Below the pieces are notes generated by a model. That model ran no database searches. It had not been told where the DNA came from and saw nothing but the letters and a program-made list of their open reading frames with translations. DNA of 53,539 nucleotides from Nostoc sp. T09 (lineage in GTDB: Bacteria > Cyanobacteriota > Cyanobacteriia > Cyanobacteriales > Nostocaceae). The position numbers and the translations under genes are program-made. The stretch lies in contig NZ_MTAV01000095.1 of the NCBI RefSeq assembly GCF_002154695.1, forward strand, positions 1 through 53,539. Reading direction: 5' to 3'. Position 1 is the stretch's first letter; every line of letters begins with the position of its first letter. Of this stretch, positions 1 to 53,539 are shown piece by piece.

Positions 1-1
1 T

Positions 2-2242
2 GCCAAATATATTAAACAAATTCAACCATTTCCCGAAAGAACGGCTTATACCTTTGTATACAACAGTCAGATAACCTTAGCTGGTCAACGCAGTTCCAAG
101 GTAGCGTCGCTTATCCAAAGTGTAGGAGCCACTAATCAATTAAAAGAGGACATAGTATCTCTGATGAACGGACAAGTAGCGTCGCTGAATCAAAATGGAG
201 CCACTAATCAATTAAAAGAGGACGTAGTATCTCTTATGCCTAGCCAGGTCAACGGAAAATCTAGCAGTTTAGGTCATTATCTCCAAGGTTTGCAACACGT
301 TGGCATAACCGTTAATGATATGACAAAAGCCCTAGAATTTTACATTGACGTGTTGGGTGGAAAAGTCGCAATTGGTGGGGATGGATTTGTTGGTGAAGAC
401 TTGCACAATCTGCTTTTTCAAAAAGAAGAATTAGAAGCATGGAAGCAAGGTCTTAATCCCAAAACCATAGGTGTCCCTAATATTAGAGATGGCTCGCAAG
501 AAGCCTTGGATGTAAGATTTATTTCCTTTGGTAACACTTGTGTTGAACTCATCCATTTTAGAGATGCTAAATTAGACTCTCAAGCACCAAATTGTATTGG
601 TAAGATACCTTCAGGCATTGGTTATGTCAACGCACCACACCTTTCTTTTTATGTAAAAGATGATGTGGATATCAATGACTTCGCCAAAATGTTAGAAGAT
701 GAATGCCAACGTCGCGGACTGACTAACGTCATTGCTAACCGAATTATTCATATTGATTCGGAAACTGCTAGAAAAAATGCGCCTCTAAAATATGCCAAGG
801 TAGACTTTATTGCCGATTTTGACGGTTGGTCTTTATTCTACTGTAAAGGTCCAAATGGTGAACAGTTAGAATTTAACCAAGTTAGAAGGAAAGCTAAAGA
901 AAGATTTAGCATTGCCCAAAAGGAATATAACCAAGCTAACGGCACAAACTACTGGTTTTACAATAATTCCGCACCGACAACTTCAGCCATCAGTGCCAAT
1001 ACAAACCACCGTTTATATGGAACATATAGTTCTACTATTAACGCTCCAGTAGAGAAGATTTGGCAAGTTTGGATGGAGCAAGCTTACACTGATAAGTTTC
1101 CCATTTTAGAACGTTATAGCGATGGTGTTCTACGCGAAGTCAAAATGCCTGGCATGGAGATGAAGCAAAGAGTTACCATCGATCGCCAAGTGGGATCGCT
1201 AACGATCAATCTTGTGGATCACCCTCTATTTACAGGTCGGTTTATTAATTACCTGTATCCGCCTCAAGAACCTGGTGCTTTGCCAATAGTAACTTTCACC
1301 ATTGATTTGCAACCTATCAATGAAAGTGCACTACAGCACAAAGATGCACAAGGATTTATTGAGACGGCTAAACCAGAAAATATCCGTCTGGCTGTCGAGC
1401 AACTAAAGCAAAGTGTAGAAAATACAACAACCAAGGAGGACAAAAATATGACTCAGTCACTAACACGTCCTGGAACCAAGTCTGAAATTGTCAGACGGAT
1501 GTTTGAAGCAGGCGAATCGATGAATGTAGAAAACTTTATCAAGTTCTACACCGAAGATGCCCATTACCAATTTAGTAACTTTCCAGTTGCTTATGGCCCT
1601 CAAGGAATTAGGGAAAGTTCAACTGACTTCCTGAATACAGTTGCCCAATGTTACCACCACATCAAAAATATGTGGGAACAGGGAGACACAGTTATCTGTG
1701 AAATGGAAGTTACCTACATCCGTCATGATGGTAAAGTTTTCAGACTTCCCTGTTGTGACACTATTATCTTCAAGGGTGATAAAGTCCAAGAACTAAGAAT
1801 TTACATGGACATTAGTCCAGTATTCCAAACAGAAAAAGTTCAACCTCAAGCGGCTAAAGCACCTGCATCCAACGGTTCCCTACTAACAATTATTGGGAAA
1901 ATGTATGAAGCATTGCACGCTGAAAATTGGGATGAATTCATGAAATTCTTCACACCTGACTTACTCTACAAAGTTGGTGCTAATGAGGCTGTAGTTGGTC
2001 CTGAAGCTTGCCGAGACTTTTTAGTTAACATCTACAAAGTTCTGAAACTGACAACCCATAATTCTAGAGGAACATGGGAAATTGGTAATACTGTGATTCT
2101 GGAAATGGATGCGAATTATGTCAACAAAGTTGACAAGCGCTTTATTCAAGTTCCTTGTACTGATATCTATCGCTTTGATGGCGATCGCATCTATGAATGG
2201 CGCGTATATCCAGATCCCTCTCAGTTGAATCTGAAATTTTAA
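2..2242 (+). CDS. VOC / SRPBCC / double SnoaL-like multidomain protein (5'-partial)
   Basis: The frame is open from base 2 to the stop at 2242, so the gene very probably begins left of the window; an ATG at 164 is only an internal possibility. Counting from that ATG, residues about 40-255 look like a vicinal-oxygen-chelate (glyoxalase/dioxygenase) domain (motifs LQHVGITVNDMTKALEFY, LHNLLFQ, EQLEFNQV). Residues about 285-420 look like an SRPBCC/polyketide-cyclase-type ligand-binding domain (STINAPVEKIWQVW). From about 430 to the end there are two consecutive SnoaL/NTF2-like domains (EIVRRMFEAGESMNVENFIKF and IGKMYEALHAENWDEFMKFF). All are small-molecule-binding or isomerase/cyclase folds, so the protein probably modifies an aromatic or polyketide-like compound; the substrate is unknown. 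A full ribosome binding site and ATG lie inside it at 1433-1450. A DJ-1/PfpI gene follows on the same strand. Confidence 0.8.
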   Translation, partial: AKYIKQIQPFPERTAYTFVYNSQITLAGQRSSKVASLIQSVGATNQLKEDIVSLMNGQVASLNQNGATNQLKEDVVSLMPSQVNGKSSSLGHYLQGLQHVGITVNDMTKALEFYIDVLGGKVAIGGDGFVGEDLHNLLFQKEELEAWKQGLNPKTIGVPNIRDGSQEALDVRFISFGNTCVELIHFRDAKLDSQAPNCIGKIPSGIGYVNAPHLSFYVKDDVDINDFAKMLEDECQRRGLTNVIANRIIHIDSETARKNAPLKYAKVDFIADFDGWSLFYCKGPNGEQLEFNQVRRKAKERFSIAQKEYNQANGTNYWFYNNSAPTTSAISANTNHRLYGTYSSTINAPVEKIWQVWMEQAYTDKFPILERYSDGVLREVKMPGMEMKQRVTIDRQVGSLTINLVDHPLFTGRFINYLYPPQEPGALPIVTFTIDLQPINESALQHKDAQGFIETAKPENIRLAVEQLKQSVENTTTKEDKNMTQSLTRPGTKSEIVRRMFEAGESMNVENFIKFYTEDAHYQFSNFPVAYGPQGIRESSTDFLNTVAQCYHHIKNMWEQGDTVICEMEVTYIRHDGKVFRLPCCDTIIFKGDKVQELRIYMDISPVFQTEKVQPQAAKAPASNGSLLTIIGKMYEALHAENWDEFMKFFTPDLLYKVGANEAVVGPEACRDFLVNIYKVLKLTTHNSRGTWEIGNTVILEMDANYVNKVDKRFIQVPCTDIYRFDGDRIYEWRVYPDPSQLNLKF
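101..238 (+). repeat. In-frame tandem duplication, about 72-75 bp unit, two copies
   Basis: Two near-identical copies start with GTAGCGTCGCT at 101 and 176 and share GCCACTAATCAATTAAAAG (128 and 200). The offset changes from 75 to 72 bases because of a 3-base indel, so the frame is kept. At protein level this repeats a segment of about 24 residues, with cores GATNQLKEDIVSLM and GATNQLKEDVVSLM. It lies just before the VOC domain. Confidence 0.85.
1433..1450 (+). promoter_or_regulatory. Internal Shine-Dalgarno and ATG inside the multidomain ORF
   Basis: AAGGAGG at 1433-1439 is followed after 8 bases by ATG at 1448-1450, in the same frame as the long ORF. It sits exactly at the border between the SRPBCC-like domain and the first SnoaL-like domain. 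Translation here would give a 264-residue protein (start MTQSLTRPGTK) holding only the two SnoaL domains. Either the two parts are made both as a fusion and separately, or the site is a relic of two formerly separate genes. Confidence 0.65.
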
Positions 2243-2276
2243 AATGTCTTTGAATTAGCCAGTTGTGACTAGTTCA

Positions 2277-2318
2277 GCAGAGGTGAGTTTAATTTAGAAT
2301 CTAATAAACTCCCTCTGC
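2277..2318 (+). other. Intergenic hairpin between the SnoaL and DJ-1 genes
   Basis: GCAGAGG and GAGTTTA on the left pair with TAAACTC and CCTCTGC on the right, with one bulged T, and the loop contains a further TTAGA/TCTAA pairing. There is no T-run after it, so it looks more like an mRNA processing or stability element than a strong terminator. Confidence 0.5.
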
Positions 2319-2360
2319 TTCCAGTGAGAAATTAAAACAAAAAATAAACGGTAACACCTC

Positions 2361-2996
2361 ATGACAAAAGCAATTAAAGGAAAAATAGGTGTACTTATTG
2401 AAGAACATTTTGATGCTACAGAATTTCGGCGCTTCAATGAGTACTTCCCCGAACAAGGTTATGAAGTAGAATACATTTCGCATTTATGGGGTAATAAAGA
2501 GCTACACTTCGGCTCTAACCCCGAAAATGACCAAATAGAATTTCATGTCACAGTTACCACAGAAGTCCAAGATATTGACCCAGCTGATTATAAAGGCATC
2601 ATTTGCATCGGAGCCTATGCAATGGATCGCTTGAGATATCAGGTAAATGTTAAAAAGGGTCAAAAAAATCAAGCTCCAGCAGTTGCTTTCTTGAGAAAAG
2701 CAATGGCAACAGATAATGTGAAATTAGGGACTATATGCCACAGTTTGTGGCTTTTCTGTGCCGATCCAGATTTACTGAAAGATCGGAAAGTAACTTGTGC
2801 TCATAACATTATTTGTGATGTCGAAAATGCCGGAGCAGACGTTGTTTATGACAACGATGTAACTGCTGATTTAGTCATAGATGGCAATTTAATTACAGGT
2901 AAGCATCCGGGAGTGGTAGAAGAATTCATGGCAGAGTTTGTCAAAGAAATTGAGAAAGCTAGCTCTCGGAATCAGGAAGTTGTTCAGTCAGTCTGA
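2361..2996 (+). CDS. DJ-1/PfpI family protein
   Basis: This 211-residue protein has the DJ-1/PfpI (class I glutamine amidotransferase-like) fold: an N-terminal strand KGKIGVLIEEHFDATEF, then the region DPADYKGIICIGAYAMDRLRYQ, then a nucleophile-elbow motif GTICHSLWLFC with the expected cysteine followed by His. The C-terminal part (DLVIDGNLITGKHPGVVEEFM) matches the family. Members include proteases/chaperones, deglycase-like enzymes, hydratases and isonitrile hydratases; which activity applies cannot be told from sequence. It lies 118 bases after the VOC/SnoaL gene on the same strand and may be co-transcribed with it. The size is normal for the family. Confidence 0.85.
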   Translation: MTKAIKGKIGVLIEEHFDATEFRRFNEYFPEQGYEVEYISHLWGNKELHFGSNPENDQIEFHVTVTTEVQDIDPADYKGIICIGAYAMDRLRYQVNVKKGQKNQAPAVAFLRKAMATDNVKLGTICHSLWLFCADPDLLKDRKVTCAHNIICDVENAGADVVYDNDVTADLVIDGNLITGKHPGVVEEFMAEFVKEIEKASSRNQEVVQSV

Positions 2997-3001
2997 CGGA
3001 T

Positions 3002-3041
3002 AAAAAAGCAAAGCGGTTGTGTAATCACACAACCGCTTTGC
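3002..3041. terminator. Bidirectional terminator between convergent genes
   Basis: A perfect 15-bp stem (GCAAAGCGGTTGTGT, 3008-3022, paired with 3027-3041) has a 4-base loop. A run of six A before it (3002-3007) becomes the U-run for the minus-strand LtrA gene. It lies between the convergent DJ-1 gene and the LtrA gene. Confidence 0.85.
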
Positions 3042-3045
3042 AAAA

Positions 3046-4233
3046 CTACTCCTGAGAGATAATTTGAGATCGACTCTTGCCAAATAAATCTAGAGCAACT
3101 GCGAGCACACAAGCACTAGCAACCAGTGCAATTAAAGCAACAGGAGTTAAGCTCTTACCTGCAATACCTAGGCATAAAACAAAAGCTCCTGCTCCTAAAC
3201 GATAAGCACTCAAAACTTTTCCTTGCCGTTTTTTTTCTAGAATACAAGTTGTTAAATTAATCACAGCTAAAATCATTAAGCACAGTGTTACTGCACCGCA
3301 AAAAAGTAAGCGTTCATTGTCTGGTAAGACATTAACTGCACTTTTGAAAATCATATGCTCAACTGCTACCCCTGTTGCTGCTAAACCCATAGCTAGGAGG
3401 AGGTGAGAATAAAGCCAAGTGAGGAAAATATTAACTTTACCTTCTTTCATAGTCTCTAATGGTGAGCCATCGATGCTGTCGAAGTAAAGCCACCAGAAAC
3501 TAAAAGCTATGCTCATTCCTAATAAAGCAACTACCGTAGATGAGAAAATCCACTCCTTTTGAGCTACACCTCTAACCACAGCAGCAACAGATTCACCTAA
3601 AACGATCATGGTAAAAAGTCCTAGTCGCTCTGGCATATGAGAGATGTCTGGTGTAATCTGAGTAGCGAAATGACCTGTACCCAAGGGCGCAATAAATTCT
3701 ACAATCAGCCCAACTGCCCACAGTCCAAAACGCCAAGGAGCTGGTACAAACAATGATAATAACCAAAAACTCGCACCCAGACTAAACCCCAATATATAAC
3801 GATTGAGTAGCGGCCGGGCTATTGGAACATGATATTTGGCAATGAGGAATTGAACAATGAGAATGCTGCGAGCACCTACATAAGTAATTGCAAAACCAAC
3901 AGCAGATGAGCTTAAACCGTGATGTACATTCACAGCTAAAGCCGCAATCAGAATCATTTGCAGGAGGGTTAATAAGCGATCGCTTAAATCATCAGTATCA
4001 AACAAAGTGGCGTAAAAAGTTGCTCCTAACCAACAAGACCAAATTGGTGTAAAAAGAGCCACAAAGCCAAGAATGCCAGCTAGAGAAACATTTTGGCTGA
4101 GATTATGAGCTAATTCCGCGATCGCAACCACAAATATCAGATCGTAAAACAACTCTAGCCAAGTAGCACGTCTTTCTTCTCCACGATCTTCGCCAATCCG
4201 TAATCTAGGTGGCTGCCATAATTTTTTGTTCAT
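3046..4233 (-). CDS. Low temperature requirement protein A (LtrA) family membrane protein
   Basis: This 395-residue, very hydrophobic protein has roughly ten or more membrane segments. It starts with the LtrA family signature, RATWLELFYDLIFVVAIAELAH, and contains HMPERLGLFTMIVLGESV, the second conserved LtrA motif. LtrA was named from a Listeria mutant unable to grow in the cold, but its molecular function (transporter or other) is not settled. It is transcribed against the DJ-1 gene and shares a terminator with it. The start ATG at 4233 is the first in frame and gives a complete N-terminus. Confidence 0.9.
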   Translation of the reverse strand: MNKKLWQPPRLRIGEDRGEERRATWLELFYDLIFVVAIAELAHNLSQNVSLAGILGFVALFTPIWSCWLGATFYATLFDTDDLSDRLLTLLQMILIAALAVNVHHGLSSSAVGFAITYVGARSILIVQFLIAKYHVPIARPLLNRYILGFSLGASFWLLSLFVPAPWRFGLWAVGLIVEFIAPLGTGHFATQITPDISHMPERLGLFTMIVLGESVAAVVRGVAQKEWIFSSTVVALLGMSIAFSFWWLYFDSIDGSPLETMKEGKVNIFLTWLYSHLLLAMGLAATGVAVEHMIFKSAVNVLPDNERLLFCGAVTLCLMILAVINLTTCILEKKRQGKVLSAYRLGAGAFVLCLGIAGKSLTPVALIALVASACVLAVALDLFGKSRSQIISQE

Positions 4234-4776
4234 TAGAACGGTAATATCAACTACTCATGAAAAACTATTTTACGAGTTTAAAGAAGTACCAATGATATAA
4301 ATTTCCGGTAACCAATAATTTTGGTTAATTTGAAATCTAGTTTGCATAATTTGTCCGAATTCAGGCGTATATATTATGTAGACATATTAAGTTACTCCGC
4401 CTTCAGCACTTTTACGAGACTATCTTCAGTTTTTGCTACACAAGCAAACAAAAACCAGGTAGAATGTCTGTTGTCTTCAGCCAGTGCAATTCCAAGATTC
4501 ACCTTGATATTGCCAAGTAGCGAGACAGCTAGAGTGCTCAAAGGATACATACAGCGATATCTCGCCCATCATTAAAGAAGTTACGTTGGTTAATTAAACT
4601 TGTCCTCAAATATAGAGGATAGCAGCGCTAGATCTTCATTACTTCAAGCACTATTACAAACAATTACTCCGACGTTTCAATCAGTAACAAACCTGCGAAA
4701 TTGAACTAAAGGGCTACATAAGTCAAGTTTTAGATTTAGCAACAATATCTACCCTTTTATTTCTGTAACAGTAAAG
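4234..4776. other. Divergent intergenic region (LtrA gene / AGE gene)
   Basis: This 543-base spacer must hold the promoters of both flanking divergent genes. It contains a TTG-started open frame of 84 codons (4321-4575) whose translation shows no recognisable domain and no ribosome binding site, so I do not call it a gene. I see no RNA gene or long repeat. Confidence 0.5.
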
Positions 4777-6603
4777 ATGAACAAAATCAGCTTCTCTTTC
4801 TCAGACACAATCACTGGTTACGTCACTGACTTTAACTCCAGCGATAAGTCTTTTGGCATTAAAACCTCAGATGAACGGGAGTATAGAGCATATCTCACTC
4901 CAACTGTTTATGCCAGAATCGCGCAAAACCTAGAAGAGCCTTATAGAGATTGCACTGGTGAAATTGAAAAACTGTTAGTTTCTGGTCAGCACGTATTTGC
5001 CTATGGTATTTTTTATCCTCAGGGAGATGACCATAAATTTGAAGTTAAGTCCTTAGTTTTTCCTAGCGATAAACCAGGCACCTATCGCCACGAAGAACCA
5101 GACTGGTGGGTAAAGCAGATACGTTCTATTGCTGACAGTTACCTGAGATGGCAGTTCAACTATCCCGATCGCGAAATTGATTACCACGAATACCGCACTT
5201 ATCTACACTTAGCTGGTGGTAAAAAGCGCGACGACTTTTTGCAAGAAACTGATACTATTTCTCGTCTCGTCTATGGCTTCGCTTCAGCTTTTCTATTGAC
5301 AGGCGAAGACCGCTTCCTCGAAGCCGCAGAAAGAGGCACAGAGTACTTGCGCGAACACATGCGCTTCTACGATCCAGATGAAAACCTCATCTATTGGTAT
5401 CACGGAATTAAAGTTACTGGACGCCGGGAACAAAAGCTGCTTACCTCCGAGTTTAGTGACGACTACGACGCAATCCCTGCCTACGAGCAGATTTATGCCT
5501 TAGCTGGTCCGATTCAAACTTACAGGATTACAGGCGATCCCCGCATTCTCAAAGATGCGGAAATGACCGTCGATCTCTTCGATAAGTTCTACCTCGACAA
5601 AGAAGGCGGCGGCTATTTCTCCCACATTGACCCCATTACCCTCGACCCTCGTGCCGAGTCTCTAGGTCGGAACCGCGCCCGCAAAAACTGGAACTCTGTT
5701 GGTGACCATGCTCCTGCTTACTTAATTAATCTGTGGCTGGCAACAGGTGACAAGAAATACGCCGACTTCTTAGAATACACCTTTGACACGATCGCCAAAT
5801 ATTTCCCTGACTACGACGACAGCCCCTTTGTCCAAGAGAAGTTCTTTGAAGACTGGAGTAAAGACCAAACATGGGGTTGGCAGCAAAACCGCGCCGTTGT
5901 CGGACATAACCTGAAAATTGCTTGGAACTTGATGCGGATGAATTCCCTCAAGCCTAAAGATGAGTACGTACAACTGGCTGAGAAAATCGGCTACCTGATG
6001 CCTAAAGTTGGTAGTGACCAACAAAGAGGCGGTTGGTACGACGTAGTCGAACGTGTTCTAGGTGAAGGCGAAGAACAGCATCGCTTTGTCTGGCACGATC
6101 GCAAAGCTTGGTGGCAGCAAGAGCAAGCCATCCTCGCTTACCTAATCCTCCACGGAATCTTGGATAAGCCAGAATACAAACGTCAGGCCAACGAAGCCGC
6201 AGCCTTCTATAATGCTTTCTTCTTGGATCATGATGACGGCGCGGTTTACTTCAACGTTCTAGCAAATGGCTTGCCCTACCTGTTGGGTAACGAACGCTTC
6301 AAAGGCTCTCACTCCATGAGTGCCTACCACTCAACAGAACTGTGCTATTTGTCAGTAGTCTACACTAATCTGCTGATTACCAAGCAACCATTAGACTTAT
6401 ACTTCAAGCCTCAACCAGGTGCATTCAAGGACAACATCCTGCGGGTGCAGCCAGATATCTTACCCCCTGGTAGCATCAAGATTGGTAAAGTCTGGATCGA
6501 CGACGAGCCATACACCGATTTTGACGCCAACGGCTTGACGGTGAAACTACCAGATACCAAAGCGCAAGTCAAAGTCAAAGTTCAAATTGTCCCTACCGCT
6601 TAG
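4777..6603 (+). CDS. N-acylglucosamine 2-epimerase (AGE) superfamily protein of the icfG cluster
   Basis: This 608-residue protein has two parts. Residues about 1-95 form a beta-rich extension (ITGYVTDFNSSDKSFGIKT, then VFAYGIFYPQGD) that may be a small OB-like domain. Residues about 105-560 form an alpha/alpha-barrel of the AGE/cellobiose-epimerase class, with aromatic-rich helices such as SRLVYGFASAFLLTG, YLREHMRFYDP, QNRAVVGHNLKIAWNLMRM and WHDRKAWWQQEQAILAYLI. The conserved His of the VVGHNLKIAW segment matches family practice. The sugar substrate is not known. It is the first gene of a cluster whose order matches slr1855-slr1861 of Synechocystis 6803, recalled as the icfG cluster that adjusts carbon metabolism to glucose and inorganic carbon. 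Confidence 0.85.
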   Translation: MNKISFSFSDTITGYVTDFNSSDKSFGIKTSDEREYRAYLTPTVYARIAQNLEEPYRDCTGEIEKLLVSGQHVFAYGIFYPQGDDHKFEVKSLVFPSDKPGTYRHEEPDWWVKQIRSIADSYLRWQFNYPDREIDYHEYRTYLHLAGGKKRDDFLQETDTISRLVYGFASAFLLTGEDRFLEAAERGTEYLREHMRFYDPDENLIYWYHGIKVTGRREQKLLTSEFSDDYDAIPAYEQIYALAGPIQTYRITGDPRILKDAEMTVDLFDKFYLDKEGGGYFSHIDPITLDPRAESLGRNRARKNWNSVGDHAPAYLINLWLATGDKKYADFLEYTFDTIAKYFPDYDDSPFVQEKFFEDWSKDQTWGWQQNRAVVGHNLKIAWNLMRMNSLKPKDEYVQLAEKIGYLMPKVGSDQQRGGWYDVVERVLGEGEEQHRFVWHDRKAWWQQEQAILAYLILHGILDKPEYKRQANEAAAFYNAFFLDHDDGAVYFNVLANGLPYLLGNERFKGSHSMSAYHSTELCYLSVVYTNLLITKQPLDLYFKPQPGAFKDNILRVQPDILPPGSIKIGKVWIDDEPYTDFDANGLTVKLPDTKAQVKVKVQIVPTA

Positions 6604-6623
6604 TCTGCTGGAAGTAATTAATT

Positions 6624-7031
6624 ATGGAGATTATTATCAGGACATTGCAAGTAACTGCAATCAGCACTGCAAACGGCGATGCAGCTCCAGCAGTACACCA
6701 GGAAGTGACTGTGGTGGAACTCGATGGCGATGTAGATGGCAAAACTGCACCTGAAGTGCAAGCGCAAGTTTTACCTTTGGTTCAACCAAAGAGTAAATTA
6801 CTGCTGGATTTAACAAAAGTGCCTTATATGTCTAGTGCTGGATTACGCACATTGCTGTTGCTACATCGACAGTTTGCTGGTCAAGATGGACAGCTGGTGC
6901 TGGTAGGAGTTGCCCCAGAAATTCAAGATACGATGTCGATTACTGGGTTTCTCAACTTTTTCAGCATTAGCGACACAGTAGAATCGGGCTTAGAAGCTCT
7001 CCAGGTCAAGGTTCACGCTCTACCTGCTTAA
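6624..7031 (+). CDS. STAS-domain anti-sigma factor antagonist (first of two)
   Basis: This 135-residue single-domain protein is of the SpoIIAA/RsbV type. After an N-terminal strand (VTVVELDGDVDGKTAPEVQAQV) comes the phosphorylation loop VPYMSSAGLRTLLLLHR, where one of the two serines is the expected phospho-acceptor. It probably switches partner depending on its phosphorylation by the HATPase kinase (11408) and dephosphorylation by the PP2C enzyme (9860). It lies 20 bases after the AGE gene, so it is almost surely in the same operon. It corresponds in position to slr1856. A G-rich hairpin follows it. Confidence 0.9.
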   Translation: MEIIIRTLQVTAISTANGDAAPAVHQEVTVVELDGDVDGKTAPEVQAQVLPLVQPKSKLLLDLTKVPYMSSAGLRTLLLLHRQFAGQDGQLVLVGVAPEIQDTMSITGFLNFFSISDTVESGLEALQVKVHALPA

Positions 7032-7036
7032 TTAAC

Positions 7037-7069
7037 AGAGGGAGAGTAAGGAAAAACTTAACTCCCTCT
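7037..7069 (+). terminator. Hairpin after the first STAS gene (possible partial terminator)
   Basis: AGAGGGAG (7037-7044) pairs with CTCCCTCT (7062-7069), with an inner TAAG/CTTA pairing. Only a short T-stretch follows, so it may attenuate rather than stop transcription into glgX. Confidence 0.5.
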
Positions 7070-7119
7070 TTGAATAGCTAAAACAAATCTAAATTGCATA
7101 ATCACTTCATCTGGTCGTC

Positions 7120-7179
7120 CTTAGTCATTAGTCATTAGTCATTTGTAATTACAAAGGACTAATGACAAAGGATAAATGA
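7120..7179 (+). repeat. Heptamer (STRR-like) repeat hairpin at the glgX start
   Basis: Direct GTCATTA heptamers (7124-7140) are followed by their inverted copies (7157-7166, and again just before the start codon). Together 7131-7166 form a perfect 18-bp no-loop palindrome with a single A/G mismatch. The element ends within 10 bases of the glgX ATG at 7176, so it must lie in the leader of the message. Confidence 0.75.
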
Positions 7180-9317
7180 CAACTCACTACCAAAGAACAA
7201 TGGAGCGCATCGACGTTAATCCCACCCATACCTACGGCGACTTTAAGCTACGCCGAGGTAAACCTTTCCCTTTTGGAGCCACGCTAGTTCCAGGAGGGGT
7301 GAATTTTTCCATCTTTTCCAGTCACGCCAAATCCTGTTCTTTAGTGCTGTTTAAGAAACATCAGCCCGAACCGTTGGCAGAAATTCCTTTTCCCGAAGAG
7401 TTTCGGATTGGGAATGTTTTTTGCATGGTGGTTTTTGACCTGGATTACGAAGAAATCGAATACGGCTATCGCATGGATGGGCCATTCGACCCGAAGGCAG
7501 GACACTGGTTTGACAAGAATAAAATTCTTTTAGACCCCTATGCCAAAATTATTGGCGGACGGGATGTTTGGGGAGTAACTCCAGATTGGAGTGACATCTA
7601 CCATCATCGCGCCCGGATTGCCTTCGATGACTTTGACTGGGAATCAGAGCGTCCTCTGGAACTGCCTCCAGAAGATTTGATTATTTACGAAATGCATGTC
7701 CGCAGCTTTACCCGCCATCCATCCTCTGGGGTGAAGCATCCAGGAACCTTTGCGGCGATTCGGGAAAAAATCCCCTACCTGAAAGAGTTGGGTGTGAACT
7801 GTATCGAACTCATGCCTGTATACGAGTTCGATGAGTTTGAAAATTCTCGTCCCAATCCTCAAACAGGTGAAACGCTGCTGAACTATTGGGGCTACAGCAC
7901 TGTTGGTTTCTTTGCACCCAAGGCGGGGTATGCAGCCACAGGTAAGTTTGGGATGCAGGTCGATGAGTTGAAGGCACTGGTTAAAGACCTTCATGCCAAC
8001 GGCATTGAAGTAATTTTAGATGTGGTTTTCAACCATACTGCTGAAGGTAATGAGAACGGTCCAGTAATTTCCTTCCGCGGTATTGACAATAAGACATACT
8101 ATATGCTGACCCCGGAGGGGTATTACTACAACTTTAGTGGTTGTGGTAACACGCTCAATTGTAATAACCCGATTGTGCGCAATATTGTGCTCGACTGTTT
8201 GCGCTACTGGGCAGCAGAATATCACATTGACGGCTTCCGTTTTGATTTGGCATCTATTCTCGGTCGTGATCCTTGGGGGGCACCGCTAGCAAATCCGCCT
8301 TTGTTAGAAACCCTGGCTTTTGACCCAATTCTTGCCAGATGTAAATTGATTGCCGAAGCTTGGGATGCGGGCGGTTTATACCAAGTAGGTTCTTTCCCCG
8401 CCTTTGGTCGCTGGGCTGAGTGGAATGGTAAGTACCGCGATGGCATTCGCAAGTTCCTCAAAGGCGAACCGGGGCGCGTCGGAGATATGGCGCAACGGCT
8501 GCAAGGTTCACCGGATCTCTATGCTTGGGCGGGACGTGCACCTGCGACTTCGATTAATTTCATCACCGCCCATGATGGGTTTACCTTAGCTGACTTGGTT
8601 TCCTACAACGGCAAACATAACGAAGCCAACGGGGAAAACAACAACGACGGTACCAACGATAATGACAGTTGGAACTGTGGAGCAGAAGGCTGGACAGAAG
8701 ATGCAGGCATTAATGCCTTGCGTCAACGGCAGATGAAAAATGCGATCGCCATGCTCCTAGTCAGCCAAGGCGTACCAATGCTTCTCATGGGCGATGAAGT
8801 TGGCAGAAGTCAGCAAGGTAACAACAATACCTACTGTCACGACAACGATCTTAGCTGGTTGGATTGGAATTTATTGAAGTCAAACTCCGACCTATTCAAC
8901 TTTGCCAAGCACTGCATCGCTTTCCGCAATGTGCATCCTGTACTAAGAAACCACTGGCATTTCCAAAATCGAGACTACGTTGGTAGTGGCTATGCTGATA
9001 TTACCTGGCACGGTACTAAAGCTTGGAATGCAGACTGGTCTGACTCTAGCCGTACCCTGGCCTTTATGCTTTGTGGCAAACATGCGAAAGGTGGCACAGT
9101 CAACGATAACTATATTTACGTTGCCATGAACATGCACTGGGAAGCTCAGTGGTTTGAAATTCCCCAACCACCAGCGGGTATGAAGTGGCATGTTTTTGCT
9201 AATACTGGTGCGCCTCCAGCAGAAGCCAGCTGGGAACCAGGAAAGGAACCTGAACTTGGCAATCAGCAAGGAATTTTACTAGGCGATCGCTCAGTAGTTA
9301 TTCTAGTAGGCAAATAA
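7176..9317 (+). CDS. glgX: Glycogen debranching enzyme (isoamylase type)
   Basis: This 713-residue GH13 enzyme hydrolyses alpha-1,6 branches of glycogen. The N-terminal part (about 20-130) is a CBM48-like domain (PFPFGATLVPGGVNFSIFSSHA). The barrel carries the four GH13 motifs: DVVFNHTAEG, then GFRFDLASIL with nucleophile Asp357, LIAEAWDAGG with acid/base Glu394, and TAHDGFTLADL with Asp467. The spacing agrees with GlgX/TreX enzymes. Two starts are possible: ATG 7176, preceded by AAAGGA, or ATG 7200, nine codons in; the first is kept. It sits inside the icfG-type cluster between two STAS genes, as slr1857 does, which ties glycogen breakdown to the partner-switching signal. Confidence 0.93.
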   Translation: MTTHYQRTMERIDVNPTHTYGDFKLRRGKPFPFGATLVPGGVNFSIFSSHAKSCSLVLFKKHQPEPLAEIPFPEEFRIGNVFCMVVFDLDYEEIEYGYRMDGPFDPKAGHWFDKNKILLDPYAKIIGGRDVWGVTPDWSDIYHHRARIAFDDFDWESERPLELPPEDLIIYEMHVRSFTRHPSSGVKHPGTFAAIREKIPYLKELGVNCIELMPVYEFDEFENSRPNPQTGETLLNYWGYSTVGFFAPKAGYAATGKFGMQVDELKALVKDLHANGIEVILDVVFNHTAEGNENGPVISFRGIDNKTYYMLTPEGYYYNFSGCGNTLNCNNPIVRNIVLDCLRYWAAEYHIDGFRFDLASILGRDPWGAPLANPPLLETLAFDPILARCKLIAEAWDAGGLYQVGSFPAFGRWAEWNGKYRDGIRKFLKGEPGRVGDMAQRLQGSPDLYAWAGRAPATSINFITAHDGFTLADLVSYNGKHNEANGENNNDGTNDNDSWNCGAEGWTEDAGINALRQRQMKNAIAMLLVSQGVPMLLMGDEVGRSQQGNNNTYCHDNDLSWLDWNLLKSNSDLFNFAKHCIAFRNVHPVLRNHWHFQNRDYVGSGYADITWHGTKAWNADWSDSSRTLAFMLCGKHAKGGTVNDNYIYVAMNMHWEAQWFEIPQPPAGMKWHVFANTGAPPAEASWEPGKEPELGNQQGILLGDRSVVILVGK

Positions 9318-9393
9318 ATTTTTGTTTTTCGTCAGTAATCAATGCCGAAAGACCAATCAAAAACCAAACCTAACAAAAAAGGAGAATAAAATT

Positions 9394-9717
9394 ATGGCTT
9401 TTAGTGCAACTCTCGAAGTTCTGGGTGATACCGCTAAAATTATTTTGACTGGCGAACTAGATGCTAGTTCTGCACCCATTTTCCGAGTAGAAGTGGAGAA
9501 TGCAGCTAAAGCCGGAGTAAAGCGTCTGGTATTGTTCATCCAAGACCTAGAATATATTGCCAGTGCTGGACTGCGTGTGCTAATTTTTGCTAAACAAAAG
9601 ATGGGTGCTGATGCCGATATTTATGTGGTCGGTGGACAAGAACAAGTGATAGATACCCTTGAAAAAACAGGTTTCAGCCAAAGCGTGATTTTACAAGATG
9701 AGTACGAAGTTGCCTAG
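9394..9717 (+). CDS. STAS-domain anti-sigma factor antagonist (second of two)
   Basis: This 107-residue RsbV/SpoIIAA-type protein (MAFSATLEVLGDTAKI) has the loop LEYIASAGLRVLIFAK, where the serine is the expected phosphorylation site. The start is set by AAAAGGAG at 9377-9384, nine bases before ATG 9394; a longer upstream in-frame TTG version has no such signal. It corresponds to slr1859 of the Synechocystis icfG cluster. The two STAS proteins are quite different in sequence, so they probably answer to different partners or signals while sharing the kinase and phosphatase encoded downstream. Confidence 0.92.
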   Translation: MAFSATLEVLGDTAKIILTGELDASSAPIFRVEVENAAKAGVKRLVLFIQDLEYIASAGLRVLIFAKQKMGADADIYVVGGQEQVIDTLEKTGFSQSVILQDEYEVA

Positions 9718-9761
9718 TTCCTAGTAATTGAGGATTAGGAATTAAGTATCAAGGAAGTATG

Positions 9762-9790
9762 AAGGCTAAAATTGTTTAGCCTTTAGCTTT
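9762..9790 (+). terminator. Probable terminator after the second STAS gene
   Basis: AAGGCTAAA (9762-9770) pairs perfectly with TTTAGCCTT (9775-9783) around a 4-base loop and is followed by a T-rich stretch. It suggests that the phosphatase and kinase genes are at least partly transcribed from their own promoter in the 142-base gap. Confidence 0.6.
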
Positions 9791-9859
9791 TCTTATATTT
9801 AAGTGCTTATTCCAAGCAATTAAAGAACGGCTCCTAATTATCTACCACGATAAAAAATT

Positions 9860-11341
9860 ATGGATACTCATAAACCATTAAGGGAACAACAGTATTACGA
9901 AGAATTGGAGTCGTTGCGCCAAGAAGTGGCTACACTCAGAAATGCACAAGCTGCTTTTGAGGCTCAAAGAGAACTGCTGGCAAAGGTAGTGGCAATGGCA
10001 CGTTCTCCAGAACAGGAGGAAGTACTAAAAATTACTTTAGAGGAGGCATTACACGTCTGTTGCAAACTCACGGGGGCAGAGACAGGCAGTCTATTTCTAC
10101 TAGATAACCAGGGAGTAGTTACTGATAGTATTCTCACTCAGAAGACTACAGCACAAGATACTCGCTCTCGGTTAATTGGGAGCGTTTTAGACAAAGGTTT
10201 AGCAGGTTGGGTGAATCGTGAGAGAAACATTGGATTGATTGCCGATACGATTAACGATGACCGCTGGTTGCAGTTCCCAAATCAGCCTTACACTGTGCGC
10301 TCTGCATTAGCTGTGCCTATTCTCAAAGAAGAAGTTTTGCTAGGCATTCTCACCTTGCTACATTCTGAACCTAATCGATTTAGCTGGGAAGTAGCTAATT
10401 TGATGCAAAAAACGGCTAATGAGATAGCGCTAGTGCTAGAAAATGCCGAGCTATATGGAAAATTAGAGGAATCTTACAATTTTCTAGATCAAGCCAAACA
10501 AGAGATTGAAGCTTATTCAAAAGCACTTGACTATGAATTAGAAAAAGGTAGACAAATTCAGAGAGATTTTCTGCCAGAAGATTTACCAAAACTTCCTAAT
10601 TGGGAGATTGCAGCTTGCTTTTACCCGGCTCGCCAGGTAGCAGGTGATTTTTATGACTCTTTTATGCTTCCTGGTGGTTATGTAGGACTAGTCATTGCAG
10701 ATGTTTGCGATAAAGGTGTAGGCGCAGCACTGTTTATGGCTTTGTTCCGCAGTCTAATTCGCATTTTCTCTGGACAGAGTCTTTTGTGTAGTTTAGCAAT
10801 TGTTGGCGATGAAGATGTGTTGGCAGGCTTGAATGATTTGGATCTGAACAATCATGAGGAACAAATTCACGCCCTTAAAGCTGTAGGACTGATCAATAAC
10901 TATATTGCTCAACAGCACGCCCAGATGAGTATGTTTGCGACCCTGTTCTTTGGAGTATTAGATCCTAATACTGGTATCATAGACTACGTAAATGGCGGTC
11001 ACGAACCATTGTTTGTTATCGGTCCAGAAGGTGTGAAAGCAACTCTCAAGCCTACAGGACCAGCAGTGGGAATGATGCCCAATATGAAATTTAAGGTTCA
11101 GCAAGTACAACTCGATCCAGGCGACATCTTAATTGGCTATACAGATGGTGTCACAGAAGCCCGTGCGCCAGATAACAAGTTGTACACTAGCGAGCGTCTT
11201 CTCTCCCTTTTTCAACCAACACCAGCATCAGCTAGTCAACTTCTAGAGTGGATCAAGACAAACTTGTTTGCCTATATGGATAACGCTCCTCAGTTTGACG
11301 ATATTACCATGCTGGCTGTACAGCGATTGGGGAATAATTAA
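9860..11341 (+). CDS. icfG: GAF-PP2C (SpoIIE/RsbU-type) serine phosphatase
   Basis: This 493-residue protein begins with a coiled-coil (about 5-40), then a GAF sensor domain (about 45-200; HVCCKLTGAETGSLFLLD, VRSALAVPI), a linker helix, and a PP2C-type SpoIIE phosphatase domain (about 230-490). The catalytic metal-site motifs are present: ARQVAGDFYDSF, VIADVCDKGVGAALFMAL and QFDDITMLAVQ. It should remove phosphate from the STAS proteins in response to whatever the GAF domain binds. By gene order it is the equivalent of IcfG (slr1860) of Synechocystis 6803. A short hairpin right at the stop (11341-11364) separates it from the kinase gene. Confidence 0.9.
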   Translation: MDTHKPLREQQYYEELESLRQEVATLRNAQAAFEAQRELLAKVVAMARSPEQEEVLKITLEEALHVCCKLTGAETGSLFLLDNQGVVTDSILTQKTTAQDTRSRLIGSVLDKGLAGWVNRERNIGLIADTINDDRWLQFPNQPYTVRSALAVPILKEEVLLGILTLLHSEPNRFSWEVANLMQKTANEIALVLENAELYGKLEESYNFLDQAKQEIEAYSKALDYELEKGRQIQRDFLPEDLPKLPNWEIAACFYPARQVAGDFYDSFMLPGGYVGLVIADVCDKGVGAALFMALFRSLIRIFSGQSLLCSLAIVGDEDVLAGLNDLDLNNHEEQIHALKAVGLINNYIAQQHAQMSMFATLFFGVLDPNTGIIDYVNGGHEPLFVIGPEGVKATLKPTGPAVGMMPNMKFKVQQVQLDPGDILIGYTDGVTEARAPDNKLYTSERLLSLFQPTPASASQLLEWIKTNLFAYMDNAPQFDDITMLAVQRLGNN

Positions 11342-11364
11342 TGAGGAATTCACTAGTTCCTCAT
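11341..11364 (+). other. Hairpin overlapping the end of icfG
   Basis: ATGAGGAA (11341-11348) pairs with TTCCTCAT (11357-11364) across an 8-base loop and is followed by a mixed CT-rich tract. It may be a weak terminator or attenuator between the phosphatase and kinase genes. Confidence 0.45.
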
Positions 11365-11407
11365 CTTTCTTTAGTAAAAATTATTACTGGTATCGATGAG
11401 ATAGTTT

Positions 11408-11863
11408 ATGGAACCTTTAACGGTCGCTGGAACACTCGACTCTTTGAGCGAGATTGCAAAATACGTTATGGCAGCAGCAGCAGCAGCAGGCTTGGACAAA
11501 AAAACTTCTTATAAACTCCGGCTGGCAGTGGACGAAATTGCAACCAACATCATTGTACATGGTTATGAGGAAGCTGGGCGCGAGGGCATAGTAGTTTGCC
11601 AAGCTACGCTTGCAGATGAGTCCTTAACAATTACCCTTGAGGATACAGGCGAACACTACGATCCTACAAAGCAAGCCCTTCCTGATGATATGGATTTGCC
11701 TTTAGAGCAGCGCCAGATTGGTGGACTAGGTGTTTACCTGACTATTCAAGGTGTGGATAAGTTTACTTACGAAAGAGTGGGAGCACGCAATCGCAATATA
11801 TTCGTTGTGAATCGAATTCCTTCTACTGCTAGTGGAACAGTACAAAGTTCTACTTCCAAATAA
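11408..11863 (+). CDS. Anti-sigma-factor-type serine kinase (RsbW/SpoIIAB-like HATPase)
   Basis: This 151-residue protein has a GHKL ATPase domain: N box KLRLAVDEIATNIIVHGY, G1 box LEDTGEHYDP and G2 box RQIGGLGVYLT. Such kinases phosphorylate the STAS antagonist on serine and otherwise hold a sigma factor or another target. It is the last gene of the cluster, 66 bases after icfG, as slr1861 is in Synechocystis. With two STAS genes and one phosphatase it completes a partner-switching circuit. No sigma factor gene lies nearby, so the final target is either elsewhere in the genome or not a sigma factor. Confidence 0.9.
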   Translation: MEPLTVAGTLDSLSEIAKYVMAAAAAAGLDKKTSYKLRLAVDEIATNIIVHGYEEAGREGIVVCQATLADESLTITLEDTGEHYDPTKQALPDDMDLPLEQRQIGGLGVYLTIQGVDKFTYERVGARNRNIFVVNRIPSTASGTVQSSTSK

Positions 11864-11937
11864 TGCTCATAGAAAATATCTCATCGCTCTGTTTGTGCTG
11901 ATATCTCATCCTTTGCTGCGATCGCTTGCCAACTCTT

Positions 11938-12330
11938 TTATCTTGCTAAACTCGCGTAAAGCGTTGCCATCCCCTGCGGTTCATGGCTGTATTTACCGCT
12001 GTGCAAAGGGTGATAGGTCTCGTTATACAAACAAAGACTGTTGGGATTTTTCATCACAAACTGCATCATCCGCCGATGGGGTTCACCTCGGAAGAACTGT
12101 TTAAGATCTTGTTCAGAACGCCAGTAACTCACCATGATTACTTCGTTGATTCCACAAATACCAGCTTTCGCTTGCACACAGCCTTGAGCTTGAGTAGTTG
12201 CATTATTGATCCACAGCAGATTTTTCCACATCCAAAAAAACCCCATGCGATCGCGTGCTAAAAAGCCATTGACAAAGACAACCGCTTCTGGGTGTTCCGG
12301 CAGATCGATTTGGTAAACAGAATAATTCAT
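11938..12330 (-). CDS. DUF4188-like (dimeric alpha/beta barrel) protein
   Basis: This 130-residue protein has the features of DUF4188/monooxygenase-like proteins: a first strand AVVFVNGFLARDR, the segment NEVIMVSYWRSEQDLKQFFRGEPHRRMMQF, and a closing LCLYNETYHP. The YWRS...H pattern is typical of this ferredoxin-like fold family, whose function is not established. The start ATG at 12330 follows a purine-rich GAGGG stretch on the minus strand. The divergent PadR gene and the shared inverted repeat suggest that it is the gene controlled by that repressor and that it may deal with a toxic or aromatic compound. Confidence 0.75.
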   Translation of the reverse strand: MNYSVYQIDLPEHPEAVVFVNGFLARDRMGFFWMWKNLLWINNATTQAQGCVQAKAGICGINEVIMVSYWRSEQDLKQFFRGEPHRRMMQFVMKNPNSLCLYNETYHPLHSGKYSHEPQGMATLYASLAR

Positions 12331-12400
12331 GACTGTTGCCCTCTTCAGGTTCTCTAGTGGGTAATATTGCTTTATCTAGCTACATACTAAATAATGAGAC

Positions 12401-12450
12401 TATTCACTTAATTGAATATAAAAATTAGTGTATATTCAATTAAGTGAATA
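12401..12450. promoter_or_regulatory. Perfect 20-bp inverted repeat, probable PadR operator
   Basis: TATTCACTTAATTGAATATA (12401-12420) is repeated as its exact reverse complement at 12431-12450, with a 10-base spacer. Centre-to-centre distance is 30 bp, about three helical turns. Each arm also has internal dyad symmetry. It lies between the two divergent start codons (12330 and 12467), the usual place for a PadR-family autoregulatory operator. Confidence 0.75.
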
Positions 12451-12466
12451 TGTCAACTCATAACCC

Positions 12467-13009
12467 ATGTCTCTTACCTATGCCATTCTGTCAATCTTGA
12501 TCGATGCCCCCAGCAGCGGCTATGGCCTTGCCAAGCGCTTCAATCCCTCAGTAGAAGGCTCGGTTGGTTTTTTCTGGAGTGCCAGCTTCCAACAGATTTA
12601 CCGAGAACTGAACCGCTTGGAAGAAAAAGAGTGGCTGCAAGCCGTATCTGTGCAGCAAGAGAATCGACCCGACAAACGAATTTATGCAGTGACAGCATTA
12701 GGTAAACAGCAGTTGTGTCAGTGGATTGCTGAGTCGGAGGAGATGGCACCAATTAAGGATGATTTGCTAGTGAAACTTTATGCTGGGCATCTGGTGTCTG
12801 ACCAGACGATAGTGGCAAAACTGAAAGCGCATCGTCAGCAACATCAGCAGCGATTAGCGATTTATCAAGAAATTCAGAGTCAGCACTTCCAGAATCCGCA
12901 GGTGTTGTCGAAAACCCTAAAGTTTCAATACATGACGTTGTTGCGGGGAATTCACTACGAGACAGGTTGGTTAGCTTGGTGTGATGAAATCATGCCGTTG
13001 CTAAAATAG
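12467..13009 (+). CDS. PadR family transcriptional regulator
   Basis: This 180-residue protein begins with the PadR winged helix: MSLTYAILSILIDAPSSGYGLAKRF, then SFQQIYRELNRLEEKEWLQ and the beta-wing RPDKRIYAVTALGKQQL. Residues about 95-178 are the alpha-helical dimerisation region seen in the longer PadR members (VirR/PadR_C type). PadR proteins usually repress their own gene and a neighbouring gene until they bind a small phenolic or drug-like ligand. The gene is divergent from the DUF4188-like gene, and the perfect inverted repeat at 12401-12450 is 17 bases before its start codon. Confidence 0.9.
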   Translation: MSLTYAILSILIDAPSSGYGLAKRFNPSVEGSVGFFWSASFQQIYRELNRLEEKEWLQAVSVQQENRPDKRIYAVTALGKQQLCQWIAESEEMAPIKDDLLVKLYAGHLVSDQTIVAKLKAHRQQHQQRLAIYQEIQSQHFQNPQVLSKTLKFQYMTLLRGIHYETGWLAWCDEIMPLLK

Positions 13010-13175
13010 TCGCTACACTAGTCGCAAGATCAGAAGTTGTACAACTCACTGGACATTAAAGCCATCTGTTGTTAGAGTGCTTTTCACTAAACAGGCGATC
13101 GCTCTGCTTTCTACCCCCTCCTCGCAGAAATGGATATGATAGAAAAGTAGATAAAACTTAAAAAATATTTATCAA

Positions 13176-14606
13176 ATGCTGATTCACTCCTCTGGCTTGT
13201 CCAAGGTCAAAGACTCAGTAAAAGAAAAAATTTTCTTCGGTCATGAACCCAATGCCGAGTTAATCGCAATTCTTACCGTTTACTTTGTCCAAGGCATCTT
13301 AGGGTTGGCGCGTCTAGCCGTCAGCTTCTTCTTAAAAGATGAACTGCTGCTGAGTCCGACGCAGGTATCAGCGCTATTGGGTATAGTCGCCTTACCTTGG
13401 ATTATTAAGCCAGTATTTGGCTTTATCTCCGATGGCTTACCCATATTTGGTTATCGCAGGCGTCCATACCTGATTTTATCTGGAATCTTGGGAATGGTCT
13501 CTTGGGTGAGCCTCGCAACAATAGTTCATACTACCTGGGCAGCAACTACTGCGATCGCATTGGGGTCACTCTCAGTTGCGGTCAGTGATGTGATCGTTGA
13601 CTCCCTAGTAGTCGAACGGGCAAGAGCAGAATCCCAAGCAGATGCAGGTTCATTACAATCTATTTGCTGGGCTGCTTCCGCATTTGGGGGTTTGCTCACA
13701 GCTTATTTGAGCGGGTGGCTCCTAGAACATTTTTCCACACATACTGTATTTGGGATTACCGCTGTTTTTCCCCTGTTAGTTTCATCTGTAGCTTGGTTAA
13801 TTGCCGAGTCTCCTGTTAATCAAGATACTCAAGATCCGCATCAAAACAACTTTGTAAGCGTCAAGCATCAGCTGGGACAACTCCGCCAAGCCGTTACCCA
13901 AAGAGCAATCTGGCTACCAACAGCGTTTGTTTTTATTTGGCAAGCTACCCCAACTGCTGACTCAGCCTTTTTCTTCTTCACAACTAACGAATTGCACTTT
14001 GCACCAGAATTCTTGGGACGGGTGCGTCTAGTAACGAATCTGGCTTCATTAGTAGGCATTTGGATTTTCCAGCGTTACCTCAAAACCTTACCTTTTCGCG
14101 TCATCTTTGGTTGGAGTACAGTTATTTCCGCAGCTTTAGGGATGACGATGCTGCTATTAGTAACTCACACCAATAGGTCTTTAGGTATAGATGATCATTG
14201 GTTTAGTTTGGGTGATAGCCTAATTCTCACCGTCATGGGACAAATTGCCTATATGCCAGTACTGGTGCTAGCCGCCAGAATCTGCCCTCCGGGAGTGGAA
14301 GCGACATTATTTGCTTTGTTAATGTCGGTATCTAACTTAGCAGGAATGGTTTCTTATGAATTTGGCGCAGTCATCATGCATTGGCTGGGAATCACTGAAA
14401 GTAATTTTGAGTTGCTTTGGTTGCTAGTGATAATTACTAACCTCAGCACACTGTTACCACTGCCATTTCTGAGCTGGTTACCAGCAGCTGAAGAGCAAAC
14501 TCAGACTTCATCATTGCAACCAGACTCAGCAAATAGTAGTGAGCCGTTTTTACCTGAGTTGATATCTGAAGTTGAGGTTACGAAAACTCAAGTCAATAGT
14601 CGTTAA
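13176..14606 (+). CDS. Folate/biopterin transporter family (FBT/BT1) protein
   Basis: This 476-residue membrane protein has about 12 predicted transmembrane segments and the FBT-family features of an MFS fold: QGILGLARLAVSFFLKDELLLSPTQVSAL, LPWIIKPVFGFISDGLPIFGYRRRPYLIL and the segment DVIVDSLVVERAR. From memory, the Synechocystis member slr0642 and a plant plastid protein carry folates, so folate or pterin transport is the likely role; the substrate is not proven here. A soluble, Gln/Ser-rich tail of about 45 residues ends the protein. It stands alone, with its own 166-base upstream region. Confidence 0.88.
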   Translation: MLIHSSGLSKVKDSVKEKIFFGHEPNAELIAILTVYFVQGILGLARLAVSFFLKDELLLSPTQVSALLGIVALPWIIKPVFGFISDGLPIFGYRRRPYLILSGILGMVSWVSLATIVHTTWAATTAIALGSLSVAVSDVIVDSLVVERARAESQADAGSLQSICWAASAFGGLLTAYLSGWLLEHFSTHTVFGITAVFPLLVSSVAWLIAESPVNQDTQDPHQNNFVSVKHQLGQLRQAVTQRAIWLPTAFVFIWQATPTADSAFFFFTTNELHFAPEFLGRVRLVTNLASLVGIWIFQRYLKTLPFRVIFGWSTVISAALGMTMLLLVTHTNRSLGIDDHWFSLGDSLILTVMGQIAYMPVLVLAARICPPGVEATLFALLMSVSNLAGMVSYEFGAVIMHWLGITESNFELLWLLVIITNLSTLLPLPFLSWLPAAEEQTQTSSLQPDSANSSEPFLPELISEVEVTKTQVNSR

Positions 14607-14822
14607 TCAAGAAATTATTTTGCCCAAAGACTCAAAAACGAGGAAACTGGCAGCTACTAGCGGGCAAGGCAACTTTGATGGTTACATAGTAACCACTTAG
14701 TGCTTTGTAGAAGCTTGAAGCTCTGACTACAAGCCTTCAATTTTAGATTGTCAGACTACTAGCTTGCGTCCGTCCCATCCTCTTTTTGTCTTTGCGCGAG
14801 ATAACAAAAGGATATAAGGCAT

Positions 14823-16322
14823 ATGCAAAGTTCAAAAATTCAAGAAAGCGCTATTTTAGAAAAATCTTACAGTCGCACTGACTGGCAAGGAGGATATGAA
14901 TCTCTATATCAAGAGTTTGATTATTGGATTGATGATATAGAAGGACAAATTCCTCCAGAACTCCAAGGTACGCTGTTTAGAAATGGCCCTGGTTTACTGG
15001 ATATCAATGGTCAACGCATTCATCACCCCTTTGATGGTGATGGGATGATTAGCCGCATCAGCTTTGTTAATGGTCGTGCCCATTTCCGCAATCGCTTTGT
15101 CCGGACTGAAGGCTATATAGAAGAACAAAAAGCCGGGAAAATCCTTTATCGCGGTGTGTTTGGCACGCAAAAACCTGGTGGTTGGTTAGCTAATCTCTTC
15201 GATTTTAAAATCAAAAATATTGCCAACACCAACGTCATCTACTGGGGTGACAAACTTTTGGCACTGTGGGAAGCTGCTGAACCTCATCGCCTCGACCCTT
15301 ACACCTTAGAAACCTTGAGCAAAGAATATTTTAACGGTGTTTTATCCACAGGCGAAGCTTTTAGCGCCCATCCCCGCCTTGACCCCAGTTGCAACCAAGA
15401 TAATGGCGCACCTTGCTTGGTCAACTTTTCTATTCAGCCGGGACTATCCACCAAAATTACGATTTTTGAGCTTAACCCAGCAGGTGAAATTATGAGAAAA
15501 CACGCTCATAGTGTGCCTGGTTTCTGCTTCATCCACGATTTTGTCATTACTCCCAATTACTGCATTTTCTTTCAAAATCCTGTTACTTTCAATCCCATAC
15601 CTTTAGCTTTGGGAATCCGTGCAGCCGGGGAATGTATCAAATTCAACCCAAATCAACCAACTCGGATTATAGTTATTCCTCGCAACCCCAACGCTGGGAA
15701 AGCAGATGTCAAAATTCTGGAAACCCAATCTGGTTTCGTCTTTCACCACATCAATGCTTTTGAAGTGGGAGATGAAATTCTGATTGACTCGATTTGCTAC
15801 GAATCTTTACCAGAAGTCGAAGCCGAAAGTGATTTTCGCCAAGTTGATTTTGAGGCAATTGCACCTGGACAATTATGGCGGTTTGCTCTCCAACTTGAGA
15901 ATGGCACAGTTGAAAAGAAGTTAATTGAAAGCCGTTGTTGTGAGTTTCCTAGCATTCATCCCAATAACGTGGGACGCCCATATCGTTATGTATATATAGG
16001 CGCGGCTCATGCTGAAACGGGGAATGCTCCCTTACAAGCACTGCTAAAAATGGATTTAGACTCTGGAGAAAGGCAACTTTGGAGTGCTGCACCTCATGGT
16101 TTTATGGGTGAGCCGATTTTTGTTCCCCGCCTAGGGTCAAAAAAGGAAGACGACGGTTGGGTGCTGGCTTTGGTTTATGATGCTGCCCATCATCGCTCAG
16201 ATGTGGTGATTTTGGATGCCAGCGATTTTGGAAAAGAACCAATAGCAAGGCTACACCTCAAGCATCACATACCCTACGGTTTACATGGCAGCTTTACGCC
16301 TGGGGTGTTCGCACCAAATTAA
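14823..16322 (+). CDS. Carotenoid cleavage oxygenase (RPE65/CCD family)
   Basis: This 499-residue seven-bladed propeller dioxygenase has the four iron-binding histidines in their usual contexts: His183 (SAHPR), His238 (FIHDF), His308 or 309 (VFHHI) and His488 (GLHGSF). The N-terminal motif GTLFRNGPG and the segment HPFDGDGMI are family hallmarks. The full length and intact ligands mean it should be active in cutting a carotenoid or apocarotenoid; the position cut cannot be told by eye. AAGGA precedes the ATG at 14823 (the first ATG). A strong terminator follows at 16366, so it forms its own transcript. Confidence 0.92.
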   Translation: MQSSKIQESAILEKSYSRTDWQGGYESLYQEFDYWIDDIEGQIPPELQGTLFRNGPGLLDINGQRIHHPFDGDGMISRISFVNGRAHFRNRFVRTEGYIEEQKAGKILYRGVFGTQKPGGWLANLFDFKIKNIANTNVIYWGDKLLALWEAAEPHRLDPYTLETLSKEYFNGVLSTGEAFSAHPRLDPSCNQDNGAPCLVNFSIQPGLSTKITIFELNPAGEIMRKHAHSVPGFCFIHDFVITPNYCIFFQNPVTFNPIPLALGIRAAGECIKFNPNQPTRIIVIPRNPNAGKADVKILETQSGFVFHHINAFEVGDEILIDSICYESLPEVEAESDFRQVDFEAIAPGQLWRFALQLENGTVEKKLIESRCCEFPSIHPNNVGRPYRYVYIGAAHAETGNAPLQALLKMDLDSGERQLWSAAPHGFMGEPIFVPRLGSKKEDDGWVLALVYDAAHHRSDVVILDASDFGKEPIARLHLKHHIPYGLHGSFTPGVFAPN

Positions 16323-16365
16323 TCGGAATTGATGAATTTTTGTAATTAGCGATCGCCATTCTACA

Positions 16366-16396
16366 AATGAACACAGATGATCTGTGTTCATTTTTT
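16366..16396 (+). terminator. Rho-independent terminator after the carotenoid oxygenase
   Basis: AATGAACACAGAT (16366-16378) is followed after one base by its reverse complement (16380-16392); after the loop is allowed for, about 11 bp of stem remain, ending in six T. Confidence 0.9.
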
Positions 16397-16424
16397 ATGT
16401 AATGCATAAAAGCAAAATAAAATT

Positions 16425-16438
16425 GTAACAAAAACTAC
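16425..16438 (+). promoter_or_regulatory. Possible NtcA site upstream of gdhA
   Basis: GTAACAAAAACTAC fits the NtcA consensus GTA-N8-TAC and lies 87 bases before the gdhA start. A TAN3T -10 candidate (TAAGCT, 16469) is farther than the usual 22-23 bases, so the site is uncertain and may be chance. Confidence 0.3.
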
Positions 16439-16525
16439 AAAAACTCTAAATTTCTCTAGAAGAAAGGATAAGCTAGGCATATATGTATCCGGTTCGCAAA
16501 GATACCGCGATTAGGAGTAAATTTT

Positions 16526-17815
16526 ATGATTGCAACACCTGTAATGCCGCTGGAACCTGCTAGTCCAGCGCATATTTGTCCTTTCGATCAAGCCTGTAGC
16601 TACTTAGAAGCGGCAGCTAAAGAATTAAAACTAGATCAAGGAATTTTAGAAATACTCAGCCATCCACGTAAAGTAGTTACGGTTTCCATTCCCGTAAAAA
16701 TGGATAATGGAGAAATACGGGTATTGGCAGGACATCGGGTGCAACATTCCGATATCTTAGGTCCCTACAAAGGTGGTACTCGTTACCATCCGGCTGTGAC
16801 ACTGCGGGAAGTCTCCGCCCTCGCAATGCTGATGACTTGGAAATGTGCACTGTTAGGCATTCCTTATGGTGGTGCGAAGGGTGGTATTGCCTTAGATCCA
16901 AAGTATTACAGTGTTGCTGAATTAGAACGGATTACCCGGCGTTACACCAGCGAATTAATTAAAGATATTGGCCCATCTGTAGATATACCCGCCCCAGATG
17001 TGGGTACTTCTGCCCGTGAGATGGCGTGGATGATGGACACTTATTCAGTGAACGTTGGTCATGCTGTACCAGGGGTTGTGACTGGTAAACCGATTTCAGT
17101 TGGTGGTTCCAGAGGACGGGAAATGGCAACAGGCCGCGGGACGATGATTATTGTCCGGGAAGCACTGGCAGATCAAGGAAAATCCTTGGTAGGTATACGA
17201 GTTGCCATTCAGGGTTTCGGAAATGTTGGTATGTCCGCAGCGGAATTGCTACACGAAGCAGGAGCAATCATCATCGCTGTCTCTACAAGTGCAGGGGGAA
17301 TATACTCCGAAACTGGTTTGGATATTCCAGCTTTGAAAGCTTACGCCGCTAGAAATCATAAGAGTGTTGTTGGTTTCCCGCACACAGTACCAATTAGCAA
17401 TGCAGATTTGCTAACTTTACCTTGCGATGTCCTCATTCCAGCAGCTTTGGAAAACCAAATCACCGAAGAGAATGTGAATCAGGTACAAGCGCATATTGTT
17501 GCAGAAGCAGCTAATGGGCCAGTGACTCTCGAAGCCAACCAAGCACTAGAGGCGCGGGGTGTAATAGTGCTACCTGATATTTTGGCGAACGCCGGCGGCG
17601 TTGTAGTTAGTTATTTAGAGTGGGTACAAGGACTTTCCTATTTGTTTTGGGATGAAGAACGCGTTAACCGCGAAATGGAACATTTGATGGTGCACGCTTA
17701 CCGTCAAGTGATTGAACATTCCAAAGCACGGCAAATTAATCTGCGTTTAGCAGCTTATACCCTAGGTGTAGGTAGAGTTGCTCAAGCGCTGAGCGATCGC
17801 GGTCTTTATCCTTAA
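16526..17815 (+). CDS. gdhA: Glutamate dehydrogenase
   Basis: This 429-residue protein of the Glu/Leu/Phe/Val dehydrogenase family (hexameric bacterial/archaeal type) interconverts glutamate and 2-oxoglutarate plus ammonium. Substrate-binding and catalytic residues are visible: Lys82 in GPYKGGTRYHP, Lys106 in TWKCAL, Lys118 in PYGGAKGG and Asp158 in PAPDVGT. The Rossmann motif IQGFGNVGMSAAE follows. ATTAGGAGTAAATTTT precedes the ATG, a good ribosome binding site. It is flanked by terminators on both sides, so it is monocistronic. In cyanobacteria GDH supplements the GS-GOGAT route, mostly late in growth or under ammonium. Confidence 0.93.
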   Translation: MIATPVMPLEPASPAHICPFDQACSYLEAAAKELKLDQGILEILSHPRKVVTVSIPVKMDNGEIRVLAGHRVQHSDILGPYKGGTRYHPAVTLREVSALAMLMTWKCALLGIPYGGAKGGIALDPKYYSVAELERITRRYTSELIKDIGPSVDIPAPDVGTSAREMAWMMDTYSVNVGHAVPGVVTGKPISVGGSRGREMATGRGTMIIVREALADQGKSLVGIRVAIQGFGNVGMSAAELLHEAGAIIIAVSTSAGGIYSETGLDIPALKAYAARNHKSVVGFPHTVPISNADLLTLPCDVLIPAALENQITEENVNQVQAHIVAEAANGPVTLEANQALEARGVIVLPDILANAGGVVVSYLEWVQGLSYLFWDEERVNREMEHLMVHAYRQVIEHSKARQINLRLAAYTLGVGRVAQALSDRGLYP

Positions 17816-17836
17816 TTTTTTATACTAAATAATGTT

Positions 17837-17868
17837 AGAGGCGGATGATTTATCTGCCTCTTTTTTTT
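17837..17868 (+). terminator. Rho-independent terminator after gdhA
   Basis: AGAGGCGGAT pairs with ATCTGCCTCT (one G-T pair) and is followed by a run of eight T. Confidence 0.9.
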
Positions 17869-17981
17869 GGCGATCGCTAAATTGATACCTAAAAGTCAAT
17901 CAGTTAAATTCTCAAGCTTACTTACCGTTATCAACTTTTCTCTACATTTGATAAACTCAAATTAATCTAGATAAAAAATAT

Positions 17982-18236
17982 ATGTCTTTAAAAATGATAA
18001 TCAACTACCCGGAAACATTACCTGATGCTGTTGGCAAAACTAGAGAACAATTTGAAGAAGAATCTAAATGGGCAATGGCAGTTAAATTATATGAATTGAA
18101 ACGTCTTTCCTCTGGTATGGCTGCGGCATTAGTAGGCGTTGACAGGGTAAGTTTTATCCTGAAACTTAAAGACTACGAAGTTTCCTTAATTGACCTGAGC
18201 GAAGAGGAATTATTATCAGATCTAGAAAATGCCTAG
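17982..18236 (+). CDS. UPF0175 family antitoxin
   Basis: This 84-residue protein matches the UPF0175 antitoxin family: an N-terminal strand with YPETLPDAVG, then FEEESKWAMAVKLYELKRLSSGMAAALVGVDRVSFILKL, which is a helix-turn-helix-like region. The last 8 bases overlap the toxin gene (shared ATGCCTAG), a standard sign of translational coupling. In such pairs the antitoxin both binds the toxin and represses the operon. Confidence 0.85.
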   Translation: MSLKMIINYPETLPDAVGKTREQFEEESKWAMAVKLYELKRLSSGMAAALVGVDRVSFILKLKDYEVSLIDLSEEELLSDLENA

Positions 18237-18729
18237 CCCTAACCAAATCGTAATTAACACTTCTCCCTTAATAGCTATCGTTGCTGCTTTAGGCGATTTG
18301 AATATTTTACAGTCTCTCTATATAGATGTTCTTGTCCCCTTTGAAGTCTCACAAGAAATACTCATTGGTGGCTCTACAGGCTTGGCTGTCAATGAATTTC
18401 AATCAGTATCGTGGCTACAAAAGCAAAGTTCGCCTTTAAAGATTTCTCCTTTTCTCTTTAACTCCTTGGACTTGGGAGAAGCATCAGTTATTCAACTAGC
18501 ATTAAATAAAAATATTTCAACTGTTTGTATTGATGAAGTGGTGGGTAGAAGAATAGCTAGATTAAGCGGTCTGGCAGTGACAGGTTCAATTGGAATTTTA
18601 TTACGTGCTAAACGTGAAGGTTATCCTCTGTCTATTACAACAGCTATTCAAAAAATGCTAAATCACAATATTCGCTTAAGTTCAACTGTTATTAATTTTG
18701 CACTTAAAGAAGCTGGAGAAAGTTTATAA
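18229..18729 (+). CDS. DUF3368 (PIN-like) toxin
   Basis: This 166-residue protein of the DUF3368 group has PIN-domain acidic residues in order: NTSPLIAI at the N-terminus (the first Asp is replaced by the Asn-Thr-Ser form usual in this family), the Glu of VSQEI, LDLGEASVIQLAL and CIDEVVGRRIA. It is expected to be a metal-dependent RNase toxin paired with the UPF0175 protein. A hairpin (AAAGCC/GGCTTT, 18765-18784) follows at about 35 bases. The ATG overlap with the antitoxin fixes the start. Confidence 0.85.
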   Translation: MPSPNQIVINTSPLIAIVAALGDLNILQSLYIDVLVPFEVSQEILIGGSTGLAVNEFQSVSWLQKQSSPLKISPFLFNSLDLGEASVIQLALNKNISTVCIDEVVGRRIARLSGLAVTGSIGILLRAKREGYPLSITTAIQKMLNHNIRLSSTVINFALKEAGESL

Positions 18730-18763
18730 CTGATTACTAAATAATCTATTAGCATAATGGCGC

Positions 18764-18785
18764 AAAAGCCTTAATTTTGGCTTTA
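18764..18785 (+). terminator. Weak hairpin after the toxin gene
   Basis: AAAGCC and GGCTTT pair around an 8-base AT-rich loop. The stem is short, so the call is tentative. Confidence 0.4.
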
Positions 18786-18901
18786 GTCTGCGATCGCATA
18801 GTTTCCATATCCCTATGGGGAAGTAAGCTACGCACAGCCTAAATTGACTTGCCCGATTGAATCATTGATGATTACACTAAAGTTCATCAGGTTTCTGGGG
18901 G

Positions 18902-20956
18902 TTGACAGTCATCTTGAATACACTGGCTGGACGCTACGAAATCATTCGGCAATTAGGCGGCGGTGGTTTCGCTGTAACATTTCTGGCTAGGGATAATTTA
19001 CAACCTAGCAAACCTTTATGTGTAGTCAAGAAACTGCGTCCTAACCAGTCCCATCCTCGCGTTGTCGAATTTTTTGAAAAAGAAGCGGCTATTCTGGAAA
19101 GGCTGGGACAACATCCCCAAATTCCCCAATTACTGGCACATTTTAGCGAAAAAGAAATTCTTTACATAGTTCAAGGATTTATCGAAGGACAAGACCTGAG
19201 TCAAGAAATCATTCCTGGAAGGCGGCTAAGTGAGGATTATGCAACCAAGTTGTTGCAAGATGTCCTAGAAGTTTTGTCTTTTATACATAGTAAAGGTGTA
19301 GTTCATCGCGACATTAAGCCCCAAAACCTCATGCGACGACATGAGGATGGTCAGATTTTCCTAATTGATTTTGGGGCGGTGAAGGAACTTGGCTCTTTGA
19401 TGGTAAATTCTCAAGGCGAAGTATATTCCAGCGTCGTCATCGGTACTTCCGGCTATATGGCGTCGGAGCAAAAGAATGGTAGACCTTGTTTGGGTAGTGA
19501 TGTCTATGCTTTGGGGATGACGGTAATTCAAGCTTTGACTGGTGTTATACCCTCACAATTGCCAGAAGACCCATTGACAGGTGAAATTATCTGGCGAAAT
19601 CAAGCACAGGTGAGCGATCGCCTGGCTGAGGTGTTAACCAATATGGTGCGCCGTCACTTCAGTTTGCGCTATTCCCAAGCATCTGAGGCGTTGCAGGCTT
19701 TAACAGTACCGCCAACCATTCTCCTTAATCCCTCTGCCGAGCAAGTATACCGTCAAGAAGCTAGAAATCGCGCACAACAAGGTCAGGGTAATTTTTCGGT
19801 TTTTGCTTTGAAAATACTGGAATCTAAGCGGATTGAGTTAGGGTTATCTGAGGATGAAGCTAGGGAAATTCACGAACAAGTTCTCAAACCCTATCGCGAG
19901 TATCAGCAGAAATTACAGGAGTATGAACAGGTATTAATTGATGCAGTTAAGGAACATTATCCCTTTAACGAGACGACTCAAAAAGATTTGCAAGACTATC
20001 AGCGACATTTAGAATTACGAGATGAAGATATCGCAGCGATAGAAGCACGGGTAATTCCCCAGAGGCCACAGTATGGGAATGTAGAAATTCAAACTAAGCT
20101 TTTTGAGTTTGAGTTCGCCACCCTAACTGTCAAATTTCAATTGTTAGAGACAACAAAAAGCTGGAAAATTAACCGCATCCGGGGACGAGCCAAGTTTTTT
20201 ACAGAAAACCTGGGTAATAATGGCATAGTTTTAGACATGATTGCCATTCCTGGCGGACAATTCCTGATGGGTTCCTCAAGGGATGAGCCAGAACGATATA
20301 GCTCTGAAAGTCCACAACATACAGTTACGATTCAACCCTTTTTCATGGGAAAATACCTCGTTACTCAAAGCCAATGGAAAGCTGTTGCTGCTCTTGAGAA
20401 GGTAAATATTCAATTAAATCCAGAAGCATCTCATTTTAAAGGCGCTAATCGACCTGTAGAACAAGTATCTTGGGATGAAGCAATTGAATTTTGTGCCCGA
20501 CTTGCGCAAGTAACGGGAAAACCCTATCGCTTACCAACTGAGGCAGAATGGGAATACGCCTGTCGTGCGGGAACAACTACCCCGTTTTATTTTGGTGAAA
20601 CAATTACAACCGATTTAGCTAATTACAACGGGAAATACACATACGCTGCTGGGCCAAAGGGTGAATATCGTGGACAGACAACGGATGTGGGAACTTTTCT
20701 CGCCAACCCCTTTGGTTTATTTGATATGCATGGTAATACATGGGAATGGTGCCAAGATAGCTGGCACAAAAATTATAAAGGAGCGCCAGCAGATGGTAGT
20801 GTTTGGCTGAGTGATAATCATAATCGTCTCCTGCGTGGTGGTTCATGGAATATGAACCCTTGGAATTGTCGTTCAGCGGTACGCAACTGTAACGCACGAG
20901 ACAATAAATACATCAATGTTGGTTTTCGAGTTGTGCTGGGTTTGTTGAGCGATTAA
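18902..20956 (+). CDS. Ser/Thr protein kinase fused to FGE-sulfatase-type domain
   Basis: This 684-residue protein has an N-terminal Hanks-type kinase (about 10-270): Gly loop LGGGGFAVTF, Lys43/44 in VVKKL, catalytic HRDIKPQN (135-142), DFG at 156-158. Then comes a helical linker (about 280-400) with a coiled-coil character, and an FGE/SUMF1-type domain (about 435-682; IPGGQFLMG, RPVEQVSWDEAIEFCARL, YRLPTEAEWEYACRAG, HGNTWEWCQD, RGGSWN). The cysteine pair of true formylglycine-generating enzymes (C-x4-C) is absent; here the cysteines are spaced C-x6-C. It is therefore more likely a binding module of C-type-lectin fold. The Asn-rich end resembles variable regions of diversity-generating retroelements. 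Start is a TTG (18902 or 18914); no ATG is suitable. Confidence 0.88.
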   Translation: MTVILNTLAGRYEIIRQLGGGGFAVTFLARDNLQPSKPLCVVKKLRPNQSHPRVVEFFEKEAAILERLGQHPQIPQLLAHFSEKEILYIVQGFIEGQDLSQEIIPGRRLSEDYATKLLQDVLEVLSFIHSKGVVHRDIKPQNLMRRHEDGQIFLIDFGAVKELGSLMVNSQGEVYSSVVIGTSGYMASEQKNGRPCLGSDVYALGMTVIQALTGVIPSQLPEDPLTGEIIWRNQAQVSDRLAEVLTNMVRRHFSLRYSQASEALQALTVPPTILLNPSAEQVYRQEARNRAQQGQGNFSVFALKILESKRIELGLSEDEAREIHEQVLKPYREYQQKLQEYEQVLIDAVKEHYPFNETTQKDLQDYQRHLELRDEDIAAIEARVIPQRPQYGNVEIQTKLFEFEFATLTVKFQLLETTKSWKINRIRGRAKFFTENLGNNGIVLDMIAIPGGQFLMGSSRDEPERYSSESPQHTVTIQPFFMGKYLVTQSQWKAVAALEKVNIQLNPEASHFKGANRPVEQVSWDEAIEFCARLAQVTGKPYRLPTEAEWEYACRAGTTTPFYFGETITTDLANYNGKYTYAAGPKGEYRGQTTDVGTFLANPFGLFDMHGNTWEWCQDSWHKNYKGAPADGSVWLSDNHNRLLRGGSWNMNPWNCRSAVRNCNARDNKYINVGFRVVLGLLSD
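20832..20937 (+). other. Possible DGR variable-repeat-like segment
   Basis: The last 35 codons of the kinase-FGE gene hold seven Asn and Tyr codons of the AAY/TAY type (AAT, AAC, TAC) scattered within a conserved frame, RGGSWN...NPWNCRSAVRN...GFRVV. This is where cyanobacterial diversity-generating retroelements place their adenine-mutated variable repeat. No template repeat or reverse transcriptase is seen in the window. Confidence 0.35.
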
Positions 20957-21039
20957 GTAGGTCGGCGTAAAAACTTGCCATTATGAAAAGGCAGATGGCA
21001 GATGGCAGAAGGAAATAGGTTTTTAGATAAATTTACTGC

Positions 21040-21269
21040 CGATACAATCGCATTGTGACTCGATGCGATCGCATTGTCATCTGATGCAATTGAATTGTCA
21101 GCGATACAATCGCATTGTTACCCGATGCGATCGCATTGTCAGTCGATACAATCGCATTGTTACCCGATGCAATGGCATTGTCAGTCGATACAATCGAATT
21201 GTCACCCGATGCAATGGCATTGTTTTTCGATGCAATCGCATTGTCAGTCGATGCGATCGCATTTCAGGT
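21040..21269. repeat. Tandem array, eleven units of 21 bp (one of 20)
   Basis: Units begin at 21040, 21061, 21082, 21102, 21123 and every 21 bases to 21249. The two main versions, CGATACAATCGCATTG and CGATGCGATCGCATTG, each followed by five variable bases, tend to alternate and thus make a 42-bp higher-order repeat. Every unit centres on a dyad: CAAT-N3-ATTG or ATGCGATCGCAT. 21 bp is two helical turns, so all dyads face the same side of the DNA. Since 21 is divisible by 3, long open frames arise by default; I do not call them genes. Confidence 0.9.
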
Positions 21270-21493
21270 GCGTTAGTCTACTGGACTGTTTCAGCTAATT
21301 TAGTGCTTTAGGGAAGATAAAATGAACCACCGATGAACACCGATAAAATGGATTTTTTAATGCACCATTTTAGGCGTGTCAGTCTACTACTTCTAAACTT
21401 CTTCTAAACCTTATACGTAGATAACCATCGCTTCCATACCAAACCCGACTACAATAAATACGCAACTCGCGCGTCCTTAAGGAGTATCCAGCA

Positions 21494-22159
21494 GTGCAGC
21501 CGGACTTATTAGGTTTGGAAATTAGTAAAGGGGAATTAAGACGCTTAACTGGATTCGATCCAGAAGACGTTTTTCGACCTTCTATTATGACAGACCGCGA
21601 GAAGCGATTAGGGTTTTTGATCAATGAAGGATTGGTGGCGCTAGCGCTAACACCGATAATTGTTGGTGGTATTTACGCTTTTATCATTCTGCCAACAATT
21701 GGTTCTTCAATTAAATTAGGAATCATTTTACTAATTCTAGTGCCAATTGCTGTGATAGTTGGGCGATCGCTATGGCGGCGGTTCACCTGTCCTCAAGGGG
21801 TGACAATTCTTTTAGATGAAGTTGATAAATATCATTCTGTAATCAACGCTATAGATATTAACGACCAATTAGCAACATCTGGAAATGCTCAAAGCAGTAT
21901 CAATGACCGAGATAAAGTCATCGCTGCTTTACAACTAATCAGAGAAGATTTAGTTCGAGCTTTGAAAACCGAACGAATTTTACGGGATAATAAAAAACTG
22001 CTTGCTAATAATCAAGAGTTATTTGTCAATAATTTAGCCAATCTCCAAGCCCTGCAACTTAGTAGTCAGGCAGGTGAATACGCCCAATTCCTCAATCAAT
22101 CATTGCAGATTGCCCTCGATGTGCAAGCGGAAATCAGCAAACTACAGTCGCCACGTTGA
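21494..22159 (+). CDS. Conserved hypothetical membrane protein
   Basis: I do not recognise a named family in this 221-residue protein. The first 45 residues are soluble, then two membrane helices follow (LVALALTPIIVGGIYAFIIL and IKLGIILLILVPIAVIVG), and residues about 100-221 form a helical cytoplasmic or coiled-coil tail (DRDKVIAALQLIREDLVRALKTERIL). The start is GTG 21494, set by AAGGAG ten bases upstream. It ends 5 bases before the DUF1537 kinase gene, so the two are in one operon. Confidence 0.75.
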   Translation: MQPDLLGLEISKGELRRLTGFDPEDVFRPSIMTDREKRLGFLINEGLVALALTPIIVGGIYAFIILPTIGSSIKLGIILLILVPIAVIVGRSLWRRFTCPQGVTILLDEVDKYHSVINAIDINDQLATSGNAQSSINDRDKVIAALQLIREDLVRALKTERILRDNKKLLANNQELFVNNLANLQALQLSSQAGEYAQFLNQSLQIALDVQAEISKLQSPR

Positions 22160-22164
22160 TTTAA

Positions 22165-23499
22165 ATGACCAACAAACCGAAAATTATTGTCCTGGATGAT
22201 GATCCTACGGGTTCTCAAACAGTCCACAGCTGTTTGCTGCTGATGCACTGGGATGTGGAAACTTTACGAGTCGGTCTGCGAGATAATTCACCGATTTTCT
22301 TTATTCTGACAAATACACGCGCTTTACCACCAGAGTCAGCCGCATCTGTTACTAAAGAAGTCTGTCGTAACCTGAAAATTGCTCTAAATGCTGAAGGAAT
22401 TGCAGATTTCCTCGTTGTCAGCCGTTCGGATTCGACTTTAAGAGGACATTATCCCATCGAAACAGATGCGATCGCCCAAGAACTCGGGCCATTTGATGCT
22501 CATTTTCTCGTACCAGCATTTTTTGAAGGGGGACGCATCACCCGTGACAGCGTGCATTATTTATTTATTGATGGTGTCTCTACCCCAGTGCATGAAACTG
22601 AGTTTGCCCGTGATTCAGTGTTCAGCTACCATCACAGTTATTTGCCCAAGTATGTAGAAGAAAAAACCCAAGGACAAATCCCGGCTGAGTCTGTTGAAAG
22701 ATTTTTGCTGAACGATCTTCGTGCTGGGACTCTAGAACGGTTGTTACAACTTAATAGTAATCAATGCGTTGTTGTAGATGGTGAAACTCAAGCCGATCTA
22801 AATTCCTTCGCTGTAGATGTTTTAACAGCAGCAAACCAGGGTAAACGATTTTTATTCCGCAGTGCTGCTAGTATTTTAACGGCTTTGGCGGACTTACCTC
22901 CCCAACCGATTGCCGCAGAAAACATGGCAGAGTATGTACGTGGTGGTAAACCAGGCGCTGTAATTGTTGGTTCCCACGTCCAAAAGACAACTCAACAGTT
23001 AGAAGCACTGTTGCAAGAAGTGGGAACGGTAGGAATTGAAGTAAATGTTGCCCGACTACTTGATGAAGCGAATCAATCTGCTACACTGCTAACCGAGATC
23101 CTGGAAAGTACAAAAGCGGCACATGACGCTGGTAAAACACCAGTCGTTTATACAAGCCGTCAAGAACTTGCTTTTAAGGACGTTAATACACGCTTAGAGT
23201 TTGGAATTAAGGTTTCCAGTTTATTAATGGATATTGTGCGGAGTTTACCATCTGATATAGGATTCTTAATCAGCAAAGGCGGCATTACCTCTAACGATGT
23301 CCTCAGTACTGGACTGGCTTTAACTTCAGCCCGTTTACTCGGTCAAATTTTAGCTGGTTGTTCGATGGTTCTGACACCCTCCGATCATCCCCAGTTTCCT
23401 AAGTTGCCAGTAGTATTATTTCCTGGTAATGTTGGCGATGCTGATGCTTTGGCAATCGTTTATCGCAGGTTGACAAAAACAGTTCTGAGTTCGGATTGA
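22165..23499 (+). CDS. Four-carbon acid sugar kinase family (DUF1537) protein
   Basis: This 444-residue protein has the two-domain layout of the DUF1537/OtnK-DtnK family: an N-terminal IIVLDDDPTGSQTVHSC, the DSTLRGHYPIETDAI motif that binds substrate, and a C-terminal nucleotide-binding part with GAVIVGSHVQKTTQQL and LISKGGITSNDVL. Known members phosphorylate four-carbon acid sugars such as erythronate or threonate. The usual partner genes (aldolase, dehydrogenase) are absent here, and the only neighbour in the operon is the membrane protein upstream, so the substrate may differ. Confidence 0.88.
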   Translation: MTNKPKIIVLDDDPTGSQTVHSCLLLMHWDVETLRVGLRDNSPIFFILTNTRALPPESAASVTKEVCRNLKIALNAEGIADFLVVSRSDSTLRGHYPIETDAIAQELGPFDAHFLVPAFFEGGRITRDSVHYLFIDGVSTPVHETEFARDSVFSYHHSYLPKYVEEKTQGQIPAESVERFLLNDLRAGTLERLLQLNSNQCVVVDGETQADLNSFAVDVLTAANQGKRFLFRSAASILTALADLPPQPIAAENMAEYVRGGKPGAVIVGSHVQKTTQQLEALLQEVGTVGIEVNVARLLDEANQSATLLTEILESTKAAHDAGKTPVVYTSRQELAFKDVNTRLEFGIKVSSLLMDIVRSLPSDIGFLISKGGITSNDVLSTGLALTSARLLGQILAGCSMVLTPSDHPQFPKLPVVLFPGNVGDADALAIVYRRLTKTVLSSD

Positions 23500-23559
23500 A
23501 TATATTACTCCCTTCCCACTACAAAATGACCTATTTATTCTTCTGTCTCCTCCTTGGTG

Positions 23560-23600
23560 TTCTTGGCGTCCTTGGCGGTTCGTTAAAAAAATTAGGTATT
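23560..23600. repeat. Dispersed degenerate element ending GCGGTTCGTT
   Basis: The segment around CCTTGGCGTCCTTGGCGGTTCGTT resembles the segment near 43485-43525 (CTGCGTCTTAGCGGTTCGTT). Both lie in intergenic DNA downstream or upstream of genes; elements like this are common in Nostocales genomes. Confidence 0.5.
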
Positions 23601-23739
23601 CTCCCAACGGGATAGGGGTAATTACGTCTGATATACTCAGCACTCATTAACTTTCTGGTGTAAGGATGTTGTTGCACGATGCAACTAATTTAGTATTGAT
23701 AATTGCTCTGATTGTTCCTTGTTTTTTGGCTGGTGCTGC

Positions 23740-24834
23740 ATGACTTCTGATTCTGCCGATTTAGAGTCAAATTCTGCACTCCCTGATGCAGATTCAAGAT
23801 CTAACGCTTCTGATAAAGAGTTAAATTCTGTTCTCCCTGAGGTAGAGCTAAATTCTGTTCTTCAGTATTTAAAGTCAAATTCTGCGCCTGCTGATGCAGT
23901 AGTAAATTCAGACAAACCTGACTCACAGACAAATTCTGCTGCTATTGATGCGGCATCAAATCTACAGAACCCTGACTCACAGACAAATTCTACTCCTAAA
24001 GATGCCGCTTCTCATGCTGGCATACCCGATCTAGACTCAATTTCTGCCCTTTCTGATTTAAATGCTCTAGAGTTACCATTGCCAGAAAATAGGGTAAAGA
24101 ATAATATTCAAGTTCAATGGAAAACAGAGGAGGGACGACTTTTATTAATTTTGCCTACAGAAGCACAAGTACCAGCGACAGAATTTAGCTGGTACGAAAT
24201 TTGGCAACAGATGCGCCAACGCTTACAAACCGATCGCCTGCGGATACCAAATACACCAGTATATCTGTTGGCAAAAGACCGCTTGTTAGATAGCCGACAA
24301 CTGCAAGAATTAGCTGAAGTCTTAAGTGGCGTTCAACTACAGCTAAAATCTGTGGCTACCAGTCGCCGTCAAACTGCGATCGCGGCTGTCTCCTCTGGCT
24401 ATTCTGTAGAACAACTACAACCAGAAACTTCTCTAAGTTCGGAAATTAAAATTACCCCCACCCCCTTAGCAGATGCTCTATATCTAGAAATGACGGTACG
24501 TTCTGGAGTAGAAATCCGTCATCCTGGGAGTGTGATTATCTTGGGAGATTTAAATCCTGGTGGTATCGTAGTTGCAGATGGAGATATTTTGGTTTGGGGT
24601 CGGTTACGCGGAGTCGCCCATGCTGGTGCTGGGGGAAATCGCGATTGTCTAATCATGTCCTTGCAAATGGAACCAACCCAATTGCGGATCGCAGATGCCG
24701 TAGCTAGGGCACCAGAAAAATCGCCAACGCAGTTTTCCCCCGAAGTAGCGCATATGACACCGCAAGGTATTCGCATCGCTAGAGCAATTGATTTTTCCCG
24801 CAACCAATTAGGCAGGATCAATCAGGAGCCATAA
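23740..24834 (+). CDS. minC: Septum site-determining protein MinC with repeat-rich N-terminal extension
   Basis: The C-terminal half is a normal MinC: from about residue 110 the N-domain (VQWKTEEGRLLLILPTEAQVP) and at about 240-360 the beta-helix C-domain (RSGVEIRHPGSVIILGDLNPGGIVVADGDILVWGRLRGVAHAG), which binds MinD. In front is a disordered, Ser/Asn/Asp-rich segment of about 100 residues built of degenerate repeats; DSQTNS occurs twice. MinC inhibits FtsZ ring assembly away from mid-cell. I chose ATG 23740 (MTSDSADLE); an earlier in-frame TTG at 23719 would add MFFGWCC. minD follows 44 bases on. Confidence 0.9.
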   Translation: MTSDSADLESNSALPDADSRSNASDKELNSVLPEVELNSVLQYLKSNSAPADAVVNSDKPDSQTNSAAIDAASNLQNPDSQTNSTPKDAASHAGIPDLDSISALSDLNALELPLPENRVKNNIQVQWKTEEGRLLLILPTEAQVPATEFSWYEIWQQMRQRLQTDRLRIPNTPVYLLAKDRLLDSRQLQELAEVLSGVQLQLKSVATSRRQTAIAAVSSGYSVEQLQPETSLSSEIKITPTPLADALYLEMTVRSGVEIRHPGSVIILGDLNPGGIVVADGDILVWGRLRGVAHAGAGGNRDCLIMSLQMEPTQLRIADAVARAPEKSPTQFSPEVAHMTPQGIRIARAIDFSRNQLGRINQEP

Positions 24835-24878
24835 ATAATTACTATAATTCCTACACCCTAATTGAGCGTGTTTCGATC

Positions 24879-25685
24879 ATGACTCGCATTATTGTCATTA
24901 CCTCCGGCAAAGGAGGGGTGGGTAAAACCACAGTTTCAGCAAATCTGGGCATGGCTATAGCCAAAATTGGGCGTCAAGTAGCCTTAGTTGATGCGGATTT
25001 TGGTCTAAGAAATTTGGATTTGCTACTAGGACTAGAAAACCGCATCGTTTATACGGCGGTGGAGGTTCTAGCTAGAGAGTGCCGTTTAGAACAAGCTTTG
25101 GTGAAAGATAAGCGGCAAACTAATCTGGTACTTTTGCCAGCAGCCCAAAATCGCACCAAAGAATCAGTTACTCCCGACCAGATGAAGTTATTGGTGAATG
25201 CACTGGCGCAAAAGTACCAGTACGTGATCATCGATAGCCCCGCAGGTATTGAAATGGGTTTCAAAAATGCGATCGCACCCGCTAAAGAAGCCCTAATTGT
25301 GACTACGCCAGAAATTTCTGCTGTCCGTGATGCTGACCGGGTAGTTGGGTTATTAGAAGCACAAGGCATTAAGCGTATTCATCTCATAATTAACCGCATC
25401 AGACCCGCAATGGTGCGAGCCAATGATATGATGTCTGTTCAAGATGTTCAGGAACTTCTCGCCATCCCCTTGATTGGTGTGATCCCCGACGATGAGCGTG
25501 TTATTGTCTCTACTAATCGTGGCGAACCTCTGGTATTATCGGACACTCCCTCTATAGCTGCTACAGCCTTTGAGAACATTGCTCGCAGATTGGAAGGGGA
25601 ATCTGTGGAATTTCTTGAACTCGACTCACCTAATGACAACATCTTCACTCGTCTGAGAAAGTTGTTGTGGACTAAGATTGGTTAA
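24879..25685 (+). CDS. minD: Septum site-determining protein MinD
   Basis: This 268-residue ParA/MinD-type ATPase has a deviant Walker [11 protein letters not shown] (Lys11 and Lys16), [15 protein letters not shown], the switch [10 protein letters not shown], and a C-terminal amphipathic helix ([13 protein letters not shown]) that holds it to the membrane. It recruits MinC and is released by MinE. It lies in the order minC-minD-minE with gaps of 44 and 32 bases, so the three are an operon. The start ATG at 24879 is the only sensible one. Confidence 0.97.
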
Positions 25686-25717
25686 CTAATTTTCCTGTCT
25701 CCGCAGACCTATTTGCA

Positions 25718-26017
25718 ATGATTCTTGAACTTCTAGAAAGGCTTTTTGTTCGTACTCCAGATACCAGTCGCACTCATGTTAAACGTCGCCTGCAATTGGT
25801 GATTGCCCACGATCGCGCTGACATAGACCCCCAGAAGTTGGAAAAAATGCGACAAGAAATCCTAGAGATTGTCTGTCGCTACGTAGAAGTTGATACAGAT
25901 CACTTGGAGTTTTCCCTAGAAAGCAACCAACGAACCACAGCTTTGATTGCCAACTTGCCCATCCGTAGAGTCAAAGAAGATACAGAGGAATTAGAAAGCA
26001 GCGAAACAACTCTGTAG
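25718..26017 (+). CDS. minE: Cell division topological specificity factor MinE
   Basis: This 99-residue protein has the MinE N-terminal amphipathic, MinD-stimulating helix ([29 protein letters not shown]) and the topological-specificity domain with [21 protein letters not shown]. It triggers MinD ATPase activity and so drives the pole-to-pole oscillation. The size is slightly greater than in enterics because of an acidic tail ([14 protein letters not shown]). Confidence 0.95.
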
Positions 26018-26139
26018 TTTAGTACTAACTATTGTTCTAGCTAATAGCGATTAGCTAAATGCTAATGGCTAACAATATTGTGCGGAAGTCAAATTTCAAA
26101 GGCAGACAATAGTTTAATGAACTAATTCTCAAGATTTCT

Positions 26140-26628
26140 GTGAGCGAAACTGTCTATATTGAAACCAGCATTTTGGGATATTTGACTGCTAGATCGACAC
26201 AAAACTTGATTCTTGCGGCAAATATGAAAATCACGCAAGATTGGTGGAGTATTCATCGTGGTTCTTTTGTCCTTTATGCTTCTGAGATTGTAGAGGATGA
26301 AGCAGCTAGGGGAGATGAAGCGATCGCAAATCAAAGGCTGAATTTATTACAATCCTTGATTTTTCTTGATCTCACAGAAGAAGCTATAGAGCTGGCACAA
26401 GAATTTTTGAAGCAGAGCAATCTACCACCCAAAGCCGCTAATGATGCTTTGCATATGGCATTAGCAACAGTTTACGGTTTGGACTACCTGCTAACATGGA
26501 ACTGTAAACATATGGCAAACGCCCAAATCCAGAGAAAGCTATCACAAATTAGCTCTGAACTTGGATATGAATTACCAGTCATCTGTACACCCTATGAGTT
26601 GATGGAATACGATGTTATCGGGGAATAA
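26140..26628 (+). CDS. PIN-domain (VapC-like) toxin
   Basis: This 162-residue protein shows the PIN pattern: VYIETSILGYL at the N-terminus (Glu in place of the usual Asp), SEIVEDEAARGDE, KAANDALHMALATVYGLDYLLTWNCKHMAN with the conserved Asp and TWN. Such proteins are RNase toxins. The start is GTG 26140; no ATG fits. A 63-residue gene follows after 3 bases and is presumably its partner. This would be the reverse of the usual antitoxin-first order. Confidence 0.8.
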   Translation: MSETVYIETSILGYLTARSTQNLILAANMKITQDWWSIHRGSFVLYASEIVEDEAARGDEAIANQRLNLLQSLIFLDLTEEAIELAQEFLKQSNLPPKAANDALHMALATVYGLDYLLTWNCKHMANAQIQRKLSQISSELGYELPVICTPYELMEYDVIGE

Positions 26629-26631
26629 TTT

Positions 26632-26823
26632 ATGTATAAAGACGAAATTGTAGAAGAAATTCACAAATATAGAGAAGAATACGCTAGATCCTTTAACTAT
26701 GACCTAAATGCAATTTTTAATGATTTAAGAAATAAACAGATTGCGCACGGACGTAAAGTTGTAAAACTTCCGATCAAGCGACGAACTAACATATCATTGC
26801 ATGTAATGGAAACTGAAAGCTAG
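26632..26823 (+). CDS. Small putative antitoxin partner of the PIN protein
   Basis: This 63-residue protein begins MYKDEIVEEIHKYREEYARSF and then has a basic stretch (KQIAHGRKVVKLPIKRRTNI). I know this type only as small cyanobacterial genes found next to PIN toxins; no classical DNA-binding motif is seen. It lies 3 bases after the toxin stop, so the two are translationally coupled. Confidence 0.6.
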   Translation: MYKDEIVEEIHKYREEYARSFNYDLNAIFNDLRNKQIAHGRKVVKLPIKRRTNISLHVMETES

Positions 26824-26892
26824 CTTCCTTAATCTGAACTTTCTTTAATACCAATCTGGCTAATTTTTACTCAAAATTGAACCAAACATCTT

Positions 26893-27402
26893 CTAAAAAA
26901 TCGACTGCAAGCCGTAATAAATACAGGCTAGACTGCCAACTAAATAGACAAACCAAGTTGAAAAAAAGCCAATTGCTCTTCCAATAGAAGGACCATAGGT
27001 GTTAATTAGACCCCAGGCATGGGCAATACGAGCAATCGTGAGTGTGCTGCCGAGAAGCCACACTAACCATATTTGTGCCTGCATCAATTCCAGCGCCAGT
27101 ACAAACAGCAATCCATGAGGTACATACTCAGCAAAATTGCTATGAGCACGAACCTTTCTTTGCAATAGACTATGATCTTTCCTCGGTTCAGGAAAGAGTT
27201 TTTGAGTCATATTCTCAACGCTGTTGGCCCAAGGATTAGGATTAGCCAGGGGATCGGGCTGTTGCGCTACATCTGCTTTAGATTCACCATGCCAAACCCT
27301 TGTTTTTACCCGTTCATCTGCTGCAATATACGATAGAGAAAAAGCGATGAGACCATTTAGTCCAATAAAGAGAGTTGATACTGGAATACTATTTTCAATC
27401 AT
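26893..27402 (-). CDS. MAPEG family membrane protein
   Basis: This 169-residue protein has four hydrophobic segments and the MAPEG pattern (LLQRKVRAHSNFAEYVPHGLLFVLALELM, then LTIARIAHAWGLI). MAPEG proteins are glutathione-linked membrane enzymes. A polar insert of about 45 residues (VWHGESKADVAQQPDPLANPNPW...) lies between the first and second helices and is not typical. It is a solitary gene transcribed leftward. Confidence 0.85.
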   Translation of the reverse strand: MIENSIPVSTLFIGLNGLIAFSLSYIAADERVKTRVWHGESKADVAQQPDPLANPNPWANSVENMTQKLFPEPRKDHSLLQRKVRAHSNFAEYVPHGLLFVLALELMQAQIWLVWLLGSTLTIARIAHAWGLINTYGPSIGRAIGFFSTWFVYLVGSLACIYYGLQSIF

Positions 27403-27550
27403 CTTAATCCTTCAAGCAGATTGGTATATCTAATTGAAATATCAAACTCAGAACTTCTTTTTTAATCATACGGCTAATAGGGTTTTTGCAAAAATGTAAA
27501 TAAGTTCAAAAGCAACCACGGGTGTAAACACGAATGACAAATGACTATTA

Positions 27551-27584
27551 AAAAAATTCCCGTTGTTAACTCAGCAACAACGGG
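27551..27584 (-). terminator. Terminator for the minus-strand gene at 27612
   Basis: CCCGTTGTT (27559-27567) pairs with AACAACGGG (27576-27584). The A-run before it (27550-27556) becomes a U-run on the minus strand. Confidence 0.85.
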
Positions 27585-27611
27585 ATTCTATATTATTTTA
27601 TATAAACTAAA

Positions 27612-28943
27612 CTATCGCGAGGCGACTTGTGGACCTGCCCAAACTTCTGTCAGCTTTTGACCAAAAGTAATTGGCTGATCTGTATCTGTATTTGTATTTA
27701 CAGTCTTGCCATCAATTGCCACTTTCACTAAAGGCCAGTCTTCATCACCGAGTTCGCCTGCACGGAAAAGTGCGTGATCGGGTTGACTCTTACTCCAACC
27801 TAATAACACTGCAATTTTTTCATGCTCATCTGCATCACTAACAGGAGAAACAGTGCTGGCTTGATTGTTTTGTCGATCCCAAATTACTGCACGATCTGTA
27901 GAATCGGCTGTGTTGAATATTCCTTCAAACTTGCGTGCTAAAAAGCGATCGCCTTTTTCTGACCAGCTTACAGGAACTAATACCCCAATTTTACCATTGC
28001 CCTCTGTCAGTTCTGGAGACTGCGCTCTTGTTTGTAACAGGGGATCGCTAAGGACAGAAGTTGAAGCAATTACTCGTAATTTCTTAGTTTGTATATCTTC
28101 AACAAACAAAACACTAGTGACACGGCTATTGTACATTTCGGGTTTTACTTCTAGTCGTACCCGACTATAAACAACATACTTTCCATCTGGAGAAACTACA
28201 GGAACACTGCGGTAGTAACGTACTCCAGAACGTCCCTGAGAACCAATCGCCTCCTGAGTCGCCGTAATCCATTTCCAGGGAATAGGATGGGGACTACCTA
28301 TAGGATCTGCTGCTACTGCTTGCTCTGATCCCGGTTGTTCAGAAACAGGTATTTCCGTGTTGGTGTTTGGTTGTGATTCTCTCAAAATGGGAGAAACTTG
28401 AGTTGCTGCCAATGATTGGGTAACAATTATCTCTTTTGGCTGGGAATTATCTGCTGTTAAAGACTGGATTTTTGAATTTCTTAATTTTTTTAATAAATTC
28501 AATTGACTAGAAGACAGCTTTGCAGATGGTGCAAGTTCCACTGCTGCCAATGGATCTTTAGTAGGTACATTGCTGCTAGAAACAGAATCCTCTTTAACAA
28601 GATTTGCTGCTCCTGCCGACGGCTCAATTTTGTCTGTTGGTAAGGATTGAGATTCTCCAACAGTACCCATTTCTGGTGGCTGAGATTCAGATTCTCTTGT
28701 CAAGGTGTTACTTGGTACTGCTTGTAATATATCAGCTACATCAGGTTCGCTAACAGCAGCCATTTCTATTGACGTTGAACCAGATTTTTCACTCTCAGAT
28801 GTGCTTTTTGCTACTTCTGATTGCCTAGCTGAGGTAGAGTGACCTGATGCTGCTACTAGCGGCGCAATCAGTACAACAACAGCAGCATATTTAATAAATG
28901 GTTGTACGCGAAACCATCCTGACAGCAAAAGAGGTTTAAGCAT
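27612..28943 (-). CDS. Exported or membrane-anchored conserved hypothetical protein
   Basis: This 443-residue protein (from ATG 28943, MLKPLLLSGW; a TTG at 28997 would add 18 residues) has an N-terminal membrane segment (IKYAAVVVLIAPLVAASG), then about 200 low-complexity Ser/Pro/Glu-rich residues, then a globular region (about 225-443). The globular part includes RYYRSVPVVSPDGKYVVYSRVRLE and SEKGDRFLARKFEG, and the SPDGKYVVYSR stretch resembles one blade of a TolB-like propeller. I know this only as a cyanobacterial family with no function. Long spacers surround it on both sides, so it is monocistronic. Confidence 0.75.
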   Translation of the reverse strand: MLKPLLLSGWFRVQPFIKYAAVVVLIAPLVAASGHSTSARQSEVAKSTSESEKSGSTSIEMAAVSEPDVADILQAVPSNTLTRESESQPPEMGTVGESQSLPTDKIEPSAGAANLVKEDSVSSSNVPTKDPLAAVELAPSAKLSSSQLNLLKKLRNSKIQSLTADNSQPKEIIVTQSLAATQVSPILRESQPNTNTEIPVSEQPGSEQAVAADPIGSPHPIPWKWITATQEAIGSQGRSGVRYYRSVPVVSPDGKYVVYSRVRLEVKPEMYNSRVTSVLFVEDIQTKKLRVIASTSVLSDPLLQTRAQSPELTEGNGKIGVLVPVSWSEKGDRFLARKFEGIFNTADSTDRAVIWDRQNNQASTVSPVSDADEHEKIAVLLGWSKSQPDHALFRAGELGDEDWPLVKVAIDGKTVNTNTDTDQPITFGQKLTEVWAGPQVASR

Positions 28944-28997
28944 GGGTTGACTCTCTAGGGGGGCGGTTGCTGTGTGAGGAGCAGACCTGGGCAGCAA

Positions 28998-29891
28998 TGG
29001 GGTTGGCTATAACTATAGGTATAACAATAAACTCAAAGCTTTAACGAGATAATTTGTTCAAAATTATCACACTTTTACAAAACTTAAGTATCATAGTTAA
29101 CACCTAAAAACAATAATATATTGATATTCATCAGCCATCTGTTATTATAGTAATAATACAGATTGGCAGAGCAATATAAATTACAAAATATGCTGATCTA
29201 ACACTTAATACCCAATCGTACCTAGGGGTATCGTTAAAGGGGGATTAAGGCTAATTCAAGCTGTTAATAACCACAGCCAAGATTAAAATAACTGGGCTGT
29301 TAGAAATTGTATTGAGGATAGCTAACCCGCAGGCCGCTTCCCTACTAATAACCTGCGACAAGAGCGCAGAATGTCAATTAGGGTAAATTTGAGGCGTTAC
29401 TTGAAAAGCTGGCAAAGCTGACGCGCAACATATTTAATTCTCAAAAACCACTACTAGTATCTACCCAAGAGCATAAATTGTCATCTGTTCTACATTAATT
29501 GTGAGAACATAGTGACATTTCGATGTAAATACACCATCAGCTCAATTCTAGGAAACACACGAAACGAGAGAGTCAGCAGGTAGATGCACAGAACATTGTC
29601 GCCAGACATCGCCCAACAATTGATAGCGCTAGCAGCACAAGCAGTTATTACTAGCTTACCTGCTACCTAACTTAAAACTTAATTCTAAGTCTATCAAGGA
29701 ACCTTTGGTTTCACCAATATCAAACCACTTTAGCACCAAAAAACTTATTTATTGGCCGATTATTTTGCAATAGTTCAAAGTCTAAATGTTGACTGTTGAC
29801 TGCTAACCTTTGACTATTGACTATTGAACGCCAGTTCACTCAACGGAGGAAACCTTCCCAGATGACTGGCTGCTCTTGACTATTGACTAAC
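28998..29891. other. Long gene-poor spacer before fmt
   Basis: This 894-base stretch carries no credible gene, and I see no tRNA. AT-rich at first, it holds dispersed-repeat debris around 29325-29360. Near the end come heptamer repeats of the type TTGACTA/TTGACTG (about 29787-29825 and again at 29876-29889). GGAGG at 29844-29848 precedes a five-codon frame (ATG 29862, MTGCS). Confidence 0.6.
29787..29890 (+). repeat. Heptamer (STRR-like) repeats in the fmt leader
   Basis: TTGACTG, TTGACTG, TTGACTA, TTGACTA and two further TTGACTA copies lie just before the fmt start. They also explain the absence of a normal ribosome binding site there. Confidence 0.7.
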
Positions 29892-30896
29892 ATGAAGATC
29901 GTATTTTTTGGTACTCCCCAGTTTGCTGTTCCAACTCTCGAAAAATTGCTGAATCATCCAGATATAGAGGTGTTGGCAGTTGTGACTCAACCAGATAAAC
30001 GTCGAGAAAGAGGGAATAAACTGACACCTTCACCAGTAAAAACCCTTGCTACTGGTGCTAACTTACCAGTATGGCAACCCCAGCGACTCAAAAAACATAC
30101 CGCAACGTTAACCAAACTCAAAGAATCAGGTGCAGATGCGTTTGTTGTAGTGGCCTATGGGCAAATTTTGTCGCAACAAATTTTAGATATGCCGAAGTTG
30201 GGTTGTATTAACGTACATGGCTCAATTCTGCCGAAGTATCGAGGTGCAGCTCCGATTCAGTGGTGTTTGTACAATGGCGAATCGGAAACGGGGATCACCA
30301 CAATGTTAATGGATGCAGGGATGGATACAGGTGCAATGCTGCTCAAAGTAACTACACCTATTGAAATACTTGATAATTCTCAAAATTTAGCCCAAAGGCT
30401 AGCTACACTTGGTGCAGACTTATTGCTGGAAACCTTATTTAAACTGGGACGACAGGAAATCACAGCAATTCCTCAGGATAATTCAGAAGCGACTTATGCA
30501 CCGTTAATTCAAAAGCATGATTACGGGTTAGATTGGTCTAAGAGTGCTATGCAATTACACAACCAAATTAGAGGCTTTTACCCTAACTGCACTGCCAGCT
30601 TTCGCAACCAAGCTCTGAAAATTACTGCTACCGTTCCCCTTGGTTCTGCTTATAGCTATCAGCTACCACCAGAATTAGAAAAAATAATACGCAAATTACC
30701 TGATTTGTCAACGCTATCTGGTAGCCCGGGAGAAGTGGTAAACATTACCAAGGGAATTGGAGCGATTGTCCAAACTGGCGAAGGTATGTTGTTGTTGCGA
30801 GAGGTTCAGCTAGCTGGCAAACGTCCTCAGTCGGGATGGGATTTTGTGAATGGCACCCGCTTAACTGTAGGAGAAGTGTTTGCTTCTGGAAGCTAA
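29892..30896 (+). CDS. fmt: Methionyl-tRNA formyltransferase
   Basis: This 334-residue enzyme transfers a formyl group from 10-formyl-THF to initiator Met-tRNA. The N-terminal domain shows [15 protein letters not shown], the active-site segment [20 protein letters not shown] (Asn, His present) and [17 protein letters not shown]. The C-terminal OB-type tRNA-binding domain follows ([23 protein letters not shown]). The start is ATG 29892 (MKIVFFGTP); an in-frame TTG at 29883 lies within heptamer repeats. Confidence 0.97.
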
Positions 30897-30946
30897 GAAA
30901 GGCGGATATGGAGTTTTTAACTCCTGACTCCTATTTGCAGGCTGCA

Positions 30947-31318
30947 TCACTCTCGACTGTTTACTGTTAAATTTTCGTAAAAACGGCAAGATTTACAAGG
31001 CCCATTGGGATTGACTGCACAACGGACAATTTCTGAATGAGCATTGTAGCTACAAGTGGCATCACCGATTACCCAACGTCCCTCTACCAAGCTTTTCTCA
31101 GCTGGTCTTTGAGCAGACTGTACGTAAAGGGCTATATTATGCAAGCGGTAGCGCCCTGCTTTAAGTTGGTATTTATGGCGGCGTTCCAAAACTGCGTAGG
31201 TTTTACCTTCAAAATCGAGGTAATTCCCTGGTTGCGGTGTCCAATCAAGTTGCGCTCTACCAAGGGATTGACGTGGATGCGTCAAAATCACCTCGGTTGG
31301 TAAAGAGTTTGGCTCCAT
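30947..31318 (-). CDS. DUF6464 family protein
   Basis: This 123-residue cyanobacterial protein has an N-terminal beta-rich half (LPTEVILTHPRQSLGRAQLDWTP) and a C-terminal cysteine group: DATCSYNAHSEIVRCAVNPNGPCKSCRFYE, four Cys that could hold a metal ion. The function is unknown. It is convergent with fmt, with only 50 bases between the stops. Confidence 0.75.
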   Translation of the reverse strand: MEPNSLPTEVILTHPRQSLGRAQLDWTPQPGNYLDFEGKTYAVLERRHKYQLKAGRYRLHNIALYVQSAQRPAEKSLVEGRWVIGDATCSYNAHSEIVRCAVNPNGPCKSCRFYENLTVNSRE

Positions 31319-32599
<1,281 letters not shown>

Positions 32600-32674
32600 G
32601 TTATTGAGGAATTCATTTTAATTTCTCATTTGGCTCGCAATCAAGTTTCTTAATTAGCAAGCACCTTTAGCAAC

Positions 32675-32699
32675 GTAGGGTGGAAACTTGCCACCCTAC
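32675..32699. repeat. GTAGGGTGG...CCACCCTAC hairpin repeat after psaC
   Basis: GTAGGGTGG (32675-32683) pairs with CCACCCTAC (32691-32699). A very similar hairpin lies at 43441-43465, so it is a dispersed repeat; it may also help end psaC transcription. Confidence 0.7.
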
Positions 32700-32728
32700 A
32701 GTATCGTTCTTTAAAAATAATCACTATC

Positions 32729-32757
32729 AAAAGGAGTAATATGCTCCTTTTTTCTTT
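32729..32757 (+). terminator. Rho-independent terminator between psaC and glmS
   Basis: AAAAGGAG (32729-32736) and CTCCTTTT (32744-32751) form a stem with a 7-base loop, followed by TTCTTT. Confidence 0.75.
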
Positions 32758-32828
32758 GCTAAAATGTCACTTCTATGGTAACAACTAAACAGGTTGGAAT
32801 CTTCCTCAATAGGGAGTGGTGAACTAAA

Positions 32829-34706
32829 ATGTGCGGAATCGTTGGCTATATCGGCACTCAAGCGGCGACAGAAATTCTACTGGCTGGGTTAGAAAAACTG
32901 GAGTATCGTGGGTACGATTCCGCAGGAATCGCTACCATTTGGGAAGGTAAGATTCAATGCGTGCGGGCTAAGGGTAAACTGCATAACTTACGTTCTAAAC
33001 TTGAACAAATAGAAAACCCGGCGCAAATTGGGATCGGTCACACTCGCTGGGCGACTCATGGTAAACCAGAAGAGTATAACGCCCATCCCCACATGGATAC
33101 GGCAATGCGCATAGCGGTAGTGCAAAATGGCATTATTGAAAATTACCGTGAGTTGCGAGAGGAACTAAAACACAAAGGACATCAGTTTCGGTCACAAACA
33201 GATACAGAAGTGATTCCTCACCTGATTGCCGACATTTTGAAAACATCTCCTTCTTCTTTGTTAGATGCAGTTCGCCAAGCCGTAAACCACCTTGAAGGCG
33301 CATTTGCGATCGCAGTTATTTCGGCTGACTACCCTGATGAATTAATTGTTGTTAGGCAGCAAGCACCCTTGGTAATTGGTTTTGGGCAAGGAGAGTTCTT
33401 CTGTGCTTCTGATACGCCCGCGATCGTTTCTTACACCCGGGCAGTGCTACCATTGGAAAATGGGGAAATTGCGCGCCTGACTCCTCTAGGCGTTGAGATT
33501 TACAATTTTGCTGGCGACAGGCTAAAAAAACAACCTCGATTGCTCAACTTGAATCCCACGATGGTAGAAAAGCAGGGATTCAAACACTTCATGCTCAAAG
33601 AAATTTACGAGCAACCGGGAGTAGTACGCGCGAGCTTAGAAGCTTACTTTAATAATGATGGTAATTCCTGCCAACCTACTCAGTCACCAATTAATTTAGG
33701 TTTACCTACAGAATTATACGCAGATATAGAACAAATTCAAATAGTTGCTTGTGGTACTAGTTGGCACGCCGCCTTAGTTGGAAAATACTTGCTCGAACAA
33801 CTAGCAGGAATTTCTACACAAGTACACTATGCTTCTGAGTATCGCTATGCGCCATCACCTTTGATACCCAACACATTAATAATTGGTGTCACACAATCAG
33901 GTGAAACAGCTGATACTTTAGCAGCTTTAGCGATGGAAAAAGAACGTCGCCAAGGTAAAGAAAATAAATATCAAGCCCGATTGTTAGGCATTACTAATCG
34001 TCCCGAAAGTAGCCTCGGTCATATGGTTCCCCATATTATTAATACCTTGGCAGGAATTGAAATTGGAGTAGCAGCAACAAAAACCTTTATTGCTCAATTA
34101 ATGGCATTTTACGCTTTAGCATTAGACTTAGCTGCTCATCGTCAGACAATTTCCCCAGACAGGATAGCAGAGATTATTGAAGGCTTGCGACAAGTTCCTA
34201 AAGAGATTGAAGCTACTTTAGACATTCAAGTAAGTTTAACTGAACACTTAGCCCATGATTTCGCCGAAACCCAAGATTTCATCTTTTTGGGAAGAGGAAT
34301 TAATTTCCCTATCGCTTTAGAAGGGGCATTGAAATTAAAGGAAATTAGCTACATTCACGCCGAAGGGTATCCAGCCGGAGAAATGAAACACGGTCCGATC
34401 GCGCTTTTGGATGCTAAAGTACCGGTAGTTGCGATCGCAGTTCCTGGTAGTGTTTACGAAAAAGTAATTTCTAACGCCCAAGAAGCCAAAGCCAGAGATT
34501 CTCGGTTAATTGGCGTGACTCCCGTCAAAGATGGCGAAGCAGGCGAAATATTCAACGATTTGTTACCAGTTGCAAGTGTAGATGAATTACTCTCTCCTAT
34601 CCTCACAGTTATACCTCTGCAATTATTGGCTTATCACATCGCTGCCCGTCGCGGTTTAGACGTTGACCAGCCCAGAAATTTGGCCAAGTCTGTAACTGTG
34701 GAATAG
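32829..34706 (+). CDS. glmS: Glutamine--fructose-6-phosphate aminotransferase (isomerizing)
   Basis: This 625-residue enzyme makes glucosamine-6-phosphate for peptidoglycan and LPS. The N-terminal glutaminase domain starts with the catalytic Cys2 (MCGIVGYIG) and has GHTRWATHG and HMDTAMRIAVVQNGIIENY. Two SIS domains follow (CGTSWHAALVGKYLLE, GVTQSGETADTLAAL; FLGRGINFPIALEGALKLKEISYIHAEGYPAGEMKHGPIALL). The end DQPRNLAKSVTVE is the usual one. No glmS riboswitch is visible; the gene is preceded by an AGGGAG ribosome binding site. A hairpin (34718-34745) follows it. Confidence 0.97.
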   Translation: MCGIVGYIGTQAATEILLAGLEKLEYRGYDSAGIATIWEGKIQCVRAKGKLHNLRSKLEQIENPAQIGIGHTRWATHGKPEEYNAHPHMDTAMRIAVVQNGIIENYRELREELKHKGHQFRSQTDTEVIPHLIADILKTSPSSLLDAVRQAVNHLEGAFAIAVISADYPDELIVVRQQAPLVIGFGQGEFFCASDTPAIVSYTRAVLPLENGEIARLTPLGVEIYNFAGDRLKKQPRLLNLNPTMVEKQGFKHFMLKEIYEQPGVVRASLEAYFNNDGNSCQPTQSPINLGLPTELYADIEQIQIVACGTSWHAALVGKYLLEQLAGISTQVHYASEYRYAPSPLIPNTLIIGVTQSGETADTLAALAMEKERRQGKENKYQARLLGITNRPESSLGHMVPHIINTLAGIEIGVAATKTFIAQLMAFYALALDLAAHRQTISPDRIAEIIEGLRQVPKEIEATLDIQVSLTEHLAHDFAETQDFIFLGRGINFPIALEGALKLKEISYIHAEGYPAGEMKHGPIALLDAKVPVVAIAVPGSVYEKVISNAQEAKARDSRLIGVTPVKDGEAGEIFNDLLPVASVDELLSPILTVIPLQLLAYHIAARRGLDVDQPRNLAKSVTVE

Positions 34707-34717
34707 GCTATTGATAC

Positions 34718-34745
34718 AGGTAGTAGCGTACACGTTCTACTACCT
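34718..34745 (+). terminator. Hairpin after glmS
   Basis: AGGTAGTAG (34718-34726) pairs perfectly with CTACTACCT (34737-34745), with an outer TGATA/TATCA extension; no T-run. Confidence 0.6.
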
Positions 34746-34810
34746 ATCAATGTGCAATTCTTCATGATCTTAAAACTAGGTCAAAAAACCCCTTTATTAG
34801 AGATTACGCC

Positions 34811-35386
34811 ATGACACAGACAACGACTGAGCGTCTGTACTCTTTTGAAGAATATCTTGCATATGACGATGGTACTGATAACCGTTATGAACTGGTGGAT
34901 GGAAAACTAGAACTTATGAATCCACCAACTTTCAGACATTTACTGATTTCTAAATTTATTGAACTAGCATTTGACACAGAAATCAATCGCCTGAGTTTAC
35001 CTTGGCTATGCTTTAGAGAGGCGGGAGTAAGAACGGGATGGCGGAAGTCAAGATTACCTGATGTTTATGTTGTCACGGCTGAGCAGGTAAAAGAATTCCT
35101 TGATGAGTCGGCTGTTTGTCAGACTGCGCCGATATTAGTAGTGGAAGTGGTGAGTCTTGATTCAGTGAAGCGCGATTATCGCTATAAACGTTCTGAATAC
35201 GCGGCATTGGAAATTCCAGAGTATTGGATTGTAGACCCAATAGAATCAAAAATTACAATTTTATTGTTGTCAGAAGGATTGTACGAAGAACAAGAATTTA
35301 TCGGAAGTGAGCAAATTGTGTCTGCAACTTTTCCGAAAATTGTGCTTACGGTTGAACAAATTTTAGCTGCGGGTAATGTTGATTAG
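34811..35386 (+). CDS. Uma2 family (DUF820) endonuclease-like protein
   Basis: This 191-residue protein has the Uma2 pattern: YSFEEYLAYDDGTDNRYELVDGKLELM, then RLPDVYVVTAEQ, VVEVVSLDSVKRDYRYKRSEYAALEIPEYWIVDPI. The D...EVV...K arrangement is that of a PD-(D/E)XK nuclease. Cyanobacteria have dozens of copies per genome; their role is unknown, with mobile-element or defence links suspected. It marks the left edge of the accessory stretch. Confidence 0.88.
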   Translation: MTQTTTERLYSFEEYLAYDDGTDNRYELVDGKLELMNPPTFRHLLISKFIELAFDTEINRLSLPWLCFREAGVRTGWRKSRLPDVYVVTAEQVKEFLDESAVCQTAPILVVEVVSLDSVKRDYRYKRSEYAALEIPEYWIVDPIESKITILLLSEGLYEEQEFIGSEQIVSATFPKIVLTVEQILAAGNVD

Positions 35387-35519
35387 AAAAAGCAATATCT
35401 CCGCCAGCCTGCGCCTACACTGACTTAAAATGCTGTGGTTATAAAATTTGAACTGATTGCTGAAGCAACTAAAAATATCTCAGGATTAAATATGCAGCAC
35501 AATTTATTGAGACACTGAT

Positions 35520-35936
35520 ATGACGGAAGAGAAAATAGCATTGTTTTCAGGTAGACAACTTGGAACTGTTATTAGAGAAAAATTACAGTCAACTTTACAA
35601 GATATAGATAACATTGATGCCAATACTTTACTCAATACAAGTTTAGAAGATTGGTATGACTACTATGAAAGGAATTGTAAATTTGAGATACTAGAACTTT
35701 TAAAAAATGAAATTTCTATTGATCGAGAAGAAGCATTATTACCTGTAATGAATTTTTTTAGCGGTTATACACAAGCAAAAGTAACTAAATTCAGTTATTT
35801 TATTACCTTTAAAGGTGAACAAGAGCTATTTAGATATCAGCCATCTGTATCTATTGGGGAGCTTAATAATGCTTTATTTGCAGAAATATATGATGTCAAA
35901 CTTACGCCAGTATTAGCCTTCTTAACCTATGACTGA
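35520..35936 (+). CDS. Hypothetical protein
   Basis: This 138-residue acidic protein is not one I recognise. It has an N-terminal helical half (REKLQSTLQDIDNIDANTLL, DWYDYYERNCKFEILELLKNE) and a beta-rich C-terminus (KVTKFSYFITFKGEQELFRYQPSVS, LTPVLAFLTYD). It is AT-rich compared with its neighbours, and it is convergent with the PLD-helicase gene, 48 bases away. It could be an accessory part of that system or an independent insertion. Confidence 0.65.
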   Translation: MTEEKIALFSGRQLGTVIREKLQSTLQDIDNIDANTLLNTSLEDWYDYYERNCKFEILELLKNEISIDREEALLPVMNFFSGYTQAKVTKFSYFITFKGEQELFRYQPSVSIGELNNALFAEIYDVKLTPVLAFLTYD

Positions 35937-35984
35937 CTAGACTTGAACCAAATCAAGTATATATTAACCCTGTATTTCCATGTT

Positions 35985-38900
35985 TTATTTTTCATAGTTA
36001 GAAATGTCATCTAGCAACCGATTTATTTCTGCTGTCTTGTCAAGAGGTACGAGATAAAGACCACAAATTTTGCTTATCCGGTCTACGGAAATATTCTCAA
36101 AATCACACCAAGCACGGGCAGCTTGGTTAGCTATCTTCTCAATCTCAGCAGCTTGAATTGCGGCACAAGGTTCTGATTCTATACAAGCAATTAAATCAAG
36201 AATAGCAAGTTCATCTTGCTTTTCAAACTTTTTGCTTGACAAGTTGAAAAGTATGGGACAATACTTGCTTTCATACTTAAGCAGTACAAAGATACGGGGT
36301 TGAGGCTTGGAATAGCTCCTTGCACTCAGTAAATATTCTGGCAGTTCTTCTGCACGACTCCGGTATTGTTCAAGCACTGCTACATGAGTCAGCATGGATT
36401 CAGCACCAAGTCCACCAATATCTTTTAAAAATTGACTATCTCGTGTAAGTTGCTCCACATCTAAATCGCTATCAAGCGTTATTTCAGAGTGTTCTTCTTC
36501 TGATATGACACCAGATCCCAAAATGCGTTTCGATTTATTGTGGCGATGAGCAATGCGAGTAAATCTCTTACAGATATCGTTTTGTACGCGGGAGAGGCTG
36601 TCTGTTTGATCTATGATTAACGGTACAAGTGTATAGAACTGAACCACTCGTTCAGAATTTGCGGTCATCCTCAACACTCTACCTGCCCTTTGAAATAGCT
36701 CATCTGCTCCTTCGGGTGGGTCGTAGTTTACCACAGTATCGGCATCTTGTAAATTAACACCTACACCATCTGCATCAGTACAAATTAGTACGTCATACTC
36801 TTGGCTGGCATTGTAATTATGAGAACGTGGTGAAAACTGTTTTAGTACTTCAGAACGCTGTAATCCAGCTTTTAATCGCGGATTACCTTCATCCGTTTCA
36901 ACTGTACAACCAATCTTAAGTGCGTCACTAAATGTTCTCTCCAACATACTTAGTAAATACTGGGCAGTAAGATATCTCTTGACAAATATGATGACTTTAC
37001 CCTTTGTATCTAGGCAATGCTCCTGAATAATGTTCTGCAATTTCAGAAACTTGTCATCTGTGTAGTTACTCTGCCTAAGCCGTGCCAGTAGTGGTATCAG
37101 AGTATTCCTACGCTCTTCCAAGCTTAGATACATCGGTGTTTTATGAGACCGATTTTGTGTATCAAGCACGTTAAAAGAACGATGTTCTTGATTATTAATA
37201 TCAGTAGCAGACTGTTCCCATAGGTTTAGAGTGAGTTGAGAGGAGTCTTCTGTTTGCTCACAAGAGCTTAATGTCGCAAGGTTTTGTTCAATACTGTTTG
37301 CCATTGCTACAGGTGAACTAAGCCAGTTTGTAAGTGAAGCATTATACACTGTATCGATCGCACTCTCGCATAGAGCCATTTTCTCATCATCAAACCATTC
37401 ATGTGGAGACTTAAAAGCTTGATCAAAACAACGGCGATCAAAAGCAGCTTGTAGTTCAGGCTGTAAGAACAACTGGTAGCGTAACGAATATAGCTTGAGG
37501 CTTTTTGGTAGATAACTTCGTTCATCACCAAACTGAATGAAAGTTCGTCCGTTTGTATCAATATCACCTCTGTTTCGAGCCATTTGTAAGACATGAGGTA
37601 GCCCCAAAATGGTCACGATTGGTAAGCGGGAAAACTCTTCGGCATCACTAATTTCCCAAGGAATTTGCTCTTCCAATAGATTAGGTTTGTAAAACCGATG
37701 AGGTAGAAGATATAGCAAACTATTAAGATTTAAGTAATCTGTGCCATATGCTGTAGCCGTGAGAAGAAAGATTTTTGCACCTGCTTTGACTGCTGGTACT
37801 ATACGTTCATAAACCAAACTCTTACCATGTTTGGACTTCTTCCGTAGAAGTTCATTTCGATAGAAGTGAGCCTCATCAATAATAATTACAGTATTATCAT
37901 TAGCTCGTTGAAGCAGCTTCTCTAGCTGGGTTGTTAGATGGCGAGATTCCTCAGAAGCTTTGCGAAACAGCAGATCGATGTTAAAAAACTTAAAGTAAAC
38001 ATTGCGATTTTCAAGCTGCTGTTCCCAATTTTCGCGTACTCCACTAGGAGCAATTAAAATAACTAGACTGGTTCTGCCTATTGGTTGCAAACGCAAAGCA
38101 ATTTCAGCACCTATAACAGTCTTACCCAGACCAGTCGCAGCTATGATAAGTGCGCCACCATACTCATTAGCTTGACGAAGAGCGCGTGCAATTACACCCT
38201 TCTGATAATACACAGGAGAATACGCACCTAAAGACAAAGGATATTCAGCTAAGTTATTGAGCAGAAAAAGTGTTTTAAGATAAACCTCGAATGGGGTGGC
38301 GAGATTAAGCCAATCCTCTAACTTTTTGATCAGTTCAGCCAGTAAATCTTGGGCATTTTGAGCAACATCATCATACCAATTTGTAAACAAACAGATCCGC
38401 GCAGAATCGTGGCTAACGCTCACTTGCTCTGCTGATTGGCAAAGTCCTCTACGACTGTAGTTTGATGAACCATGCCATATTAGCTTTGAATCACAGATGT
38501 AAAATTTACAGTGAAAAGGCACTTGCATTTCGCGGGCATCTCGAATAATGAAGCGCCCGGATTTCATGCGTTCAACTAATTCAAAAACTGTTCTCCACAG
38601 ATCGGTATCACACTGTCCCAAATCTGCCGTAATCTCATCAATGACAGTGGCTCGGACATGCTTTCCTTCCTCCCGACCCACTAGGATTTGAAATTGTACC
38701 TCCGATGCCACATACTTACGACCCAACTTGTATCCAACCAGGCTAAAGTAAGCACTAGCAATACGAATTGTATTTTCAGCTTCTGGAAAATAGGCTTTAA
38801 TAAACTCTAATCCTACACCAGAGCCGACACCTGCAATAGGTTGACCATCAGGATTGGACTGTAAAACCAAAGCTAACTTTGACTTTGACTTGCGAGGCAT
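35985..38900 (-). CDS. PLD-nuclease / SF2 helicase fusion protein
   Basis: This 971-residue protein has a phospholipase-D-like domain at about 25-180 with an HxKx4D motif (His130, Lys132, Asp137) followed by GSSNYSRRGL. The superfamily 2 (SNF2/DEAD-like) helicase core runs from about 225 to 790: Walker A AATGLGKTVIG (255-261), DEAH box IIIDEAHFYRN (342-345), motif III LLTATAYG, then in the C-core CTDADGVGVNLQ and QRAGRVLRM. The last 180 residues are of unknown fold. Only one HKD motif is present, so it would work as a dimer. Such fusions recall the PLD and helicase parts of defence systems (DISARM and others), but I cannot place it in a named one. It is intact and starts about 55 bases from the broken pPIWI-RE genes. 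Confidence 0.82.
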   Translation of the reverse strand: MPRKSKSKLALVLQSNPDGQPIAGVGSGVGLEFIKAYFPEAENTIRIASAYFSLVGYKLGRKYVASEVQFQILVGREEGKHVRATVIDEITADLGQCDTDLWRTVFELVERMKSGRFIIRDAREMQVPFHCKFYICDSKLIWHGSSNYSRRGLCQSAEQVSVSHDSARICLFTNWYDDVAQNAQDLLAELIKKLEDWLNLATPFEVYLKTLFLLNNLAEYPLSLGAYSPVYYQKGVIARALRQANEYGGALIIAATGLGKTVIGAEIALRLQPIGRTSLVILIAPSGVRENWEQQLENRNVYFKFFNIDLLFRKASEESRHLTTQLEKLLQRANDNTVIIIDEAHFYRNELLRKKSKHGKSLVYERIVPAVKAGAKIFLLTATAYGTDYLNLNSLLYLLPHRFYKPNLLEEQIPWEISDAEEFSRLPIVTILGLPHVLQMARNRGDIDTNGRTFIQFGDERSYLPKSLKLYSLRYQLFLQPELQAAFDRRCFDQAFKSPHEWFDDEKMALCESAIDTVYNASLTNWLSSPVAMANSIEQNLATLSSCEQTEDSSQLTLNLWEQSATDINNQEHRSFNVLDTQNRSHKTPMYLSLEERRNTLIPLLARLRQSNYTDDKFLKLQNIIQEHCLDTKGKVIIFVKRYLTAQYLLSMLERTFSDALKIGCTVETDEGNPRLKAGLQRSEVLKQFSPRSHNYNASQEYDVLICTDADGVGVNLQDADTVVNYDPPEGADELFQRAGRVLRMTANSERVVQFYTLVPLIIDQTDSLSRVQNDICKRFTRIAHRHNKSKRILGSGVISEEEHSEITLDSDLDVEQLTRDSQFLKDIGGLGAESMLTHVAVLEQYRSRAEELPEYLLSARSYSKPQPRIFVLLKYESKYCPILFNLSSKKFEKQDELAILDLIACIESEPCAAIQAAEIEKIANQAARAWCDFENISVDRISKICGLYLVPLDKTAEINRLLDDISNYEK

Positions 38901-38956
38901 GAGGGAGTGTTACTAATTTCAGCAATACCTTTCTATTATCTGTTTTATTGATACTT

Positions 38957-39958
38957 ATGTACTATGATTTAGCGATTGCGCTGTACCAGTTGCGTAAGTC
39001 CTGTGACATTGGGGTGAAAACTGAGGATTACATGAGATTCAACCGTGTTACCCCACCATTAATGCAGCGATGGACAACAGCAAAACGCCATGTACTATTC
39101 TCGCAAGGATGACAACCAATCTGAGAATAGCAGCGAAAATGCTTTATCTTTGTTTGCCTATACCAACATTGGTCGTTACTACGTTTTGAACTTTCATCGT
39201 TTGCTAACAGACTTGGATGGTCAACTCGGCCCTAATATCTTGGCACTATCAGGAACTTCTTATCTACGAGATTCCATCAGTTTCATGTTGGGAATCCCCA
39301 AGGTATTTTAATGCCAGAGCCGAGCGCAACAGAAGCGATGGCTGCGCCAACGTCTTTGACTAACGCTCAAAGTCGTTTTAAGTTTCTACCTCAATTCAAC
39401 CGCAAAGATGAACCTATTCGTATTTCTGGCACACCAGAACGCCAAAAAATGGGAATGTTCAAAGAAATGGCACAAGCATTAGTTGGTAACAACGGTAGTG
39501 GCCATTTAGGGCAGGAACTTGAGGAATTGAAAAAGCTTGGCGAGAGCAGTCCAGATTTTTGGCAGGATAGGGAACGCCTACTATTACTCGTCAACTCCTA
39601 CGATCAGGCGCGATGGGTAACAGACGAAATCCGTCAATGTTGGTGAGGTATGCGGGAGCAAGTTTACCATTTGCAGCGCGATCGCACAGAAGCTTTGACT
39701 GATGATGACATCAACTATCTCTTAAGGATAGAAGTTGGTGCGCTCAACCGTGCCGATATCGAAACTTTTGCACTGACTGGCGGTAAAATCCTGGCTGCAC
39801 CGATAAGTGCTATGGGGCGCGGATTCAACATTTTGAATGCCAATAGTCAAGCGGCTTTTGGTGCGGTTTGCTTTCTCACCCGTCCCTATCCTCATCCCCA
39901 TGATACTCAAGCGATCGCCAAGAAAATAAAAAGCGCCTTCAAAGTAAAATCAAGTTGA
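38957..39958 (+). pseudogene. Broken C-terminal part of a pPIWI-RE-associated helicase
   Basis: Four overlapping pieces read as one protein across two frame changes and a stop. Frame A (38957) gives YYDLAIALYQLRKSC then NRVTPPLMQRWTTAKRHV. A shift near 39100 leads to frame B: NIGRYYVLNFHRLLTDLDGQ and LGPNILALSGTSYLRD. A second shift near 39310 leads to frame C: RISGTPERQKMGMFKEMA and LLLLVNSYDQARWVTDEI. A TGA at 39644 interrupts frame C, which goes on as TGGKILAAPISAMGRGFNIL and AAFGAVCFLTRPYPHPHD. This series fits the C-terminal helicase core of the DinG-like helicase that goes with pPIWI-RE proteins (families described by Burroughs, Iyer and Aravind). The N-terminal ATPase part is missing. 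The family call is from memory. Confidence 0.65.
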
Positions 39959-40665
39959 GCGGTACAGAATTAGTACAGTTTGTTGCGCGTGTACTAACCA
40001 AGCACTTAGACCGACCAACCATTGTTTTAATTGAAGCCGAAGGTTGGCGTAACGAACATGGCGGAGATAATAATGGTACAGTCTGGTTTCAGTTGAAAAA
40101 TGAGAACCTTCTGGCAAAACGTAACGTTCTGGATTTTCTCCATGTTCCTGGTCACACTTGCGAGTATAAGCGTGACAATCAACAACTACAAGACTTATTA
40201 GCAATAATTCGTATTCGCACTGGTAAAGAAACACCACAGTATATTACCAATCGAGAAGTTTGGAACGAAGATTGTCTAGCACGAGATTTCTCACATCTGA
40301 GCGGTTTTTACGATAAGTCAGCACCAGAACTACTACATTATTTCTCTATGGGAAGGCTACCAAAAACACAAAAACTACAAAATGAGATGCCAATACCCGA
40401 ACTTTACAAACTCGGTTTTCAAGATGATGAATACGGTGCTAACATCCCCTTCAAACATCAACAGATGGTGGAGATGGTGCCGTTTTTTGTACACTCAGAT
40501 TTTCAAACAGAAGAAGCTTTAAAGGCACTATGTCGCGTTCCTCACTATTTAAGATGCTCACCTGCTTGGTCTATGGGAAATATCGTTTTGCCATACCCAA
40601 TGCACTTAGGCAAGGAACTCATAGAAGATCATCTGAGCATACTTGGTGTAAATTTACAAATTTAA
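39955..40665 (+). pseudogene. C-terminal (RNase H fold) remnant of a pPIWI-RE protein
   Basis: This 236-codon frame begins at a TTG inside the end of the helicase wreck, and no ribosome binding site is seen. It contains the RNase H-like part of pPIWI-RE: LVQFVARVLTKHLDRPTIVL then LIEAEGWRNEHGG, GTVWFQLKNENLL, TPQYITNREVWNEDC, ELLHYFSMGRLPKTQK, and the closing LPYPMHLGKELIED. The N-terminal two thirds of a normal protein of this family are gone, so it is most likely a deletion fusion with the helicase in front (which itself lacks its last part). It could still make a short protein, but not a working system. Confidence 0.6.
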
Positions 40666-40693
40666 CGTGAGGCATAACAATACCTTAGCCAAT

Positions 40694-40915
40694 TTACGAG
40701 AGTTCAACGCCACAAGAAACGGGATGAATACGTCCTAAAGAAGTAAGCTCGGCAAAAATTTGGGCTAATAAAATAGGCTCATGCTTTTCTTTAAGCATTT
40801 TTAACATTTCACGAACATATCGAAAGCCGCGGTAATAAGCTTGAAGGTTAATAATGCCATAACCGGGATTGTATTGACGAAAATCAGAGAGAAGATGATG
40901 GGACAGATAATAATT
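40694..40915 (-). pseudogene. Unidentified protein-like fragment on the minus strand
   Basis: A 73-codon stop-to-stop frame without a start reads like real protein: DFRQYNPGYGIINLQAYYRG, FRYVREMLKMLKEKHEPILL, FAELTSLGRIHPVSCGV. I do not recognise the family. It could be the remnant of a further gene of the lost system (for example the third, nuclease-type gene) or unrelated debris. Confidence 0.35.
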
Positions 40916-41669
40916 CTAGAAAGGAAGAGAATAGGATTACATGGCTACGAGCATTAGTATTAAGATTGGTTTTGACTAAAATCACTATAACTTTATTGCA
41001 TCAGCCCTCTCTTCATCCTGTTGTTTTGGCAAAGGTATTAAACTCTCCAATTCCTAAATGGGATACTACCTTGATTGTTGTTGTTATTGCTGATGCTCCC
41101 CATATATGCTTGTAGAATAGTCGTAGAAGGAAGCGATCGCATAACATTTTGTCGCAGCAGAACTTCTCAAATAAATATTGAACTTATTGAACTATTTCAA
41201 ACCTTTACTTATAAAGGTTTTACAGAATTGTTTAACCGTTTTATTCGCTTCTTTTGTTTAAAGCCAAGTATACTATAGAAATGCGATTAAATTGTTTAAC
41301 CGTTTAATTTTGTTAACTACCATAGACCAGGCATTTAAAGAATAGAAATTGTTAAACGGAATTATTCGTCTACATTTAATTGTAGAAAAATAAAAAAGTT
41401 AGAAATTAATTAACAAAGTTGGAACATAACTCTTGGGGGTAGATATTGCGATCGCCTTCAAGAGATTTTTTATAGCTAGAGGTAGACGAGAGTAGATGGA
41501 AGCTATAGCCATAGCCCAGAGCGTTCATCCATGCCAGACTGATCAACATAGACTCTTCGGAGGCGCTTTGGAATTATCCACCTGCGCTCTTGTAGCCGCT
41601 CGTTTGGCTTCATCAATTCAAAATTAGATTTAAAATAGGAAATCACAATACTGAATTTATAGCAGCGAT
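40916..41669. other. Spacer between the broken island and the GST gene
   Basis: This AT-rich 754-base stretch has no convincing gene (a 67-codon frame at 41075 is dominated by Leu and Phe and has no ribosome binding site). Between 41225 and 41368 there are three copies of an AATTGTTTAACCGTTT-like sequence, described as a separate repeat. Confidence 0.5.
41225..41368. repeat. Three AATTGTTTAACCGTTT-like repeats
   Basis: GAATTGTTTAACCGTTTTAT (41225), AATTGTTTAACCGTTTAATT (41290) and AATTGTTAAACGGAATTATT (41347, with the core changed or inverted) occur at intervals of about 60 bases. Confidence 0.55.
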
Positions 41670-42278
41670 ATGGTGCGAATCTTATACTATACCCAGCGAT
41701 CGCCTTACGCTCGTAAAGTGAGAATTGTCCTGGCAGAGAAGCAGCTACCTTGCGAACTGAAAGAAACAGATATTAACAATAAATCACGAGAATTTATCAG
41801 TTTATCTCCCATTCGGAAAGTTCCCCTATTGGTGGATGAAAATGGCCTCGTTTTTTGGGATTCAACGCTGATTGTGGAGTATCTAGACGAGACTTATCCT
41901 CAGCCGGGTTTTTATCCTAGCGATCGCATTGAGCGTTTGTGCTGTCGTCAGGGGGAAGAGTTAGCAGACAATTTGATAGACAATGTTGTGGGATTGTGGT
42001 ACGAAACCCGTAAAGGAAATCAAGCTGATTTTGGCACCCAAGCAAAATATCAGTCCAACATTAATCGCGTTTTAGGTGTTTTTGAGCAACAGTTGACGGT
42101 ATCAGCCTACCTATTCAATGAAACTCTGAGTGCTGTTGATGTTGCAGCTATATCAGGGTTGGGTTACTACAGCCTAAGATTTGGCAATAATTGGCAGCAA
42201 GAGTATCCTAAATTGAGTCAATGGTTTGAGGTATTGCATCAACGTCAGTCGGTTTACTCTACCATGCCAAAAGCATAA
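41670..42278 (+). CDS. Glutathione S-transferase family protein
   Basis: This 202-residue GST has an N-terminal thioredoxin-like domain (RILYYTQRSPYARKVRIVLAEK; the Ser of RSPYARK is the probable active residue; SPIRKVPLLVDENG with the cis-Pro; FWDSTLIVEYLDE as the GSH-binding DS motif) and a helical C-terminal domain (about 90-202). Stringent or zeta-like types share the SPYARK motif. It opens the small-molecule gene group 41670-47591 and is convergent with the MDR oxidoreductase. A stem of TAGAGGG/CCCTCTA lies between them. Confidence 0.88.
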   Translation: MVRILYYTQRSPYARKVRIVLAEKQLPCELKETDINNKSREFISLSPIRKVPLLVDENGLVFWDSTLIVEYLDETYPQPGFYPSDRIERLCCRQGEELADNLIDNVVGLWYETRKGNQADFGTQAKYQSNINRVLGVFEQQLTVSAYLFNETLSAVDVAAISGLGYYSLRFGNNWQQEYPKLSQWFEVLHQRQSVYSTMPKA

Positions 42279-42358
42279 AGCAACTTGGCTTACTTTAATC
42301 GCTTGAGTTTAGAGGGCTACAATTATTTACGCCGAGCGCTAACCCTCTATTGGATGAA

Positions 42359-43366
42359 TTAAAATCTAACAACTACTTTGCCGCTATTTTGACCAGCCAA
42401 CAGATATTGAACAGCGTCAGGAATAGATTCTAGACCTTGAAATTGACTTGGGTCAACGGCAACCTTGAGTTTACCATTGTAGAAAAGATTTAACAGGCGA
42501 TCGCGTGCTTCGGGTATATGTTCTTTATAATGAGGCATCAAAAAGCCACGAACAGAAGCAGCTTTCCAAAATACTTGGTGATAAATTCGGGGTTGGGTAA
42601 TTGGTTCTATTTCCTTCGCGTATTCCGAGATAAACCCAACTACAACTAAGCGTCCCCGCACTGCTAAGTTTTCAACGCAAGTATCGAAAACCTGTTTACC
42701 TACACAGTCAAAAATCAAATTAATCCCATTAGGATATTCTTGTTTGAGGACTTCGTTGAGGTTTTCTGTGCGATAGTTGATAATGCGATCGCATCCCAAT
42801 TCTTTCAGTAACTTTGCCTTCGCTTGAGAACTACAAGTACCAATTACATAATTACCTGCTAACTTTGCCAATTGCACCGCAATATGGCCAGTTCCTCCTG
42901 CTGCTGCTGTTACTAAAACCACTTCATTACTTTTCATCTCTCCCACTTGTTCTAGTGCGACCAAAGCTGATACACCTGTAGGCATTAGTGTGAGCAACTC
43001 TGGTGTTGCTTGGCGCACCTTCACCGCTAAGTTTGCATCTACAACTTGATATTCTCGATAACCACCACCACGCGCTGTCGTGATGACAGCATCACCTATT
43101 TGAAAATCTTTGACATTTTCACCCATATCGACAACCTCTCCCACTGCTTCCACACCTAAATCAAAGGGAGGAATTAAATTCACATAGGGAACATCACCAC
43201 GACAAAGTAATGTGTCAAAGCCACCGTTAACACCAGCGAATTTGTTTTGAATTAAAAGTTGATTAGCAGCAGGTTGAGAAATAGGAATTTCGACAACCTC
43301 AACGGCAGATTTAAAATCTGGATTTAGTTGCTTTGCTATTAACTTTCTATAGTTTTTTGTATTCAT
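42359..43366 (-). CDS. Zinc-independent MDR family oxidoreductase (quinone oxidoreductase-like)
   Basis: This 335-residue protein of the medium-chain dehydrogenase/reductase superfamily is of the ZADH2/quinone-oxidoreductase type. It has NKFAGVNGGFDTLLCRGDVP, FDLGVEAVGEVVDMGENV, the NADP-binding motif VTAAAGGTGHIAVQLAKL and GCDRIINYRTENLNEVLK. The zinc-binding cysteine lobe of alcohol dehydrogenases is absent. It probably reduces the double bond of an enone or a quinone. It lies upstream of nothing on its strand, with the hydroxylase-like gene 227 bases behind it. Confidence 0.88.
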   Translation of the reverse strand: MNTKNYRKLIAKQLNPDFKSAVEVVEIPISQPAANQLLIQNKFAGVNGGFDTLLCRGDVPYVNLIPPFDLGVEAVGEVVDMGENVKDFQIGDAVITTARGGGYREYQVVDANLAVKVRQATPELLTLMPTGVSALVALEQVGEMKSNEVVLVTAAAGGTGHIAVQLAKLAGNYVIGTCSSQAKAKLLKELGCDRIINYRTENLNEVLKQEYPNGINLIFDCVGKQVFDTCVENLAVRGRLVVVGFISEYAKEIEPITQPRIYHQVFWKAASVRGFLMPHYKEHIPEARDRLLNLFYNGKLKVAVDPSQFQGLESIPDAVQYLLAGQNSGKVVVRF

Positions 43367-43440
43367 TTCTCAATCTTGTATTTACCCAATTTTTTATATA
43401 AACGTATATATAGGATTACTAATTGATTCTTGAACAATAC

Positions 43441-43465
43441 GTGGGGTGGGCAATGCCCACCCTAC
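43441..43465. repeat. GGGTGGGCAATGCCCACCC hairpin repeat
   Basis: GTGGGGTGGGC (43441-43451) pairs with GCCCACCCTAC (43455-43465) with one mismatch and a 3-base loop. It belongs to the same family as 32675-32699. A GCGGTTCGTT-type element lies just after it (about 43485-43525). Confidence 0.8.
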
Positions 43466-43593
43466 ATACTAAACTTATCTACTTCTTCTCTCTACGTTCT
43501 CTGCGTCTTAGCGGTTCGTTATTAAATTTTAAATTGGTAGGTGCGTTATAGCAAAATGCAACGCACCGTTCAGTTTCTATTATAGAAATAATA

Positions 43594-44394
43594 TTAAACT
43601 CCTAAGGCTTTATCCCACTCTAATTGATGAGCCAAATCATACTTGATAAAATCTTCTTCTTTGGCTTTATCACTTTTACCAAAAACACCTAAGCTGTAAG
43701 GATTATCTTGCATCCGTTCTGCAACTTGCTCTTGTTCAAATCGGATTACTTCTTCTCTAGGCATATCCGGTTTAAAAAAGTCTACAACTAAGACAGTTCT
43801 GTCATAATTAGTATAATTATGCGGACAGTGTGGATAGCTATGATCTAAAACCATGAATTCTCCTTCATGCCAATAAAGCTGCTCATGGCATATCTTCATA
43901 GCTACATCTCCCTCTGGCACAATTAAGCCTAAATAGCCACGATTCATGTGAGGGTTATAGTTGACATGAAGTTTAATATCCAAACCTGGATGGAATGTCC
44001 CAAAATAAGCATTCCTGATAATATTATCCTCGCTAAAGTTGACTTTTTCTATTACCTTAGCCAAATTTGGGAAATACTTTTCTCTTAATGCAAGTGCTTT
44101 TTCTGATGCTTCATCTGTTTTATGATCTGGATATTTTATGTGATGTACTTGAATATATTCTTCGATAAACAAACCTTGGAATAAAATGCCAAAAGCACTA
44201 TATTTTGAATTACCTTTGGTTTTAATCGTTTTACTTTTAGGTCCCAAAACATCGTAAGTAAATGTTAACTCTTCATGAGATGCCTGCTTAATAAAGCTTA
44301 TAAACTCATCTCTAATTACTTGCCAGCTATCTTGAACAGGTTTGAGAAAAGGAAATTGCTCTGGATTCAGATGATACTCATTAAAACTTTCCAT
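43594..44394 (-). CDS. Aspartyl/asparaginyl beta-hydroxylase-like protein with altered metal site
   Basis: This 266-residue protein has the fold of the Asp/Asn beta-hydroxylases (Fe(II)/2-oxoglutarate-dependent). The conserved block reads HVNYNPHMNRGYLGLIVPEG. Laid against the animal enzyme's HTGPTNCRLRMHLGLVIP it fits without gaps, but the iron-ligand His of RMHLG is Tyr154 here. The second ligand (His189 in LDHSYPH) and the 2-oxoglutarate-binding Arg199 (DRTVLVVDFF) are kept. It may bind metal differently, act on a small molecule, or be inactive. It is divergent from the amidohydrolase gene, with a shared 137-base promoter region, and may be co-regulated with it. Confidence 0.82.
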   Translation of the reverse strand: MESFNEYHLNPEQFPFLKPVQDSWQVIRDEFISFIKQASHEELTFTYDVLGPKSKTIKTKGNSKYSAFGILFQGLFIEEYIQVHHIKYPDHKTDEASEKALALREKYFPNLAKVIEKVNFSEDNIIRNAYFGTFHPGLDIKLHVNYNPHMNRGYLGLIVPEGDVAMKICHEQLYWHEGEFMVLDHSYPHCPHNYTNYDRTVLVVDFFKPDMPREEVIRFEQEQVAERMQDNPYSLGVFGKSDKAKEEDFIKYDLAHQLEWDKALGV

Positions 44395-44531
44395 TGATTT
44401 TTATCCTGAAAATGATTGAATAAAAAACTGTTACATAGTAATGGGTTTTAGCTTGTGTTCCAGTACGATGTTGGAATTGCTGACTAAACAAAAACTTTAG
44501 CTTCTGTACTCATTTTAGTGTGAGGTCTACT

Positions 44532-46019
44532 GTGTCAGAACTTCCTGTATTAGATAAAATTATCAAAAATGTGCGGGTTGTTCGTCCCCATCATCATGCT
44601 GTCGAACTACTTGATGTAGGAATTAAGGATGGAAAATTTGCCCAGATTGCTCCTAATATTAGCCCAGAGGAAGGTAAAGAAGTATTTGATGCTCAAAACC
44701 TGCTAGGCTTTCCTGGGGTCGTAGATGCCCATATGCACATCGGTATTTATCAACCCCTCGACCAAGATGCTGTGACTGAAAGCAAAGCAGCTGCAATGGG
44801 AGGTGTGACTACTAGCCTGAATTACATCCGGACAGGGCAGTATTATCTCAACAAAGGTGGCTCTTATCAAGATTTTTTCCCAGAAGTCTTGGCATTATCC
44901 GTAGGTAATTTTTTTGTAGATTACAGCTATCACGTCGCACCCATTGCCAGTCAGCATATCGAAGAAATACCTCTACTTTTTGAACAATACGGTGTATCTT
45001 CGTTTAAAATCTTCATGTTTTATGGCGGTTATGGGTTGCATGGTTTGTCAGACCAGCAAAACCTCTTTTTGATGATTAATAAAGAGGAACGTTACGACTT
45101 CGCCCATTTTGAATTCATTATGCGCGGTCTAACTCGCTTAATAGAAGCACATCCAGAAGCGCGAGATACTATCAGCTTGAGTTTGCACTGCGAAGTTGCA
45201 GAAATTCTCAACGCTTACACCAAAATAGTTGAAAACGATTCTAGTCTTAGCGGACTGAAAGCTTACAGTTCAGCGCGTCCTCCTCATTCTGAAGGTTTAG
45301 CAATTTGCATTGCTTCCTATTTAGCACATGAGACAAACTGTGCAAATATTAATTTGTTGCACCTGAGTTCGCGTAAAGCAATGGAAGCAGCTTTGACTAT
45401 GCAAACTGCTTTTCCTCATATCAATTTTCGGCGTGAAGTTACTGTGGGACATTTGCTATTAGATATAGACACCCCCAATGGTACTTGGGCAAAAGTCAAC
45501 CCCCCTATTCGTCCCCGTGCTGATGTGGAATACTTATGGCAAGCGGTACTAAATAATCAAGTAGATTGGATAGTTAGCGACCATGCTTGCTGTTCGGCTG
45601 AACAAAAAAGAAGTGTTAAAGACCCGAATAATATTTGGTTAGCAAAGTCTGGTTTTGGCGGTACAGAATATTTACTTTCTGGTGTATTGAGTGAAGGTAG
45701 CAAGCGGGGAATGTCTTATAACCACATGGCAAAATTGCTGTCTTGGAACCCATCGCGGCGCTTTGGTTTGTTAGAAAAAGGTGATATTGCTATTGGTTAC
45801 GATGCTGACTTAGTGCTGGTAAATCCCAATGAAAACTTTGTAGTACGTGCTGCTGAGTCGGAGTCACAACAAGGTTACACTCCCTTTGAAGGAGTCGAGT
45901 TAACAGGACGGGTGAAGAGTACCTTTTTGCGTGGAAATCTGATTTATAACAACGGACTGGTTCTTGGTTCACCCACTGGACGTTATTTAAAACGCTCCCA
46001 TCCTGCAATAAAGGCATAG
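44532..46019 (+). CDS. Dihydroorotase/hydantoinase/allantoinase-type amidohydrolase
   Basis: This 495-residue cyclic amidohydrolase has the full binuclear metal site: DAHMHIG (first His pair), the carboxylated Lys in SSFKIFMFYGG, His in LSLHCEVAEI, His in NLLHLSSRKAMEA and Asp in VSDHACC. The end, GRVKSTFLRGNLIYNNG, is typical of hydantoinases and allantoinases. It opens cyclic amides such as hydantoins, dihydropyrimidines or allantoin. I chose GTG 44532 (MSELPVL), preceded by GAGG at 6 bases; an in-frame GTG at 44520 has no such signal. No pyrimidine- or purine-salvage genes lie near it, so it probably serves a special pathway with its neighbours. Confidence 0.88.
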   Translation: MSELPVLDKIIKNVRVVRPHHHAVELLDVGIKDGKFAQIAPNISPEEGKEVFDAQNLLGFPGVVDAHMHIGIYQPLDQDAVTESKAAAMGGVTTSLNYIRTGQYYLNKGGSYQDFFPEVLALSVGNFFVDYSYHVAPIASQHIEEIPLLFEQYGVSSFKIFMFYGGYGLHGLSDQQNLFLMINKEERYDFAHFEFIMRGLTRLIEAHPEARDTISLSLHCEVAEILNAYTKIVENDSSLSGLKAYSSARPPHSEGLAICIASYLAHETNCANINLLHLSSRKAMEAALTMQTAFPHINFRREVTVGHLLLDIDTPNGTWAKVNPPIRPRADVEYLWQAVLNNQVDWIVSDHACCSAEQKRSVKDPNNIWLAKSGFGGTEYLLSGVLSEGSKRGMSYNHMAKLLSWNPSRRFGLLEKGDIAIGYDADLVLVNPNENFVVRAAESESQQGYTPFEGVELTGRVKSTFLRGNLIYNNGLVLGSPTGRYLKRSHPAIKA

Positions 46020-46227
46020 GTGTAGCGTTCGAGGTTAAGTTACCCAATTCGCAATCTTTACTGAGGATGCGATCGCTTTTCTCTACCTTTGATAGGATAA
46101 TTGAAATTTAATTAATGCTCCTTTCCTTCTGCCTTATGCTTTTCTTTGTAATGTCGGGAGTATAAAAACATGAGCCAGCGTATCAAAAGAGCACGCAGCG
46201 CAACGCACCCTACATTTTAATCTAAAA

Positions 46228-46689
46228 TTATTTGCGCTCCTCGACCATGACATCAAAGTGTTTAACTCTAGTTTCCGGTTTTATGAGATATTCGTGATCT
46301 CTAGGAAGGTCTCTGACTTTTTCAATGTCGTTACCAGCAAAATTGCGAATTGCATCGCGTGATTCCCAGTAAGAAATCACAGTAAATTCTGTGTTATTTC
46401 CATCAGCGCGACGAAGTACTTGCACTCCTAAATTGCCAGGAATTGACTTGAATTTTTTAATTCCAGCTTCTAGCAAATAAGCATAGTATTCATCTGCTTT
46501 TGATGTCAGGGTTGTACCATGCCAAATACGTGCGACTACTTTCTTTGATTGGCTAGTAGCAGGATTATTTGGTATGGGTTCTGCTGAAACGGCAAGGGTT
46601 TCAACTTGTGTAAATGAAGTCAGTGGCAAAATTATAAATGAAACCGTCAATCCACAAAGAATACCAAAAAAATTACTTGGTCTAATCAT
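46228..46689 (-). CDS. Exported antibiotic-biosynthesis-monooxygenase (ABM)-like protein
   Basis: This 153-residue protein starts with a signal peptide (NFFGILCGLTVSFIILPLTSF), then has an ABM/dimeric alpha-beta-barrel domain at about 48-150 (VVARIWHGTTLTSKADEYYAYLL, NLGVQVLRRADGNNTEFTVISYWESRDAIRNFAG). ABM proteins act on quinones or aromatic polyketides or bind heme; export of one is unusual. Its ATG overlaps the stop of the cupin gene (TAATG at 46689), so the two are translationally coupled. Confidence 0.82.
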   Translation of the reverse strand: MIRPSNFFGILCGLTVSFIILPLTSFTQVETLAVSAEPIPNNPATSQSKKVVARIWHGTTLTSKADEYYAYLLEAGIKKFKSIPGNLGVQVLRRADGNNTEFTVISYWESRDAIRNFAGNDIEKVRDLPRDHEYLIKPETRVKHFDVMVEERK

Positions 46690-47591
46690 TAGGTATCTCC
46701 AGGTTTATATGACAATACTGTACTTACTTTTGATAAATCTCTATCAACTCGGACAAAGAATAAGCCGCCATCATCCGTTATGTGTCTAGGAAGAGTGCTA
46801 AAGGTGGGGCAATACCAATAATGGTTTTTGAGAATGCGGTAATCGTTTACATCACAATATCCAGTTAAGCAATATCCCTCTTCGTTATATGATTGTATCA
46901 TTTGATAATGATTATCAAAATGTGGCAATATAACAATTAACCATGCTCCCCCTCCGTTAGCATCTTTTCTTAGCCATTTTTTAGTTGCTTTTACAAATTG
47001 AACTGTATCCGTTTTTCCCCAAGGTAACAATTTGCTATCTAATACTGGGATAAATTCATTCAGCTTAGCATCTGGATGATTATCTTGTAGATTTTTATAA
47101 TAAGCTACACCATTCTCCATCCAGAGAATTTCTACATCTTCATCACCTAATACTTGCCAATCACCTAACTTAACTCCCGCGGGAATAAAAGAATAGCAAT
47201 GCTTAGTAAGTTGCCATTCACCAATTTGGATTTTACCGTTAAGGACAAAAAGTTCTAAATCTGCTGTAAATATTCCCGATGGTGCTTTAAATTGGGGTGG
47301 TAAAATAACTCTGGATGTAGAGGCTCCACAGTCATGTTCAGTTAGCAATCTACGGCTTCCAGATGCTACATGATCTGGCATTCCTTTGATTCGCCAACCT
47401 TGTTCTTCTGGTAGAGTATTTGTGTCAAAAAATTGGTATTTACGAGGTATATATTCTGGATAAATTGCGGTACGCCTTCCTGATAAATTCATGCGTCCTC
47501 TACCATCTCCACCCCAATCTTCTTGTATACAAGGTAGATTTAACAGGTTTTTAGTATCTTGTTGAATGGCTGCATTGTCTTGATTTTCCAT
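46689..47591 (-). CDS. Cupin (DUF4437-like) protein
   Basis: This 300-residue protein has one or two cupin barrels: residues about 75-165 (STSRVILPPQFKAPSGIFTADLELFVLNGKIQIGEWQL then YSFIPAGVKLGD) and a second beta-rich part at about 185-300. The Gly-rich cupin pattern is visible, but the usual cluster of metal-binding histidines is incomplete, so the catalytic role is uncertain. It is the first gene of a two-gene operon with the exported ABM-like protein. I cannot name its substrate. Confidence 0.7.
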   Translation of the reverse strand: MENQDNAAIQQDTKNLLNLPCIQEDWGGDGRGRMNLSGRRTAIYPEYIPRKYQFFDTNTLPEEQGWRIKGMPDHVASGSRRLLTEHDCGASTSRVILPPQFKAPSGIFTADLELFVLNGKIQIGEWQLTKHCYSFIPAGVKLGDWQVLGDEDVEILWMENGVAYYKNLQDNHPDAKLNEFIPVLDSKLLPWGKTDTVQFVKATKKWLRKDANGGGAWLIVILPHFDNHYQMIQSYNEEGYCLTGYCDVNDYRILKNHYWYCPTFSTLPRHITDDGGLFFVRVDRDLSKVSTVLSYKPGDT

Positions 47592-47683
47592 ATATTTAAA
47601 GGTGTCATATTTAGAAAGATGCTTTTCTTTGCGTCCTTGAGTAATTTTTCACCACACAGACACAAAGAAGAGAATATTGTTTA

Positions 47684-49072
47684 TTAGCTAAGCCTCCTTT
47701 TCACTTCTTCAGCCAAATTAGCCAATCCTACTTCTACTTGTTCGCCTGTTTTCAAATCTTTCAGTGAGGACTTTTGGGCTGCCGCTTCTTCAGAACCAAT
47801 AATGACACAGAATTGAATGCCTTGTTTATCAGCTAGCTGGAATTGCTTACCTAAGGGACGCTTATCAAAATTAGTTATAACATTAATCCCCGCCTGACGT
47901 AGATTTTGTGACACTTTTAAATAAGTGGGCATCAAATCTTCTTGCATATTCACAACCATTACCTGTGCAGGTGTGGCGGCTAAGGTATTGAGAATACCAG
48001 CTTTTAGCAAGCGACTAATTAAGCGAGTTAAGCCGATGGAAATGCCTACACCAGGCATCTTTTCACCTAAAAATGTTCCAACTAATTCTTCATATCTGCC
48101 GCCAGAACAAATACTACCTAAAGGTTCGTACCCTAATAAGGTGGTTTCGTAAACTGTACCTGTATAATAATCAAGACCACGTGCAATAGATAAATCAATA
48201 CAGAAACGCTTTTCGGGAACTCCCAAATCCTTCACACCTGCAACTACTGTTTTTATTTCACTAACACCTAGGCTCAATTGTTCGACATGCGGGCAATTTT
48301 GTGACAGGCTTTTGAGTTTACCTAAGACTTCATCAACAGTACCATCAATTTTAATAAAGTCAATAATTTTTTGTGTCTGTTCAGCTAAAATACCTTCTTT
48401 TTCTAAATGCTGTTTAACTTTTTCCTCTCCTACTTTCTCTAGGGTATCAATAATACTAATGCAGGTTTTAATTTTGGTTTCTGCAATTCCCACTGACTTA
48501 AAGAAACCTGTGAGAATTTTGCGATTATTGATGCGAATTAAAAAATCCCCAATATTAATTGTGTCAAATATTTCGGTGATAATTGCAGGCATTTGAGCAT
48601 CATAAAGTAGGCTGAGTTGACTGCGAGCCACTACATCAATATCACACTGGCGGAATTGCCTAAAACGTCCATCTTTTGCGCGTTCACCACGAAATACAAC
48701 ATCCATTTGATAGCGCGCAAAGGGAAAGGTTAATTCGTTGAGATGACGGGCAATATATGCTGCTAAAGGAACTGTTTGGTCAAATTTTAAAGCTCTAGCT
48801 TCCGAACCTGTTTCGCCTGCTTTATCTTTCTCTGCTTGGCGATTTGGTGGCAGGATGGGGTCGATACCATAAATAATGTTATCACCCTGATTCCCTTTTG
48901 CTTGTAGCACTTCTAAGCGTTCTACAGCAGGTGTTTCGATGGGTGTAAATCCGTAACTTTCAAAAACTCTGCGGATGGTATCTAGCAAATATAATTCTAG
49001 GCGTTTTTCGCTAGGGAGGAATTCTAGAAACCCGCTAGGAGTAGAAAAATTAATCTTGTCACCTTTTGCCAT
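47684..49072 (-). CDS. hisS: Histidyl-tRNA synthetase
   Basis: This 462-residue class II synthetase has motif 2 FRGERAKDGRFRQFRQCDIDVV, the two histidine-specific motifs LDYYTGTVYE and SICSGGRYEELVG, motif 3 GVGISIGLTRL, and an anticodon-binding domain at about 370-460 (TPAQVMVVNM, LGKQFQLADKQGIQFCVIIG). The RQFRQCDIDV form of motif 2 is the archaeal/eukaryotic-like variant rather than the RQFHQFGVE of most bacteria. It is the last housekeeping gene before the transpeptidase pair. Confidence 0.95.
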   Translation of the reverse strand: MAKGDKINFSTPSGFLEFLPSEKRLELYLLDTIRRVFESYGFTPIETPAVERLEVLQAKGNQGDNIIYGIDPILPPNRQAEKDKAGETGSEARALKFDQTVPLAAYIARHLNELTFPFARYQMDVVFRGERAKDGRFRQFRQCDIDVVARSQLSLLYDAQMPAIITEIFDTINIGDFLIRINNRKILTGFFKSVGIAETKIKTCISIIDTLEKVGEEKVKQHLEKEGILAEQTQKIIDFIKIDGTVDEVLGKLKSLSQNCPHVEQLSLGVSEIKTVVAGVKDLGVPEKRFCIDLSIARGLDYYTGTVYETTLLGYEPLGSICSGGRYEELVGTFLGEKMPGVGISIGLTRLISRLLKAGILNTLAATPAQVMVVNMQEDLMPTYLKVSQNLRQAGINVITNFDKRPLGKQFQLADKQGIQFCVIIGSEEAAAQKSSLKDLKTGEQVEVGLANLAEEVKRRLS

Positions 49073-49240
49073 AACCTACACTGCCAGTTTTAGACTTGAG
49101 ATTTTGCGAAAAGTTTGAGCGGCGGTTCCCTCCGTTCCCCGTAGGGGTTGCCGCAGGCATCAAAGCTTTTCAAGACGAATTTTAGAGGAGAATGGACTAC
49201 GCCGTATATATGCAGCGATCGCATCTCCTTGGGATACGAT

Positions 49241-49783
49241 CTATTTATGTACTACAACTAAAGTCCCAACTTTTGCCCAGTTGTACAATTGACGAGCCTG
49301 CTTAACTCGCAAATTTATACAACCGTGGCTTACTGGAGTACCAAAATTGTTATGCCAGTAAGCACCGTGAATGGCATAGCCTTCATAAAAATACATAGCA
49401 TAAGGGACATCAGGAATGTCGTAGCCCTCACCCTGCATTCGGTTAGTACGATATTTAGAATTAATCTCAAACTTACCATTGGGTGTAGGAGTTGCACGTT
49501 TACCTGTGGAAATGCGGAATGAATAGACACGCTTTTTACCTTCCCATGCAAATAACCGTTGCTCAGACAGGTCAATTTCAATCCAGCGAGGTTGAGATGT
49601 CTTTCTTTGGTCAGAGACAGTATTGCTGTTAGTATCTTCTGAAGCAGCTCTGGCTGTTGCCAACTTAGAATCAAGCGTGATTGGCGGCGACCAAGCAAAT
49701 AAAGCCACCAACACTAACATCATACTTGTACAGATATTTTTTGAACAACGTAACCAACTACTGTGAATTCTACTTTGCATCAA
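49241..49783 (-). CDS. L,D-transpeptidase (YkuD domain), copy 1
   Basis: This 180-residue protein has a signal-anchor ([15 protein letters not shown]), a low-complexity linker, and a YkuD domain at about 65-180: [60 protein letters not shown] with catalytic His and Cys. It makes 3-3 cross-links in peptidoglycan or attaches proteins to it. It is a clear paralogue of the protein at 50739-51251, about 55-60 % alike by eye, although the two genes are separated by a 955-base spacer. Confidence 0.93.
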
Positions 49784-50738
49784 GTCTCACCTTCTAGTTC
49801 AGCTGCTAAAGATTAGATATTTTGAAGAAATAGGGCAAAGAACGGTAAAAAGCCTAAAATTGTCTTGTATATTTAACCTTGAGTCTTTGCCTATCTATTG
49901 CACAATCTACTTTTGGAAGAAATCCCTTAAGTTTATGTAGACCTATAAGTAGAGTAGGTAAAGGATTGGAGGCATTCTCCTCAATTTGTAAATATGCAAG
50001 CTTGGTAACTAGACGTTATTAAAACTAAGATATTTTTTAGTTTTTATTTAGCGACTAATAGCGCCACAACTACTACTTAGCAATTGATATCTTTCATTAA
50101 TTCATATCTAGCTAATTCATGCAGATAAGTTGATTACGAATAGGAAAATCGTAATTAAATATGTTGTTTAGCTACATATTTACCAAAGAATTTATAAATT
50201 TTTCTGTCAAGATTCCCTGATATTAGTCTGATGCGATGTCTACGACAAGCCCTACCCTTCGGGAACGTCTTCGACGAACGGGTTCAGCAGTTGCTACCCT
50301 GCGGGAACGCTTTCAGCGAACAAGCCGGGAAACCCGGCCAACGCACTGCTGACGCTCCTACGTCGCTACCGCTGCGCTAACACCGCTCCGCGTCTACGCA
50401 CTACTACAATCACAGATTTTCTTGAGATTCTTCTGTCCTAATTGCTTACTGTTTGTTTGGCAAAAATTGGAACCTGAGAATTTTTTGTGGCTGAGGACTT
50501 GCAGAAGATGCCAAATTTTCTTGGGGGCATTGCCCACCATACACTTAAGCTATATATACCTGAGATGGTATATAGATTTTTTGAAGATTTACGCCTATTC
50601 TTTGGGCAGATTTGATGCGCCTTATTCTCTATATTTTACTTCAGTTTTAGTTATTTCTATTCCAGAGATTCCCAAGAAATTTTAATAATGGGAATCTCTC
50701 AACATTATTGTTATACAGTTATTTTTAATTTAGATTTG
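49784..50738. other. Repeat-bearing spacer between the two L,D-transpeptidase genes
   Basis: This 955-base region is AT-rich except for a GC-rich repeat block at 50225-50400. An 87-codon frame at 50422 shows no domain and I do not call it a gene. Around 50523 there is a degenerate half of the GGGCAATGCCCACC hairpin repeat. Confidence 0.5.
50252..50400. repeat. GC-rich dispersed repeat block with tandem 42-bp unit
   Basis: CTACCCTTCGGGAACGTCTT at 50252 recurs as CTACCCTGCGGGAACGCTTT at 50294, a 42-base period, each followed by CGACGAAC or CAGCGAAC. After it comes the hairpin GCCGGG-AAA-CCCGGC (50323-50338) and a GCTGCG/CGCAGC-rich tail. Much richer in GC than its surroundings. A shorter relative lies at about 49122-49160. 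Confidence 0.7.
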
Positions 50739-51251
50739 CTACCTATGGATAAAAACTGATGTACCTACAGATGCCCAATTAAATAACCACTTAGCATGAT
50801 CGGGGGCAACATTCACACAACCGTGGCTGACTGGAGTGCCAAATCTTCGATGCCAATAAGCACCGTGAATTCCATAGCTGCCTTGGTAAAACATTGCATA
50901 AGGAACATCAGGAACATCGTAATCTCTACCGCGCATTCTGGTAGATTTAAGTTTTGTTTGAATTTTAAAAGTCCCAATGCGAGTGGGAGTGGATTTTTTA
51001 CCAGTAGAAATAGTAATTGCATAAACAGGTTTTTTACCTTCCCAAGCAATTAGCCGTTGTTTGGAAAGATCAATTTGAATCCAACGTTGCTCGGATTGTT
51101 TGAGTGTATCAATGCTTTGGGTAGTTGCATCATCCTTTGCTTTTGCTGAAACTTCGCACGCTCCCGGATTTGCCACACTCAAGGAGAGTGTTACACCCGC
51201 AAGCAATATTGCCAAGGAGCGCATCCAGTGATGAATAATCAAGCTTTTCAT
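50739..51251 (-). CDS. L,D-transpeptidase (YkuD domain), copy 2
   Basis: This 170-residue protein has a signal peptide (LAILLAGVTLSLSVANPGAC) and a YkuD domain at about 55-170: RWIQIDLSKQRLIAWEGKKP, the segment [23 protein letters not shown] with catalytic His and Cys, and FNWASVGTSVFIHR. Role as for copy 1. The signal sequences and linkers of the two copies differ, so they may act at different places or times. KDPG aldolase lies 25 bases upstream on the same strand. Confidence 0.93.
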   Translation of the reverse strand: MKSLIIHHWMRSLAILLAGVTLSLSVANPGACEVSAKAKDDATTQSIDTLKQSEQRWIQIDLSKQRLIAWEGKKPVYAITISTGKKSTPTRIGTFKIQTKLKSTRMRGRDYDVPDVPYAMFYQGSYGIHGAYWHRRFGTPVSHGCVNVAPDHAKWLFNWASVGTSVFIHR

Positions 51252-51275
51252 CGTAAATATACTTAAATAGGAAGT

Positions 51276-51938
51276 TTAGGGAAAATTTTCAGTTTTTACC
51301 CTAAAGTACCCTATCTGTTGTATCAATTTTTTCACCTGTTCGGCAATCGCTGGCCAATTTTCCTCGGTTAATAAATGCTTTGGGAATAATTGACTACTTA
51401 AACCTACAGCGATCGCGCCTGCTTGCAAAAATTCCTTGGCATTCTCTAAATTTACTCCCCCGGTGGGAATCAAAGGAATTTTTCCCAACGGCCCTTGGAG
51501 GCTTTTGATATAATTAGCACCTCCGACTGCTTCTACAGGAAACACTTTCACACAGCTAGCGCCATGACTCCAGGCGGTAACAATTTCTGTGGGTGACAGC
51601 GCCCCAGGAATAATGGGTACATCTTGCGCCACTGCTGCTTGAATCATTGCTAAGTCAACGTGGGGTGTGAAGAGAAATTGTGCCCCAGAAGCGATCGCTT
51701 CTTGTAATTGCTGGACGTTAAATAGGGTACCAGTACCAATCATGCAGTTTGGTAATTCCGTGCGGAGTTGGCTAATTAATTGCCCAGCGCGATCGCTATT
51801 CCAGGTAATCTCAATTAGCTGCATTCCTCCAGATGCTACAGTCAAAGCCATTTGCCTTGCCAATTCAATTTTGGGCGCACGGATGACTGCGATCGCTCGG
51901 TGTTGTTGTAATTGTGATAACCAAACTAGATTAGACAT
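51276..51938 (-). CDS. eda: 2-keto-3-deoxy-6-phosphogluconate (KDPG) aldolase
   Basis: This 220-residue class I aldolase splits KDPG into pyruvate and glyceraldehyde-3-phosphate in the Entner-Doudoroff pathway. Motifs present: AVIRAPKIELARQMALTVASGGMQLIEITWNS, IGTGTLFNVQQL, PIIPGALSPTEI, and the Schiff-base Lys in ASCVKVFPVEAVGG. The start is ATG 51938 (MSNLVWL); a TTG at 51950 (MKVKMSN) is less likely. It stands apart from edd, as is usual in cyanobacteria. Confidence 0.95.
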   Translation of the reverse strand: MSNLVWLSQLQQHRAIAVIRAPKIELARQMALTVASGGMQLIEITWNSDRAGQLISQLRTELPNCMIGTGTLFNVQQLQEAIASGAQFLFTPHVDLAMIQAAVAQDVPIIPGALSPTEIVTAWSHGASCVKVFPVEAVGGANYIKSLQGPLGKIPLIPTGGVNLENAKEFLQAGAIAVGLSSQLFPKHLLTEENWPAIAEQVKKLIQQIGYFRVKTENFP

Positions 51939-52188
51939 TTTGACTTTCAAGGGAATTGGGCATGAGGCAGATTGATCTTCCTTCTAGTCTGGGAGTGACT
52001 CCGATGCTACGCTATCACCGCGACCAATTGAATCTCAACTACTAAAGTGATATATGAAAAGCAATCCTCACTCAAGCTTGCTTATTGAACCAAGCTATGC
52101 CATATTTTTATAAACTACGATATTACTATCGGTTTGCCGTAGTTTAATAATTGCCTGCCCTGCTGTTGGGATTTAAAGGAGTATAAAA

Positions 52189-52485
52189 ATGGCGATGATT
52201 AGCAACAAGCCCTTGGGCATCTTAGCGCAGCAAAACACAACATCTTTGGACATCACAATTCAAAATTCCCAGCCATTTGATCGAAGCAGCCTGTGGAGGC
52301 TTGGACAAATTAGCAGCGCATCAATGCAAAGATTTTGGTGGCATGGTAAAGGATATGGGACCATTTTTGGCATTATGCTGCTGACCTTAGCGAGTATGAT
52401 ATTCCTGGGCTTTCATTGGTCTTACCGCAAGCCACTGTTAGGGTTCACTCTTGGTAAGGACACAGTAGAATCAACCAGTGACTAA
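52189..52485 (+). CDS. Small single-pass membrane protein
   Basis: This 98-residue protein has one membrane helix (TIFGIMLLTLASMIFLGFHWSY, about 58-79) after a soluble N-terminus. I do not recognise a family. A GGAG ribosome binding site precedes it. It overlaps the next gene by 8 bases (AGTGACTAA), so the two are coupled. Confidence 0.7.
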   Translation: MAMISNKPLGILAQQNTTSLDITIQNSQPFDRSSLWRLGQISSASMQRFWWHGKGYGTIFGIMLLTLASMIFLGFHWSYRKPLLGFTLGKDTVESTSD

Positions 52486-53287
52486 ATCAAAAAAGCTACA
52501 AGTTATATCTTATTTAGCTCCCAATTGGTTTGGGTTTTATGAAGCAGTGTTGGCTTATCTAGGTCGCGTGTTGGCAGTGGAAACGCAGTTAAAGCAAGGT
52601 GAATGCGAACCATTATTAGATCCCTTGCTACTAAAAGACCAACTAGACCTAGCTTTTATTTGTGGATTACCACTGATCCGTTATTCTCAAATAGTCTTAG
52701 ACCAGTTGCAGCCTGTGATTGCTCCAGTCATGCAAGCACCTCGTTATCAAAACCGTCCGATTTACTTCTCAGATGCGATCGTGAATGCTAACAGCGATCT
52801 GGCAAGTTTTGATGATTTGGTGGGTAAAACGCTGTGCTACAACGATCCAGGCTCTAATAGTGGCTATAATCTGCTGCGTCATCGATTGTTTCAGGGGAGA
52901 CATCCTCACCATTTTTTTGGTAAGGTCGTGCAATCAGGCTCTCACCAAAATTCTATTCGCTGGGTAGCAGCAGGAAAAGTAGACTGTGCTGCTATTGATA
53001 GTGTTGTATTAGAGCAAGAATTACGTGATTTTCCAGAACTATCTCAGCAGCTGCGAGTGGTAGAGGTACTCGGCCCTTGCCCTATACCGCCCTTGGTTGC
53101 AGCCCAGCATCTTGGTAAATCCCTGATTCAGCAGATACAATTAGCTTTGCTTGAGCCAGATGCAGAACTACAAACAGCCATGAACCGAGTAGGAGTGCAG
53201 CGTTTCGCCGCAGTAGAATTGGCAGATTATGAAGCGATCGCTGATATCTACAATGCTGCTATCAAGGCAGGCTATGCATCTTTATAA
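52478..53287 (+). CDS. PhnD/SsuA/transferrin-type binding protein without signal peptide
   Basis: This 269-residue protein has the PhnD-type periplasmic binding fold: LAPNWFGFYEAVLAYLGRVL, DQLDLAFICGLPLIRY, DDLVGKTLCYNDPGSNSGYNLLRHRL, SGSHQNSIRWVAAGKVDCAAIDSVV. No signal peptide precedes it, so it probably works in the cytoplasm, or is anchored through the coupled membrane protein in front. Start GTG 52478 overlaps that gene. No transporter membrane or ATPase genes follow within the window. Confidence 0.85.
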   Translation: MTKSKKLQVISYLAPNWFGFYEAVLAYLGRVLAVETQLKQGECEPLLDPLLLKDQLDLAFICGLPLIRYSQIVLDQLQPVIAPVMQAPRYQNRPIYFSDAIVNANSDLASFDDLVGKTLCYNDPGSNSGYNLLRHRLFQGRHPHHFFGKVVQSGSHQNSIRWVAAGKVDCAAIDSVVLEQELRDFPELSQQLRVVEVLGPCPIPPLVAAQHLGKSLIQQIQLALLEPDAELQTAMNRVGVQRFAAVELADYEAIADIYNAAIKAGYASL

Positions 53288-53539
53288 ACTAAACTTTTGT
53301 GTTTTTCTGTGCAACTTTGCGCAACACGCACTTTTTTTAATGAGGGAACCCACAGAAGTGTTCTCTTCGGCATGAGCCAAGGAAAGACGTGGTTCATAAA
53401 TACGGTCAAATAAGCTTTTTACAGCAGTTTTCAACTGAGTAAAGTACAGAACTTAATTTCACTTCTCTGAATTTTACTGTAATACCAATTCAAAAAATGT
53501 TTGCGACAGATAAGGCATTAAGGATGAAGTCGTAACCAG
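53288..53539. other. Right-hand end of the window
   Basis: These 252 bases hold no gene, RNA or clear repeat that I can support. Confidence 0.5.

Follow-up and report, generated by a model that had tools for sequence, protein, structure and literature searches.

The window, the whole stretch of DNA analysed here, is the entire contig C35 (53,539 nucleotides) of Nostoc sp. T09. At 39004–40675 it holds what is left of a pPIWI-RE triad (REase-DinG-pPIWI), recognised by both profile and DNA comparison, beside an intact PLD-helicase that is under purifying selection. The pieces descend from a pPIWI-RE three-gene system: their DNA is 87–92% identical to that of relatives, and they stand at the same site as a complete-looking triad in another genome of the genus, G006. 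Most likely, and we hold this with reasonable confidence, the PLD-helicase took over the front of the triad and the rest then decayed.

The pieces had been predicted to come from a single triad, and profile matches to PprDinG and RNaseH_pPIWI_RE, together with DNA identity to G006, confirm this (Table 1). Three plus-strand open reading frames match the PADLOC PprDinG profile in colinear order, and the pPIWI piece downstream is the C-terminal part of the RNase H domain, with its reading frame open; NCBIfam gave zero matches for these four. DNA comparison with G006 revealed a fifth piece at the left end. In order, the five lie in frames 2, 0, 2, 2 and 1. The original prediction of two frameshifts and a stop is right about the stop, an in-frame TGA at 39644–39646, and about the presence of frame changes, of which there are three: at an inner DinG deletion, before 39311, and at the DinG-pPIWI fusion, which is out of frame. 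It missed the inner deletion itself, 695 bp at a short GTAC match, which removed DinG residues 546–776. The proposed deletion joining DinG to pPIWI is borne out: the junction lies at 39911, its parent sites are present in G002 and G006, and about 2.7 kb between DinG residue ~1050 and pPIWI residue ~738 is gone. Compared with G006, the window therefore lacks REase, DinG 1–513, DinG 546–776 and everything from DinG ~1050 to pPIWI ~737. A pPIWI_RE protein comprising the X, MID and RNase H domains is absent from the window, where only RNase H profile positions 77–287 are left, and the place of a DinG-type helicase directly before pPIWI is taken by nothing but DinG pieces that carry frame changes and a stop. 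These DinG pieces are dead.

Table 1. Features of the island in the window.
Feature	Position	Strand	Evidence
PDC-S54-like gene, 5' part, 138 aa	35520..35936	+	PADLOC PDC-S54, E 4.2e-19
PLD-helicase, intact, 971 aa	35985..38900	-	Pfam PLDc_2, ResIII, Helicase_C
TGCGTAAGTCCT	38991..39002	+	single copy in window; PLD cassette edge
DinG remnant, residues ~514–545 of G006 protein	39004–39095	+	90% DNA identity, L009 8527–8618
ORF 39090–39308	39090–39308	+	PADLOC PprDinG profile 594–642 (of 930), E 1.6e-6
DinG remnant, residues ~777–1050	39093–39929	+	86.7% DNA identity, L009 9314–10134; 91.6% to G002
ORF 39311–39643	39311–39643	+	PADLOC PprDinG profile 647–722, E 2.7e-14
ORF 39650–39955	39650–39955	+	PADLOC PprDinG profile 728–813 of 930, E 3.3e-18
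GCGATCGC (HIP1), cyanobacterial palindrome	39911–39918	+	DinG-pPIWI deletion junction
pPIWI-RE remnant, residues ~738–988	39911–40675	+	87.6% DNA identity, L009 12815–13579
RNase H domain match	39955–40662	+	Pfam RNaseH_pPIWI_RE (PF13032) profile 77–287 of 288, E 1.1e-18

Comparison with a relative that keeps the whole system had been proposed as a check, and G006 provides it at the same chromosomal place. After glmS and Uma2, G006 has two minus-strand genes, one for an M78 protease and one for an HTH protein, and then on the plus strand REase (383 aa), DinG (1203 aa) and pPIWI (988 aa), the last with X, MID and RNase H domains all present; a sequence search of solved structures with this pPIWI gave zero matches at E up to 0.1. 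The window matches G006 at 31802–35494, which extends beyond the Uma2 stop, then in three pieces over 39004–40675, and again from 42354. The 3.5 kb at 35494–39004 carries the truncated S54-like gene and the PLD-helicase, and its counterpart in G006 is M78, HTH, REase and DinG 1–513. In six other genomes (G003, G036, G018, G092, G155 and G194) the match at this site ends at the end of Uma2 (35389–35391), and in G036 it resumes after 61 bp, at window position 41390. Because matches break down at the Uma2 end in these genomes, we regard the site as a variable island in which the triad stood. The island spans 35391–41389 in the window and 61 bp in G036. The RNase H fragment is matched in six of the eight genomes of the genus, the host's own genome included.

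The HTH_3 and Peptidase_M78 pair is divergent from the G006 triad (L009 4767–5690) and is absent from the window. We take it to resemble a CapH/CapP-type switch of HTH regulator and M78 protease; the region has weak capP and RmrA matches, and the regulatory role is putative. At the group B loci described below, the HTH gene matches only from residue 54–59 on.

According to Burroughs 2013 (PMC3702460), the pPIWI-RE three-gene system has the strict order REase, DinG, pPIWI. G006 has all three genes complete, and the window keeps DinG and pPIWI pieces in the conserved order; it differs in lacking REase and most of DinG and pPIWI, and in carrying a divergent PLD-helicase in the front part. In the rest of the host genome (G000, 8.25 Mb in 270 contigs), HMM searches found no intact pPIWI-RE gene: PF13032 matches the window fragment only, the REase profile PF18154 has zero matches in all of G000, and PprDinG matches two remnants, in C35 and C143, neither of them full-length. 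Contig C143 holds a second PLD-helicase of the genome, 32% identical to that of the window, lying against a decayed DinG. A protein search also found another pPIWI tail remnant on C17, of 43 residues (L014 9735–9842, residues 951–986).

The PLD-helicase was predicted to be complete and on the other strand, and it is indeed intact and divergent. The distance between its start and the first DinG remnant (38900 to 39004) is about 103 bases, not about 55 as first stated. Of the break points said to lie beside it, this holds for the left truncation point; the fusion point at 39911 is about 1 kb away. Pfam matches place a PLD-like nuclease domain at the N-terminus, followed by an SF2 helicase. Motifs were read from the sequence and a list of invariant columns and are conserved in seven aligned sequences: HxKx4D (H130-K132-D137), GLGKT (257–261), DEAH (342–345) and QRAGRVLR (737–744), which we take to be the PLD HKD and SF2 helicase motifs. 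Both sets thus occur within one protein, the general architecture of a PLD-helicase. The window protein has this PLD-like plus SF2 architecture and a similar length in common with anti-phage proteins (PADLOC PLD_Helicase and C3a139, NCBIfam NF042964) but is only distantly related to them, scoring 46 bits with PLD_Helicase, 69 with C3a139, and 66.2 with NF042964 against a curated cut-off of 1100. Solved structures searched with it at E up to 1e-5 gave zero matches. In codon models, omega is 0.23 for the group A PLD-helicases to which it belongs (LRT against 1 = 131, 971 codons) and 0.256 for group B (LRT 146). It is probably a stand-alone nuclease-helicase defence protein, with putative anti-phage activity.

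The S54-like gene beside it is probably a remnant. Its residues 2–111 align to positions 2–116 of a 410-position profile, short of full length, and its relatives have open frames of 416–436 aa (418 in G040, 436 in G199 and 416 in G193). In G199 the 436-aa frame lies directly after glmS. At the other edge of the cassette, TGCGTAAGTCCT is possibly the end of a small repeat element. At the same edge in G157 lies an element of roughly 100 bp (L107, about 7880–8020) in which the TGCGTAAGTCCT end occurs in inverted versions.

From these comparisons we infer the order of events and the route of insertion. A complete pPIWI-RE triad would once have stood at this glmS-Uma2 site. Its M78 protease, HTH and REase genes and the first 513 DinG codons would have given way to 3.5 kb carrying a working PLD-helicase together with a truncated S54 gene. 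Two deletions would then have shortened the remaining operon, one of them with a HIP1 octamer at either end.

The HIP1 deletion left its trace at the junction. Both parent ends in G002 carry a perfect GCGATCGC (L010 7770 and 10452), and a single copy is left in the window; in G006 the DinG end reads GTGATCGC, with one mismatch, and the pPIWI end is HIP1 at L009 12815. The role of HIP1 in cyanobacteria is described as an open question in PMC4390886, which cites evidence for HIP1 in excision and site-specific recombination. In the HIP1-promoted excision cited there (Robinson 1997), the deletion leaves one HIP1 at the join, as in the window; the difference is that in the window about 2.7 kb was lost naturally from an operon in decay, as reconstructed by comparison rather than by experiment. 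HIP1 occurs at 3 of 12 junctions inspected, one of the three (G135, inner DinG) being imperfect. The set includes G108 and C143, each resolved on just one side, as well as the group B PLD-DinG join, which is without a donor for comparison. HIP1 accounts for 8/178 of the direct repeats of 8 bp or more in G002; measured by that share, this post hoc count gives P = 0.015 for all three junctions and 0.099 for the two clean ones, and we treat HIP1 as a strong deletion hotspot as suggestive only. The junctions are natural examples of deletions at HIP1, few as they are here.

In G156 the PLD cassette edge is joined directly to the pPIWI HIP1, the same HIP1 at which the window fragment begins, and the two PLD-helicases are 95% identical. 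A single wreck inherited by both is not favoured: the G156 RNase H fragment groups with G006 and G002 (bootstrap 99), apart from that of the window, which is placed near G133 with weak support (57). The simplest reading is two events at one site, with recombination as an alternative.

Such PLD-helicases recur beside pPIWI-RE genes. Two subfamilies, groups A and B (32% identical), adjoin pPIWI-RE genes or remnants at 9 of 12 loci. Group A comprises the window, G156, G157, G208 and a broken copy in G152 (94–96% identical), with a 53% relative in an Anaerolineales MAG; group B comprises G135, G146, C143, G108 and the partial G136:C100 (86–98%), with G237 (63%). The adjoining loci are the window, G156, G208 (a 33-residue pPIWI tail, 1.2 kb from the PLD-helicase), G135, G146, C143, G108, G136:C100 and G237; no pPIWI-RE gene or remnant was found beside the PLD-helicase in G157, G152 or the Anaerolineales MAG. 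By contrast, group C PLD-helicases (46–48%) adjoin pPIWI-RE at none of eight loci in the bacterial family of the window, seven read with G006 reference proteins (two at contig ends) and G115 by hit coordinates only. A ninth, partial copy in G133 does not adjoin it either. Fisher's test gives 0.0014 against eight and 0.0011 against nine, with the limit that loci are not independent, five group B family loci appearing to share one PLD-DinG join. A match occurs in 25 of the 388 genomes sampled across the order; 22 of these are outside the family, nine of them have PF13032, and only in G237 does it lie beside the PLD-helicase.

At the eight PLD-adjacent family loci the operon is 5'-truncated in every case and DinG is full-length in none. 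Among 33 control pPIWI loci not adjoining a PLD-helicase, from genomes of at most 10 contigs, an ORF of 870 aa or more occupies the DinG position in 25, with DinG identity taken from place and length, and one further locus, L201, is ambiguous (Fisher 1.3e-4; 0.0075 when the PLD-adjacent loci are reduced to four independent cases). The control does not include G002 and G007, which were already known; their DinG ORFs have 1214 and 858 aa, and their pPIWI genes are interrupted by DDE transposase ORFs (L010 10672–11793 and L011 9007–9861). Decay of pPIWI is common without a PLD-helicase, several control loci having split or short pPIWI ORFs. The recurrence suggests that such PLD-helicases repeatedly take over pPIWI-RE operons, and the pattern may mean that the two compete for one site or that a partner has been exchanged.

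The original suggestion that one system was lost while another took its place fits the 3.5-kb swap in the window. It is incomplete in treating the neighbour as incidental. With PLD-helicases of these subfamilies adjoining pPIWI-RE at 9 of 12 loci, the view that unrelated systems simply replaced one another loses weight as a full account. This linkage, too frequent for a purely incidental neighbour, also counts against takeover followed by decay; it makes a functional link possible, and loss and gain may have been one event.

A tentative reading that we rate well below takeover and decay is that group A and B PLD-helicases are functional partners or alternative effectors of pPIWI-RE, the nuclease-helicase having replaced REase and DinG in situ. 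Some Nostoc lineages would then have a two-part system of pPIWI and PLD-helicase, and the window would be an end stage in which most of pPIWI was lost, partly via HIP1. Besides the contrast with group C in the same family, the MAG G135 speaks for it: an intact PLD-helicase lies beside a 948-codon pPIWI with omega 0.18 (LRT against 1 = 27.7), and searches with PF18154 and the PprDinG profile found neither REase nor PprDinG in that genome. Yet this pPIWI lacks about 45 N-terminal residues and has no MID-domain match at E 0.001. G136, which shares the arrangement, also speaks for it: the PLD-helicase there is broken, with 331 aa left, and omega for its pPIWI is 0.32 against 0.136 (LRT 4.5). In G237, of another family, a complete triad of a divergent kind is followed 242 bp on by a PLD-helicase on the same strand (L167 1291–11687), but that PLD-helicase has one apparent frameshift. 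Within the family the PLD-helicase is on the opposite strand at all eight loci, at most a pPIWI fragment is left in G146, C143, the window, G156 and G208, and the five group B loci probably stem from one ancestral junction. Stand-alone pPIWI-RE genes are known (PMC3702460), and in the passages of that paper searched the words 'PLD' and 'phospholipase' occur 0 times.

Codon models separate the two parts of the remnant. The DinG pieces show relaxation, with omega 0.30 on the window branch and 0.095 elsewhere (293 codons; LRT 8.9–10.2 across three topologies, 8.9 in the best), whereas the RNase H fragment has 0.27 on that branch against a background of 0.28 (247 codons; LRT against 1 = 12.1) and shows no relaxation in the model. 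This fits a recent break or continued use, and counts against takeover and decay in that the fragment must be either young as a fragment or still used. That it is a working stand-alone protein (ORF of about 236–253 aa) seems improbable to us. The frame is open in the window and in G156, from the same HIP1, and omega on the window branch is low; however, the branch also spans time before the break, and on the G156 branch omega is 0.35, not clearly below 1 (LRT 3.1). The first ~67 of 288 profile positions are gone, where the first catalytic strand would be expected, and the sole start near the front is a TTG at 39955. An assembly or sequencing artefact, conceivable in a draft of 270 contigs, is very improbable: the DNA flanking each junction diverges on either side by about 9–13% from that of relatives, there are several independent lesions, and other genomes, the single-contig G156 among them, have similar arrangements.

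We favour takeover of the front of the triad by the PLD-helicase, with subsequent decay. Prediction of the pPIWI-RE system was based on gene neighbourhoods; a recurrent swap of REase and DinG for a fused nuclease-helicase, if true, would be a natural test of what partners pPIWI needs, and G135, in which pPIWI is kept without REase or DinG, would be a case for such a test.
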